A model generated the notes under the pieces. That model was not told the origin of the DNA, searched no databases, and saw only the letters and a program-made list of their open reading frames with translations. Positions 1 through 64,000 of a DNA stretch of 64,000 nt are shown one piece after another. The DNA comes from Sulfolobaceae archaeon (GTDB lineage Archaea; Thermoproteota; Thermoprotei_A; Sulfolobales; Sulfolobaceae): the NCBI GenBank assembly GCA_026627305.1, contig JAPNVD010000030.1, forward strand, positions 30,759-94,758. The letters are read 5' to 3'. The position numbers and the translations under genes were made by a program. How positions within the stretch are numbered: the first letter of the stretch is position 1; each line of letters begins with the position of its first letter.

Positions 1-605
1 TAAGGGCTGTAAAGGAGGGCAAACCTGTAATAGGGATTAAAGCGGGTAAGAAATCTATTCTGTTAGATGTTCCACCTATTGAAATAGAGGAGACTATGAG
101 AAGGTTGGTAAAAGGAGATTATAAGGTTGAAGAATATCCAATGCTTCAATATAGGACATGGAAGGTTTCAGGTATTTCGTTTAATGAAGTAGGAATTTTA
201 TTAGAGAGGCCTATAACGATTTATGGCAGTGTAAGTGTAAACAGTACAAGAATATTATTCGAAGGAGATGGAGTGCTCATAAGTACACCACAAGGAAATT
301 GGTCCTGGGGATTCTCTATAACAGGTACATTTATTTTAGGCAATAGTAATGTGATTCAAATTTCGTTTATGAACTTAATGAAATCGAATCTTAAGTCCCT
401 AATTGTACCTATCGATTCAAAAATCACTATTAAGTTGGAAAACAAAGGTATTCCTCAGTCAGTCCAGTTAGTCAGTGATGGAGAGGTTGTGGCACATTTA
501 AGATCAGGTGAAGATGAAGAACTATTCGTAGAGAAGAGCGATAAAAAGGCAATTATATACAGATTTTATGAGATAGATCCCATAACAGGGGTGGTTTGTT
601 ACTGA
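1..605 (+). CDS. NAD kinase-like protein (5' truncated by window edge)
   Basis: Frame is open from position 3; GDGVLISTPQG...GFS and late LIVPIDSKITIKLENKG...VQLVSDGE resemble the NAD kinase C-terminal fold. Confidence 0.65.
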   Translation, partial: RAVKEGKPVIGIKAGKKSILLDVPPIEIEETMRRLVKGDYKVEEYPMLQYRTWKVSGISFNEVGILLERPITIYGSVSVNSTRILFEGDGVLISTPQGNWSWGFSITGTFILGNSNVIQISFMNLMKSNLKSLIVPIDSKITIKLENKGIPQSVQLVSDGEVVAHLRSGEDEELFVEKSDKKAIIYRFYEIDPITGVVCY

Positions 606-1084
606 AAATTATTTTTGATACTGCTGCGTTCTTAGCTGGGCTGGAAAAATACTTTGATAAAGTGTATACAGTACAATCCGTAATTGATGAGGTTAAGGAT
701 CAAAGATCTAAGGAGATCTTTGAGCTGAGCCTAGCTGCTCAAAAGATTATTGTACTTCAACCATCATCTAATAGCCTAAATGAGGTTTTGAGTTTAATAA
801 AAAAGTTAAGTGAGTATACGCTTTCAAAGACTGATATAGAAATAGTAGCATTGGCACTAGACTTTAAACGAGAATCTATAGTCTATACTGATGATCTCTC
901 TTTACAGAACGTACTAAAGCATTTAGGAATTAATTATGAATCAGTAAAATTGAGAGGAAAGCTAAAGGTGCCAATAACTCAATTCGTTTACGAGTGTGTA
1001 AACTGTCATACAATATACTTTAACTATGTCCCATATTGTAGCAAATGTGGTGGAAGAGTGATTAAGAAAGTATTTAAGCATTGA
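596..1084 (+). CDS. nob1: Nob1-like PIN-domain endonuclease with C-terminal zinc ribbon (rRNA maturation)
   Basis: FDTAAFLAG PIN start, TDDLSLQNV acidic motif, CVNCHTIYFNYVPYCSKCGG zinc ribbon; TTG start. Confidence 0.85.
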   Translation: MLLKIIFDTAAFLAGLEKYFDKVYTVQSVIDEVKDQRSKEIFELSLAAQKIIVLQPSSNSLNEVLSLIKKLSEYTLSKTDIEIVALALDFKRESIVYTDDLSLQNVLKHLGINYESVKLRGKLKVPITQFVYECVNCHTIYFNYVPYCSKCGGRVIKKVFKH

Positions 1085-1427
1085 AGTATATTTCCTCTAA
1101 AACTTCTAATATTCTAACTAGCATTCCGTATATCATCTGTGGTTCTTGTGAATTAATATTCTTTATGAAGCTTATAATATCAAAAACCTCTTGAATTGTG
1201 ACAGCAGGGATTTTATTTTGCATGAATAAGGAATATAGAATTTCATTCATCTCTTTACCCTTATATTTCTCCTTCAACTTATTGCTTACAATAGAGAATA
1301 ACTCGTTTATTGCATTTTTTGTGGTCTCTACGGCTTTTTTATCCTTTATGAATTCTTCCATCCGTAAGCTCAATGCAAGTTCTACTTCTCGATATGCTTT
1401 CCAGAAGGCTTCATCTGTCATAATCAA
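1074..1427 (-). CDS. Conserved hypothetical helical protein
   Basis: Complete ORF between nob1 and cobT-like gene. Confidence 0.55.
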   Translation of the reverse strand: MIMTDEAFWKAYREVELALSLRMEEFIKDKKAVETTKNAINELFSIVSNKLKEKYKGKEMNEILYSLFMQNKIPAVTIQEVFDIISFIKNINSQEPQMIYGMLVRILEVLEEIYFNA

Positions 1428-1461
1428 AAATATTTTAGAGATTTACCTTTTATGTTCTATC

Positions 1462-2514
1462 ATGATAAAGGATTATCTTGGGGCTGACTCATCAAGTTTA
1501 AAAGGAAAACGATTTGCTTTCCTTCTAGTTATAGCTACAACAGATGTGAGTTTAATACCAGGTATAACAATAGCTGGTGCTTCTCCAGAAATGACTCATT
1601 ATACGCCAGCAGCAGATGCCGAATTCTTACTAGAAGGCAAATGTGAGGTCATAAAAGGTATACCCGTTTCACCAGAGGGTATCCCAACACCTGCTATAAT
1701 CTCTAGAGCTTCATTATCTCTTGTTAACACAACTAAGCTAGTAGTTGATGCTGGCGCTAAAATAAAGCCTAATGTGCCATTTATTACCCTTCATGGCACT
1801 CACGGAAGAGATATAAGAGAAGGTTCTTTAGATGTTGACGTTGCTAATAGAATTATTAAAAATGGGATTAAATTAGGAGAGGAGCTATCTAACAGTTATG
1901 AATTATTAGTTATAGGCGAATCGGTACCAGCAGGAACAACAACAGCCTTATCCGTATTATTAGCCCTAGGTTATGATGCGTTGAATAAGGTTAGTTCAGC
2001 TTCACCCAGAAATCCTCATGAGTTAAAAAATAAGATAGCGCTAGAGGCAGTTAAGGGCTTGGAAGGTAAGGATTTGATCTCTAAATTAGCTAAAGTTTCG
2101 GATCCAATGCTTATTGGAGTTGCTGGCATAGTAATAGGGTTTAAAGGTAAGGTATTGCTAGCTGGTGGTACACAAATGGTTGCTGCAGCATCCATTATTA
2201 AAGAAATTGATAAGTCTAGACTCTCAGAGGTTATCATAGGTACTACACGATGGATTATAGAGGATAAATCTGCTGATATTTTAGGCTTAGCAAAACAAGT
2301 TGGAGTTTCTGTATCGGCTGCTATGTTAGATTTTTCTAGCTCAAAATATGAAGGATTGCGAATGTATGAGAAGGGTTATGTTAAGGAAGGAGTTGGTGCC
2401 GGCGGTTCAGCGATAATGGCTATGCTTAATGGTTATTCTAGTAAGGACATTTTAAGAAAGGTTGAAGAGATATACTCTAGCCTAATATCTGAGAAAAGCA
2501 TTTTTTCAAGTTGA
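1462..2514 (+). CDS. Nicotinate-nucleotide--dimethylbenzimidazole phosphoribosyltransferase-like (CobT/UPF0284)
   Basis: SLIPGITIAGASPEMTHYTPAADAE, ESVPAGTTTAL, GGTQMVAAASI; start trimmed to ATG 1462 from ORF 1198. Confidence 0.8.
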   Translation: MIKDYLGADSSSLKGKRFAFLLVIATTDVSLIPGITIAGASPEMTHYTPAADAEFLLEGKCEVIKGIPVSPEGIPTPAIISRASLSLVNTTKLVVDAGAKIKPNVPFITLHGTHGRDIREGSLDVDVANRIIKNGIKLGEELSNSYELLVIGESVPAGTTTALSVLLALGYDALNKVSSASPRNPHELKNKIALEAVKGLEGKDLISKLAKVSDPMLIGVAGIVIGFKGKVLLAGGTQMVAAASIIKEIDKSRLSEVIIGTTRWIIEDKSADILGLAKQVGVSVSAAMLDFSSSKYEGLRMYEKGYVKEGVGAGGSAIMAMLNGYSSKDILRKVEEIYSSLISEKSIFSS

Positions 2515-2539
2515 ATTATAAACAGTATATTGAGTTTAA

Positions 2540-2854
2540 GTGAACTCTGAGTGGCTAACTACTAGAGAAAAGTTATTTTTATTGCTTTCCACATCCTCTA
2601 AGCCCTTAACTTCTAGGGAAATAATGAGAAAGCTCGATATCAGGAGAGAAAAAGAACTGTATGAACACTTAAATCATTTAGCCCTATCCCTAAAACGAAC
2701 AGAATTTACATTAATAGTTTTTCCACCTAGATGTGCAAATTGCGGATATGTTTTTAGCTTAGAAAAGATAAAGAAACCTAGCAGGTGCCCTAAATGCAAA
2801 TCTCAGAAGATAATCCCACCGATGTTTTTAATAAGATCAAAAAAAGATGTATAG
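2540..2854 (+). CDS. HTH regulator with zinc ribbon
   Basis: N-terminal winged-helix-like region, C-terminal CANCGY...CPKCKS. Confidence 0.75.
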   Translation: MNSEWLTTREKLFLLLSTSSKPLTSREIMRKLDIRREKELYEHLNHLALSLKRTEFTLIVFPPRCANCGYVFSLEKIKKPSRCPKCKSQKIIPPMFLIRSKKDV

Positions 2855-3510
2855 ATACTATTTTAATAGACTTAGGTGATACATTAGTACATTTTGAACC
2901 TAGATTTTATGAACCATATTATGAGGAGCTTAAAAGATTAGGATATAACGTGAAGCGAAAACAGGTCTTCAGGGCTATTGCGAAGTATTTGGGAGAAACT
3001 CACTTCCCTAATCCTGATGTTGGGTTGCCTGATTTAGATTTCTCGCAGATATTATATTATTTAGGTATACCTCCTAAAACGGAATTGGTAAAGAGGTTAA
3101 GTGGAATAAGCATGCTGTCAGATAGATATTATTTGTTTGACGATTCTATTCCCTTTTTAGAAGAGATTAAAAGTAGGGGATTTAAAATAGGATTAGTTAC
3201 TAACTCTACTTCAAAGGTTTATAAGATAGTTGAAGAATTACAGATAAAGAAATACCTCGATGTGATTGTCTCCTCTTACGATCTGAAACTTGTAAAGCCC
3301 CATCCCAAGATCTTCTATTATGCACTATCTAAATTAGGTGCTAATGATGCGATATTTATCGGTGACCTATATGAGGTTGATGTTAAAGGTGCGATGAGGG
3401 CTGGCTTATCGCCTATTTTGCTAGATAGGGAAGGATTTTACGATGATATTAAAAATGTCCCAGTATACTCTAACTTGTTAGAGATATTAAAATGGATAAA
3501 AAACAGTTAG
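2794..3510 (+). CDS. HAD-superfamily hydrolase
   Basis: DLGDT motif I, TNSTSK motif II, KPHPKIFYYAL and GDLYEVDVKGA. Confidence 0.85.
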   Translation: MQISEDNPTDVFNKIKKRCIDTILIDLGDTLVHFEPRFYEPYYEELKRLGYNVKRKQVFRAIAKYLGETHFPNPDVGLPDLDFSQILYYLGIPPKTELVKRLSGISMLSDRYYLFDDSIPFLEEIKSRGFKIGLVTNSTSKVYKIVEELQIKKYLDVIVSSYDLKLVKPHPKIFYYALSKLGANDAIFIGDLYEVDVKGAMRAGLSPILLDREGFYDDIKNVPVYSNLLEILKWIKNS

Positions 3511-4097
3511 AAATAGAACTCCAGAAGGCTCCTCCCCACCCAGCTCCAAAATACGAACTTGAACAGTATTTAACTCCAGCAGAATTAGCGTCTCAGATAC
3601 TTTGGATCGCATTCTTAAAAGGTGATATAGAGGGAAAGATCGTAATAGATTTAGGGTGCGGAACTGGTATATTTTGTAAAGGCGTTGTACTTTTAGGCGG
3701 TGACTGTATCTGCGTAGATATAGATAGAGATGCGTTGAATGTTGCAAGAAATTTTGTAGGTAAAGATGCAGAGTACATACAAGCAGAAGTAAATAGTTTC
3801 AATTTAACAAGAAAGATAGATACTGTAATCGAAAACCCTCCATTCGGTGTAGTAAATAGGGGAATTGACCTCAAATTCCTGCTAAGGGCTATGGAAGTAG
3901 CAAACTCCGTTTATTCTATACATAAGTCTAATGAAAAAACACGTGAACTTATAATGAATATGGTTAAAGAATATGGCTATTCAGTGGAATTAATTTCACT
4001 AAATTATCGTCTAAAATACTATTATAGATGGCATAGAAAGAGAATATACGAATTTCCTGTAGACTTATATTATCTCAAGAAGATGTCTAATTCCTAG
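3492..4097 (+). CDS. METTL5-like RNA methyltransferase
   Basis: DLGCGTGIF SAM motif and NPPFG catalytic motif. Confidence 0.8.
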   Translation: MDKKQLEIELQKAPPHPAPKYELEQYLTPAELASQILWIAFLKGDIEGKIVIDLGCGTGIFCKGVVLLGGDCICVDIDRDALNVARNFVGKDAEYIQAEVNSFNLTRKIDTVIENPPFGVVNRGIDLKFLLRAMEVANSVYSIHKSNEKTRELIMNMVKEYGYSVELISLNYRLKYYYRWHRKRIYEFPVDLYYLKKMSNS

Positions 4098-4762
4098 ATC
4101 TCCTTCTTCCTTATCATATTTATCAATTCCAATATACCATCACCATCAGGATTTTTCAACACTATATCAGCTCTCCTTTTAAGCTGTTCTATTGCATTAT
4201 TCACCGCAACTTTTATGTTAGCTTCTTCAAATAAAGATAGATCGTTTTCTCCATCACCAACAGCAATGATTGTGCCATTGAATTTTATCTCATTAATAAA
4301 CCTTCTGAGCCCTATTCCCTTGTTAATATCCTTAGGTAGAATCATTGCATCATGCCTGTTGAATTCTATTGAAGCTCCATCTACGTTATTAATTATTTCG
4401 ATAACTTTCTCTTTGTAATTACTTATATCACCTAAAAATATTATAACCTCGCCTAGTGAATACTTTATATTATTTGCATTTAATAGCTCTATGATTCTTT
4501 TTCGGGCTGCACTCCAGGATTCAGGATAATTTCTAATTATGTCATTTTTATAAAAAATGAGGGTACCATTCTCTAAAATCCATGCTGAAGGCTCTAGACC
4601 TTCGGATAAAGCCTCTATATCTTTTTTAGTTCTACCGCTAACTATTACGAAAAGGTTATCTTTACAAAATGCGTTTATCGCATCCCTGACCTTAGGTTTT
4701 AAAATAAATCTATCCTCTTCTGCAGCTAAGGTTCTATCGTAGTCAGCGGCTATAAGATACAT
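4094..4762 (-). CDS. Phosphoglycolate phosphatase-like HAD (Cof-type) hydrolase
   Basis: DYDRTLA, VSGRTKKDIE, VGDGENDLSLF. Confidence 0.85.
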   Translation of the reverse strand: MYLIAADYDRTLAAEEDRFILKPKVRDAINAFCKDNLFVIVSGRTKKDIEALSEGLEPSAWILENGTLIFYKNDIIRNYPESWSAARKRIIELLNANNIKYSLGEVIIFLGDISNYKEKVIEIINNVDGASIEFNRHDAMILPKDINKGIGLRRFINEIKFNGTIIAVGDGENDLSLFEEANIKVAVNNAIEQLKRRADIVLKNPDGDGILELINMIRKKEI

Positions 4763-4771
4763 TTTAATCGA

Positions 4772-5599
4772 TTAGAATTTATATCCTAAGTCCTCAAGAA
4801 TTTTTTTCATTTTAAGTGCGTCTCTTTCCAGTTCTGGACTTTCACAAATCAATGATATAGATATGTCACGCTTTAATATCTCTCTAGCTAAAGGCTCAAA
4901 AGGTGGAGCATTTGCATCAATAGGTAAGTGTTCATCCACGTATTTTCCATTTTTAAATACTAGCGACTCGAAGTGAGAGTTTATATGATGTAACCCCAAC
5001 TCCTTAACTACTCTGTCTATAATCTCACCATAATCTATTTTACCTCCCTGTCTTGCGAATGTATGAGCCCAATCAATATATGGAATAACACCTTTAACTT
5101 CTTTTGCTAATGATATAACCTCATCAATTGTACCTAAAGCAGTTTCCTTAGCCATGGTTTCGACTCCGAATTTCACATTCTTTATACCCATTTCTCTTGC
5201 CTTATCCACTGTTTCCCCTAGTTCTGCTCTAACTTGTTGATAACACTCCTCAGGTTCCATTTTTCCATAAAAGGCTATATGAATTGCTATTGTATCGGCT
5301 CCCATCCTTTCAGCCCTATCAGCACTATCTAAAATCCTCTGTTTTGACGCTTCTACTTTTTCCCTCTCTTCAGAACATAGGTTGATGAAATAAGGGGCAT
5401 GAACAGATAATCTAACTCCTAGCTCCTTTGCTACTTGTCCTGCCTCCTCTGCAGCTGATTCTGACATCCTAACTCCTTGCACAAACTCCACTTCCATGGC
5501 GTTCAATCCGAGTTCGTGTACTGTCTTTATTCCTTCAATTGTATTCCTTTTTTTAGCAGAGTGGGGAATTCCTGCAGGTCCTAAATATATCTTAGGCAC
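4772..5599 (-). CDS. Endonuclease IV-like AP endonuclease / TIM-barrel
   Basis: LSVHAPYFINLCS, AIHIAFYG, VETMAKETALGTIDEV, DWAHTFAR. Confidence 0.85.
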   Translation of the reverse strand: MPKIYLGPAGIPHSAKKRNTIEGIKTVHELGLNAMEVEFVQGVRMSESAAEEAGQVAKELGVRLSVHAPYFINLCSEEREKVEASKQRILDSADRAERMGADTIAIHIAFYGKMEPEECYQQVRAELGETVDKAREMGIKNVKFGVETMAKETALGTIDEVISLAKEVKGVIPYIDWAHTFARQGGKIDYGEIIDRVVKELGLHHINSHFESLVFKNGKYVDEHLPIDANAPPFEPLAREILKRDISISLICESPELERDALKMKKILEDLGYKF

Positions 5600-5638
5600 A
5601 ATATTATTTTTTAAGATTAGGGATAAAAACGGTATTTG

Positions 5639-6079
5639 CTAAATGAGTTGCAACTTTAGTAAGTTGTCTATCTCTTCTTTTATAATCCTAGCGGTCTTTT
5701 CATAATATTCCTTTGGTTGCTCCTTTCTAGCAATAAAGTTTTCATAGCCTGAAGGGTATGATAAAGACCAACTAGGGATTAAATGTATATGTGTATGGAA
5801 GATCACTTGTCCCGCGCTTCTTCCCACATTTGTCAAAATCCTTATTCCGTCAGCCTTTAACGCTCGCATCACACCTATACTTACGATCTTTAATGGCTTA
5901 GCTAAGTTACTCAAATAATCGTTGGGCATTTCTAATATGTTATCATAATGTCTTTTTGCAACTAAAAGAGTATGCCCAGGAACGGCTGGAAATTTATCTA
6001 GAAAGGCAACGAAATTATCATCTTCGTATACAAAATATCCAACCTCTTCTCGATTTATTATCTTACAGAATAGGCACAT
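5639..6079 (-). CDS. HIT-family hydrolase
   Basis: CLFCKI start and HTHIHLIP histidine triad. Confidence 0.95.
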   Translation of the reverse strand: MCLFCKIINREEVGYFVYEDDNFVAFLDKFPAVPGHTLLVAKRHYDNILEMPNDYLSNLAKPLKIVSIGVMRALKADGIRILTNVGRSAGQVIFHTHIHLIPSWSLSYPSGYENFIARKEQPKEYYEKTARIIKEEIDNLLKLQLI

Positions 6080-6116
6080 TGAAAAGTAGAGAATCGATTT
6101 AACTTAAAAATTTTTA

Positions 6117-6620
6117 TCATAATTGCATATGAGTTAGATAAAACAGTGTTGCAAGAGTTTTAGCATCTTCTATTTGTCCACTTTTAGCTAATTCTATAAC
6201 ATCTGTAAGCTTTAACTTTAATACTTCGATTATCTCTTCTTCCTCACGATTTGGCTTTTCTTCTATTAAATCTCTAGCAAGGAAAATATACATCTTTTCG
6301 GTACTGCTTCCAGGTGCAGGATACATTTGTCCTACTAATTTTAAATTCTCACTTCTATAACCCGTCTCTTCTAGTAGTTCCCTTTTTGCAGTATCTTCGG
6401 GCTTTTCTCCTTCTTCAATAGTTCCAGCAGGAAATTCATATAACCACTTTCCTATAATGTATCTGTATTGATGTAGGAGTATTACAGTTTCTCTATCTAG
6501 AAATGGAACTATTAAAACTGAACCTCTGTGTAAAACATAAGGACTCTCGACAACTACACCATTAGGTAAATTGAACTTATCTATATGCACTTCAAATTTC
6601 TTAGAGCTTAGGATTCTCAT
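6117..6620 (-). CDS. NUDIX hydrolase (ADP-ribose pyrophosphatase-like)
   Basis: GTIEEGEKPEDTAKRELLEETGY Nudix box. Confidence 0.95.
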   Translation of the reverse strand: MRILSSKKFEVHIDKFNLPNGVVVESPYVLHRGSVLIVPFLDRETVILLHQYRYIIGKWLYEFPAGTIEEGEKPEDTAKRELLEETGYRSENLKLVGQMYPAPGSSTEKMYIFLARDLIEEKPNREEEEIIEVLKLKLTDVIELAKSGQIEDAKTLATLFYLTHMQL

Positions 6621-7227
6621 ACTTCTTAAGATACTTCATGGCTAAAGATATATATTTTTCCCAATCGATCTTGAGTAATATAAAGCCAATTACTAAAAAT
6701 ACGATAAATGAAATTATGCCTATTTCTAAATCCGATAGGCTAGTAATGTAGTGTATAAAAGAAATGCCCTTGCTCTCAATATAAATTTCTATGAAACTTT
6801 TTAGGATTTTTGCGATGACTGCTACACCCTCCATCTTTTGTAATGAGGCTCTAACAGCACCGCCTCCAATAAATAAATAGTCGTCAAATGGCAAACCCGG
6901 TAAGATTGCTAAGATAAACAATGCTATTATAAAGTATTTAGTTTTAGCAGAGATAAATTTTGAAAGTAATTGTATATTTTTATTTCTTTTTAAAGGATTT
7001 TTTAACCCATAACCTACGCCATACATTATAATTTTTGCAGCCGCTGCAGAAATCCCTGTTATGACGCTTATTATGATATAATTAATTGGTGTAAAGCCTT
7101 GCTTAAGCAGAATAATTGAAGCAATGATCGTATATGGAGCTCCAAAAAACGGAGTTGCGTTAGAGACAAATGTGATAATGGTCAAAAATATGATACTAGA
7201 TATATTCATATCTTGTACTACTATCAT
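6601..7227 (-). CDS. Multi-pass membrane protein
   Basis: Several hydrophobic helices. Confidence 0.6.
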   Translation of the reverse strand: MIVVQDMNISSIIFLTIITFVSNATPFFGAPYTIIASIILLKQGFTPINYIIISVITGISAAAAKIIMYGVGYGLKNPLKRNKNIQLLSKFISAKTKYFIIALFILAILPGLPFDDYLFIGGGAVRASLQKMEGVAVIAKILKSFIEIYIESKGISFIHYITSLSDLEIGIISFIVFLVIGFILLKIDWEKYISLAMKYLKKYENPKL

Positions 7228-7267
7228 GTATGCTTTAATATGTATTATCCTACCAAACTAATAATAT

Positions 7268-7504
7268 GTGAAGTTTAAGTTAGATCTTAATAATAATTTT
7301 GTAAGTAAGGAGAAAATAGTCGCGATTAGAATAGACAATAAAATGTCATATAATTTCGAACCAACAGAAATAGTGCCAAATACAAAGTATCTAATCCTTA
7401 ATGTCTACGATGTATACCCCATACCTAAAACAGCAGAGCACATGATCGAAATTATAACAGAGAAAGGTAAATATCTAAAATACTTTTCAAAAGAATTTAT
7501 ATGA
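7268..7504 (+). CDS. Hypothetical protein
   Basis: Complete ORF abutting the THEP1-like gene. Confidence 0.5.
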   Translation: MKFKLDLNNNFVSKEKIVAIRIDNKMSYNFEPTEIVPNTKYLILNVYDVYPIPKTAEHMIEIITEKGKYLKYFSKEFI

Positions 7505-8016
7505 TGATCAAGAAATTTTTAATAACTGGTAATCCAGGAGTAGGCAAGACAACGCTTGTTCTTTATATCGTTAATAAGGTTAAAGGATTAGGATATAAGG
7601 TAAGTGGCTTTTATTGCCCAGAGGTAAGGGAAAATAATGTAAGAGTGGGTTTTAAAATCCATGATCTAGTCACAGGTAAAGAAGGATGGCTAGCTAAGGT
7701 TAACGTTAGTAGTGATAAGAGGGTTGGAAAATATGGTATAATTAAAGAGGCTAGCGAGATAGCGTTATTAAGTAAAAACTCTATGTCAGATTCGGATTTA
7801 GTAGTTATAGATGAGATTGGACCTATGGAGCTTTCAGTATCAGAAATAAAAGATGTAATATATTATGCATTAAACTTAGATAAACCCTTAGTTGCCGTAG
7901 TTCATAGGAATATAAGACTAAACGTTAGCAATGCTAAACTCTATAGAGTAACTATTGAAAATAGAGACAGATTAAGAGAAGTGATATTAAATGAAATTCT
8001 ATCTGTATTGAAGTAA
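7501..8016 (+). CDS. THEP1-like nucleoside-triphosphatase
   Basis: ITGNPGVGKTTL P-loop, VVIDEIGPMELS Walker B. Confidence 0.9.
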   Translation: MMIKKFLITGNPGVGKTTLVLYIVNKVKGLGYKVSGFYCPEVRENNVRVGFKIHDLVTGKEGWLAKVNVSSDKRVGKYGIIKEASEIALLSKNSMSDSDLVVIDEIGPMELSVSEIKDVIYYALNLDKPLVAVVHRNIRLNVSNAKLYRVTIENRDRLREVILNEILSVLK

Positions 8017-8059
8017 AAACTAATATTTTTGTTCCTATTCATTAATTATTGAATAACAA

Positions 8060-8896
8060 ATGCATGAGTATGTTTTAAAAAAGATGATGGTAGATTTTGA
8101 GCTGGTAACAAACTATATTGTTGAGAGGCTAAGAGAGTATTTAGAGTTCAGTGCTAAAAAGGGAGGTGTAGTAGGAGTTAGCGGAGGGATAGATTCTGCT
8201 GTAACTGCAGCTCTCTTGGCTAGGGCAACTAATAATTATTTCTTTCTCATAATGCCCTCATCCACCACTCCTAAAAAGGACATAGATGATGCGTTAGGGC
8301 TTATTAAGATGTTAGGTGCCGAAGATAAGTATGCCTATATCGATATTGATGAAATAGTTAACAACATAGCCTCCCAAGTTAAGACTAATGATCACTATGT
8401 TATAGGTAATATAAAAGCCCGTGTAAGAATGGTGTTGCTTTATGGCTATGCTCAAAAATTAGGCTACTTAGTTATAGGGACTGGTGATAAGAGTGAACTA
8501 CTTTTAGGGTACTTTACTAAATATGGGGATGGTGGCGTCGATGTTTTGCCGATAGGAGACCTTTATAAGACTCAAGTAAGGATGTTAGGGAGGTATTTAG
8601 GTTTACCAGAGGATATAGTTACAAAACCTAGTTCTCCAGCGTTATGGGAGGGTCAGACTGCTGAAGGAGAGATAGGAGTAGATTATGATACTATCGATTC
8701 AATACTATATCTAAGGTTTGATGAAATGAGAACCCCTGAAGAAGTGGCTAACTTTCTAGGAATAAATATAGATATTGTTAGAAAAATCGAGAACATGGTG
8801 AGATTTTCTCAACATAAAAGATTAGCTCCTGAGATTTTTAGGTTAAGCGGAAGAGCTATAAACTCGGATTGGAGGTATCCAAGACAATGGGGATAA
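8060..8896 (+). CDS. nadE: NAD+ synthase, synthetase domain
   Basis: GVSGGIDSAVTAALL PP-loop, GTGDKSELLLGYFTKYGDGGVDVLPIGDLYKTQVR. Confidence 0.95.
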   Translation: MHEYVLKKMMVDFELVTNYIVERLREYLEFSAKKGGVVGVSGGIDSAVTAALLARATNNYFFLIMPSSTTPKKDIDDALGLIKMLGAEDKYAYIDIDEIVNNIASQVKTNDHYVIGNIKARVRMVLLYGYAQKLGYLVIGTGDKSELLLGYFTKYGDGGVDVLPIGDLYKTQVRMLGRYLGLPEDIVTKPSSPALWEGQTAEGEIGVDYDTIDSILYLRFDEMRTPEEVANFLGINIDIVRKIENMVRFSQHKRLAPEIFRLSGRAINSDWRYPRQWG

Positions 8897-9696
8897 AAGT
8901 AGAACTTGCCCAGATTAAACCTAAACTTGGAGATATAAATTATAATTTAGAGAAGCATATTGCAATACTTTCTACCTCAAGCGCAGATTGTGTGATCTTT
9001 CCAGAGCTTTCGTTGACCGGTTATGTACTTAGAGACCTTGCTTTTGAAGTATTTAGGGAAAGCGAGAAGGCTATAAACAAAATAGCTGAAGTGGCCAAAT
9101 GTGCAGTATTTGGTACTGTAAAGGAAGTCAGGACAGGAATATTGAGGAATACTGCGGTAGTAAGTATAAATGGTAAAGTAGACTATGTTTATAAGTTCTA
9201 TTTACCCACCTATGGTCTATTTGAAGAGAGGAGGTACTTTCAGCCAGGAGATCCACTAAAGGATCTAAAAGTGTTTGAGATAAATGGGATGAGGTTTGGA
9301 GTTGTAATATGTGAAGATGGTTGGCATCCTGAGCCTATAGAAGCTTTAGCGATGATGGGGGCGGATACAATTTTTATTCCTGCAGCATCGCCGTTAAGAA
9401 GGTTAGATAGAAGATTATTAATTCAAGATAACTGGGAGGCATTGGTAAAAGCGCATTCATTAATGTATGGTATATGGACAGCGTTTACTAATGCTGTAGG
9501 CAGCCAGGAAGAGGAGTTCTTCTGGGGTGGGTCTATGATAAGTAATCCTAGAGGTGAAATAGTGGCTAGAGCTAAATTATTTGAGGAAGATAGGATATCG
9601 TATTATCTAAATGAAGAAGATATAAGGATTGCTAGATTCTTCAGCAGTTTTAGAGATCATAACAATGATTTTCATAAGATATTATCCAACATATAA
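8869..9696 (+). CDS. Carbon-nitrogen hydrolase (nitrilase superfamily), probable NAD synthetase glutaminase subunit
   Basis: E-K-C triad: FPELSLTGY, YKFYLPTYGLFEERRYF, VVICEDGWHPE; overlaps nadE by 28 nt. Confidence 0.9.
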   Translation: MEVSKTMGIKVELAQIKPKLGDINYNLEKHIAILSTSSADCVIFPELSLTGYVLRDLAFEVFRESEKAINKIAEVAKCAVFGTVKEVRTGILRNTAVVSINGKVDYVYKFYLPTYGLFEERRYFQPGDPLKDLKVFEINGMRFGVVICEDGWHPEPIEALAMMGADTIFIPAASPLRRLDRRLLIQDNWEALVKAHSLMYGIWTAFTNAVGSQEEEFFWGGSMISNPRGEIVARAKLFEEDRISYYLNEEDIRIARFFSSFRDHNNDFHKILSNI

Positions 9697-9732
9697 CTTT
9701 TTATAAGCTTTAGATAAATTATTTATGATAGA

Positions 9733-10020
9733 ATGTTACAAGAACGCTTTGATTTCGCTATACTGCTTATCTTGTTGTTATTAATATTTCTGATCTTATC
9801 AATTATTAACCCAGTCTTTATATTTGGTGCTATAGGATTATATTTTGTAACAGGATATTTATATAATAGAGACTCAAAATTATTAATTCCAATTGGATTA
9901 CTTTTGTTTTTATCTTACTTTTTAAGAGGATTTATGTTTTACTTATCAATCAGTTTATTAATTGTTTTGTATGGAATAATACTTTTTAGAATTATGTTTA
10001 GGTATTACTTTATTCGATAA
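9733..10020 (+). CDS. Small membrane protein
   Basis: Hydrophobic helices throughout. Confidence 0.45.
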   Translation: MLQERFDFAILLILLLLIFLILSIINPVFIFGAIGLYFVTGYLYNRDSKLLIPIGLLLFLSYFLRGFMFYLSISLLIVLYGIILFRIMFRYYFIR

Positions 10021-10059
10021 ATATTAATTAAATATATATTTACATACGCAATATGTCAT

Positions 10060-10176
10060 ATGTATAGAATAATTAATGTTCTATTGATATTAAACCTAAT
10101 ATTTTCTATCACTCTATCTAATTTATTCCTAATTCCTTTAACATTAATTGTAATAAAAAGAGTTTTCATGAAGTGA
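10060..10176 (+). CDS. Possible 38-aa transmembrane microprotein
   Basis: MYRIINVLLILNLIFSITLSNLFLIPLTLIVIKRVFMK*; absent from ORF track. Confidence 0.3.
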   Translation: MYRIINVLLILNLIFSITLSNLFLIPLTLIVIKRVFMK

Positions 10177-10240
10177 GAAGTAGAATTTTTGTAATTGAAA
10201 AATCATTAGGTCTAAATCTATCTTAGGCTGAATTTATCAT

Positions 10241-10501
10241 ATGCTTAGGAAATTAGATGAAATAATCGCCTCTAAAGGATGGGATACTAGAAGAAAGATT
10301 TTAGAAGAGCTATCAAAGAAGCCATCTACTGCTTATGAGCTCGCTAAGAAACTAAACATGAACTATTCAACAATAAGGTATCACTTAGAACTTCTCGAAA
10401 GAGCTGGACTTGTTACAGCTGATAAAGGAAACAGATACGTTTACAAGATTACTAAAAACGTTCAGTTCCTACTAAATGATAATGTTTTCTACAAGCGATA
10501 A
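10241..10501 (+). CDS. ArsR-like winged-helix regulator
   Basis: KPSTAYELAKKLNMNYSTIRYHLELLERAGLV. Confidence 0.85.
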   Translation: MLRKLDEIIASKGWDTRRKILEELSKKPSTAYELAKKLNMNYSTIRYHLELLERAGLVTADKGNRYVYKITKNVQFLLNDNVFYKR

Positions 10502-10533
10502 GATTATTAATTTTTATATTAGAAAATAGATAT

Positions 10534-11418
10534 GTGTTTTATATAGATAGTGTAATTTTTATCGGATTATATGTATCGGGTATATTAGTTGGAAAGAACA
10601 GATATGTTAAAGTTGCTGGCGATTATTTTCAATACGTAGTGTTTTCGTTGATATTCATAATGGCTATGTGGGCTGGATATAGTTTATCTACATCGTCTTT
10701 AGCTAGTTTAGCTTTATTTTCATTAATATATTCTATAATCATAATATTTACAACTTACATTATTGGTATAGCTCTCAACTTCTCTCTTACTTTCAGAAAT
10801 TATAAAGTCGAGAAAGTAAAGACGCAGTTTCAATGGAAATATCTATTAGTTTTCATCTTAGGTTTAGTGGCAGGAGTAAGTAAACTGAATTTGCCTTACG
10901 ATCTATTAATACAATATATGTTGTATATCTTAGCTTTTGTAGCCGGTGTCAGTATAAGAGGATTTTTAACAAAAGAGATCCTATTAAAATCGTTGACTTC
11001 AAGTATCTATTCTGTAGTTATTGCCTTTTCAGGTGCAGTAGTAGCTTCAGTCCTATTATATTTTTTAGGACTAAGACCCTTTCAACTGTCTCTAGGCGTG
11101 TCAATAGCTAATGGATGGTATAGCTTTGCTGGACCCTTTTTAGGATTATACTATGGTTCTTCGGCAGGTGTAATTGGTTTTTTAACTAATTTCTTGAGAG
11201 AGCAATTAACCTTCATAATTGTACCTACACTTGCTCGAATTCTTCCATTGCCTGAACCGTTAATTGCAATAGGAGGTGCGACGTCTATGGATACTACATT
11301 AGGAGTATATATGGGTGTTTTAAATAGCAAAAAAGATTCAATTACTGCAATAGTAAGTGGCGTTATAATTACAATTCTAGTTCCCATTGTTTTACCTATA
11401 AGTGTGATTTTTAAGTGA
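10534..11418 (+). CDS. LysO-family (DUF340) membrane exporter
   Basis: GWYSFAGP...GFLTNFLREQLTFIIVP...AIGGATSMDTTLGV. Confidence 0.8.
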   Translation: MFYIDSVIFIGLYVSGILVGKNRYVKVAGDYFQYVVFSLIFIMAMWAGYSLSTSSLASLALFSLIYSIIIIFTTYIIGIALNFSLTFRNYKVEKVKTQFQWKYLLVFILGLVAGVSKLNLPYDLLIQYMLYILAFVAGVSIRGFLTKEILLKSLTSSIYSVVIAFSGAVVASVLLYFLGLRPFQLSLGVSIANGWYSFAGPFLGLYYGSSAGVIGFLTNFLREQLTFIIVPTLARILPLPEPLIAIGGATSMDTTLGVYMGVLNSKKDSITAIVSGVIITILVPIVLPISVIFK

Positions 11419-11462
11419 TGATAAAAAGGGACTGAATTTATGATGAATGCACGTCAGTCTGA
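11415..11462 (+). ncRNA. C/D-box sRNA (2'-O-methylation guide)
   Basis: Box C GTGATGA 11415-11421, 10-nt guide, D' CTGA 11432-11435, 4-nt spacer, C' ATGATGA 11440-11446, 12-nt guide, D CTGA 11459-11462. Confidence 0.8.
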
Positions 11463-11498
11463 TTTATTAGATAATTCTTATATGTCTTTTAATATAGC

Positions 11499-11849
11499 AT
11501 GAAAGAGGAAAAAAGGAGATTTTCAGTTATAGGTGGTTTATTACCAGTCTTAGTAGCGTATTTGCTGTATAGATATGGTGATATGTATGGATACGAGATT
11601 AAGAAGAGAATTGAAGAGCGATATCCTAAGAAGCTACCTCAAGGTATGATATATGTGGTTCTTAAGAGGTTAACAAATAGTGGAATTATATTAAGCTATG
11701 AAAAGGATGGTAAAAAATATTATAAGCTAACTGAAAATGGGAAGGAGTTTTTGGTGTATCATTTAATTGTACTCTCAAATGCAAAATCAATTATTGAAGA
11801 AATCTTAAATTACTTTTCAGAGGAAGGATCAAAAAGCCATAATTCATAA
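11499..11849 (+). CDS. PadR-family regulator
   Basis: YGYEIKKRI...GMIYVVLKRLTNSGII...KYYKLTENGKEFL. Confidence 0.9.
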   Translation: MKEEKRRFSVIGGLLPVLVAYLLYRYGDMYGYEIKKRIEERYPKKLPQGMIYVVLKRLTNSGIILSYEKDGKKYYKLTENGKEFLVYHLIVLSNAKSIIEEILNYFSEEGSKSHNS

Positions 11850-11878
11850 ATCTGAGTGGTATTATTAAGTATAATACT

Positions 11879-12988
11879 GTGGTAGACGTATTATATAATG
11901 ACGTTTTTTCTGAAGAGATTGAGGAATGGTTTGCGAGTAATGTGAACGGATATCAGTTGTATCTCACATCTACTAAAAATAGGCTAAATAGGGTACTCAC
12001 TACTAGCGGTTGGTTCGTTTCTTCATTGCAGCTAATTGCTAGTTCATCTGTTCCTAGGAAACTAGAAAAGGAATTTGAAACGTGTGAAACATTCAAATTT
12101 GAAGGTATAAATGAATGGGATAAAGCATCACAGGTCTTGTCAGATCTCCTCAACAAATATCAACAGCTTACCGTTAAATCAAGAAAAATAAGGAGAGAGA
12201 TCAGGAGCAAGGATTTTACGTGTACTGAAGAAAAAATTATACATATAGTCGAATTGAATGATATAAAATACGGTTTTATGGGAACCTTCAGCGAACTAAA
12301 GGATGTCGTGGATTATTTAAGTAAGTTAATGCCAACTCATAGGTTTGTATCATTACCTAAAAGGATTTGGAATCTCTCAAATAGGGTAACTGGAATATTA
12401 AGTCCAGAAGTTGTAGCTCATGTATTCAGCTTTTTCGTAAAGGAATTTTTAAACGGCAATAACCCAAGGGTGAAACTAGAAGAGAAAGTCTTGCCAGAAA
12501 TTAATTTATTTGATGATCCATCATATAAGTGGTCTCCTTCATTTTCCGTTTTTGATGATGAAGGTGTAAAAACCGAGAGAAAGGAATTAATAGGGGATGG
12601 GTTCGTAACAAACTATTTAGGCACTATTTTCTCGAAATATGGTAAACCTGGTAATGCTAGGGGCTATTTACCTTTACCTGATTATTTTACTCTAGTATTA
12701 AACGGTGGGGATTGGAAATTGGACGAGTTAATAGAGGATACAAAGGAAGGAGTATTAGTAAATGGAGTGAAGAGAACCGAACTTGTTGATGGTAGTGTTA
12801 GGATAATGCCGAAAGTTGTTAAAACACTGAAAGGTGAGGAAATAAAAGTGAGGGAAATTGCAATACCTTTTCAGGAACTTCTAAGCTTAAACGGTGCTAC
12901 TAAGGATTTATTAAGTACAATTGTTGATGAGAGTCATGGTGCTGTTGTACCTTACATTAGAATTCCTATCAGATTAATGATGTATTAA
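11879..12988 (+). CDS. TldD/PmbA-like protein (TldE-type, divergent)
   Basis: GDGFVTNYLGTIFSKYGKPGNARGY and late ...LIEDTKEGVLVNG; no HExxxH found. Confidence 0.6.
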   Translation: MVDVLYNDVFSEEIEEWFASNVNGYQLYLTSTKNRLNRVLTTSGWFVSSLQLIASSSVPRKLEKEFETCETFKFEGINEWDKASQVLSDLLNKYQQLTVKSRKIRREIRSKDFTCTEEKIIHIVELNDIKYGFMGTFSELKDVVDYLSKLMPTHRFVSLPKRIWNLSNRVTGILSPEVVAHVFSFFVKEFLNGNNPRVKLEEKVLPEINLFDDPSYKWSPSFSVFDDEGVKTERKELIGDGFVTNYLGTIFSKYGKPGNARGYLPLPDYFTLVLNGGDWKLDELIEDTKEGVLVNGVKRTELVDGSVRIMPKVVKTLKGEEIKVREIAIPFQELLSLNGATKDLLSTIVDESHGAVVPYIRIPIRLMMY

Positions 12989-13043
12989 TCGTTAAAGCTA
13001 ATTTTAAAGGTTTTAAATGAGAGCATGTATAATAGCGGTAATA

Positions 13044-13094
13044 ATGATGAACGCGCCCTTATCTGATTGTTGTGAAGAGGGTCAGAGATCCTGA
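13044..13094 (+). ncRNA. C/D-box sRNA (2'-O-methylation guide)
   Basis: Box C ATGATGA 13044-13050, 12-nt guide, D' CTGA 13063-13066, 5-nt spacer, C' GTGAAGA 13072-13078, 12-nt guide, D CTGA 13091-13094. Confidence 0.85.
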
Positions 13095-13925
13095 ATGGTG
13101 ACAAGCATGGATTTTATAGGATTAGCTGAAAATATGGGAATTGACAGAAATGCCGCAATAACCGTCTACAAAAGATTAAATGGTGGTTATTTTATAAAGA
13201 TGTATTATTCAAGAATTCCAATGTTATATTCTTTACACGATTGGCCTAATTTGTACCTTAGAGTTTCAAAATACTATCCCATATTTGCTAAGCCGCAATA
13301 TAATGAAGCTTTTGTATTGATGGTTTACTTAGATGTTTATAGTATATACGGAATGTCTGCAGGTGTTCTGAATTCTGAAATACCATTCAATTTAATAATT
13401 AATGAAATCTCGTTTATCTTTAAGAATGTAGAAAATTATGCAAATCAAAATAAGATATTTCCATATCCTCAGGATTTATCTTCTATAAATATAACTAAGG
13501 ATTTTGATAGTTTTGTTAGAGATCTTATTAATAAGAGAATGCAGGAAATAAATACTGATATAGAGGTAGTATTAAATGATTTAGCTTACGATAGCGATCT
13601 GATGTCAGAAATCAAGGCTAAATATCCTTGGGCTAAGACGATAACTAGGGATAAAGCATTAAGAGCTATATCTTTAGCTAAAAAACTAGATGATTTCTTG
13701 ACTAAATACATGGATAAAATGGCTTTTCTAGTAGCTGGTACAACAAAGTATTTTGACGAGCTTGTTATAACGCAAGGGTTATACTCAGCAATAACCAAGA
13801 TAAACGAGGAATATAAAGCACTACAAGAGGGTAAAGTAAAAGAAGAGAATATTGCATTAAGTTCCTTTTATTCTAGACTTATGGAGATAATAGATAAGGT
13901 AAAGAACGAGGGTAAATATTTTTAA
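13095..13925 (+). CDS. Hypothetical protein
   Basis: Long complete ORF; true start may be the ATG 12 nt further in. Confidence 0.7.
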   Translation: MVTSMDFIGLAENMGIDRNAAITVYKRLNGGYFIKMYYSRIPMLYSLHDWPNLYLRVSKYYPIFAKPQYNEAFVLMVYLDVYSIYGMSAGVLNSEIPFNLIINEISFIFKNVENYANQNKIFPYPQDLSSINITKDFDSFVRDLINKRMQEINTDIEVVLNDLAYDSDLMSEIKAKYPWAKTITRDKALRAISLAKKLDDFLTKYMDKMAFLVAGTTKYFDELVITQGLYSAITKINEEYKALQEGKVKEENIALSSFYSRLMEIIDKVKNEGKYF

Positions 13926-14869
13926 ACTTCATATATCATTGGCTTTCCTTCTAAACCTCTCCTAAGGTTTTCTACAGCTATTTCTGCCATTTTATATCTC
14001 GTATCGTATGTAGCGCTCCCAATATGGGGTGTTAAGACTATATTATTAAACTTTAATAATGGGTGGTCTTTACTTATCGGTTCCTCTTCAAAAACATCTA
14101 ACGCTGCCCCAGCTATCCACTTTTCTTCTAAGGCTTTTACTAAGGCTTTTTCATCAACTACTTTTCCTCTAGAACCGTTAATTAAAAAGGCTGTTCTTTT
14201 CATCTTTCTTAACCTTTCTTCATTTATTAAATGATAAGTTGAAGGATTTAGATCCACAGTTAATACTACGAAATCAGACTGTGATAATAGAGTATCTAAG
14301 TCTACATATTCAGCATCTACATCTTCTTTCCTTGTTCTAGAATAGTAAATAACTCTCATGTTAAAGCCTTTAGCCCTCCTAACAAGAGCTCTGCCTATCC
14401 TTCCCATACCTATTATTCCCATTGTTTTCCCATGTATGTCATAGCCTAGTAGGAAATCTGGAGTCCATGGTATCTTCCATTCTCCATTTCTCACTATTCT
14501 ATCTCCTTCAACTATCCTTCTTGCGACAGCCATCATGATTCCAAATATAAGATCGGCAGTGGTCTCTGTTAATACTTCAGGAGTATATCCAATTCTTATT
14601 CCTCTATTCTTAGCATAATTTATATCTATGTGATCATATCCTACGCTAAGGGTACTAATTACCTTTAAATTTGGCGAGCTATCAATTATCTCTTTATCTA
14701 TCTTGTTTGTTAAGGAGACTAATAATCCATCTTTATCACGTGCGTGCTCTATTATCCAATTTTTATCTGGCGGTGTTTCCTTATCCCATAATTCAACTTC
14801 TGCAAACTCTTTAACTTTGTTTACATATTCCTTGAAGAGATTAAAGGTGATAAGAACCTTATATTTCAT
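13922..14869 (-). CDS. D-isomer 2-hydroxyacid dehydrogenase (glyoxylate reductase-like)
   Basis: GIIGMGRIGRALVRRAKGF Rossmann, INGSRGKVVDEKAL, LTPHIGSATYDTR. Confidence 0.93.
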   Translation of the reverse strand: MKYKVLITFNLFKEYVNKVKEFAEVELWDKETPPDKNWIIEHARDKDGLLVSLTNKIDKEIIDSSPNLKVISTLSVGYDHIDINYAKNRGIRIGYTPEVLTETTADLIFGIMMAVARRIVEGDRIVRNGEWKIPWTPDFLLGYDIHGKTMGIIGMGRIGRALVRRAKGFNMRVIYYSRTRKEDVDAEYVDLDTLLSQSDFVVLTVDLNPSTYHLINEERLRKMKRTAFLINGSRGKVVDEKALVKALEEKWIAGAALDVFEEEPISKDHPLLKFNNIVLTPHIGSATYDTRYKMAEIAVENLRRGLEGKPMIYEV

Positions 14870-14906
14870 AAATACATTTATTTTAAACGGATTTTAACGT
14901 TATCAT

Positions 14907-16283
14907 ATGGATTCCAGTAAAGCAAACGTTATACCACTAGTGGTTGATCAATCTTATCACCCATTACCTATAGGCAAACAGTTAACTGTCGCATTGCTCT
15001 CAGCAGATCTAGAAAGAGGGGAAAGCTTTGTAGCTGCTGAATTGATAGGCTGGCCTTTGTTAATAAAGAAGGTCAATGAAGGAAAATACCTAATCTTTGA
15101 TAAGTCAGAGGTATTATTTTCTAAATTTACAAAAAAAGTATATCCAGATCTTTTCAGTATAGCTGAAGATTTGAAGAAGATCGAAAATCTCGATGATTTC
15201 ATTAAGAGATTGGAACAGTTGAGATTAGATGAGATAAAGAGCAGCATAGAAATTAATATACCTTCGCTTATAAACGTAAATCTTTCTTATATAGATAAGC
15301 TAGAATTAGATAAAGAGTTCACAATTGATGAAACTTTACCTGAGAAGCTTACTATGGAAGATATTAAAACATATCTTAACATATTTATGGGATTGTGCAA
15401 TGAGATTAACTCTCTAAAAAGTAACATATCTAATTTCGTAAGTGTTGTAGATTCTGTATATCTTAAGTTTAAGGAAAGGTTAGAGTCCGAAGCTGAAGAA
15501 GTGAAGAAAAAGTATTCTGAAGTAATAGAATATAAAAAATCTGAGATAGCAAAGAAGATTGAAGAGTTAGAGCCTAAACTAGAGCAAGAGTTGAGAGAGA
15601 AATATGATAGCTTTCTAAAAGAACTTATCGATGCTGAAGTAAATCTAAGCAAAATGGAGGTAAGGTATGAGGCTGGACTCGTTGAAGAACCAGAAGTCAA
15701 TGAGTTGAAGAAGAAGGTTGATGAAAAGATTTCACAATTAATTAATATGAGAAAGGACGTAGAAAGCCCTTATTTAAAGATTATGAAGAATGAAAAGGAA
15801 TTTATAAATTCTCAGTTGAACGAGATGAATAACTACTTATCAAACATAAACTCAAAGATCAAACTAGTGTCTGAGGCAATTAAAAAGTTTAAGATGAGAA
15901 TAGATAAAGTAATGCAGGATTTGGATAACACTGAACGCTATTTAAACTCATTCTACAATTCATTTGAGAAGTTTAATGATGACGAAATAGAGATAATAAT
16001 TCCATTTATCGTAATAAGAACTAATAAGAATAGAAACATAGTCATAAAGCCTATGATTTATAAAGGTAAAGCTCAAGGAATGTTAAGTAGATTATTCAAA
16101 AGAACAGATTTATATCTAGAGCATCAGATCAACCTTAGCATATTCTTAAACTATCTTAAGAACTATCAAGATGTTAAAGATAATATAAGGGAAAAATATT
16201 CTCAAGAAATCAATGAAGGTCTTAAGGAAGTTGAAAAAGATGGCTGGAAAAGTAGGGATGATATAAACGAATTTTACTCCTAG
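14907..16283 (+). CDS. Coiled-coil protein
   Basis: Long charged heptad-like region (EVKKKYSEVIEYKKSEIAKKIEELEPKLEQELREKY). Confidence 0.7.
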   Translation: MDSSKANVIPLVVDQSYHPLPIGKQLTVALLSADLERGESFVAAELIGWPLLIKKVNEGKYLIFDKSEVLFSKFTKKVYPDLFSIAEDLKKIENLDDFIKRLEQLRLDEIKSSIEINIPSLINVNLSYIDKLELDKEFTIDETLPEKLTMEDIKTYLNIFMGLCNEINSLKSNISNFVSVVDSVYLKFKERLESEAEEVKKKYSEVIEYKKSEIAKKIEELEPKLEQELREKYDSFLKELIDAEVNLSKMEVRYEAGLVEEPEVNELKKKVDEKISQLINMRKDVESPYLKIMKNEKEFINSQLNEMNNYLSNINSKIKLVSEAIKKFKMRIDKVMQDLDNTERYLNSFYNSFEKFNDDEIEIIIPFIVIRTNKNRNIVIKPMIYKGKAQGMLSRLFKRTDLYLEHQINLSIFLNYLKNYQDVKDNIREKYSQEINEGLKEVEKDGWKSRDDINEFYS

Positions 16284-17191
16284 AGATACTCTGCTATGTC
16301 CTTTATCTTAACCTCTTTATCGTTAACTTTAGACAAATTAGCATAGCAAAATGGACAGGCTACAAGGATGTTTTTAGATACCTTCTTTAATTGTTTTAAT
16401 CGTACTTCAGCTATTTTTCTACTGATTTGAGGATTAACTACCTCCAGTGGAGCACCGCAACATAAAGAGTTCTCTAAGCTTGTAACCATCCAATCGTCAA
16501 CTATCCTTATACCTTCCTTTTTAGCCAAATCCCTATACTTTTCTCTTCTATTTAGAAATTTTGAATACAGACAAGAATCATGTACCACAAATTCATCCGT
16601 TATTCTAACCTTACCTCCAACATCCTTTATGAGATCTAGATAGCTATAAATCTCTATATCAAAATTATTTATGAACTCCCTATATCTTTCAAATGCATTT
16701 AGACTATGAGGATCCACAGTAATTATTTTCTTTACTCCTTTTTCCCTTAGTTTTAATGTAACCTTTTTGGCATATGTAGAGAACTCATCGTAAAATCCAG
16801 CCTCAAGAAGTAATGCGCCACTATAGGGTTCATCCTCATAAAGGTAGCCGAAATCTATTCCGTTTCTCTTTAAACTATTCGAAATGTTTCTCAAGATATT
16901 ATATGCTCTATCTAGTTCAGCTTTTGGTGGTTTATAAAGCTTTAGGAAAGGCGTTAAATTTAGGGCATTATATATAAAGTTTTCAGGCAATTTTTCCAAA
17001 ATTTCTGCTAGCCTTGAAGATAAGTATGCAATCTGATACATGCATCCAGTATAAAGAATGGTATCTCCTCCATATCTTATATTGGAAGAAGCCCAGCCTG
17101 TACATATTGACTTTTGAATAGGAAAAGGGACAAAATCATTATTAAGAGTAGGTATTATTACCCTCTTGAAAAGTACCCTGTAATCATACAT
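16280..17191 (-). CDS. HdrB/GlcF-like Fe-S protein with one CCG domain
   Basis: C-x36-CCG...-CPFC pattern (CLYSKF...SLCCGAPL...CPFCYAN). Confidence 0.85.
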   Translation of the reverse strand: MYDYRVLFKRVIIPTLNNDFVPFPIQKSICTGWASSNIRYGGDTILYTGCMYQIAYLSSRLAEILEKLPENFIYNALNLTPFLKLYKPPKAELDRAYNILRNISNSLKRNGIDFGYLYEDEPYSGALLLEAGFYDEFSTYAKKVTLKLREKGVKKIITVDPHSLNAFERYREFINNFDIEIYSYLDLIKDVGGKVRITDEFVVHDSCLYSKFLNRREKYRDLAKKEGIRIVDDWMVTSLENSLCCGAPLEVVNPQISRKIAEVRLKQLKKVSKNILVACPFCYANLSKVNDKEVKIKDIAEYL

Positions 17192-17236
17192 TTTAAAACA
17201 CCTATGAATGATATATTTTTTATATATGCATAATAA

Positions 17237-17599
17237 TTGTTACTTGTGGATATAAAAACTAGAGAGAAAAATCAGAATAAAAGGAGGTTATCCGCTGAAT
17301 CAATACTTGCTTTCAAAAAAGAGTTGAAGGCATTAGCTTTTGAACCAATATATGGAGAGTCCATAAAGGAGATAGCAGCAAAACTAACAGCGCAAATCGA
17401 AAAGTTGGCTGAGGAGTACGGGTACGAGATTATATTCTCTGAGAAGTCTGAAGTAGAGATAGAGGGAGACATCTACTACTTCGACTATATAATAAAGGTG
17501 AAAACAAAACATAACGGCGTTAGAAAGATGAAGGTCAGGGTTCAATACATTATGTACGATCAAAATTACTGGGTAGGCTTAATAACTGAAGTTAGGTAG
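17237..17599 (+). CDS. Hypothetical protein
   Basis: Complete ORF. Confidence 0.5.
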   Translation: MLLVDIKTREKNQNKRRLSAESILAFKKELKALAFEPIYGESIKEIAAKLTAQIEKLAEEYGYEIIFSEKSEVEIEGDIYYFDYIIKVKTKHNGVRKMKVRVQYIMYDQNYWVGLITEVR

Positions 17600-20500
17600 A
17601 GGTTCTCCTAAATAGTATAAATAACGCTATTATACCTATGATGAAAGCTACGATCTCATAAGTTAGGAATGTCATTTTTAATGTTAAATTTTTAGGTGAT
17701 ATATAGCTGGTAATGTAAGTTACTGTCTGGGTTTGTATAGTAGTATTACTTTCTTTTGTTATAGTATAGATTTTTGAATTTATAACGTATTTATGGATGA
17801 CCTGAGAATTAATTAGATATGCCGTACCATTGACTACAGTTAAGTTTTCTATTAGGGAATCAATAAATGTTGCGTTATGATTGGTAATAACTGCGTCTTT
17901 TATATACATATCGTATGCGACAGTTCCGTTAAAGTAATTAACATAAACATACGGAAGAACTATTATTTTAGAATTATAGTTAACAGGATATAGATTTAAC
18001 GAGCTCCAACTTAAATAAGTATTAGTATCAGTAGGGAACCAATTTGCCGATATGCCTTCTATTAGTATGTTCCACTCACCGCTGATTCCATAGGGCGAGT
18101 ATCCTAATAGGTTTCCTTCTAGTCCACTAGGTATCTGAACGTAACCAATCCAAGTACCATTATGATAGCTTAACGGTACAACGAAATCTGAAGATAACTG
18201 ATCATAGTAATAATTGAGATACGAAGGAATAACTATAGCTACAAAAGTGCCTAAGGTAACCGGTGTTCCATTAGCATAATCAATGTTAGCCCTTATTTCA
18301 ACAGTTTGGTTTTCATAAGCTAATGGTTGAACTAAGACATTAACGTTTAGCGTTGAATTTGTCACATAGATCTGTGTCTCTCCTTCTCCTTCACTGACAT
18401 AGGTGCCATTATCATAAACAGCCTTAGCAATTATATAATAGTAGCCTGGAGGTATATCTTTAGGAAGTGATATCTCCGATACGTAGTAGGATAAACCATT
18501 GTATGAAACCTCATTTACAGCAGTAGAATAGATAGGTTTTCCTTGAATATTTACAAGCTCTACTGTTATGTTAGGGTTGCCGTATCCCTCCTCAAACACT
18601 ACAACTGTGAAGTTCTGTCCTAAAGCTATTATTTGTGGTTCAGTGATTATAGAGGGATAAACGTATGGCACTACGTAATAGCCTAGAACGAACTCCGAGA
18701 AACCAAAGGCGTCCTTTAATTTCAGCATATAAGTGCCAGCTAACGTATGTAGATTAGAGAAGTTAATGTAACCAGTAAGCACTGCTGTAGAAGGTTTAAT
18801 CGTAATTCCATACTGTGTGATGTTAATTATTATCCCTGGGCTTAAGTTATATTTATAAGTTAAATGCAATTGTGTTTGATTACTTACCCTATAGACATAA
18901 AGGGTAGTTGTGGGTGAGGAATTGGCTAGTTTTCCGTTAGGATAAAAGGTCTCTATTAGTACTGGTATATCCTCAGGAACAGGAAACACTGCAATAGGTG
19001 GTAATAGGAACTCCACTTGATATCCTACAGTAATATAAGTGAATCCTGAAACGCCTGATGCTGACACTATAATCTCTTCTACACCTGAACCTTGGGCTCT
19101 AAACTCTCCTATCCAGGCAGTTCCATTAAATGTAAGAGGAAATTCTTCTATAATGTTGCTCCCATTATACACATAACCTCTTGGTGTTCCCTGTACATTA
19201 TGCAAATATGCGACAACTTTTACCGTCTGGTTGTCTAGATAAGTTGTATTCGTAGCTGCTACTGTGATATAACTATTAGGTTTTGAGATTAGGTATACAA
19301 AATAGCCTGCATTTATATACCCTAAGCCTGTAACCGGATTTAAGGTAGAGTTAGCGATATATGGTGTGTTATATCCTAATTTTACGGGAACTATTGCTTT
19401 TGTTCCTTTAAGATCATATATTAATGGGTTTATAAATCCAAACCTACCGCCAATTTGTGAGGCTAAGGCTATTATTCCACTAACTATCGGTGATGCTACA
19501 GATGTCCCTCCAACTAAAATAGTTTGATTATAGTAATAAAGTATTGATATACCAGTGTAAGGGTTGGCATCTGCAACAACATCTGGAACCATTCTAAATC
19601 CATTAATTCCTTGATAAGTGGGTGCAGGGAAAATTGAACTATAACCTCCTGTTGTAGCTCCAAATATACTTTGTCCTGCCCAAGCGGTCTGATAGGTCTG
19701 ATTGTCGTTTGCAAACAATGAGGTTCCTCCAACTGCCAATACATAAGGAATACTCGCAGGTATATTCAGATTGCCGAAAGTCGATAGGAAGAAATTGTAA
19801 CCATTCCCTCCAGCATCACCACTAGCGGCTACAAATGTAATTCCTTCTACTTCACCTAACCAGTATTCATAAATTAGGGACTGAACAAATGAGAGAGGTA
19901 AATATCCTAAATCCACATATAGTTCAGGTATACCAAAGCTCTGTGATACCACACTTACGTTGTCTTGAGAGTCTATGTATGCTATAGCAGCCTGAAGAGG
20001 ATAATTGAGATTTACTACATAAAGAATTATACCTGCTCCTGGAGCTGTAGCATGTGCAACTTCAACGTCTAGAGAGATCTCCATTGCCCAACCTGATGCT
20101 ATTCCATCGTTAGGATTGTAAGGTCCTATTGGGGAAATCTCGAAGAATGGTGGATTAGGTAAGTTATTCGCTTTATCAAATGAATAAAGTTGCTGGATGA
20201 TATATGGGTCCCCTCCAAAATCTATTATGCCTATATTAACTCCGGAACCGTTAATACCTTTTTGTAAAAGCGGTGTTATATTGTATGCCCTCCAAAGATC
20301 TTTTATGCTAACACTGTTATAAGCAGCGGCCTGAGTTACATTGATTAAGAACTGCGGTCTTTCGAAGAGAAGGGATGTAATGTTAGTGCCTATGACTATT
20401 GCATCAAATGAAGGAGATCCTAAGAATTGATAAACTGTTTTACCTTGTACTCTTGTAATTATAAATTGACCATTAAGTGCGCGTTCAAGTGTACTAACTT

Positions 20501-20801
20501 TACCCGAGGCCACTATAACATTTAGATATGTTGTAACGTTCAGTCCAAATTTTTCCAGATAATTAGTAATATTTTCTATCTGAGCTTCGGGTATGAAGAG
20601 CTTTTGAACCTGAGATTTGTCTAATACTGTATGGTTTTCCACGAGAGTCTGCAGCAGTGGCAAATTTTTAGGGGGAACTACTATGCTAGCTGATATTATT
20701 GCATTGGGAGAAAGTAGTTGTGAAGAGTTACCATGTAGTCCTAAAGGTAAAGAGGCAATCTGTGGTAAAAGTAATAAGATGATAAGGGCTTTCCAAATCA
20801 T
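17592..20801 (-). CDS. Sedolisin (S53) secreted acid protease with pro-domain, C-terminal extension and TM anchor
   Basis: EISLDVEVAHATAPGA (Glu/Asp), GGTSVASPIVSGIIALA (Ser), signal peptide, terminal FIIGIIALFILFRR helix. Confidence 0.93.
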   Translation of the reverse strand: MIWKALIILLLLPQIASLPLGLHGNSSQLLSPNAIISASIVVPPKNLPLLQTLVENHTVLDKSQVQKLFIPEAQIENITNYLEKFGLNVTTYLNVIVASGKVSTLERALNGQFIITRVQGKTVYQFLGSPSFDAIVIGTNITSLLFERPQFLINVTQAAAYNSVSIKDLWRAYNITPLLQKGINGSGVNIGIIDFGGDPYIIQQLYSFDKANNLPNPPFFEISPIGPYNPNDGIASGWAMEISLDVEVAHATAPGAGIILYVVNLNYPLQAAIAYIDSQDNVSVVSQSFGIPELYVDLGYLPLSFVQSLIYEYWLGEVEGITFVAASGDAGGNGYNFFLSTFGNLNIPASIPYVLAVGGTSLFANDNQTYQTAWAGQSIFGATTGGYSSIFPAPTYQGINGFRMVPDVVADANPYTGISILYYYNQTILVGGTSVASPIVSGIIALASQIGGRFGFINPLIYDLKGTKAIVPVKLGYNTPYIANSTLNPVTGLGYINAGYFVYLISKPNSYITVAATNTTYLDNQTVKVVAYLHNVQGTPRGYVYNGSNIIEEFPLTFNGTAWIGEFRAQGSGVEEIIVSASGVSGFTYITVGYQVEFLLPPIAVFPVPEDIPVLIETFYPNGKLANSSPTTTLYVYRVSNQTQLHLTYKYNLSPGIIINITQYGITIKPSTAVLTGYINFSNLHTLAGTYMLKLKDAFGFSEFVLGYYVVPYVYPSIITEPQIIALGQNFTVVVFEEGYGNPNITVELVNIQGKPIYSTAVNEVSYNGLSYYVSEISLPKDIPPGYYYIIAKAVYDNGTYVSEGEGETQIYVTNSTLNVNVLVQPLAYENQTVEIRANIDYANGTPVTLGTFVAIVIPSYLNYYYDQLSSDFVVPLSYHNGTWIGYVQIPSGLEGNLLGYSPYGISGEWNILIEGISANWFPTDTNTYLSWSSLNLYPVNYNSKIIVLPYVYVNYFNGTVAYDMYIKDAVITNHNATFIDSLIENLTVVNGTAYLINSQVIHKYVINSKIYTITKESNTTIQTQTVTYITSYISPKNLTLKMTFLTYEIVAFIIGIIALFILFRRTST

Positions 20802-20838
20802 TATGGCTACATTCCTCTCACGATTTTAAAAATTTAAT

Positions 20839-20868
20839 CACATTAAAGGAATTAACACAGTTAATGTG
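20839..20868. promoter_or_regulatory. Nested inverted repeats in divergent promoter
   Basis: CACATTAA...TTAATGTG (8-bp arms) enclosing TTAAC-ACA-GTTAA. Confidence 0.45.
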
Positions 20869-20901
20869 CGTATAAAAATATAAGTTTAAAAAGATGAGTA
20901 A

Positions 20902-22149
20902 ATGTTGATGGTAGATTACAAAGTTCCTGAAGATGGCGAGCCTATTAGATTTGAGAACGGTAAATGGATCACCCCTAATAAGCCTATCATACTTTACATA
21001 GAGGGGGATGGAATAGGACCAGAGATAACACAGTCAGCAATAAAAGTTGTAAATAAAGCTGTTGAAAAGGCTTATGGTTCATCAAGAGAAATAAAATGGG
21101 TTGAAGTTTACGCTGGCGATAAGGCATTGCAAATAACAGGAGATAGATTTCCTAAAGAAACCCAAGACATGCTTCTTAAATACAGAGTGGTCTTAAAGGG
21201 TCCTCTAACTACACCTATAGGTGGTGGCTGGCGTTCAATAAACGTTTCTATAAGGTTAATGCTAGACCTCTATGCAAACATAAGACCAGTTAAGTATATT
21301 CAAGGGTTGGAAAGCCCATTGAAGCATCCAGAAAAAGTAGACCTTATAATCTTTAGGGAGAACACAGATGATTTGTATAGAGGAATAGAATGGCCAGCTG
21401 ATAGTCCAGAAGCAAAGAAAATCAGGGAGTTCCTAAAGAAAGAGTTTAATATAGAGCTGGAGGACGATACAGGGATTGGAATAAAGCCAATGAGCAAGTA
21501 TAAAACCCAAAGAATAGCACGTATGGCAATAAGATATGCGATTGAAAATAAGAGAAGAAAGGTCACTATAATGCATAAAGGTAATGTCATGAAGTATACT
21601 GAAGGAGCTTTCAGAGAGTGGGCTTATGAGGTTGCCCTTAAAGAATTTAGGGACTATATTGTGACAGAAGACGAAGTAAATAAAGCTGGAGGGAAAGTGC
21701 CAGAAGGTAAGATAGTTGTTAATGATAGGATTGCGGATAATATGTTTCAGCAGATAATAACTAGGCCAGATGAGTATGATATAATATTAGCTCCAAATGT
21801 GAATGGTGATTACATATCTGATGCAGCTGGCGCATTGATAGGGGATATAGGTCTTTTAGGAGGAGCTAATATAGGCGATACTGGAGGTATGTTTGAAGCT
21901 ATTCATGGTACCGCTCCTAAGTATGCTGGAAAGGATGTAGCTAATCCAACAGGGATTATAAAGGGTGCGGAAATGATGTTAAGGTTCATGGGGTGGATAG
22001 AGGCTGCTGATTTAATAGATAAAGCGCTGATGACTGCTATGGAGCAGAAGAAGGTTACTCAGGATATTGCTAGGTTTCTGGGTGTAAAGGCTTTAAAGAC
22101 TTCAGAGTTTACACAAGCTTTAATAGATATTATAGATACTCTTAAGTAA
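20902..22149 (+). CDS. icd: Isocitrate dehydrogenase (NADP-type family)
   Basis: IEGDGIGPEITQSAIKVV, NVSIRLMLDLYANIRPV, GDTGGMFEAIHGTAPKYAGKDVANPTG. Confidence 0.96.
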   Translation: MLMVDYKVPEDGEPIRFENGKWITPNKPIILYIEGDGIGPEITQSAIKVVNKAVEKAYGSSREIKWVEVYAGDKALQITGDRFPKETQDMLLKYRVVLKGPLTTPIGGGWRSINVSIRLMLDLYANIRPVKYIQGLESPLKHPEKVDLIIFRENTDDLYRGIEWPADSPEAKKIREFLKKEFNIELEDDTGIGIKPMSKYKTQRIARMAIRYAIENKRRKVTIMHKGNVMKYTEGAFREWAYEVALKEFRDYIVTEDEVNKAGGKVPEGKIVVNDRIADNMFQQIITRPDEYDIILAPNVNGDYISDAAGALIGDIGLLGGANIGDTGGMFEAIHGTAPKYAGKDVANPTGIIKGAEMMLRFMGWIEAADLIDKALMTAMEQKKVTQDIARFLGVKALKTSEFTQALIDIIDTLK

Positions 22150-22237
22150 GATTTTTATTTTGTTTCTTGTATATTTTAATAAAATTTTAAATTAATTTGC
22201 AAATAGCTAAATTTATATATTCCCTTCATATAAAATT

Positions 22238-23080
22238 ATGTTAGGTAGAGAATATATGGTATTTCCGTTTTATGTAGAGCAGGTATCAGTAAGTTCGGAG
22301 TTATCGTCACTAGAAGCGGAATTCATAGCTGCTATACCGTCTATTATCCTTTTTGTAGTAACAATTATAGTCGGTTATATCGTGGCAATAATAGTTTCTA
22401 CAACAATAAAGACATTTTTGGTGAGGTTTTTCCAAAAGGCTCATGAAATAGTTAGTATAGATCTTATCGCAGGGACTATTAAAGCATTCATCATACTAAT
22501 TAGCCTCGCTATAGCTTTTTCTTTGCTTAGTATAGGGCCTGTAACTAGCTATATTCAAGCGATAGCTAGGTACCTACCATATCTCGCTGGTGCGATTTTG
22601 TTATTAACCCTTGGATTAACTCTGATAAATACATTAGTAGATTTTATGCAAAAACAACTATCATCTTCAGATGAGTTAATACAGGCTATACTTTCGATAC
22701 TAAGATTCGGTCTGTATGCAACAATAATAGATATTGCCGCTGTTTTAGCGATATTTTATTGGGTACCGTTTGTGAATCAATACCTCTTCTTAAGTATAAT
22801 ATTGGGTTCTGTTATAATAATGTCCACTATAACCATAGCAGATAAAGTCCTCAATAACATACAAAAAGAACATCCTGATCTCACATTCCTTGTAGGGTAT
22901 GGCAGATTTTTACTATACACTATATTCATAATCATAGGTGTAGCTATAATTGTACAACCCTTTGTAAACGTGACCTCAATTCTATACGCGATATCTTGGG
23001 GTTTGGCTATAGCGTTCGCGTTAGCTTTAGTACCACTTATTATCTACATATCTAAGAGATTCTTGAGTGAGGTCAAATAA
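22238..23080 (+). CDS. Mechanosensitive-channel-like membrane protein
   Basis: Repeated TM-helix pattern, no beta-domain seen. Confidence 0.5.
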   Translation: MLGREYMVFPFYVEQVSVSSELSSLEAEFIAAIPSIILFVVTIIVGYIVAIIVSTTIKTFLVRFFQKAHEIVSIDLIAGTIKAFIILISLAIAFSLLSIGPVTSYIQAIARYLPYLAGAILLLTLGLTLINTLVDFMQKQLSSSDELIQAILSILRFGLYATIIDIAAVLAIFYWVPFVNQYLFLSIILGSVIIMSTITIADKVLNNIQKEHPDLTFLVGYGRFLLYTIFIIIGVAIIVQPFVNVTSILYAISWGLAIAFALALVPLIIYISKRFLSEVK

Positions 23081-23085
23081 GAGGG

Positions 23086-23379
23086 TTATACATTATCCAA
23101 AATATACTGTAACCACAAACTTATTTCATCTTCAGTTAATTCTTTTTTCTCTGTACCCCTTTGAATATAAGCTCTCTTAAAGAAGACAAAATCTCCTTGC
23201 CTAGTAAATTCAATAACGTATGTAGAATATATAGATTTTACATCCTCATCAATACCAGCTGCTTCCCTTAATGTTGGTGGAGTAAAGAAGAGTATGACAT
23301 TATCGGAATCTTCTACAAGTCTGTAACTACCAACTCCTTGAGCAAGTGACTTTATCTTATCATATGGGATTGCTAACAT
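23086..23379 (-). CDS. Hypothetical protein
   Basis: Complete ORF next to NfeD-like gene. Confidence 0.55.
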   Translation of the reverse strand: MLAIPYDKIKSLAQGVGSYRLVEDSDNVILFFTPPTLREAAGIDEDVKSIYSTYVIEFTRQGDFVFFKRAYIQRGTEKKELTEDEISLWLQYILDNV

Positions 23380-23737
23380 TTTCCTCTTTTCTTTTCTTTC
23401 GTACTATTAATGTTAAATCTTTCCTATCTAATACCTCTACTTCATCTCCCTTCTTTATATCCTCTAACGCTCTAGCTCTCCACCATTCGCCATCAACTAT
23501 AATATACCCTTCTCCGTTCTCTTTTATATCCTCTAATGCTCTTCCAATCTTTCCCTTATAACTGTAATACTGTAAATGTCTTGATTTTATTAAGGTCCTT
23601 GTTGTTCTATACAATAGAAAACCTAAAATAAAAAGTGTAGGGATATCTATTATAGGATCACTAATATAACCTGTTATTACCAATATTGCAATTAAGATAA
23701 CTATAATAATAATCGTAATAACAACAGGATGAGCCAT
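23360..23737 (-). CDS. NfeD-like membrane protein with OB domain
   Basis: N-terminal TMs, GKIGRALEDIKENGEGYIIVDGEWWRARALEDIKKGDEVEVLD. Confidence 0.8.
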   Translation of the reverse strand: MAHPVVITIIIIVILIAILVITGYISDPIIDIPTLFILGFLLYRTTRTLIKSRHLQYYSYKGKIGRALEDIKENGEGYIIVDGEWWRARALEDIKKGDEVEVLDRKDLTLIVRKKRKEENVSNPI

Positions 23738-23789
23738 CTATGAATATATTTAATAACTCTAAATTATAAATATTAGCTGATTATGAAGC

Positions 23790-25118
23790 ATGCTAAGTAG
23801 TAGTAAGAAGTATATTATTGCAATATCCGTAATTCTCTTACTAATATTTCCCTATTCGTTTAGTTATATCAATGTTAAAGGTCAAAGCGTTAATGCTTAT
23901 CCTATGGGTCTAACAGCTTTCAGTCTCTCTAATAAGATAGTAACAACTTACGTCCAAGGCAATATAAATATAAGTGGGCTAAAAATAGGTAGTAGTTACT
24001 TGCCTAATGGTCAATATTTTACTACTGGAAATGCTTCCCTTCAACTAAATGCAGTCCTTGACGCGAATTATTGGGAGCAAAACGTAGCATTATTTCATCA
24101 GATTAACTCCACTACATTTCTAATAACATTTGTGATAAACATTTGGAACTTCAGTGGTAATTTCGTAAACTACTCTTCAAATAATAGTATAGTGACTAAC
24201 TATAACGGTTTTGGTGTAGTTTTATACACAGGCCCTACAATAATAGTTTCCTTACCCTTACATTTAGCATTATTTATTGAGAGCAATAAAACATCAAGCA
24301 TGTTTGGATATATCGTAAATGGTAAAAAAGAGATCTATTATGTTGCGCCTATAGGAGGTGACTTTATCATTGGTGGTCTTTCAACTGCATTATTACCTAA
24401 TGATCTAGAGTTAGTTTGGGGTGGTCCTGGTGGTGGAAGCGTGGTATATATGTCTGTTAATGCAACAGCAGAACTTTATTATCTATCTGGGGGTTCGTTG
24501 AAGATCTTCCCTGAGGTCTTATCTGTGGGGCTAGATACTGCAGAGGCTGCAATAGGCGTTCATGTAAGTAGAAGTGTTTATCCGCTTTTTGATCCTTATG
24601 GTATTGAATACCCTGGTAATGATAATTTGGGGGTTTTATGGCCCACTCCTCCATCAATAAGTTATACCTTAAAGAACGAGACGCTTTATATCAACGTCTC
24701 GTTAAATGGCGTCCCTTTAGCTAATCAGAGAATTTATGTAGAGGTTTTAAAAGGGTTTAATTTGACTCCTATAGCGAATATAACGACTAGTATTAACGGT
24801 AGTGCTGTAGTCCCTAATTTATCAACATCATATTTTATAATATACTATCCAGGGAACTATACACTTTCATCAACTTATGTTATATCCATTCCTTCCCTTC
24901 AGCATTTCATATCTAAAATAAAGACTGAATACGAGGCTTTAGTAAGCTATCTTTCTAGTTATAATTTTAAAAAGGCTTTAGCGTCCTTCTTTTCTAACGC
25001 CAAGTATACTAATACAGTGACTTCCCAAACTCAGGTAAATATTACTATAATAGAGTACGTATTGGCTTTTGTTCTTGGAATTTTATTTGCTGCGTTCATT
25101 ATAAGAGAAAAGACTTAA
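23790..25118 (+). CDS. Thermopsin-family acid protease with C-terminal TM anchor
   Basis: Signal peptide, YPMGLTAF, NASLQLNAVLDANYWEQNVAL; terminal TM LAFVLGILFAAFI. Confidence 0.85.
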   Translation: MLSSSKKYIIAISVILLLIFPYSFSYINVKGQSVNAYPMGLTAFSLSNKIVTTYVQGNINISGLKIGSSYLPNGQYFTTGNASLQLNAVLDANYWEQNVALFHQINSTTFLITFVINIWNFSGNFVNYSSNNSIVTNYNGFGVVLYTGPTIIVSLPLHLALFIESNKTSSMFGYIVNGKKEIYYVAPIGGDFIIGGLSTALLPNDLELVWGGPGGGSVVYMSVNATAELYYLSGGSLKIFPEVLSVGLDTAEAAIGVHVSRSVYPLFDPYGIEYPGNDNLGVLWPTPPSISYTLKNETLYINVSLNGVPLANQRIYVEVLKGFNLTPIANITTSINGSAVVPNLSTSYFIIYYPGNYTLSSTYVISIPSLQHFISKIKTEYEALVSYLSSYNFKKALASFFSNAKYTNTVTSQTQVNITIIEYVLAFVLGILFAAFIIREKT

Positions 25119-25142
25119 AATGTTAAAATTGTACTATATAGT

Positions 25143-25946
25143 ATGATATCAATAGGCGAAATAATAGGTATAGTGTTCTTAGTGATCATAATAATTATAT
25201 TTCTCTCACTCTCGATGAGAGTTGTAAGGGAGTGGGAAAGGGCTGTAGTTTTACGATTGGGAAGGCTTTTAGGACTTAAAGGACCTGGGATTATATTCTT
25301 AATACCGTTTGTTGATAGACCCTACGTTATTGATTTACGAATAAACACTGTAGAGGTTCCGCCGCAGGTTATAATAACTAAAGATAACGTTACAGTCTCT
25401 ATTGATGCAGTTGTTTACTACAAAGTTGTAGACCCTATTAGGACAGTGACATCTGTTTTGAATTATAATGCGGCTGTACTCAATTTAGCTCAAACAACAT
25501 TAAGGGATGTGATTGGACAGATGGAATTGGATGAACTCCTAAGCAAAAGAGAAGAAATAAACAAGAGATTACAAGAGATCTTGGATACAGCTACTGAAGG
25601 GTGGGGTATAAAAGTTACCGCGGTGACAGTAAGAGATATAAGATTATCGCAAGAGTTGTTAACCGCAATGGCAAAACAGGCTGAAGCAGAGAGATTAAGG
25701 AGAGCTAAAGTAATATCTAGTGAAGGAGAAAGACAAGCTGCATCGATATTAGCTGAGGCTTCTAAGTTCTATCAAGCGAATCCAACAGCTCTTCAGTTGA
25801 GGTTTTTAGAAGCCCTTTCAGATATATCTACAAAAGGGGGTTTAATTATAGTAGTTCCTGCAGGTCAGGAGATATATCCAACAATATCTACATCTGCAGC
25901 ATTAACTAGTGCACTGATTAAAAAAGAGGAAGAAATTAAAAAGTGA
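25143..25946 (+). CDS. Stomatin/SPFH (band 7) protein
   Basis: REWERAVVLRLGR, TKDNVTVSIDAVVYYKVVDP. Confidence 0.93.
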   Translation: MISIGEIIGIVFLVIIIIIFLSLSMRVVREWERAVVLRLGRLLGLKGPGIIFLIPFVDRPYVIDLRINTVEVPPQVIITKDNVTVSIDAVVYYKVVDPIRTVTSVLNYNAAVLNLAQTTLRDVIGQMELDELLSKREEINKRLQEILDTATEGWGIKVTAVTVRDIRLSQELLTAMAKQAEAERLRRAKVISSEGERQAASILAEASKFYQANPTALQLRFLEALSDISTKGGLIIVVPAGQEIYPTISTSAALTSALIKKEEEIKK

Positions 25947-26062
25947 TCAGCTGGACTAGGATAAATCATCTACTATCATGGTTTTTATACTACTCATCAC
26001 ATTATTATTAGTTTTATCCTTCACACAGTATCTTAAAAATATTCACATTAAGTACGATTTTT

Positions 26063-26737
26063 ATGAAAAAGAGCGGCTATACCATAGTTGTTAGTATTAT
26101 AATGATCATAGTGCTGTTCAGTTGTAATTTATTAGCTTCAGCCTACTCATTGCATATAATAACCAATTCCACTAGTGTAGATTTTATAGTTTCGAATGGT
26201 AACAGAACAATTTTCGTTATAGGTAATACTACAATAAATGGACTTTATGGAAACATTACTATTGTGGCTATAAGTCTAAATCCAGGCTATTACGTGAAAC
26301 CATCGAAGTTGAATATCAGCCTTTTAAATAATTTAACTTTATACTTCTACGTATATCCTATCAGCCTAAACGTCACTCTTAAAGCTATAGGTCCTGGTAC
26401 AGTAATAGTAAAGCTTCCTAATGGGACTGTTCTTAACGGTTCATATCTATCCTTTAACATACCCTATTATTCAAGGTTAGAAATAACAGCTAAACCTTAT
26501 AAAGGCTACACTTTCTATGGTTGGTCTAATGGCATATCTTCAAGGTCTCAAAACGTTTTAATATTAGATAACTTTAGTTTAACAGCTACGTTTGGAACGT
26601 TAAAAGATAATAATGGAATAACTTCTACTGCCAGATCCTCTAAAGGCTTAACTGCCTTAATTGCCTCATTTTTGTTGTTAATAGCTATGATAATCCTCTT
26701 CAGGAGTACTAAAGGGAGCAATGAGGCTAAAATGTAG
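26063..26737 (+). CDS. Surface protein with InlB-B-like repeat and C-terminal TM
   Basis: Signal peptide, GYTFYGWSNGISSRSQNVLILDNFSLTATF, terminal TM. Confidence 0.6.
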   Translation: MKKSGYTIVVSIIMIIVLFSCNLLASAYSLHIITNSTSVDFIVSNGNRTIFVIGNTTINGLYGNITIVAISLNPGYYVKPSKLNISLLNNLTLYFYVYPISLNVTLKAIGPGTVIVKLPNGTVLNGSYLSFNIPYYSRLEITAKPYKGYTFYGWSNGISSRSQNVLILDNFSLTATFGTLKDNNGITSTARSSKGLTALIASFLLLIAMIILFRSTKGSNEAKM

Positions 26738-26777
26738 GGGGAAATTATTTTATTTGGCTATCTAGTAAACTTCTTTT

Positions 26778-27812
26778 ATGATTCCTAAGCTAGGAAAGAT
26801 AAACAGAGATATATTTGATAAAGTGATATATCCTCACTTAGGTTTTACACATGAGGAAGTAATAGTGCCACCTACTCATGGTGTAGATACAGGGGTAATA
26901 GATCTAGGGGATGGAAGAGTATTAGTAGTGAAAACTGATCCCGTATTTATTGTCCCACAATATGGTTTTAAAAAGTCCGCCTGGTTTGCTGTACACATCT
27001 TAGCTAGTGATGTGATGACATCTGGTATACCCCCTAGATATGCACTTATAGATCTAAACTTGCCTGTAGATATGAAGGATTCTGAGTTTGAAGAGATGTG
27101 GCTTGGAATAGATGAGGCTCTTAAAGAGATCGGAGTAATGGTAGTTGGGGGTCATACGGGAAAATATGAAGGCACAGGGTATCCAATGCTGGGAGGATTT
27201 ACGATGATGGGAATAGGACCAAAGGATAAATTTGTCACGTCTAAAGGTGCTAGAGTTAATGATGATATAGTTGTAACTAAAGGACCAGCAGTAGAGGCTA
27301 CTGCCCTATTGGTTAATACATATCCAGATTATTTTAGGCAAAAGTTAAGTCCAGATGTGTTTAAAGAGGCTTATGATATGTATTGGAAGATGAGCTGTTG
27401 GAAAGATGGTTTGATAGCCTCAAATATTGGTGTTCATGCTATGCATGATGCAACTGAGGGAGGGTTATGGGGAGCTCTAACTGAAATCGCAGAAGCGAGC
27501 AATAAACATTTGCAAATTTATGAAGATAAGCTCTTTATGTATAGGGCTGTACGTGAAGTAACGTCTATAGTTAACATTGATCCTTATTCTTCAATAAGCG
27601 AAGGGACTTTAGTGATAATTACGCCTTATGGAGATAAAGTAGTTGAGTCGTTAAAGAAAGAAGGAATTGATGCAGGAATAATAGGCAAGGTGATTGATGA
27701 AGGTGCTAAGGTAACGCTTGTGAAAAAAGATAGCTCTAAGAGCGAAATTAGGCACCCAGAAGAGGATCCGTTCTGGTCAGCCTTCTTCGAGTTAGCTCAA
27801 AGGGTTAAGTAA
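26778..27812 (+). CDS. AIR synthase-related (PurM/HypE/ThiL fold) protein
   Basis: VKTDPVF...[43 protein letters not shown]. Confidence 0.88.
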
Positions 27813-28702
27813 CCCAATACTCTAGGTTTTCCTGGTTTTACGTTAACATTTATAACAGGTATTTTTCCTGCCCTTATGGGTATTGGATTGTTGAGAGTAA
27901 CTTTAGTTTTATCGTTCTCCTCTTTTATTTCACCAGTGAATGAATTTCCATAATATATTATATGCGTCATAGATGTAGCTTGAGACCATGGATATTTTGT
28001 GAAACTAGCTTCAAATTCCTTAGCAAACTTTACCTCTGGCTTAACCAAGAAATACGTATCTTTAACCTCCTCCTCTTTGACGTTTTTAAGGGCAAAACCT
28101 ATCCTTGTCCCGCTTTTCACCTCCTTCTGATCTTCATCAAGAACTTGTATGCTCTTTACTTCAACTTCTTTTCCGTAAGGTAAGGCAACTAGTTTCTCAT
28201 GAACTTCCACTGGGGTATATGTAAATCCTGTTACTACAGTACCTACGCCTTTTACAGTGAATACTCTATCAACATATATTATTCCTAAATCGTCTTCAAC
28301 ATTTTCATTTGAAGGCTCAACAATTTCATTTAATATTTCTGGTTGTACTGATAGCTTTACATCTTTTAATAGTTTATTTATCATTTCCTGCTGAAGCTGT
28401 GAAACTATAATTATCTTCTTAGTGTTAACAGAGTTTGCTAGAAGTAATAACTCTCCATCTGTCCACTGCAAGTTAACAGGTAAATGAAGTATTATGGTTG
28501 AAGCTAACGTGGCTGATTCCGCAGTATCTAATATGCTTTCAGGATATTGTGAAGGAACTAGCACTGACCTTATATATTCTCCATGCTTTCTATAGTAAAT
28601 TCTTGTTTTCTCTTTTTCATGTAACTTCCCTAACTTTTCTGCTATACTCTCTCTTTCTTTTTCATCACTACCTATAACTGCAAATATTTCTCCATAGTAC
28701 AT
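27797..28702 (-). CDS. SelB/EF1A-like protein lacking GTPase motifs (aSelBL-like)
   Basis: Domain [24 protein letters not shown]...[11 protein letters not shown]...[11 protein letters not shown]; no P-loop or NKxD. Confidence 0.8.
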
Positions 28703-28796
28703 TTATAATCTCTCTTCAAACTAATTGCTTGAGATTTATGAAACTAACCTATTAAGTAGAGAGTTGTTTAAGCTTTAACTGCTAATACTATTATTT

Positions 28797-29510
28797 GTGA
28801 AACTATTCGTAGGAACCTCTGGTTGGATGTACCCCTGGAATGAGGGAAATAGTCTAAAATGGTATTATGAGAGGACAGGGCTAAACGCTGTGGAGCTCAA
28901 TATGTCATTTTATCGTTTTCCCAATTCTAGGCAGATCAATTCGTGGTCTAAATACAAACTGTCATGGTCTATAAAAGTTAACAGGTTAATTACTCATACG
29001 TATAAGCTTAACGAAAAAGGAATAGAACTATTGAGGAAGTTTATTGATATAGTGAAACCCCTAAACCCCGATAATTTGCTATTCCAATTACCCCCATCTT
29101 ATTCCGCAAAAAACGCTGATCATGTTATAGATGTTATAAATAGTCTGAAGTTGCATGATATCGCGGTAGTTGAACCTAGGCACTTATCTTGGTTTGAAGA
29201 AAAAATATATTCACTTTTTAGAAAAAATGATATAACTTTAGCCAGTATTGACTCTCCTCTTGGCGTATATATCGTAAATACTACAGGTAAGATTTATTTA
29301 AGGATGCATGGAAGAACTGAGTGGTATATGTACGATTATTCAGTTAACGAAATAGTTGAGGATATTAATAAAATCATGGATCTAAAACCTGAGGTCACTT
29401 ACGTGTTTTTCAATAATGATTTATGGATGTTAGAAAATGCTAAAATTTTGGTAAATATGTTTAAAAACAGAGGAATAGAGTTGACACCATTAAGAGGTGA
29501 TGAAATTTAA
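28797..29510 (+). CDS. DUF72 protein
   Basis: VGTSGWMYPWNEG...YYERTGLNAVELNMSFYRFP. Confidence 0.92.
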   Translation: MKLFVGTSGWMYPWNEGNSLKWYYERTGLNAVELNMSFYRFPNSRQINSWSKYKLSWSIKVNRLITHTYKLNEKGIELLRKFIDIVKPLNPDNLLFQLPPSYSAKNADHVIDVINSLKLHDIAVVEPRHLSWFEEKIYSLFRKNDITLASIDSPLGVYIVNTTGKIYLRMHGRTEWYMYDYSVNEIVEDINKIMDLKPEVTYVFFNNDLWMLENAKILVNMFKNRGIELTPLRGDEI

Positions 29511-30657
29511 AGTAGTATTATGTAGCCTCAGTAGTGATGTAATCTTAAAGTCAGCTAGAAGTAGGGCTAGATTTCAAAACATATTACTCAAGAATGTAAA
29601 AAATGCATTACAGCGTAGAAACATTCCGTACTCTGGCATATCATATGACGAGGCTAGGCTGGTTATAGTTACAGAAAAAGTTGAAGAGGTAAGCCAGATT
29701 ATGACAAGAATATTCGGTATACATGGTGTTACAATAGCCGAGATGTTTACATTTACTAATGTCCAAGATCTCGTAAGTAAAGTTACAGATATAGCTAGAG
29801 AATGGGTAAAAGGGAAGAAGTTTGCTGTAAAAGCCAGGAGAAGTGGAATCGAAGGTATTACTAGTTTAGATCTAGCTAAGCTAATAGGAGCATCACTTTA
29901 TTCCTATTCTTCTGGTGTAGATTTAGATAATCCTGATGTTGAAGTCCATGTGGAAGTCAGGTCAAATAGAGCTTACGTACATAAGGGTTTTATAAAGGGT
30001 GCAGGTGGAAATCCCATAGGTGTGGAAGGAAAGGCTCTAGTGCTGTTTTCAGGAGGAATAGATTCTCCTGTAGCTTCGGTTTTAGCGGCCAAAAGAGGTC
30101 TAAAGGTTGATTTTCTTCACTATATCTTAGCTTCAGACAAGTCAAAGGAGGAGGCGTTGAAGGTAGCAAAGTTAGTTAAGGATAATTGGCTTTTAAGCTA
30201 TGATCCAAAGATGTATTTCATTGATTTAAGAAATGTAGTATTGGAAATCCTAAATCAGGTCAATTACACGTATAGGCAAGTAGTCTTAAGGCTTAGTATG
30301 TATAAGGTTGCTGATATATTTGCTAGAAATAAGGGGTATGATCTAATCTATACAGGTGAAAGCATAGGGCAAGTCTCTTCTCAAACGGCTAAGAATATTA
30401 AGGCCATCCACGCAGTGTCTCAACCCCTATTGCCCATAATTAGACCTTTAGTAGGAATGGATAAGGAAGAAATTATTGATCTAAGTAAAAAATATGGTTT
30501 GTTTGAAGAATCCTCTAAAACTCACGAGTATTGTAGGATTGCATCTAGAGGTCCTGTTGAGACAAGGGCTAGTATTGATAAACTTAAGAAGTTTTATGAA
30601 AAATTGAACCCCATTATAGAAAAAGTTGCTCAAGAATATGAAGAAGTAGACGTTTAA
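29497..30657 (+). CDS. thiI: tRNA 4-thiouridine synthetase ThiI (no rhodanese domain)
   Basis: THUMP region, LVLFSGGIDSPVASVLAAKRG PP-loop, TGESIGQVSSQT. Confidence 0.93.
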   Translation: MMKFKVVLCSLSSDVILKSARSRARFQNILLKNVKNALQRRNIPYSGISYDEARLVIVTEKVEEVSQIMTRIFGIHGVTIAEMFTFTNVQDLVSKVTDIAREWVKGKKFAVKARRSGIEGITSLDLAKLIGASLYSYSSGVDLDNPDVEVHVEVRSNRAYVHKGFIKGAGGNPIGVEGKALVLFSGGIDSPVASVLAAKRGLKVDFLHYILASDKSKEEALKVAKLVKDNWLLSYDPKMYFIDLRNVVLEILNQVNYTYRQVVLRLSMYKVADIFARNKGYDLIYTGESIGQVSSQTAKNIKAIHAVSQPLLPIIRPLVGMDKEEIIDLSKKYGLFEESSKTHEYCRIASRGPVETRASIDKLKKFYEKLNPIIEKVAQEYEEVDV

Positions 30658-30685
30658 TGAATAATATGAGAAAAATACTGTTGAT

Positions 30686-32092
30686 TCATTCTTCTAATAA
30701 CTTGAATTGCTTTAACACGTTTTCTCTCTCAATTAATTTTACTGTGTCCTTTGGCACATATACTGTACCATTACCTCTACCTAAAACTTTTCCTATTATC
30801 ATGGGTTCTTGACCTTCTTTCTTAAGCTCTTCATACACCTGGTCTACTACTTTCTTATGTGCAAAGATAACAATAGCACCATTTGTTCCTGCTGTGGAGT
30901 TAGGTATTATGAAGTTTTCAGTAGCGAACTCGCAAAGTCTTCTGTCTATTACTGGGATTTGGTCAAGTTTAACATCAACGTTAGCCTTTTCTGCAAATTC
31001 CTTTACTACAAATATTCCAGGCCCTGTTACATCAGTTGTCATAGCTATATGTTCTTTTTCGTCAAAGGGTTTTCCAAACTCTGGCAGGTGATTGTAAATT
31101 ATTTTCCCCACAGCGATATTAGGTGTTTGCATATACCTAAGTGCCCTTCTCTTGATCTCCTCTAACTCGTTGTAACGGATTCCATAATTGTTCTCCATCA
31201 TATCTAATAGCTCAGTTACTGACAATACCCACATGTTGACGTTTATCGGTGTTAGCTCACCAACAGGTCTACTGACTAATATTTCCATTCCTTCAGTAAC
31301 TCTATTATAGAACATGGGCAGTTCGTGGTCTGATTTTCCAATGACTGTAGCACCTATCATTAGGCTGTTTGTATTAGGTTGTATTTCATTAACCAAGTTT
31401 ACATTATATTTTTCTGCAAAGTTTCTAAATCCTTGAAGCAGTTTCTCCTTTAGTTCTTCAGATGGTGCATCAGCAACTGGTAACATTGCCAAATCCTGTA
31501 TGGCACCTTTTGTGAATAAGTCATTTAAAGCATTAGAAACGGCAACATCTACTTGCATTTGTGAACCAGGATCCTCCATAGGATCTACTATTTGTATAGT
31601 ATCATTGTTCATTACTGTATAGGAATTCTGTTCTTTGCCATTAAGCTGAACTAGGTCTATTATAGCTACTTCCGCAAAGGGGTTAGATGTAACTATCGAA
31701 TGTCCTTTACCTATTGTAAGTTTTCTCCTAGTCTTTATGGAACTGTAAACCTTTAGTAAGAATTTAGAGAAATACTCTGGATTGTTTGCGGTCCTCTGAT
31801 TAACCTGGATTAAGCTAATAGCTCTATCAGCATCGAATTCTCCTCCATTGATGATCCTTTTTATCTTCATCTCATCTCTGGAGACAAAGTAATCAACGTC
31901 TTCTCTAGGCGATATCTCAATGTTGATCTTTCTCAGCTCTTCCCTGATTTTTTGAAGGGCTGGATAAACTGTATCTATTAAGTCCACTTTTACTGCACAA
32001 CCAGTAGCTAAGGAAAAGGGGTTTAAACCAAGTTTTTTATACTTTTCCATGTTAATTCTGAATTTTTCAATTAGTTTGGTAGTATCCATCAA
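30686..32092 (-). CDS. Selenophosphate synthetase (SelD)-like protein
   Basis: ATGCAVK (Cys32-x-x-Lys35), [34 protein letters not shown]. Confidence 0.82.
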
Positions 32093-32342
32093 AATCTACT
32101 ATATCTCTACGCTAAAAATAAAGTTTGTGTTTATAAAGTACTAATGTATAATAGACAAATATAAAAGATAAATAATAGATATGATAAATTAAAAAATTTG
32201 TTTAATAAATTTTCCTATTTGAACTATGAAAGACTATATATAGTTTTAAAGTAAACAAAATATAGTAAATTCTATTTAAACTTTTTTACAGTTTAAGAAT
32301 TGACAGACTTTTAAGAGTTCAAAGGAAAATTTTAATACGGAT

Positions 32343-34190
32343 ATGTCTGGTTTAAAGATTGTCGTTCCGGTTAAGCAGGTGCCTGATGTCGCTGATTTGA
32401 GGATCGATCCAGTTACTAATAATCTTATTAGAGAGGGTGTACCTGCTGTTCTTAATCCCCCTGACTATTACGCAATAGAAGAGGCTATAGAATTAAGGGA
32501 GAAGTATGGTGGTGAAGTTATAGTAATAACTATGGGTCCCCCACAAGCTGAAAGCGCGTTAAGAGAAGCGATTTCTATGGGGGCTGATAAGGCTTACTTA
32601 ATAACTGACAGGATGATGGCTGGAGCTGACACATGGGCTACATCTTACACGATATCCAAGGCTATAGAAAAATTGGGTGGTGCTAATCTATTATTATTCG
32701 GTAGGAGAGCCACAGATGGTGAAACTGAACAGGTTCCTCCTCAAACTGCGGTGTGGCTCGGTTTACCTTTCGTAGGTTATGTAAGTGAGATTAGAGAGAT
32801 AGACTTAGACAAGAAGAAGGCGATAGTGAAGAGGACTACTGAGTTCGAGGAAGAAGTAATAGAGGTACCTATTCCTGCAGCTTTTAGCATTTTAGAGATA
32901 GCTAATAAACCAAGGATACCTGATATTAAGAGTTTAATTAGAGCAAAAAAGGTGGAAATACCAAAGTTAACGAAAGATGATATTGGAGCTGAGCCTGAAA
33001 AAATTGGTCTGAAAGGTTCTCCAACATTAGTCGTTAGGGTATCTCCTCCTCCTAAGATTAGAAATCCTGAAGTGTTTGATGCTAGATCTAATCCTGAAGA
33101 GGGTGCAAAATGGTTCTTAAATAAGATGTTAGAGTCGTTAAGAAGTGCTTACGCAGAGTTAGAAACTTATGTTAAACCTCAACCGAAGACAAAGGTGGAA
33201 GGGGAAGTATGGGTTTATGTCGATCATATAGGTCCTAAGCCAAACCATACATCTTGGGAAATAATGAGCGAGGCAAGAAAGGTAGCTGACATGCTATCTA
33301 CATCTTTAGCTGCTGTAATTGTAGGGGATGAGTTAGATGAATTAGTTGAGGAAGCTTTTGAATATGGAGCTGAAAGGGTGTATTATGCCAGAGTAAAAGG
33401 GTTCCAAAGATACAATAACGAGGTTTATAGGAGGGCTTTAAAGACGTTAATTAAGAAGTACAACCCATACGTTATGTTCTTCCCTGGTACTAGTAGTTCT
33501 AGAGAGTTAGCTGCGAGCACAGCTATAGAAGTAGATACTGGTTTAGCTGCAGACTGTACTGCATTTGATGTCGATAATAAAGGGATAGTCTATGCAATAA
33601 GACCAGATTTTGGTGGGAAAGAACTATCAACTATCATATGCCCAAAGAAGAGACCATTCATGATAACTGTAAGATCCGGTGTGTTCTCTCCATTAGCAAG
33701 GGTAAAGGGTAGAAAAGGAGAATTAATAGTTGAAAACATAGAGGATACTAATACAAGGATAAAGACCTTAGAATATAAACCGTTAGAGAAGAGAAATATA
33801 CTTACTGAGAGCGATATAGTAGTAGGGGTTGGAAGAGGTATAAAGAAGCCAGAAAACATTAAGCTAGCCGAGGAATTAGCGAGTGTTTTAGGCGGTGTGG
33901 TTGGCGTAAGTAAGCCATTAGCTGATCTAGGTTGGTATCCGAAGGAGAGACAAGTAGGTCAGACTGGGACATCTATAAGACCTAAATTATACATTGCGTT
34001 AGGAATATCTGGCGCAATACAGCATTTAGTAGGAATACAAGGAGCTAAAAAGATAGGTGCTATAAATATAGATCCTCAAGCTCCAATATTCGAAAACTGT
34101 GATTTCGGAGTAGTTGGAGATCTATTTGAGATAGTTCCGATACTTATAAAAGAGTTAAAGGAATTAAAGGAGAGTGGGAAACTTGCCTGA
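32343..34190 (+). CDS. Electron transfer flavoprotein, fused beta-alpha subunits
   Basis: PVKQVPDVADLRIDP (EtfB), GVVGVSKPLADLGWYPKERQVGQTG...ALGISGAIQHLVG (EtfA). Confidence 0.95.
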   Translation: MSGLKIVVPVKQVPDVADLRIDPVTNNLIREGVPAVLNPPDYYAIEEAIELREKYGGEVIVITMGPPQAESALREAISMGADKAYLITDRMMAGADTWATSYTISKAIEKLGGANLLLFGRRATDGETEQVPPQTAVWLGLPFVGYVSEIREIDLDKKKAIVKRTTEFEEEVIEVPIPAAFSILEIANKPRIPDIKSLIRAKKVEIPKLTKDDIGAEPEKIGLKGSPTLVVRVSPPPKIRNPEVFDARSNPEEGAKWFLNKMLESLRSAYAELETYVKPQPKTKVEGEVWVYVDHIGPKPNHTSWEIMSEARKVADMLSTSLAAVIVGDELDELVEEAFEYGAERVYYARVKGFQRYNNEVYRRALKTLIKKYNPYVMFFPGTSSSRELAASTAIEVDTGLAADCTAFDVDNKGIVYAIRPDFGGKELSTIICPKKRPFMITVRSGVFSPLARVKGRKGELIVENIEDTNTRIKTLEYKPLEKRNILTESDIVVGVGRGIKKPENIKLAEELASVLGGVVGVSKPLADLGWYPKERQVGQTGTSIRPKLYIALGISGAIQHLVGIQGAKKIGAINIDPQAPIFENCDFGVVGDLFEIVPILIKELKELKESGKLA

Positions 34191-35388
34191 ATTTGATGTA
34201 GTAGTAGTTGGTGCGGGACCAGCGGGTTCAGCTGCTGCTCTTTCGGCAGCAAAAGCAGGAGCTAAGGTGCTTGTTATCGAGAGAGGTCCAGAGCCTGGCG
34301 CTAAAAACGTTTCTGGTGCTAGAGTAAGGTTAAACACTGTAAAGAAAGTATTTGATATAGCATCTGTTCAAATTGAAAGGAAAGTTGTAAATGAAAGATT
34401 CCTATTCGTATCCCAGGGAAGAAAAGTTAGTATAGATATTCAGACTAAGCCCGATATTTTGGCAACTGTTAGTAGGCTAAAATTTGATGGATCTTTAGCG
34501 AGACAGGCAGAGAATGCTGGTGCTTTAATAGTTACTAAAACAACTGCCTTAGGTTTAGAAAGACAGAATTCTGAAGAAATATCAGTTGTAACGGATAGGG
34601 GCAATGTAACTGCAAAGTCAGTTGTTTTAGCAGAAGGAGCAAATGCTTTAATCTCAATGAGTTTAGGGATAAGGCCCGAGTTCTCCCAGGATGAGGCAGT
34701 GGAGGTTGCTAAGGAAGTTTATTTGTTAAATAAAGATGAAGTAAACAAGAGATTTGGTTTGCCAGATGATTATAGTGGTACGAGTTGGGAGATACTCATA
34801 GATTCTCCAATACCTGCAATGGGTTTCTTATATACCTATAGGGATTCTGTTGCCATTGGCGTTGGCGCTACTATAAGGTCTTTAGTAAGCGTTAAGATGA
34901 AGCCTTATATCTTATTGGAAGAATTTAAGAAGGCGATAAACTTCGGAGAGCTTGTAAAAGGAGGTTCACTTAGAGAATATTCTGCTAAGATAATTCCAGA
35001 AGGAGGATATCCGGAATGGAGCATATGTAGAGAAGGTATTTATCTAGTTGGGGACGCTGCTGGTTTAGTTAACGCTCTAGTATTAGATGGAATAGGCCCT
35101 GCAATAGTTTCTGGCGCTTTAGCAGGTAAGGCGGCTGTTGAAGGTTACGGTTGCGAGAGGTATGAGCAAGAATTAGCTAAGTTGCCCGAGATTCATTCAG
35201 TAGCGGTTTCAAGACCTGTTATTAAAACTATGCTTTCAGATACATCTAATTTAGCTCTATATGCGAAGCTTATTCCTGACATATTTGATGCGTGGTCAGC
35301 TAATGATTTAAGCTCTCTGAGCTATATAAAAGGCAAGTTACCAGACTTGTTAAAATTAGGACTCAACTTGTTAAGGGTGATATCATGA
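34174..35388 (+). CDS. fixC: FixC-like Etf:quinone oxidoreductase flavoprotein
   Basis: DVVVVGAGPAGSAAALSAAKAG, GDAAGLVNALVLDGIGPAI. Confidence 0.93.
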   Translation: MGNLPEFDVVVVGAGPAGSAAALSAAKAGAKVLVIERGPEPGAKNVSGARVRLNTVKKVFDIASVQIERKVVNERFLFVSQGRKVSIDIQTKPDILATVSRLKFDGSLARQAENAGALIVTKTTALGLERQNSEEISVVTDRGNVTAKSVVLAEGANALISMSLGIRPEFSQDEAVEVAKEVYLLNKDEVNKRFGLPDDYSGTSWEILIDSPIPAMGFLYTYRDSVAIGVGATIRSLVSVKMKPYILLEEFKKAINFGELVKGGSLREYSAKIIPEGGYPEWSICREGIYLVGDAAGLVNALVLDGIGPAIVSGALAGKAAVEGYGCERYEQELAKLPEIHSVAVSRPVIKTMLSDTSNLALYAKLIPDIFDAWSANDLSSLSYIKGKLPDLLKLGLNLLRVIS

Positions 35389-35678
35389 GTATAAAAATAG
35401 AGGAAAAACTATATACGTTAAGGTATAAAAGAGATGATCAACCTCATTTAATAATAGCAAATCATCAAGTGTGTTTGAAGTGCGAATCCACATATGGGGT
35501 TCCACAGCCTTGTGTTAGCATATGTCCTGCTGATGTGTACTCTTGGGATGAAAACAAGATTGTGGTTGCTTACGAGAATTGTGTTGAGTGTGGGGCTTGT
35601 AAAATAGCATGTCCTTATAATAACATCATCTGGAAGTTTCCTAGATATGGACAAGGAGTATCGTTTAGATACGGATAA
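35385..35678 (+). CDS. fixX: FixX-like ferredoxin
   Basis: CLKC...CVSICP and CVECGACKIACP; overlaps fixC. Confidence 0.93.
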   Translation: MSIKIEEKLYTLRYKRDDQPHLIIANHQVCLKCESTYGVPQPCVSICPADVYSWDENKIVVAYENCVECGACKIACPYNNIIWKFPRYGQGVSFRYG

Positions 35679-35679
35679 G

Positions 35680-35690
35680 TTTTTCTTTTT
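35680..35690 (+). terminator. T-rich terminator after fixX
   Basis: TTTTTCTTTTT directly after the stop codon. Confidence 0.5.
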
Positions 35691-35746
35691 AGTTTACTTA
35701 TTCCTTTAGATTATTCGTTGAAATTTTTGATTAGTGGTAGATAAGT

Positions 35747-37243
35747 ATGTTTGGAGAGACTAAGAGAACGTTACAGATTGTTATAAAACTTCTTCCTAGA
35801 TTTCTAAAGTACCGTGATATAAGAAATAGAATAATAAATAAAAAGCCTATAGATGAGAATGAAATTAGAGAAGAAGCTAGAAAGTTGGTAAAAGCGATAA
35901 TGGACTTAGGTCCTACGTTTATTAAGCTAGGGCAGGTATTATCTGTTAGACCTGATATTTTTCCTCAAGAATACCTTGATGAGTTAGCTAAACTACAAGA
36001 TGAAGTAACTCCAGCGCCTTTTGATCAAGTAAAAGATGTTCTTTATAATGATCTGAAGGATTTAAACATCATTAAAGTTGAGGAAGTACCTATAGCTTCA
36101 GCTAGTTTAGGTCAAGTTCATATAGCTTACGATAGAGACGGGAACATGTATGCTGTAAAAGTAAAGAGACCTAATATAGAGAATATAGTAGAAATGGATT
36201 TAAAGATCATTAAACGTTTTTTACCTACCTTGAGGATACTTTTTGACTCTTCCATTTTAGAATCGTTAAGGGTTACAATAGATGAGTTCCATAAGACGTT
36301 GATAAAGGAGATGGATTATGAAAGAGAAGCTTCATTTCTTGTAAAATTTAGAGAGCAACTCTACTCAGATTTTCATAGAGTTAAGGTACCTAAACTGATT
36401 AAGGCTACAAAAAACGTGATAGTAATGGAGTATTTAAAGGGATATAAGGTGACGTCTGAGGAGGCTAAGAAGATAGTTAAGCCAAATGTTCTAGCATTTA
36501 GAGTATTTCAGTTGTTCATGACAATGCTTTTGGAGAAGCCATATTTTCACGCGGATCCACATCCAGGTAATTTGGCAGTTGATGAAAATGGAAATATAAT
36601 ACTCTATGATTATGGTATGGTGGGTACACTTCCTGAAGATACTAAAAAGAAACTATTACTAATATATGGTGCTATCGTTAACAGGGATTCATATACCTTT
36701 GTGAGAATTCTTGATGAATTAGGTGCTATACAACCTGAGGCTGATAGAGAGGTATTAGCAGAGGGGATCGATTTATTTTTAAAGGAGATGACTGGAGTTG
36801 AAGTTTCAGAATTTCAAATAAGGGATTACTTAAAGCAGGCTAATGAGGTATTTTATAGATTTCCTCTGAGGCTTCCATCAGGGTTATGGTTACCATTAAG
36901 GATGATAAACGTTTTAGAAGGCACATGTACTGAAATCGATCCTAACTTTGATTTCATGAGGAACCTGGCAGAATTTTTACAGAATGAGGGATTATTACAA
37001 CAGTTATATATGGAACAAATAAGGGATACAGCCAATCAGTTATTAACGAAGTTTAGAGCTTTTCTTTTAAGAGGTAATAATATCCGACGATATGAGAGGA
37101 ATGGAAATAATATAAGGAGTACAAAAATCATGGGTGTAGTTATAATTCTGATTTCAATAGTATTGTATTTATTTCAAAAAGATTTTACCTTATCCTTGCT
37201 CATTGCTCTTTTAGGTGTAGTAATAAGTTTTATTCAATCTTAA
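35747..37243 (+). CDS. ABC1/UbiB-family atypical kinase
   Basis: LGPTFIKLGQVLSVRPDIFP, ASLGQVHIA, FHADPHPGNLAVDENGNIILYDYGMVG. Confidence 0.95.
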   Translation: MFGETKRTLQIVIKLLPRFLKYRDIRNRIINKKPIDENEIREEARKLVKAIMDLGPTFIKLGQVLSVRPDIFPQEYLDELAKLQDEVTPAPFDQVKDVLYNDLKDLNIIKVEEVPIASASLGQVHIAYDRDGNMYAVKVKRPNIENIVEMDLKIIKRFLPTLRILFDSSILESLRVTIDEFHKTLIKEMDYEREASFLVKFREQLYSDFHRVKVPKLIKATKNVIVMEYLKGYKVTSEEAKKIVKPNVLAFRVFQLFMTMLLEKPYFHADPHPGNLAVDENGNIILYDYGMVGTLPEDTKKKLLLIYGAIVNRDSYTFVRILDELGAIQPEADREVLAEGIDLFLKEMTGVEVSEFQIRDYLKQANEVFYRFPLRLPSGLWLPLRMINVLEGTCTEIDPNFDFMRNLAEFLQNEGLLQQLYMEQIRDTANQLLTKFRAFLLRGNNIRRYERNGNNIRSTKIMGVVIILISIVLYLFQKDFTLSLLIALLGVVISFIQS

Positions 37244-37613
37244 CCTTTACTCTGCCTTCTATAGGTATCCTTAATGTAAGGATACCATTCTCGTACTTTC
37301 CTATAATTTCGGCATCTTTAGGAACTTTAACAGGCAATCTTATTCTTTTCTCTATCTTTTTAGGTCTTTGTGCTAGATAGACTGGTTGTGTTGTTTTAAT
37401 CTCTCTCTCTGCAGAAATTGCTAATGTATTATCAGCCATTATTCTTACGTTTATTTTGTCCTTGTCAAATCCTGGCATATCTGCAACAATAACTAACTCT
37501 CCACCTTCTTCATACATGTCTATGGGTGGCGAGATTACTTCATAAAAACCTCTAGTCAACTCTTCAAGCCTTTTAGAAACTTCCCTTGTTATAACATCTA
37601 TTGCTAATGCCAT
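37230..37613 (-). CDS. Hsp20/alpha-crystallin small heat shock protein
   Basis: ELVIVADMPGFDKDKINVRI...ENGILTLRIP. Confidence 0.93.
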   Translation of the reverse strand: MALAIDVITREVSKRLEELTRGFYEVISPPIDMYEEGGELVIVADMPGFDKDKINVRIMADNTLAISAEREIKTTQPVYLAQRPKKIEKRIRLPVKVPKDAEIIGKYENGILTLRIPIEGRVKVKIE

Positions 37614-37873
37614 TAATATATGATATTACTTGGAAAAATAAAAACATTTCATTAAATTCGATCTATACTCTATCCTTTATGTAGTACCTTAGCAAACAAT
37701 CTATATAACCGGTATAATAGATATATCCACGCTAACCTTCTCATAATAGTATTTATTTTTGTGGAACTTTAAAAGTATTTAGCTTAATCTTGTATTATGC
37801 GTTTCTTATATTGTTTTTCCATTTGCTTTTATAGTTATGAATGACTGAATAGAAAAGTATTTAAACTAAATTT

Positions 37874-37891
37874 TCAGAAACGAATTTCTGA
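37874..37891. promoter_or_regulatory. Candidate MarR operator
   Basis: Perfect inverted repeat TCAGAAA-CGAA-TTTCTGA, 7 bp before ATG. Confidence 0.6.
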
Positions 37892-37898
37892 TTCTAAT

Positions 37899-39590
37899 AT
37901 GGAAGCTAAATGGATTGCCTTATCTAACACTTCTATAGGAATTTTCATGGCTTTCGCTAACGCTAACATGATATTGATAGCTTTACCTGCTATATTTGCT
38001 GGTATTAAATTTAATCCGTTCAGCCCCTCAGGTATTATTTACATGATGTGGTTATTAATGATATACTCAATAGTTACCTCCGTAATAGTTCTAACTTTTG
38101 GTAAGATTTCTGACATGTTCGGTAGGGTTAAGCTGTATATACTAGGCTTTGTCATCTTCACTATAGGTTCCATACTACTTTCGATAGTCAACGCTACTGG
38201 GGTAACAGCAGCATTAGAGCTGATCATATTTAGAGCGGTTCAAGGAATTGGGGGTGGCTTCATGATGGTGAATAGTGCTGCAATTCTAACTGACTATTTC
38301 CCAAGGAGCGAGCTAGGAAAGGCTCTAGGGACTAACCAGATCGCTGGTCTGATAGGCGGAGTAGTAGGATTAGTACTAGGTGGAATTTTAGCGGGTATAA
38401 ACTGGAGATTAATATTCATAATAAATATCCCTATAGGGATCGTAGGTACGATATGGTCTATTATATCTTTAAAAGAGACAGGTGTTCGTAAGAAAACTAG
38501 CATTGATGTAGCCGGTAATGCAACATTTATAGCAGGTTTAACAATTCTTCTAATCTCTTTAACTTACGGGTTATTACCATATGGTGATTCTCAGCTGGGT
38601 TGGTCAAATCCATTCGTATGGGCAGGTATAGGAGTTTCTTTTGTACTAATATTAGCGTTCATCTTTATAGAACTAAAAGTTCAATCACCCCTATTGGAAT
38701 TAAGGTTATTTAAACATAGAGATTTCGCAACTGGAAATTTATCTAACATGCTTGCCTCTTTAGCTAGGCAAGGTATAACATTTATGTTGATCCTTTGGTT
38801 ACAAGCTATATGGCTTCCACTTCATGGCTATAGCTGGTCTTCAGTCCCATTTTGGGCAGGAGTTTACATGATCCCTAATTTAGCTGGCTTTGCAATATTT
38901 GGACCTGTTAGCGGTTATTTATCAGATAGGTATGGTTCTAAATGGTTCACCGTTTTAGGTTTATCAATATCTACCATCAGCTTTGCATTATTAGCGATTT
39001 TACCATATGATTTCAATTATGCTGAGTTTGTCATAATTATATTCCTTATGGGTGCAGGTATGGGATTATTTACTTCACCGAACACAGCTGATATCATGGC
39101 GGCAGTACCTCCGGATAAGAGAGGAGTAGCTTCAGGTATAAGAGCTACATTAATGAACGTGGCTAGTACTGCAAGCTTGGCATTATACTTCACAATAGTT
39201 TTAACAGGTATGGTAGTCATGTATCCCGTTTACGCTACTAAGGAGCTCAATGCACTAGGTCTACCAAGTAGTGTAGTCAACTTTATAGCTAGCCTTCCTG
39301 CGACTGCTGCATTATTTGCTGCATTTCTCGGATATGATCCGTTTAGTCTAGTGGCTAACAAATTGCCTCCTGCTCTGTTTCATGAAGTCGATAAACCAAG
39401 TGTATTTGTCAACGCTATAGCACCATCATTTACCTATGGTCTAAAAGAAGCTATATATATTTCAATCATATTATTAATAGTAGCAACTGTAGTTTCAGCA
39501 ATAAGGACAGGTGAAAAGCGTGCAGCAAGACTGGGAAACGATCCTGAAGGGAATAAGAGCGTTCAAAAAGATGCTCAGACAACAGGCTGA
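37899..39590 (+). CDS. MFS (DHA2-type) multidrug transporter
   Basis: FGRVKLYILGFVIFTIGSILLS, RAVQGIGGGFMMVNSAAILTDYFP; ~14 TM. Confidence 0.93.
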   Translation: MEAKWIALSNTSIGIFMAFANANMILIALPAIFAGIKFNPFSPSGIIYMMWLLMIYSIVTSVIVLTFGKISDMFGRVKLYILGFVIFTIGSILLSIVNATGVTAALELIIFRAVQGIGGGFMMVNSAAILTDYFPRSELGKALGTNQIAGLIGGVVGLVLGGILAGINWRLIFIINIPIGIVGTIWSIISLKETGVRKKTSIDVAGNATFIAGLTILLISLTYGLLPYGDSQLGWSNPFVWAGIGVSFVLILAFIFIELKVQSPLLELRLFKHRDFATGNLSNMLASLARQGITFMLILWLQAIWLPLHGYSWSSVPFWAGVYMIPNLAGFAIFGPVSGYLSDRYGSKWFTVLGLSISTISFALLAILPYDFNYAEFVIIIFLMGAGMGLFTSPNTADIMAAVPPDKRGVASGIRATLMNVASTASLALYFTIVLTGMVVMYPVYATKELNALGLPSSVVNFIASLPATAALFAAFLGYDPFSLVANKLPPALFHEVDKPSVFVNAIAPSFTYGLKEAIYISIILLIVATVVSAIRTGEKRAARLGNDPEGNKSVQKDAQTTG

Positions 39591-39981
39591 AAAAGTTGGG
39601 CTTAATGCTAGCGAAGCGCAAGTGTTAAGTTTCGTCGCTGAAAATGGAAATAAGAGCATTACTGAAATCGCATCCTCCCTTAATCTTGGAAAATCATCAG
39701 TGGCAGATATAATAGATTCTTTAGAGAGGAAAGGATTAGTGAAGAGAGTTAGAAGCTTAAACGATAAACGTGTTGTTTATGTGGAGGTAACTAACAAGGG
39801 CAAAGAGTTGTATTCAAGTATAAAATGTTCTTATAGAGATTTAATACTTAATTTACTCTCACAAGTTAAATCGCCTGAATGCGTAACTTCCTTTTTCGAA
39901 GTAGTGATTAGATATTCAAGTGAGGGAGAGAAAGCATCTGAAACAGTAAAAATTGCAAATCCTGATAAAAATAACAAGTAA
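39511..39981 (+). CDS. MarR-family regulator
   Basis: KSITEIASSLNLGKSSVADIIDSLERKGLVKRVRSLNDKRVVYVEVT; GTG start inside MFS gene. Confidence 0.92.
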   Translation: MKSVQQDWETILKGIRAFKKMLRQQAEKVGLNASEAQVLSFVAENGNKSITEIASSLNLGKSSVADIIDSLERKGLVKRVRSLNDKRVVYVEVTNKGKELYSSIKCSYRDLILNLLSQVKSPECVTSFFEVVIRYSSEGEKASETVKIANPDKNNK

Positions 39982-40051
39982 CAATAAAACAAATGAATTT
40001 CCCTTTTATTTCCTGATTAACAACGCATGCTACAATAATTCTTGTCTTGAA

Positions 40052-40384
40052 TTACATAAATGCTCTCATAGCCCTTTGTTGATATGGAAAAGGATTCTGT
40101 AAGAAATCGTCAGGTAATTCAATGCTTTTCACCTTTCCATTGCTAAGCTCTACTGTTCCGTTAGATAGAGCTGTGATATTCAAAAGCCCTAATGTTATCT
40201 GATCATCATCTCCTCCAATTCCTATTATCTTTTTGCTTTGTATATCGTATAGAATTATAGTGGGATATTCCTTATTGGGTTCTGTAGTGACCAACAGTAC
40301 CTTCACTTTGCTATTAATATCAGAGAGAACACCATTTAATCCTTCCCTTGCCACGATATACCTGTATTCTACGTTAAGCTCCAC
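40052..40384 (-). CDS. Hypothetical protein
   Basis: Complete ORF. Confidence 0.5.
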   Translation of the reverse strand: MELNVEYRYIVAREGLNGVLSDINSKVKVLLVTTEPNKEYPTIILYDIQSKKIIGIGGDDDQITLGLLNITALSNGTVELSNGKVKSIELPDDFLQNPFPYQQRAMRAFM

Positions 40385-40536
40385 AATAGTTAATTGTAAT
40401 GATAGTATATAAATTATTGCTGGTTATATAGTCAAGGAACAGTAAAAATAACGTTATCTATTTAATTTTGAAATTTAATCACATTCAAATACGTTTTATG
40501 AAAAACTTTAATATAGTGAACTTAAATGCTTAACAT

Positions 40537-41499
40537 ATGAATCTGACAGTTGCCAAACTGAAAATTGAAATGCTATTTGCCGCTTTAGGTATAATAATCT
40601 TAGGGTTTGCTGTAGCATATGCAGTAGTAGGATACTTTTTTGGTTATACAGTAGCTCCATCACTGATTACTGGTCTATTGATATTTGTAGCTTTCTTCAA
40701 CATAATACAATGGCTATTTGGTCCATATTTAATAAATGCGATGTATAAAGCAACTGAAGTGACACCTGACGATCCACACTATGGCTGGCTTGTTGATGTT
40801 GTTAAAGAAGTTGCTCAAGCCAACGGATTATCTACTCCTAAAGTCTACATAGCAAATGTTTCATTCCCTAACGCTTTCGCTTATGGGAGTCCAATAGCAG
40901 GAAAAAGAGTAGCTATTACTTATCCCTTATTACGTATGTTAAATAAGGACGAAATTAAAGCAGTTCTAGGTCATGAGTTAGGTCATCTAAGACATAGGGA
41001 CGTAGAGGTGTTGATGGCAGTGGGATTAATACCAGCATTACTATATTGGTTAGGGTATAGTCTAATGTGGGGAGGTATATTCAGTGGAGGAGAAGGTAGA
41101 GATAACGGCGGAATAATGATGTTATTTGGAATCATATTACTAGCTGTTAGCTACTTGTTCCAGTTCTTAGTATTATTCCTCAATAGATTAAGAGAGGCCT
41201 ATGCTGATGTGAATTCTGTTTTGACTGTGCCTAATGGTGCTATTAATTTAGAGAGAGCACTCGCTAAAATAACGTTAGCGGTAGATCCAAGTGCTTTAGA
41301 TAAGTATAGGAAGAAGAATCAAATAGTCTCAATGTTATTCTTTACAGGAGTAAATTATGATATTCCTGATACCGATGTGGATAGCTTAATAGAGTATTGG
41401 AGAAATGAAAAAGTACCATGGTACGCTGATTTCTTCAGCGATCATCCACATCCTGCCAAAAGAATTCAGTTAATAGAGAAAGTAGCAGGTTACAGATAA
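40537..41499 (+). CDS. htpX: HtpX-like membrane metalloprotease
   Basis: AVLGHELGHLRHRD, REAYADVNS, SDHPHPAKRI. Confidence 0.95.
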   Translation: MNLTVAKLKIEMLFAALGIIILGFAVAYAVVGYFFGYTVAPSLITGLLIFVAFFNIIQWLFGPYLINAMYKATEVTPDDPHYGWLVDVVKEVAQANGLSTPKVYIANVSFPNAFAYGSPIAGKRVAITYPLLRMLNKDEIKAVLGHELGHLRHRDVEVLMAVGLIPALLYWLGYSLMWGGIFSGGEGRDNGGIMMLFGIILLAVSYLFQFLVLFLNRLREAYADVNSVLTVPNGAINLERALAKITLAVDPSALDKYRKKNQIVSMLFFTGVNYDIPDTDVDSLIEYWRNEKVPWYADFFSDHPHPAKRIQLIEKVAGYR

Positions 41500-41582
41500 A
41501 TAAAATAAATTTGAGATTTTTTGTAATATTTAAACATTATAAGCTGTTAAAATTTTTAAGCTAGAAAGTAAATAGTTTTTTT

Positions 41583-41750
41583 ATGGAAAAAAGTAATATA
41601 AGTGGAAATCTTTTACCCGAAGACCTACATATGCTAAGGTTCGGCAAAAGATTCGATGAAGTAGTATACTTAGATGACTATGTGTGTCCAATTTGCCATA
41701 GTAGAATAGACGAGTTTGGCTATTGTGCATGTGACGCACACGGGGATTAA
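41583..41750 (+). CDS. 55-aa small zinc-finger-like protein
   Basis: MEKSNISGNLLPEDLHMLRFGKRFDEVVYLDDYVCPICHSRIDEFGYCACDAHGD*; CPIC...CACDAH; absent from ORF track. Confidence 0.65.
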   Translation: MEKSNISGNLLPEDLHMLRFGKRFDEVVYLDDYVCPICHSRIDEFGYCACDAHGD

Positions 41751-42014
41751 GTGTTTTTATTTTAATTAAATTAAATAGATTACTTTATTTTCTTCCCTTT
41801 AGTTAATCTAGTTTTAGTATATCTAACATAGTCATTCATGGTCAAGAAGATACCGATATTATTAATACTTTCAGCCTGTCGATATTATTAGTTTAGGAAT
41901 AAGACTTTTATTAATAAGCGATTATAGATCCAAGGGTGTTTTATGATTAAATTAAAGTCTTTTTGAATTAAAGCTTTTTAAAATTGGATCATATTTTTTT
42001 ATTTAGAATAGTAT

Positions 42015-42548
42015 ATGTGTTATTTTAACATAAAGCCATTTATTAATGATGGCTCTAATGATACAAATTTAGTACTATTGCCCTACAGGAGATTTAAGAA
42101 GCTCTCTAATGTTAAGATCTTAGATGTTATTTCAGGTTCTAAGGGCGGTATTAGTAAGAGCTATGAATCCAAGATAAGAAAATTACTAAGAGATATTAAG
42201 TTATACGATAAAGATGGAAAACCGACATTTAAACTAGTTGTTCCTTATACTTTCAAGGATCTCAATTTAAGACTAGAACCAGCTTTACTATATAGGACTG
42301 CAAGTAATGAACTGATTTATATGGATCTTAATAGCAAATATTATACACATTGTGAGACTTGTGTTGTTAGAGAGGATTGTGTTAATGCCTTAAAGTTAAT
42401 AGCTAAAGAAAACGGAATTAAAGTAACACATTTATCTCCTAATAGAGCATGGGCTGAGTTAATAGAAAAATTAGTAAAGAAGATTGAAGACAAAAATGTA
42501 ATATTTAAGTCGGAGCTGTTCAACTTTAGACATAAATTAACGAATTAG
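42015..42548 (+). CDS. Hypothetical Cys-motif protein
   Basis: CETCVVREDC motif in complete ORF. Confidence 0.6.
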   Translation: MCYFNIKPFINDGSNDTNLVLLPYRRFKKLSNVKILDVISGSKGGISKSYESKIRKLLRDIKLYDKDGKPTFKLVVPYTFKDLNLRLEPALLYRTASNELIYMDLNSKYYTHCETCVVREDCVNALKLIAKENGIKVTHLSPNRAWAELIEKLVKKIEDKNVIFKSELFNFRHKLTN

Positions 42549-42594
42549 TTTATCAGTTAAAGTATTTCTCGTTGGACTTATATAATATTATGAT

Positions 42595-42933
42595 ATGATG
42601 AGTTTAGATTTTAATGATGTTTTAACAATGCTTTATGGATTATCTTGGGTTGAAAGGCAAACTCTCGAATTTATACTCAAAGAAGGTAAGCCCGTGACAG
42701 CGTCTAAGCTTTCCGAAACTTTAAAAGTTGACAAAGCTGTAATTTCTAGAGCTCTAAATAATCTTTTGAGAAAAGGATTAATAAAAAGGACTAGAATAAA
42801 GGAAAAAGATAAGAGAAGTTTATTTGCGTATTATGTAGATGATAAGGAATTCAAGAATAAGGTATGGGAGGATACAGAACGTTTTTTAGAATCAATAAAG
42901 ACTAGTGTTCAGTCCTATCTTAGCAACCCTTAA
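42595..42933 (+). CDS. Winged-helix (MarR/Lrs14-like) regulator
   Basis: VTASKLSETLKVDKAVISRALNNLLRKGLIKRTRIKEKDKRS. Confidence 0.85.
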   Translation: MMSLDFNDVLTMLYGLSWVERQTLEFILKEGKPVTASKLSETLKVDKAVISRALNNLLRKGLIKRTRIKEKDKRSLFAYYVDDKEFKNKVWEDTERFLESIKTSVQSYLSNP

Positions 42934-42985
42934 TAGTTTAGGGGCTAGTTTTTTGTTCTGTCTTTTAATTATATGTTGAATAGAT

Positions 42986-43990
42986 ATGAGTAAAGGTAAA
43001 AATCCCTCTTCTGAACCTCAAGAAATTGAACCCTGGGGAGTAAATGTACCTTACATTTATTTGGCTATGATTTTCTGGGTTATAGGTATTTATTCTATAG
43101 TAAGATATAATGTTGTTCAACATGGATACTTTATGATGTTAGGCGCATATTCCTTATATGCTGGTATGGTACAAAGATTATTTTTTCCAGCTAAGAAATA
43201 TATAGCCTTGCATTTAACCACTCTAACTCTCTTAGCGATTCCGATACACTATTCTCAAGCCTTGGCATTTGTAGTGTTAACCATTACTGAAATATGGTCC
43301 TTATACGATTTAAAAACCTACGGATATAAGCTAACTAAGTTGCCATTAAACTTATTAGTACTTATCTCAGTACCGCTTTCTGCTGTGGCGTGGGGATTAT
43401 ATGGTATTTATTCATATTGGATTCTTGTTCCTCCACTCCTATCTTATCTATTAGGAGTTAATATAGGTGTCTACTCTGCTACATTAGGTAGTAAAATGTA
43501 TCATGGTGTTAAACAAATCCCTCTCATTATCTTGGTGCTTTTGACCTTTTTTATTCACTTAGTACTACCAATAACTTTGATTGTCTACTTGGGTTATATA
43601 CTTATAAAGAGATATAGAAAAACTTTCAATTTATCAGCATTTTTAACCCTTATGGTTAGTATAATATTGCCACTCACCTCAATATACTTAGGAGATCTAC
43701 TTCACGCTTTTACCCTAGGGGTGATTCTATCTTATTTCTCTTCATGTATAACATATTCAACTTCAGGTTATAATTATTCAAAGGAGTGGATTATACCGAT
43801 ATTATTAGTTCCAACATTCTATTTAAGGTTCATAAACTTTCTATTTCCTTTAACTATACTTTTTGGACTTATCGCTGTGGTCTATTTTATTTACCTTAAT
43901 TTTGACAGTTTAGGCTGGCTAGCGATAAAATATGGGATGTCTAAGAAGTATTTAGAACCTTATTTTAAAGGAAAGGGTATCACAAAATAA
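42986..43990 (+). CDS. Multi-pass membrane protein
   Basis: About ten hydrophobic helices. Confidence 0.6.
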   Translation: MSKGKNPSSEPQEIEPWGVNVPYIYLAMIFWVIGIYSIVRYNVVQHGYFMMLGAYSLYAGMVQRLFFPAKKYIALHLTTLTLLAIPIHYSQALAFVVLTITEIWSLYDLKTYGYKLTKLPLNLLVLISVPLSAVAWGLYGIYSYWILVPPLLSYLLGVNIGVYSATLGSKMYHGVKQIPLIILVLLTFFIHLVLPITLIVYLGYILIKRYRKTFNLSAFLTLMVSIILPLTSIYLGDLLHAFTLGVILSYFSSCITYSTSGYNYSKEWIIPILLVPTFYLRFINFLFPLTILFGLIAVVYFIYLNFDSLGWLAIKYGMSKKYLEPYFKGKGITK

Positions 43991-44019
43991 ATAAAAATCC
44001 CATATGTATGTATGATTAA

Positions 44020-46008
44020 CTAATTAGCTAGCAATATCCTTACGTCAACTGCATAACTTCCATTCTCGTTTACTATCAATGGATTAATATCCATTTCTTT
44101 TATATTTATTTCAGACACTATTTTTGACGCTTTGACTAATGTGTCTACTACTGAATTTATATCATAATTCCTCTTTCTCGCTTTTAGTATGTCATATATC
44201 TTAGTCTCTTTTAGCAGATATTCTGCTTCATTATAAGATATAGGGGCTACTGCATATGCAACCTTATTTAGGATTTCTACTAGAAGTCCACCAAGTCCAA
44301 CAATTATTACAGGACCAAATGAATTATCAATAAATCCTCCAACGAAAATTTCATATCCGCTTATCTGCTCCTGCACTAATATTCTTGGCGATATTTTAGA
44401 TAACTTATTATAGGCATTCACAGCTTCTTCTACGGAATTTATATTAAGGATAACACCACCTATATCAGTTTTATGGATAGGACGATCCGATGATATCTTT
44501 AGCACAATAGGAAAGTTTAGTTCTTCTGTCGCATTCCTTAGGTCTTCTATATTCTCTACGATTCTATATCTAGGAGTCTTTATTCCATATAACTCCAGTA
44601 ATTTGAATGCTTCGTAATCTTTTAAGTATTCTTTACCTTTTATTAGTTCCCTGACCAGAGTTGGGGGCTCTAGTATTTTAGGCTTCTTAAAGACATTAAT
44701 TTGCTTGAACAGATAGCTAATTACTCTAACTGCTACTTCAGGGTAATTAAATGCGGGCATACCATTCTCTGTTAATATACTTATGGCTTCTCTTTCATCA
44801 GAACCCATGAAAACGCCTATTACACTTTTTCCCTTATATCTAATAAGAACCTTGGCGTCTTCCACGCAGGAGGTTACTGGCGAATACTCGCCTATTACTA
44901 TCTTTGTACAATCGATATCTTTTGTAGCTTCTAGAGCTTTATCGTAAACTGTGCTAGGAGCTTCAACAGATAAGTCTAATGGATTGTTTGGCTTTAAATA
45001 TGGCGGTAGTAACTCCTTAAGCTTCTTCTTGGTTTCTTCATCTAACGTACATAACGATAGGCCGTATTTTTCAACAGCATCTGAGGTTAAAACTCCATGA
45101 CCTCCAGAATTAGTTATTATCAAAATTTTATCTTTAATTGGTTCCTCAAATGAGTATAGTTTCATAAGTTCTAGGAAATCTTCTAGGTTTTCTACTATAA
45201 TTCCGCCTGCAGAGCTAATAGCTGCTTTGAACACTTCATAGGAACCAGCTACGCTACCTGTATGCGTCATCGCAGCTCTGCTTCCGCTTTTACTTATTCC
45301 ACCTTTGAGAAATATCACAGGTACTTTAGTGGTTATGTCAGATAGAACGTTCAAGAGCCTTCTTCCTTCTGAAACTCCTTCAAGATAAACAAATATTGCC
45401 TTATTTCTTGGATCCTTTGCTATGTATTCTAGCGTATCTACTTCATTTATATCAGCCTGATTTCCTAAACTCACAAAATAACTTACACCAGAGCCATTCC
45501 GTTGAAGCCAATCAAGAACATAAAATCCTAGGCCTCCACTCTGTGATAAGATGGCGATTTTACCTCTTTTTACATCGAAGGGTGAAAAGGTTGCATTGAA
45601 TTCAGGTGTTATTAATCCGAATGTATTAGGTCCCAGAAACCTTATGTCATATCTTCTAGCTATTGCTTTTAATTCTTCTTCAAGTTTAGCACCTATTTCG
45701 TCAAGCTCTCTAAAACCTGATGTTAATATTATGGAAGCTTTTATTCCTACTTCTCCTGCTTCTTCTAAAGCCTCAGCTACAAAATCTCTAGGTATCGAAA
45801 TGATGGCTAGATCTATACTTTCATTGATATCTTTAACAGATCTGTAAGCCTTTAGACCCTCAATTCTAGATTCGTGTTTATTAACTGGAAAAATTTTTCC
45901 GTTAAAAGTAGCAATCAGGTTTCTAAGTACTATATTACCAACTTTATTTCTATGCGTAGAAGCTCCAATAATAGCGATGGATTTGGGGTGAAAAAGTTGC
46001 TCTATCAC
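44020..46008 (-). CDS. ADP-forming acyl-CoA synthetase, fused alpha-beta
   Basis: FHPKSIAIIGAS, MTHTGSVAG phospho-His loop, ATP-grasp PIVLKISSDRPIHKTDIGGVILNI. Confidence 0.93.
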   Translation of the reverse strand: MIEQLFHPKSIAIIGASTHRNKVGNIVLRNLIATFNGKIFPVNKHESRIEGLKAYRSVKDINESIDLAIISIPRDFVAEALEEAGEVGIKASIILTSGFRELDEIGAKLEEELKAIARRYDIRFLGPNTFGLITPEFNATFSPFDVKRGKIAILSQSGGLGFYVLDWLQRNGSGVSYFVSLGNQADINEVDTLEYIAKDPRNKAIFVYLEGVSEGRRLLNVLSDITTKVPVIFLKGGISKSGSRAAMTHTGSVAGSYEVFKAAISSAGGIIVENLEDFLELMKLYSFEEPIKDKILIITNSGGHGVLTSDAVEKYGLSLCTLDEETKKKLKELLPPYLKPNNPLDLSVEAPSTVYDKALEATKDIDCTKIVIGEYSPVTSCVEDAKVLIRYKGKSVIGVFMGSDEREAISILTENGMPAFNYPEVAVRVISYLFKQINVFKKPKILEPPTLVRELIKGKEYLKDYEAFKLLELYGIKTPRYRIVENIEDLRNATEELNFPIVLKISSDRPIHKTDIGGVILNINSVEEAVNAYNKLSKISPRILVQEQISGYEIFVGGFIDNSFGPVIIVGLGGLLVEILNKVAYAVAPISYNEAEYLLKETKIYDILKARKRNYDINSVVDTLVKASKIVSEINIKEMDINPLIVNENGSYAVDVRILLAN

Positions 46009-46043
46009 AATAAAAAGTTAATGTAAAATAAATTAAAACTACC

Positions 46044-46757
46044 TTATTTACCCTGAGGTATAGCTTGAGCAACTCTCTGTAAGTATTTCCTTGCTTGCTC
46101 TGCATCTTCTTTAGGTGCTGGTGTCCAGGTCAGCCACCAGTCTAATCCCTTATACTTCTGTAACCTTTCACCTATTTCTGCTATATTATGAGGTGGTGGA
46201 ACAATGAAGTTGTCACCCATTATCTCGTTGTTTGGCCAGTTAGCGGGAATCGCTACTTTATACTTATCTACCATCTGCAAGCCCTTTATAGCTCTTAATA
46301 TCTCGTCAATATTTCTACCAAGTTCCATGGGATAATACATTATTAATCTGACAATCGACTTGTCATCAACTATAAATACAGCACGTACTGTTGCAGTGGC
46401 TGATTGTGCATGGATCATCCCTAGTTTTCTTGCAACATAACCCATGGGATCAGCTATTATGGGGAATGGAATATCAACTCCTACTTTATCTCTTATCCAC
46501 TCAATCCACTTTATATGTACTATATCACTATCTACACTTAAGCCTATTAATTCTGTATTTAGAGCTTTAAAGTCTTCATATCTTTTAGCAAAAGCTACAA
46601 ACTCTGTTGTACATACTGGTGTGAAGTCACCAGGATGACTAAATAGTACGAACCACTTGCCTTTAAAATCATCAGGGAGTTTCATTTTGCCTTTACTTGT
46701 TTGAACCTCTAATTCAGGGAACTTTTCACCAATTAAAGGAAGTCTTTCTTCTGACAT
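46044..46757 (-). CDS. Peroxiredoxin (Prx6-type, single Cys)
   Basis: [14 protein letters not shown]; no second Cys in the 237 aa. Confidence 0.95.
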
Positions 46758-46954
46758 GCTCTCTAAATAAATATGTGTGCTCCAGCTATTTAAAATTATT
46801 GCTAAATAAAAGACATTCTGATTTCAAAAATTCTTAAAAAATGAAGATATTATTAATATAAAACTAATTTAAGCCAATATCAAATTCATCATCAATGAAA
46901 GAGAGATAAATACATTGTTTTAGTAAATATAATATTTTTAAAAAGTTAGAGTAT

Positions 46955-47896
46955 TTAAGGATAAACTATAGTACCAAACTTTTCATCAATCGACTCACGT
47001 GCTCTTTCTAACGAACTTATTATAGCAGTTTTTCCTGTGTTTTCTACAAAGAGTATAGCAGCCCTAACTTTAGGACCCATAGAGCCCTCTGGAAAATAAC
47101 CCTTATCTAAAAGCTCTCTTAATTTTTTAGCACTTATCTCCTTTAATGGTTCTTGGTTAGGTTTCCCATAGTTTAAGTAAACGTAGTCTACATCTGTTAG
47201 TATAACTAGCTTGTCAGCACCTATGGAAATAGCTAATACAGCTGATGCAAGATCCTTGTCGATAACTCCTTCAAAGCCAGCTAACTTTGAATTTGAAACA
47301 TATACAGGGATTCCTCCACCACCCACAGCTATAGGTATATATCCTAAATCGAGAAGTTCATTTATTATATTAGCCTCTAGAATTTTCAAAGGATATGGGG
47401 AGGGTACAACTCTTCTCCAACCCTTTGTGCCCTCCTCCTTCATTACCCATCCTTTCTCATGTTCTAACTTCTCAGCCTCTTCTTGTGAATAAAAAGGTCC
47501 TATTGGCTTTGAAGGCTTAGTGTTTGCGGGGTCGTTAATGTCTATCAACGTTCTAGTAATTATCGCCACAGCGTCTTTCTTTAAATTTAGTTTAACTTTT
47601 ACATTCCAGTATGATTGTAATAATATATAACCAATGAGTCCCTGTGACATCGCTACTAACGAATCTAAAGGATAACGTGGAACTGAAGATAGGGAACTTT
47701 CATTCATTAAGACTATATCGCCCACTTGAGGACCATTTCCATGTGTTAGCACGATTTTGTACTCATCGAAGTATGAACCTATCAACTCCATTGCTTCCTC
47801 TGCTCTTTTAAGTTGTATTTCGAATGTCCTAGGGTCATCTTTTCTCAATAAAGCATTTCCTCCCAATGCAATAACTATTTTCTCGTTGTCCTTCAT
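46955..47896 (-). CDS. arcC: Carbamate kinase
   Basis: ALGGNALL, THGNGPQVG, AVGGGGIPV, GSMGPKVRAA. Confidence 0.95.
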   Translation of the reverse strand: MKDNEKIVIALGGNALLRKDDPRTFEIQLKRAEEAMELIGSYFDEYKIVLTHGNGPQVGDIVLMNESSLSSVPRYPLDSLVAMSQGLIGYILLQSYWNVKVKLNLKKDAVAIITRTLIDINDPANTKPSKPIGPFYSQEEAEKLEHEKGWVMKEEGTKGWRRVVPSPYPLKILEANIINELLDLGYIPIAVGGGGIPVYVSNSKLAGFEGVIDKDLASAVLAISIGADKLVILTDVDYVYLNYGKPNQEPLKEISAKKLRELLDKGYFPEGSMGPKVRAAILFVENTGKTAIISSLERARESIDEKFGTIVYP

Positions 47897-48013
47897 AGTT
47901 TTAAATTCGAACTTGTAAAATAAAAAACTAATATTATATTAATCTCTACCCTTATTATATGGTTATGTATACAATTTTTGCTCTCTCTATATTAACTTCC
48001 TTTAAGCTTTACC

Positions 48014-48027
48014 CTTTACTAGTAAAG
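48014..48027. promoter_or_regulatory. Perfect 14-bp palindrome in divergent intergenic region
   Basis: CTTTACTAGTAAAG, overlapping ACCCTTT...AAAGGGT arms (48011-48041). Confidence 0.4.
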
Positions 48028-48153
48028 TTAAATGAAAGGGTTTAACTGCTCTTTTTAAAAATATTTTCCTTATGCTTTTACACAATCCTTTTTTGATTAA
48101 TATACTCGATAAACTTTTTTAAATCTAACATAAAGAAGGTAAGCTTGATATAG

Positions 48154-49323
48154 GTGGAAGAGGCAGATCTCTCAACAGAAAAGTCACGTAACCGCTTGTT
48201 TCCTCCTTTAAGGACACACTCAATTCTTTCAACATTGGCACAAAATTTGGTTTCGCCATTTATAAGTTTCTATTCAGCTTCAACTGGGATAAGCGGGGAG
48301 ATGCTCGCAATAATCACTTCAGCAGGGACTACCTTGCCGGGTGTCACTCAATTTATATTATCTTTCATAAAATCAAGGGCTAAAATGTTACTATTCATTT
48401 CTACTCTTGTAATAGGCATATCTTGGCTAATTATAGGTAGTCTGAACATCTTAGGTTCCCTATTTGTAGTCATGTATATAATAATAGAGGCGGGTCTAGG
48501 AGCAGCTAATTTAGGGTGGCTACTAATAGTGGAAAAGATCAGCGTTTCAAAAAGGGGATCAACTCTAGCATTGTATTCATTCTACGGTGCTATTGGTGGC
48601 CTTTTTGCTACGTTGATAACAGGTATAATAGTAAGAGGGAATCTATATTTAATGAGGTACTTCTTTATTACTGCTGGGACAATACTTCTATTTGATGCTT
48701 ATGTTATATATCAATTCGATGTTGATGCGTACTATAAAAAGGCAAAAGTTAGTTATGACTTGTTAAAATTAAGAAAGTTCCTTATGATCAACTCCATTTT
48801 TACGATGATATGGTCTATGGCTTGGCCCCTATTTCCCCTCGCTCAAATATATAAGTTCCATATGACCGAATTAGATGTAGGCTTAATTTCTATATCCGGT
48901 TCAGCTTCGACTATTGCCCTTCAAAGACTAATAGGTAAATTAACTGATTCTAAAAGGAAATACATAATGTTCGCAGGTAGATTAGGCTTGGCTACATTTC
49001 CTCTTGCATACGCATTAGCTACAAATGTTACAGAAATCATAATTGCAAACGCTGTTTCTGGCTTCACTAACTCTGCCTCTATTTCTTACTATGCATATCT
49101 TTTCGATAATTCTCAAAACAAAAGGTTTTCGATAGCATTATATAACTTTTTAAATGGAATTTCAGCCCTAGTTGGTTCTTCACTTGGAAGTTTTTTACTT
49201 TATGTTCTAATTCCGATATATGGTATTGAAGGAGCTGTAGTGAGATTATTGTTCATGATTGGAATATTGAGGATTCTTGGTTCTCTTATGTATTTGTTAG
49301 TCGGCGATGTACAAAGGAAATGA
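48154..49323 (+). CDS. MFS transporter
   Basis: ~12 TM pattern. Confidence 0.8.
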   Translation: MEEADLSTEKSRNRLFPPLRTHSILSTLAQNLVSPFISFYSASTGISGEMLAIITSAGTTLPGVTQFILSFIKSRAKMLLFISTLVIGISWLIIGSLNILGSLFVVMYIIIEAGLGAANLGWLLIVEKISVSKRGSTLALYSFYGAIGGLFATLITGIIVRGNLYLMRYFFITAGTILLFDAYVIYQFDVDAYYKKAKVSYDLLKLRKFLMINSIFTMIWSMAWPLFPLAQIYKFHMTELDVGLISISGSASTIALQRLIGKLTDSKRKYIMFAGRLGLATFPLAYALATNVTEIIIANAVSGFTNSASISYYAYLFDNSQNKRFSIALYNFLNGISALVGSSLGSFLLYVLIPIYGIEGAVVRLLFMIGILRILGSLMYLLVGDVQRK

Positions 49324-49432
49324 AGATATAATGATATATTATTCGAAATTTGTGTAAGTAATTCACTTAGGTTTTTAAGAAATTAAATATTCATGTAGGA
49401 AAAGTTTATATTCAAATAATGAATAGGTAACA

Positions 49433-50623
49433 ATGATACCTATGAACAGGACCCAGGCTTTAACTATAACGTCATTAGGACACTTCATTAATGATGGTAA
49501 TCTATTTCTTATGCCATTGGCCTATGCTTTCATGGTAAAGTATCTGGGAGCTTCAACTTTTATTGCAGGTATTGCAGCTGGAGTATTTTCCATAATTTCG
49601 ATGATTGCGTCAATTCTCGTTACTAGGACTAGTAAACTAATTGGTAATACTAAAAGTATGGGTTTAGGTTTAATATTATGGGGTCTTAGTTTAGCATTAG
49701 TAGGTTTTTCGCTAAAGGTGGGCAATTATCCAATCATATTTCTATCAATAGTCCTTGCGGGTATAGCTTCAGCTTTCTATCATCCGCTCGGTGCTGCTAT
49801 TTTATCTTCAGCATATGGCGGTACAGCAGGGACTGCTTTAGGTATCAACGGAGCTATGGGAAGTTTAGGTAGATCTATCTATCAGTATCTGTCAATGCTT
49901 CTATTTGCTTTATTAAGTAACAATATTTTCCTCGCATTTCTTGTCTTGGGGGTAGTATCAATTGCTTTAGGAATTCCACCTATATTTTTAACAGATCCAC
50001 CTCATTATGATCAAAAGATAGTCGCTAAACAAACTGTAGACGCAAAGTACTCATTAATATACGTAGTAATAATACTGACCGTTATTTCACTATTGAGAGG
50101 GATATTCTTTCAGGGAGTCATACAACTCTTACCCACCTTATTAGTGAAATTCCTAAATTATTCATACGGTACAAATCTAGGATTAATGATGACTATCATA
50201 TACTCCGTAGCAATAGTAGGACAATCAATACTAGGAGTCTTATCAGATATATCCGGAAGAAGGTTAATATTTGGAATAACTTCTATAGGGGCTGTTATTG
50301 GATATGCCCTATTTTACTTTACCCATGATATATGGTGGATATTGCTTTTCGCATTCTTCGCACTTAGCTCATTTCCGTTAAGCATGGCTTTGACTAACGA
50401 TCTAGTACCGAGGAGTTCAGCAACACTAGCAAGTTCAATAGTGTGGAACGTAGGCAACTCTGGTGGGATGACTTTAGGACCCATAATAGTAGGAATCTTA
50501 TCCGCTTTTATGCCATTACCAAGAGCGATGCTATGGATTTCGATAGCAGGATTGATAGCATCATTACTCACTATCGCTATACCAAAGCCTCCAAGAAAGA
50601 GTAAAGTACCTCTATTTGGCTGA
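49433..50623 (+). CDS. MFS transporter (fosmidomycin-resistance-like)
   Basis: LGHFINDGNLFLMPLAYAFM, AFYHPLGAAILSSAYGG. Confidence 0.88.
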   Translation: MIPMNRTQALTITSLGHFINDGNLFLMPLAYAFMVKYLGASTFIAGIAAGVFSIISMIASILVTRTSKLIGNTKSMGLGLILWGLSLALVGFSLKVGNYPIIFLSIVLAGIASAFYHPLGAAILSSAYGGTAGTALGINGAMGSLGRSIYQYLSMLLFALLSNNIFLAFLVLGVVSIALGIPPIFLTDPPHYDQKIVAKQTVDAKYSLIYVVIILTVISLLRGIFFQGVIQLLPTLLVKFLNYSYGTNLGLMMTIIYSVAIVGQSILGVLSDISGRRLIFGITSIGAVIGYALFYFTHDIWWILLFAFFALSSFPLSMALTNDLVPRSSATLASSIVWNVGNSGGMTLGPIIVGILSAFMPLPRAMLWISIAGLIASLLTIAIPKPPRKSKVPLFG

Positions 50624-51229
50624 GGCGTATCTTGGTAGTTCCCAATTCCTCTTTATCGCTATTATCCTAACTGCAATCGTTGCAATAGAAGCTGTTATGC
50701 TAGCTATATTCAAATTCGTAATTATGGTGAACATGTAAAATATAATGCCTCCAATTAATGATGCAGTAGCGTAAAACTCTTTATATAATACTAATGGTAC
50801 TTCGTTCGCTAACAGATCTCTAATTACACCGCCCCCAACAGCCGTTATCATACCCATCATTATTATTAATAGTACGTTCTTGTAAGGGAGTGAAATTATA
50901 GCGCCGCTAACTGTAAAAGCACCTAAACCTATAGAGTCTGCATAGAGGAAAAGGTCTGAACTAATGAGCCTCTTTAATTTATCATAAAAAAGGAAAACAA
51001 ATATTCCAGTAATTATTGCAGTTAGTGGATAAGGCAAATAAGTTAAATTAGTTGGAGGATACCTTCCAAGCAAAACGTCTCTAGTAATCCCTCCTGCTAG
51101 TGCAGTTACAAAAGATAGTACAAGTACACCAAATAGGTCCATTCTTTTCTCTATAGCCTTTATTGCTCCAGAGGATGCAAACGCTACTAATCCTATATAG
51201 TTCATGATCTCTAGTATTAAAATCATCAA
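50612..51229 (-). CDS. TRIC-type channel (UPF0126)
   Basis: Duplicated AL/VGGGITRDVLLG and AVGGGVIRDLLANEVPLVL. Confidence 0.92.
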   Translation of the reverse strand: MMILILEIMNYIGLVAFASSGAIKAIEKRMDLFGVLVLSFVTALAGGITRDVLLGRYPPTNLTYLPYPLTAIITGIFVFLFYDKLKRLISSDLFLYADSIGLGAFTVSGAIISLPYKNVLLIIMMGMITAVGGGVIRDLLANEVPLVLYKEFYATASLIGGIIFYMFTIITNLNIASITASIATIAVRIIAIKRNWELPRYASAK

Positions 51230-51344
51230 TACACTCTTAACTGCTCAACTATTAACGTTAACTTCAACAAAAAATTATCACTTAAAAATGTTTTGGCTAA
51301 AAATTTAGGGCAAGGTTTAATACGATTTAAATAAAGTAAAAATT

Positions 51345-52517
51345 GTGTTTACGACAAAGCGTAAAGTTTTGGATTTTCTGAAATTTTTTGGTCCTGCATG
51401 GATAACGATGATTGCAGATATGGATGCTGCAAGTATAATAACTGCGGCACAGACAGGGATCTCTTTTAAATACTCATTAATATGGTTTTTAGCGATCCTT
51501 ACAATACCTTTGTTCTTCATACAGGAAGTTTCAGGAAGGATAGGTGCAGTTACTAAAAAAGGTCTAGGCGAAATAATAAGAGAATACTATTCGCGTAATA
51601 TAGCTTTACTGATGGTAGTTCCAATGATCATAACAGATGTGTTAAGCTATGCAGCAGAGTATGCAGGTATTGCAATAGGTCTAACTTTGCTCGGAATACC
51701 AATTGCAATAGGTTTGCCACTAGTCTTTGTCTTCCATATAGGTTTAGTTTACAGGAGGAAGTATGTTGAAGTAGAGAAAGCTTTAATGTTCGTTTCTCTA
51801 GTATTGATAGCTAGTTTCTTTATAGGATTAGTTAAGGTAGGAATAAGGCAATACCCTATATTTCAAGGCATTGGTGGTCCTAATATTAATTTACTATTCC
51901 TATTGGCAGCTAATGCGGGAGCTGTGGTGATGCCTTTCATGTTATTTTATCAAGCTTCAGCTACTGCGGAGAAATCTGAAGAGCCCTTATGGGTATCTAG
52001 GCTTGAGACACTAATAGGTGCCATAGTTACTGAGGTTCTAATGATAGTTGTAGAGATGGTAGCTGCGCCTTTACCATCAGGCACAGATTTTATGTCAGCT
52101 GAGTCCTTAAAGAACATATTATATTCAGTAACCGGTCCTTATTCATCATCCATATTTGGTTTAGGATTAATCTCAGCTGCGTTCTTAGCATTGGTTGTTA
52201 TATCCTTATCTAGCGCATGGGGATTGATGGAGGCATTAGGTTTAAGGAGAAGTCAAGGTTTTGCAGTATACGTTGTCGAGAGTTTACCTGCATTAATAGT
52301 TCCCTTTATCTTCAAGAATTTAGTAAGTTACATCTTGAATTTAATGGTAGTCTTCGTTTTTGCGTTAATAGGTCCTGCATTTATAATGGGTATAATAGCT
52401 CAAGATGAGAGGATAATGGGACATAATAAATTATCTAAGGGTTGGAAGGTTGCATATTGGTCCAGTGTATTTTTCGTTTTAGCTTTTGGATTTCTATCGT
52501 TGGCATACATGCTATAA
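51345..52517 (+). CDS. NRAMP-like metal ion transporter
   Basis: GPAWITMIADMDAASIITAAQTG, AANAGAVVMPFMLFYQASA. Confidence 0.9.
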   Translation: MFTTKRKVLDFLKFFGPAWITMIADMDAASIITAAQTGISFKYSLIWFLAILTIPLFFIQEVSGRIGAVTKKGLGEIIREYYSRNIALLMVVPMIITDVLSYAAEYAGIAIGLTLLGIPIAIGLPLVFVFHIGLVYRRKYVEVEKALMFVSLVLIASFFIGLVKVGIRQYPIFQGIGGPNINLLFLLAANAGAVVMPFMLFYQASATAEKSEEPLWVSRLETLIGAIVTEVLMIVVEMVAAPLPSGTDFMSAESLKNILYSVTGPYSSSIFGLGLISAAFLALVVISLSSAWGLMEALGLRRSQGFAVYVVESLPALIVPFIFKNLVSYILNLMVVFVFALIGPAFIMGIIAQDERIMGHNKLSKGWKVAYWSSVFFVLAFGFLSLAYML

Positions 52518-52561
52518 ATTATTTATTTATGACGAGAAGTTATTAAATATGTAGATATGAA

Positions 52562-53290
52562 ATGGATTATTGTATTTATGCTGACAACGTATCTAAGTCC
52601 TTTGGATATGTAAAAGCTTTAGACGGTCTATCATTTAAGGTTCCTTGTGGTTCTTCTTTCGCATTACTAGGTCCTAATGGAGCTGGAAAATCTACTACGT
52701 TGAGGATATTATCAGGATTGTTGAGACCAGATAAGGGACATGTTGAGGTCTGTGGTACTGATGTGTTTTTAGATTCTGGCATAGCGAAGAGCTGTATTGG
52801 GTATCTGCCTGAAGATGCTCTTCCTTTTTTAAATCTTACTGTTAAGGAAAACTTAGAGTATGTAAGCATCTTAAGGGGATTAAAGGATTATGAGCAGAGA
52901 ATCATAGATATCTTAAATGATTTAAATCTGAAAGAATATGTTGATAGACCCGCAGGATCTCTATCTAGGGGTAACAGGCAGAAGTTAGCTATTGCTATGG
53001 CTATTATTCATGAACCTCGGGTTCTCCTCTTAGACGAACCTTTAAACTATTTGGACATTCCTACACAAGAGGAAGTAATAAATTACATTAAACAGTTGAA
53101 ATCGACCATGTTAATCTCCACTCATATAATGTCTATCGCTGAGAGGTTGACCACTGGTGTAATTATAATAAATAAGGGAAGAGTTGTATGGGAAGGAGAT
53201 ATTGATGGATTGAGAAAGTTAGCTAACCCTAATGAGAGGATAGAGCAAGTAGTAGCGAGGATAATGGGTGGATATTTTGAGAACGCTTAG
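52562..53290 (+). CDS. ABC transporter ATPase
   Basis: LLGPNGAGKSTTLRIL, LSRGNRQKLAIAMAI, LLLDEP. Confidence 0.96.
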   Translation: MDYCIYADNVSKSFGYVKALDGLSFKVPCGSSFALLGPNGAGKSTTLRILSGLLRPDKGHVEVCGTDVFLDSGIAKSCIGYLPEDALPFLNLTVKENLEYVSILRGLKDYEQRIIDILNDLNLKEYVDRPAGSLSRGNRQKLAIAMAIIHEPRVLLLDEPLNYLDIPTQEEVINYIKQLKSTMLISTHIMSIAERLTTGVIIINKGRVVWEGDIDGLRKLANPNERIEQVVARIMGGYFENA

Positions 53291-54665
53291 AGCTATATAT
53301 CTCTATATAAAATCTAGGTATTCCAAGGGATTTATGATCCTCATGATACTAACGTACTTTATAATACTTCTAGATCTAGATGCAAAACTACACATGTCTT
53401 CCTATCCTAAACCTGCTAGAGAGGTAGTTGATTCGATTATAATAGCTGGATCTTTTAGCATTATATTATTTGGGCTCATATATCCTTCACTTCTAACAAA
53501 ATCCGAGGTTGATTTCCTGTTACCTACTCGTGTAAATCCCTTTAAGTTACTTCTAATTAAGCAGATAGGAGATTCCGTAATCCTTATCTTATTCTTCTTA
53601 TATCTGATTATACCTGTAACAATTTCAGTAACGTTAGGCTTAATAAATACGCTAATATTCGCATTCTCCCTAGCTGGGATATTAATACTCAGTGGCACAC
53701 TAAACTCTCAGAAAAGGCTATTACTTAACCTTTCGCTATTGGGCTACTTAATCTTAACCTTACTTTTGTATCCTAAGGCTAACTTAATATATTTGATAAT
53801 CTACCCATCACTTGATTACTCGATTATCATAGTTGTGTTTTTCATAATTGTCGAACTACTTCTCTATATGGTAAGCAAATCGTTATACCTAAACGCTTAT
53901 TCCCTAAGTATTTCTCCTGTGGCTTATAAAAGAGGAATAATTGAGAGAATTAAATTCCCTAGAACTTTTTTAGGTGTAATTTTTTACACAACCTTTCTAA
54001 CATCTATGGTTAGATTCAGGTTTTATGGAGGTCAAAATTATAGAAATGTAAGGGTGCCAACTATCTTAGTTATTTTGCCCCTCTCTATAGCTGGCTCTCT
54101 AATAATTGCCTTTTCAAGATCATCTTTTCTATTGGATTTAATACTAATCTATTCTATTGCCTTTTATATCCCATTTGTTGGGCAATCCTTTCAAAACGAG
54201 AGATTGTGGATCGATTTCATAGGTGTTGATGTGTTAAAGTATATAAGGGCGCGAATGTTAGCTAGGCTAGCCTTGTCGATTATCGCCTTTACTCCTATAG
54301 CGTTAGCAGATTTTCTAGCTAACGGAAACCTATCAGCTATGATAACATTCTATGCATTGCCTTTTAGTTCAGTGCCACTAACATGGTTCTTAATGGCGTT
54401 TAGGCCCCCTCCACAGATTAAGGACGTAGAAGGAGAGCAGATAGCTTATAGATTTTCCTTAACAGGTTTTATCGTATTTATACTTATTGCATTGGTCATT
54501 TGGATTCCTACATTAATAGCCTTATTCCTTAATAGTATCTTCTTTTCATTAGGAATATTTATAGCCTATTTACTTATATACGTAATATTACTTTATATTC
54601 CCAAATATTCTAAAAAGATCTGGAGGCTTTTCGTTGAAAAACTAGCAGTAAACGGCTATGTTTGA
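53268..54665 (+). CDS. ABC transporter permease
   Basis: Multi-TM, overlaps ATPase gene. Confidence 0.8.
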   Translation: MDILRTLRAIYLYIKSRYSKGFMILMILTYFIILLDLDAKLHMSSYPKPAREVVDSIIIAGSFSIILFGLIYPSLLTKSEVDFLLPTRVNPFKLLLIKQIGDSVILILFFLYLIIPVTISVTLGLINTLIFAFSLAGILILSGTLNSQKRLLLNLSLLGYLILTLLLYPKANLIYLIIYPSLDYSIIIVVFFIIVELLLYMVSKSLYLNAYSLSISPVAYKRGIIERIKFPRTFLGVIFYTTFLTSMVRFRFYGGQNYRNVRVPTILVILPLSIAGSLIIAFSRSSFLLDLILIYSIAFYIPFVGQSFQNERLWIDFIGVDVLKYIRARMLARLALSIIAFTPIALADFLANGNLSAMITFYALPFSSVPLTWFLMAFRPPPQIKDVEGEQIAYRFSLTGFIVFILIALVIWIPTLIALFLNSIFFSLGIFIAYLLIYVILLYIPKYSKKIWRLFVEKLAVNGYV

Positions 54666-54692
54666 ATTTCAGAAAAAGATTTATTTTTATAA

Positions 54693-56021
<1,329 letters not shown>

Positions 56022-56056
56022 CGGTGCTTATCTTACTCTAATAGCTTAATTAATTT

Positions 56057-56395
56057 TTATAGTCTATACCATTTTCTTACATCTTTAGAGAATATTAATA
56101 ACAATATTATTATTATACCAACAACGGTGCCTATTGGAAATATCAACAGAAGTGGAATAGTTCCTAAGAAGTACATTATATAGCCTATTATTGATCGCTT
56201 AGATGTAAAGAACGCTGTTATCCCCCACCATATTGCTCCTAGGAAGAACAGGAAGCTTAATGTGAATGAGCCTAATGCAATTAAGGGGGAAAATATGGTC
56301 AAAAACGCATGAAAGAATGCAAGAACAGATCCTATGAATAGAATTATTGCTATTATTATTGAGAGGACATAAAGGAATTTTGATATTTCATACAT
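56057..56395 (-). CDS. Small membrane protein
   Basis: Hydrophobic helices. Confidence 0.55.
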   Translation of the reverse strand: MYEISKFLYVLSIIIAIILFIGSVLAFFHAFLTIFSPLIALGSFTLSFLFFLGAIWWGITAFFTSKRSIIGYIMYFLGTIPLLLIFPIGTVVGIIIILLLIFSKDVRKWYRL

Positions 56396-56399
56396 ATCG

Positions 56400-57119
56400 T
56401 TAGAACCTATAACTTACTATTATATAAACCTGGTTTTTCGTTAGTACATTGAGGTTCTTCACTATTATGGTAACGTTTGATGTAGTGACAGGGATGATTA
56501 TATCTAAGTTGCTCTTTAATGGCGTTGAAATGACCTTACTTATCACCATATATAGCCCTATTTTTGAATTATTTAATATAATTGTAACATTTATTGGATA
56601 AAACGCTAGGAGTATATCAATATTTAAATAGCCTGAATATCTTAGAAAGTGGTTTTCAAGTAATGGTTCACTTCCATTGGGCGGGATAGTTATATTTTCT
56701 ACAAGTAGGTATTCTGAGACGTTGTTTGTGATTATTTTAGTTATATTGGAATACTCTTCTAATAAACCGTCATATCTTGTTAATAATGCAGTATAATTCT
56801 CATATAGTTTCATATAATCACTATTGAGCAAAGAATACTTTTGCTCCAAAAGATTGTAAGACGAATTTAATTCCGTATAGGCTTTCATAAGTGCATTATA
56901 GCCTGCCATTATTGATTTCAACGTACTGTTAATCTGATCCAGTTGAGCTGAAATATTCGATAGACTTCTCTCGTAGTTTGATTTTATGCTATTAATTTCG
57001 ATTTGGTACATATTTTTTAAACTAGAATATGTCAAAAAGTATCCAATTCCATAGCCTACTATAACTCCTGACACAATGAAAATTACGAGCAATATCGCTA
57101 TCGTCTTATTTAAAGACAT
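56400..57119 (-). CDS. TM-anchored coiled-coil surface protein
   Basis: N-terminal TM then SLLNSDYMKLYENYTALLTRYDGLLEEYSNIT repeats. Confidence 0.65.
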   Translation of the reverse strand: MSLNKTIAILLVIFIVSGVIVGYGIGYFLTYSSLKNMYQIEINSIKSNYERSLSNISAQLDQINSTLKSIMAGYNALMKAYTELNSSYNLLEQKYSLLNSDYMKLYENYTALLTRYDGLLEEYSNITKIITNNVSEYLLVENITIPPNGSEPLLENHFLRYSGYLNIDILLAFYPINVTIILNNSKIGLYMVISKVISTPLKSNLDIIIPVTTSNVTIIVKNLNVLTKNQVYIIVSYRF

Positions 57120-57209
57120 ATTCTCCTCATCTCCCTTGATTATTTTAAATCTATTCCAAATGCGTGGCTTCTTTCATAATGAAAATATAAAACATAATAT
57201 AATTAAGAG

Positions 57210-58130
57210 ATGTATATGACAACAAAAATAGTATCCACCGAGGAGTTGCCCCTAGAGTGCAGGAAGCTGTTAGCCAACTTCGGACTCAAGGAGGTTAACT
57301 TCAATGAGTATGATTTAGAAAGCACTGAAGTGATAATGGCATGGCCACGTCAAATCACTAAGGAAATTGTAGGTAAAGCTAAATATCTGAAATTCATTCA
57401 AACGTTTTCTGCTGGCGTGGATGATCTAGATTTTTCTGTAATTCCTGAAACAGTCCAAGTATTTTCTAATGCAGGGGCTTATGCTCTTTCAGTAGCAGAG
57501 CATACATGGGCTTTGATACTAGCCTTGGCTAAGGGTATTGGATTAAGGAAGAGAGTAGAGAGCTATCAAATTGATGGTAAGGTTTTATTGATTTTAGGAG
57601 GTGGAGGTATTGGAAGCGAGGTTGCTAGAATAGGTAAGGAGGGATTTAATACCTTCAATATTGGTCTCTCTAGATCTTTTAAAAAGCCAGAGTATTTTGA
57701 TATTAGAGATTCAATAACAAAGCTAGGCGAGTACATCACCAAGGCTGATATAATTGTGGATGCATTGCCTTTAAATAAATATACTAAGGGAATATTAAAT
57801 TATGATATTCTAAAATTTGTGAAAAATAAGGTTATAATTGTTAACGTTGGTAGAGGAGAAACAATTGATGAAGATGGCATTTACAGACTCTTAGTAGAAA
57901 GACCCACGGTTAGGTTCGGTACAGATGTATTCTGGAGACATAATGGCAAGGAGGATTTTGAAAGCAAATTATGGAACTTAGAAAATTTTATTGGCACTCT
58001 ACATACTGCCGGTGGTTATGCTTCTCAAGAGGTTCTAGAAAAGGCTAAGATGAGGGCATGTGAGAATGTATATAAACTACTTACAACTGGCAACGCCGAA
58101 AATAAGGTAAAAAGAGAGGATTACATATAG
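57210..58130 (+). CDS. D-isomer 2-hydroxyacid dehydrogenase-like
   Basis: LILGGGGIGSEVARIGKEGFNTF Rossmann, IIVNVGRGETIDEDGIY. Confidence 0.9.
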   Translation: MYMTTKIVSTEELPLECRKLLANFGLKEVNFNEYDLESTEVIMAWPRQITKEIVGKAKYLKFIQTFSAGVDDLDFSVIPETVQVFSNAGAYALSVAEHTWALILALAKGIGLRKRVESYQIDGKVLLILGGGGIGSEVARIGKEGFNTFNIGLSRSFKKPEYFDIRDSITKLGEYITKADIIVDALPLNKYTKGILNYDILKFVKNKVIIVNVGRGETIDEDGIYRLLVERPTVRFGTDVFWRHNGKEDFESKLWNLENFIGTLHTAGGYASQEVLEKAKMRACENVYKLLTTGNAENKVKREDYI

Positions 58131-58202
58131 TTTTAAAAGGCTCTCCATTTAGATTAATCAGATTTAGCAAACCTTATTATTAAAAGTGTAAGAATAATTA
58201 CT

Positions 58203-59090
58203 ATGCAACAGGATATTATTGTTCCTATTGTTACATCTTTTACTAAAGATAATAAGATAGATAAAGTTAAGATGAAAGAATTAGGGAAAACATTGATAGA
58301 GAGAGGAGTTGATGCTCTATTTGTTAATGGAACTACCGGAGTTGGCCCCATGTTAACAGCTGAAGAGAAGAAACAGACTTTAGAGGCATTATATGACGTT
58401 ACTAATAAACTGTTATTCCAGATAGGTGGTCTAAACTTTGACGATGTAAAAGAGCTAGCAAAATTTTCTAAAGACTTCGATATAATAGGTGTAGTTGCTT
58501 ATCCACCATATTATTTTCCCAACTTTCCTGAAAAATGGGTCATAAGATATTATCAAGAATTAATCGAGATAAGCCCACACCCCGTTTATGTTTATAACAT
58601 TCCTGAGGCAACGGGATTCGATGTAAATGCATCAATAGTTAAAAAAATCAGTGAAAATGGCATGGCCGGAGTGAAGGATACTCATCCTGAACTTGCCCAC
58701 ACTCTTAAATATAAGATGATGTTTCCACAGATGAAAGTATATAACGGAAAGCAAGCATTAGTAGTAGCTACATTAGCTTCAGGTTTAGATGGAGTTGTAT
58801 CAGCTATAGGTAATTATGCGCCCCAATTACTTATAAAAGCTAGAGAATTAGTTAATAGCGGTAAAGTGAGGGAAGCTCTTAAAGTCCAGGAAATGATCGA
58901 TAGTTTCACTGGTTTACTTTCAAAATACGGATCTCAATCTGCTATATATGTCGCAATAAAGGAGATGCTTGACGTTGATGCAGGCTTACCAAGGCCGCCA
59001 ATATTCCCCCTTACAGATGATGAACAAAAATCGTTTGTTAACGAGATAAGAGTATTAAAATCTAAAATGAACGAGTTATTAAGTAAGTGA
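58203..59090 (+). CDS. kdgA: 2-keto-3-deoxy-(6-phospho)gluconate aldolase
   Basis: IVPIVTSFTKDNKID, FVNGTTGVGPMLT, PVYVYNIPEATG, GVKDT, GLPRPPIFPL. Confidence 0.95.
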   Translation: MQQDIIVPIVTSFTKDNKIDKVKMKELGKTLIERGVDALFVNGTTGVGPMLTAEEKKQTLEALYDVTNKLLFQIGGLNFDDVKELAKFSKDFDIIGVVAYPPYYFPNFPEKWVIRYYQELIEISPHPVYVYNIPEATGFDVNASIVKKISENGMAGVKDTHPELAHTLKYKMMFPQMKVYNGKQALVVATLASGLDGVVSAIGNYAPQLLIKARELVNSGKVREALKVQEMIDSFTGLLSKYGSQSAIYVAIKEMLDVDAGLPRPPIFPLTDDEQKSFVNEIRVLKSKMNELLSK

Positions 59091-59096
59091 ATTTAA

Positions 59097-60026
<930 letters not shown>

Positions 60027-60056
60027 CTTAATACTAGTATAAAAGGTGTTAGTTTT

Positions 60057-61583
60057 ATGGAGCCAACATCTATTAAATTATCCTCTTCTGAATTTTCAGA
60101 AATTTATGAAATTAAAAATGGAATACCGTATTTCAAAAACTATATTGCAGGAGAATGGATATTCGCTGGCGCTCCTAGGGATGTGAAGAGTCCTATAGAT
60201 TTGAACGTTATTATGAGGGTTCCTGATTTACCTGATGATGTAATTGAGAGGGCTATTGATATAGTATATAGTAAAGGTAGATGGGCGATAAGGGATACGC
60301 CAGGAGAAAAGAGAGTTTTAATTTATCATAAAGCTGCTGATCTATTAGAGAAGTTTAAGGAGGATTTCGTTAATGCATTAATGATAGGTAATGGTAAGAC
60401 TAGAGCTGCTGCAGAGGGAGAAGTTAACTCATCTATAGAGAGGTTAAGAAGGGCTGACCTTGATGTAAGAAGACTTTATGGAGATTATGTACCAGGAGAT
60501 TGGAGCACCGAAAGTTTAGAAGCTGAGGCAATAATAAGGAGAGAACCGTTAGGTGTTGTGTTAGCTATAACACCATTTAACTATCCCTTATTTGATGTGG
60601 TAAACAAGATAACATATTCCACAGTTGCGGGTAATGCAGTAATAGTAAAGCCAGCTTCAGCTACACCCTTACCTGCTCTCATGTTTGCCAGAGTTTTGGA
60701 GCTAGCTGGATTTCCAAAATCAGCATTAGCAGTTATTACTGTTCCAGGAAGTAAAATGGATAAAATATCAGCGGATAAGAGGATTAGCGTAATATCATTA
60801 ACCGGAAGTACGGAGACAGGAGAGAAGGTAATCAAAGCTGCAGGAATAAAGCAGTTCGTTATGGAGTTAGGAGGTGGAGATCCTGTTTTTATCTTGCAAG
60901 ATGCTGATTTGAAATTTACAGCACAAAGGGTTTCTATCGGAATGACCAGTTATGCAGGTCAAAGATGCGATGCAATAAAATTCATTCTTGTAGAGGAACC
61001 TGTTTACGAAGAGTTCAAGAAGTACTTGCTTGAAGAGTTGAGTAAGATAAAGGTTGGAGATCCTAGAGATTCATCTACAACTATGGGTCCACTAATTGAT
61101 GAGAAGACTGCAGATGAGGTTGAATATGCAGTAAAAGATGCACAGTCTAAGGGTGCTAAAATACTATTTGGTGGTAAGAGGTTAGGTCCAACATATATTG
61201 AGCCGACGCTAATTGAGGCTGATAGTTCCAACATACGTAATTTATATGTTTATAATAAAGAAGTATTCGCTGCGATAGCAGTTATTATGAAAGTTAAAAG
61301 CATAGATGAAGCGTTAGATATCGCAAACGGTAGAAGATATGGGTTAGATGCCGCAATATTCGGTAAAGATGTCGATAAAATAAGGAGAATAATAAGATTT
61401 ATAGAAGTGGGTGCAGTTTATATTAACGATTATCCAAAACATGGCATAGGTTACTTCCCATTCGGTGGAAGAAAAGATTCAGGCATTGGAAGAGAAGGAA
61501 TAGGATACAGCTTAGAATATGTTACAGGCTACAAGTCAGTGGTTTACAACTATAGAGGAAAAGGAATCTGGGAATACTCATAA
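60057..61583 (+). CDS. gapN: Non-phosphorylating glyceraldehyde-3-phosphate dehydrogenase
   Basis: [44 protein letters not shown]. Confidence 0.95.
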
Positions 61584-61915
61584 AGGCGATTTTGCTTTTT
61601 TATTTTTGCTTTTTTAATTATTATGAGTATATTTCCCCTTAGAGAATTTATATCTCCTTCAACTATTTTTCTATCATTTTTACATACTTCAATTATTACA
61701 CTGTTTGAGAAATCGTCTGTTATTATTGCATATATATTCTCTCCTTCATCAGTTATATATCCCTCAAGCCTTTTTAGCACTGATGAAATCCTTTCAGAAT
61801 TCACATACAGTATATCTAATGTCTTTCCATCAATGACGAATAGTGGATCATATATAAAATTTTGACTGGTAATATCATGTAGTTTTGTATTATCGTTTAC
61901 ATTTTTCTGATTCAC
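61550..61915 (-). CDS. Hypothetical protein (convergent with gapN)
   Basis: Complete ORF; last codons overlap gapN end. Confidence 0.5.
61591..61616 (+). terminator. T-rich terminator after gapN
   Basis: TTTTGCTTTTTTATTTTTGCTTTTTT just past the stop. Confidence 0.5.
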
Positions 61916-61980
61916 GATAATTACTTTGGTATTATTATATTAATGTTTTTAGATTGTCGTTTAGATTGTTATTTACGTTT

Positions 61981-62397
61981 TTAAAAGTTGCCTAAGAAAA
62001 ATCCTATTTCGATATTTCCATCTAAATATATTTTTCTGTAGAAACTTTCCGTGATTAATTTCTCTACCTCATTTCCTCTCCTTAAAAATTCATATTCTAA
62101 TGTTTCGAGATCTATTGAGGATAAGTTCTTGAGATATACAAAGATTTTTGTGGGTTTATGGTAAATTATAGCTTCATTATTTTTTAAAATCAGTAGTATA
62201 GCTTTATCGTTCTCTTGTCTTCTAATGTACTTGACCTTCGTAAGATCAATAAAACCTTCTTTATCCTTATAAAGATTAGCCAAGATTCTAGCTTCTTGCT
62301 CATCTCTATTATCTAGCTCTCGAAAGAACTTTTCGAGTGGAGAAGTCACTTCGTATATTATACTGTAGTAGATAAGATTTATAGATTTTGTAAACAT
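61981..62397 (-). CDS. Hypothetical protein
   Basis: Complete ORF. Confidence 0.5.
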   Translation of the reverse strand: MFTKSINLIYYSIIYEVTSPLEKFFRELDNRDEQEARILANLYKDKEGFIDLTKVKYIRRQENDKAILLILKNNEAIIYHKPTKIFVYLKNLSSIDLETLEYEFLRRGNEVEKLITESFYRKIYLDGNIEIGFFLGNF

Positions 62398-62417
62398 ATA
62401 CTTCCTACGTTAAAAAG

Positions 62418-62870
62418 ATGATACCACCTCATGGATTTCATAGAAAGTTTAGAGGCTTTGGATTGAAGTACTGGATACTTTGGTTATTATCTAGGAAAGA
62501 GATGACTGGTGCTGAAATTATGGATGCGATTGAAGAGGCAACACTAGGTTGGTGGAGACCATCACCTGGAAGTTTATATCCAATATTAAAAGAGTTAACA
62601 AAGGATGGTTACATAGAGTTTATAGAAGATAAAAACAGGAAGATTTACAGGTTAACTGAAAAAGGTAAAGAAGTGCTAAACGAATTTAACGCTTTCACGC
62701 CAGTTATTGGTAAACCCGTATCTTATACTATAGATGAAGTACTAAATGAAATGGAAAGTTACGCTGAATTCCTTAACGATAAGGCTAATGAGGTAAAGTC
62801 TAATGAAGACTATAAGAAGAGAATTCTGTCGATTATCAATTCTTTAAAACAACTTGTAGACGAAAAATAG
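62418..62870 (+). CDS. PadR-family regulator
   Basis: KEMTGAEIMDAIEEATLGWWRPSPGSLYPILKELTKDGYI. Confidence 0.93.
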   Translation: MIPPHGFHRKFRGFGLKYWILWLLSRKEMTGAEIMDAIEEATLGWWRPSPGSLYPILKELTKDGYIEFIEDKNRKIYRLTEKGKEVLNEFNAFTPVIGKPVSYTIDEVLNEMESYAEFLNDKANEVKSNEDYKKRILSIINSLKQLVDEK

Positions 62871-62906
62871 AATAGTTTTATTAATTGAAAGAGTAAAAAT
62901 AATTTT

Positions 62907-64000
62907 ATGTTAGAAGCACTTTTTAAACCTAAGAGTATTGCTGTCATTGGTGCCTCTAAGAATAGAAATAAGGTTGGAAATATCATATTGAGGAATCTCC
63001 TCTCCACATACTCAGGTAAAATTATACCTATAAATAACAATGCAGAGAAAGTTGAGGGACTAAATGCTTATAAATCGATAAAAGACGTAAAGGATCATGT
63101 TGATTTAGCGATAATAGCTATACCTAGAGAAGAAGTGCCAGGAGTAATGGAAGAGTTAGGAGAGTCTAATGTTAAGGCATCAATTATAATTACTTCAGGT
63201 TTTAGAGAGTTAGATGAGAAAGGTGCAGAGCTAGAAAACGAAATAGATAGCATAGCTAAAAAGTATGGCATTAGATTTTTAGGCCCGAACACTTTTGGGA
63301 TTATTACGCCTTCATTCAATGCGACTTTTGCCTTTTCTGATGTTAAAAGAGGAAATATAGCTCTAGTGGTGCAGAGTGGTGGTATAGGAGTTTATATGTT
63401 AAATTGGGCACAAAGGAGTAGAATGGGAATAAGCTATTTTGTCTCTCTTGGTAATCAGGCGGACCTTAAGGAGACTGATATAATAGAGTATTTAGCTAAT
63501 GATCCAGAGACAAAGGCGATATTTTCGTATATTGAAGGAATATCAGATGGTCAGAGGTTCTTAGAGGTATTACCAGAGGTTACTAAAATAAAGCCTGTAG
63601 TTTTCCTTAAAGGCGGTGTTAGTACTCATGGTTCTGCTGCTGCTAAGACACATACTGGTAGTTTAGCAGGCTCCTATGAGATTTTTAAGGCTGCGGTTAG
63701 AGCTGTAGGTGCTATACTAGTGGAAGACTTAAGCGACTTCTTGGATTTAGCTAGGTTAATCTCAAGTGATGAACCAATTAAGAGCTCTGTTCTAGTTATA
63801 ACTAATTCAGGAGGTCATGGTGTTTTAACGTCAGATGCTATTGATAAATATGGTCTAATGCCTATAGAATTACCAGACAGTATTGTAGCTGAGTTACAAA
63901 AAGTTTTACCGCCCCAAACGTCACCACACAATCCATTAGATCTTTCAGGTGATGCTACAAGTAGTAGATATGACAACGCTTTAAATGTGGTTAGGGATCT
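62907..64000 (+). CDS. ADP-forming acyl-CoA synthetase (3' truncated by window edge)
   Basis: FKPKSIAVIGASKNRNKVGN, KTHTGSLAG; clear paralog of 44020-46008. Confidence 0.92.
   Translation, partial: MLEALFKPKSIAVIGASKNRNKVGNIILRNLLSTYSGKIIPINNNAEKVEGLNAYKSIKDVKDHVDLAIIAIPREEVPGVMEELGESNVKASIIITSGFRELDEKGAELENEIDSIAKKYGIRFLGPNTFGIITPSFNATFAFSDVKRGNIALVVQSGGIGVYMLNWAQRSRMGISYFVSLGNQADLKETDIIEYLANDPETKAIFSYIEGISDGQRFLEVLPEVTKIKPVVFLKGGVSTHGSAAAKTHTGSLAGSYEIFKAAVRAVGAILVEDLSDFLDLARLISSDEPIKSSVLVITNSGGHGVLTSDAIDKYGLMPIELPDSIVAELQKVLPPQTSPHNPLDLSGDATSSRYDNALNVVRD

Follow-up and report, generated by a model that had tools for sequence, protein, structure and literature searches.

A crenarchaeal "SelD-like" family was described in 2014 by Li et al. 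(PMC4210487), who reported it as exclusive to Sulfolobales and Thermoproteales, noted its SelD cysteine and proposed thiophosphate as its product. The same authors recorded SirA/TusA, DsrE-like, rhodanese and peroxiredoxin-like genes as neighbours and an acylphosphatase fusion in Thermoproteales, and they weighed a reading of the family as selenophosphate synthetases that was left unsettled. Monothiophosphate has stood as a proposed biological sulfur donor for this family since 2014; a 2022 review (PMC9312934) cites only that proposal on the product, and our literature search found no experimental test of it. If monothiophosphate is made, archaea would possess a sulfur-based equivalent of selenophosphate; if selenophosphate is made, archaeal selenium use is much wider than thought.

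Here we analyse a member of this family encoded in a 64,000-nucleotide stretch of DNA from a Sulfolobaceae archaeon (the window), whose source genome comprises 1.9 Mb in 41 contigs and is about 80% complete. The gene is an ordinary orthologue of the already described archaeal SelD offshoot, to which it adds one more member. The first-pass annotation had proposed a repurposed SelD making selenophosphate or thiophosphate that may define its own subfamily. Kinship with SelD and the hypothesis stand in outline, and the protein is indeed separate from SelD and longer, but neither idea is new, as the family was named and the hypothesis published in 2014, and the family is covered by the NCBIfam equivalog model NF038049.

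The window gene and its surroundings

The SelD-like gene, its relevant segments and its neighbours in the window are:

30686..32092, minus strand: SelD-like protein of the NF038049 family, 468 aa from TTG (HMM, tree, motif)
31988..31999, minus strand: C-x-x-K codons, C32 to K35 (TTG numbering), aligned with E. coli SelD C17/K20; coordinates computed from the ORF start
31688..31987, minus strand: residues 36-135, from the CxxK loop to the AIRS core, ending near the invariant GKGH (SelD alignment, model secondary structure)
29497..30657, plus strand: ThiI, tRNA 4-thiouridine synthase, convergent (TIGR00342, 276 bits, cut-off 264.5)
27797..28702, minus strand: SelB-like elongation factor of the aSelBL type, within 2 kb of the SelD-like gene (TIGR00475, 61 bits, cut-off 242)
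32343..35678, plus strand: divergent ETF/Fix-type cluster of a 615 aa ETF-like protein, a 404 aa FixC-like flavoprotein and a 97 aa ferredoxin-like protein (judged from sequence)

Against NF038049 (SelD_rel_HyperS) the protein scores 699 bits (cut-off 250) over model positions 1-464 of 465, and it shares with the family of Li et al. its length, its C-x-x-K motif and its lack of selenium traits. Pfam PF00586 by itself reaches 21.3 bits, under its cut-off of 24, so that Pfam leaves the protein unclassified; a match to HNF-1_N (E 0.028) was dismissed as chance. A PDB sequence search with the single window protein returned no meaningful match, and a search with an alignment profile matched SEPHS1.

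The listed start codon of the ORF is TTG, with an ATG one codon in, at 32089; if this ATG is used, Cys32 and Lys35 renumber to C31 and K34. Both sequence blocks cited in the first-pass annotation, ATGCAVKV with C32-x-x-K35 and EFAEKANV, are found in the translated ORF, and the first aligns with C17/K20 of E. coli SelD. Cysteine occurs only twice in the 468 residues, at positions 32 and 387. The protein had also been called longer than canonical SelD, and both the alignment and the structural model confirm this, placing about 90 added residues after the CxxK loop and ahead of the N-terminal AIRS core.

The surroundings of the gene (ThiI, aSelBL and the ETF genes) are not conserved across the family, and the locus differs from those of its relatives in being without the TusA and rhodanese genes present there; queries for TusA, YedE, rhodanese and acylphosphatase gave no tblastn match within the window. 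ThiI was rejected as a functional partner, being found beside a SelD-like gene elsewhere only in one Ignisphaera genome (two loci). The SelB-like factor, whose aSelBL type has been described (PMC3037878) and which has no Pfam match, was likewise set aside, with no counterpart clustered at other SelD-like loci. Within the window, a second AIRS-superfamily protein is encoded 3 kb from the SelD-like gene (26778-27812); it falls below every curated cut-off (HypE 82, ThiL 79 and SelD 73 bits), and in the tree it joins a Halobacterium 'AIR synthase family protein' (99/99).

Kinship with SelD and its active-site residues

HMM scores alone do not order SelD and HypE clearly. Two SelD models gave the window protein 72 bits (cut-off 291) and 31 bits (cut-off 125), the HypE model 39 bits (cut-off 252) and the ThiL model 23 bits (cut-off 184), so that the comparison suggested in the first-pass annotation puts a SelD model highest, but with the second SelD model below HypE and every score far under its cut-off. 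An AlphaFold2 model built from 13 orthologues (mean pLDDT 91.9, pTM 0.91) falls below a pLDDT of 50 only at residues 29-33, the loop with Cys32, and SelD/SPS chains make up all of its 14 top PDB fold matches (E 3e-19 to 1e-14), followed by HypE (5.5e-14), ThiL (2.6e-13) and PurM (4e-12). In a maximum-likelihood tree of 42 proteins, including SelD-like proteins, SelD, HypE, ThiL, PurM and other AIRS proteins, an 18-row SelD-like group is supported at 97/98 with the window protein inside the Sulfolobaceae rows (100/99), and the SelD-like rows form one group with a haloarchaeal branch (100/99). The neighbour of the SelD-like group is SelD (99/98), and the two together are set apart from HypE, ThiL, PurM and other AIRS proteins at 94/98, a sister status that is supported rather than proven, given the tree-program warning of long branches meeting at this join. 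The protein thus groups with SelD and not at the PurM or HypE position against which its identity had earlier been set, and fold comparison and phylogeny support SelD, rather than HypE, ThiL or PurM, as its closest superfamily kin.

Conservation of the cysteine and lysine in orthologues, another point raised earlier, is complete, and the motif is not a chance match: all 60 of the SelD-like proteins compared carry C32 and K35, even the distant haloarchaeal ones with 22-27% identity. Residues corresponding to D91, D227 and N87 of E. coli SelD are retained as well (D191 and D354 in 60/60, N187 in 59/60), so that the family has in common with SelD/SPS (TIGR00476; PDB 3FD5, 2ZOD, 3U0O) its fold, its sister position in the tree and the equivalents of C17/K20, N87, D91 and D227. 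In Acetoanaerobium SelD, an in-frame TGA stands where the Cys is otherwise found (SAG*AAK). The family departs from SelD in its added residues, in scores well below the SelD cut-offs and in two Asp positions, Asp51 and Asp68 (E. coli numbering), which we take to be metal ligands. The Asp51 column holds Glu or Gln in 52 of the 60 proteins, and the Asp68 column, in a poorly aligned stretch, holds Gln or His, and an invariant Asp, Asp164, lies three columns before it. A GKGH(S) motif and Asp65, both without a SelD counterpart, are invariant among SelD-like proteins. Given scores far under the SelD cut-offs, Glu/Gln at the Asp51 position and the absence of selenium-pathway markers described below, the window protein is not SelD itself.

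The divergence of the D51/D68 region from SelD would also fit an AIRS kinase or dehydratase acting on another substrate, such as an acyl-phosphate or carbamoyl compound in a HypE/HypF-like manner, with the cysteine in another role. An acylphosphatase gene near the SelD-like gene at many loci from hyperthermophiles (18 of 48 named loci), and fused to it in Thermoproteales (PMC4210487), is in keeping with such a substrate, as is the acylphosphatase-like domain of the HypE partner HypF (a HypF match was seen). We nevertheless judge this unlikely, since tree and fold put the protein with SelD: HypE, ThiL and PurM share the AIRS superfamily fold but have lower fold and HMM scores (HypE reaching 39 bits against its cut-off of 252) and lie on a separate branch, and the window protein, with Cys only at 32 and 387, is without the C-terminal Cys carrier of HypE.

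A regulatory or structural role has been proposed for human SEPHS1, and the window family might similarly have lost chalcogen chemistry. The entry 9hjt, an SEPHS1 complex on DNA, is among the PDB matches and shows such a fate to be possible for the fold. For the archaeal proteins, however, we consider it highly improbable, as the C, K, N and D residues are invariant over very divergent archaea and linkage to sulfur genes recurs.

Selenium traits and gene linkage in relatives

We surveyed selenium markers in 231 genomes of the window genome's class using model cut-offs. The SelD-like gene is present in 58 of these, and canonical SelD in none. SelU, SepSecS and YqeB are each over cut-off in 0/231 genomes, with the window genome about 80% complete, while the controls matched as expected (E. 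coli for SelU and YqeB, M. jannaschii for SepSecS). Therefore, no known SelD-dependent trait accounts for the SelD-like gene, and the earlier description of the lineage as one without known selenium use agrees with the absence of the markers of three known selenium pathways from these 231 genomes.

Among 48 named SelD-like loci, TusA is directly adjacent in 34 and no more than two genes away in 39; acylphosphatase (18 loci), a fused YedE-type transporter (17) and rhodanese (12) are also neighbours, and the gene order YedE-TusA-SelDL-AcyP recurs. At two Sulfolobaceae loci (L043, L045), genes for TusA, an SQR-like flavoprotein, DsrE and a DUF1641 protein lie directly upstream. The PF04143 transporter is found in 47 of the 58 carriers versus 12 of the 173 other genomes of the class (Fisher P 4e-27, a value that ignores the relatedness of genomes). 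The two also vary together within single genera, as in g16, where three genomes have both and three have neither; genus g10, from the same family as the window genome, runs counter to this, with the transporter in 3/3 genomes and the SelD-like gene in 0/3.

Taking together the predicted fold, ancestry, the invariant C-x-x-K, part of the Asp/Asn set and the linkage of relatives to TusA-type carriers, rhodanese, DsrE, YedE-type transporters and acylphosphatase, we propose with moderate confidence that this SelD-like (SelD_rel_HyperS) orthologue has a common ancestor with SelD and acts as an ATP-dependent chalcogen-phosphate synthetase, with sulfide as the likelier substrate and selenide as a possible one. 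Cys32 would receive sulfur from a TusA-type carrier or from sulfide, phosphate would be transferred to this sulfur by Lys35 and the Mg-ATP site, and the monothiophosphate released would serve an acceptor as activated sulfur. The main reason for favouring sulfide over selenide is that the known selenium pathways are absent.

Alternatively, the family could be a true selenophosphate synthetase serving an unrecognised archaeal selenium trait, such as a selenium metabolite, a tRNA base or a molybdenum cofactor, a reading that we regard as possible but doubtful. The invariant C-x-x-K agrees with it, and the operon YedE and TusA proteins score higher with selenium YedE/YedF models than with thiosulfate TsuA/YeeD models, although all scores are below cut-off. 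YedE has been described in the literature as a gene of selenium traits (PMC5322559), and true selenium SelD is itself accompanied by TusA in the TusA-selD-yqeB arrangement of haloarchaeal plasmids. Molybdenum-hydroxylase genes lie directly beside the SelD-like gene in some Sulfolobaceae (L039, L041, L040, L061), as they do near haloarchaeal SelD, and the haloarchaeal branch takes the place of true SelD in a Rhodococcus-type gene set (see below). Weighing against selenophosphate are the absence of SelU, SepSecS and YqeB over cut-off from the class genomes, the active-site Asp51 that is not kept and the rhodanese, DsrE and SQR-like neighbours, which speak for sulfane sulfur. As TusA and YedE occur with both sulfur and selenium systems, gene context does not choose between the two elements.

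Two further arrangements were observed among relatives. At L039:9311-14500 and L041:9256-14436, the SelD-like gene is followed by a three-gene molybdenum-hydroxylase cluster, by its sequence of the CoxM/S/L type, in a layout that recalls selenium-dependent molybdenum hydroxylase loci. A block in marine Thaumarchaeota (L083, L084, L085, L088) combines a Sulf_transp transporter, TusA, two beta-propeller-type proteins and the SelD-like protein with one or two more TusA genes and a rhodanese.

Distribution and the haloarchaeal branch

A species-genome scan extended the SelD-like family to MAGs that carry the labels Thaumarchaeota/Nitrososphaerales (marine ALOHA, groundwater), Geothermarchaeota and Euryarchaeota; individual MAG labels may be incorrect, and the single "Marinimicrobia" contig was probably assigned to the wrong bin. 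The range is thus broader than that reported in 2014, and because it includes marine and groundwater Thaumarchaeota, "hyperthermophilic sulfur reducers" is too narrow a description and was dropped as an explanation of function. In Vulcanisaeta sp. JCM 14467, the SelD-like gene (L104:9977-11361) is split into two overlapping ORFs by a frameshift or sequencing error.

The distant haloarchaeal relative, at 22-27% identity and annotated as hypothetical, is carried on seven plasmids, with the C/K pair kept in the four proteins read (4/4). A cytidylyltransferase-like gene lies directly downstream in 7/7 plasmids, and acyl-CoA-dehydrogenase-like and apgM/PhpG-like genes precede the SelD-like gene in the 3/3 Halobaculum plasmids read. 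On a Rhodococcus rhodochrous plasmid, the same three partners surround a canonical SelD, which has 42% identity to the E. coli enzyme; the partners match their Halobaculum counterparts at up to 43%, 40% and 34% identity. The loci are:

L119:5393-9925, L121:5342-9985 and L122:4817-9486: four-gene set on Halobaculum plasmids
L120:7959-9846: SelD-like/nucleotidyltransferase pair only, Halorussus
L131:5669-9865: four-gene set with true SelD, Rhodococcus

SelD and the SelD-like protein appear to fill the same place in this set, an interchange that supports, without proving, a chalcogen-phosphate product. The set has the look of a pathway, so far undescribed, that leads to a P-Se or P-S metabolite in nucleotide-activated form, and a literature search, conducted mostly without subscription journals, found no paper on it. 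Tentatively, and with less probability than we would need to favour it, the whole SelD-like clade might be an alternative chalcogen-phosphate synthetase standing in for SelD: the product of the four-gene set would be a thiophosphate or selenophosphate metabolite activated by a nucleotide, and in Sulfolobales and Thaumarchaeota the family would supply the same activated donor to some pathway.

The wider range, the TusA/YedE linkage and the haloarchaeal four-gene branch are additions of the present analysis to the 2014 description. The wider distribution and the four-gene set offer organisms and partners for testing the product of the family, and the haloarchaeal/Rhodococcus set merits more attention than the window gene.

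A related cytidylyltransferase-like gene also occurs with genes for a PEP/pyruvate-binding protein and a radical SAM protein (L132:5983-10346, L133:2436-5737); in the Treponema version of this locus, the radical SAM protein is of the viperin family and a cysteine desulfurase is present as well.
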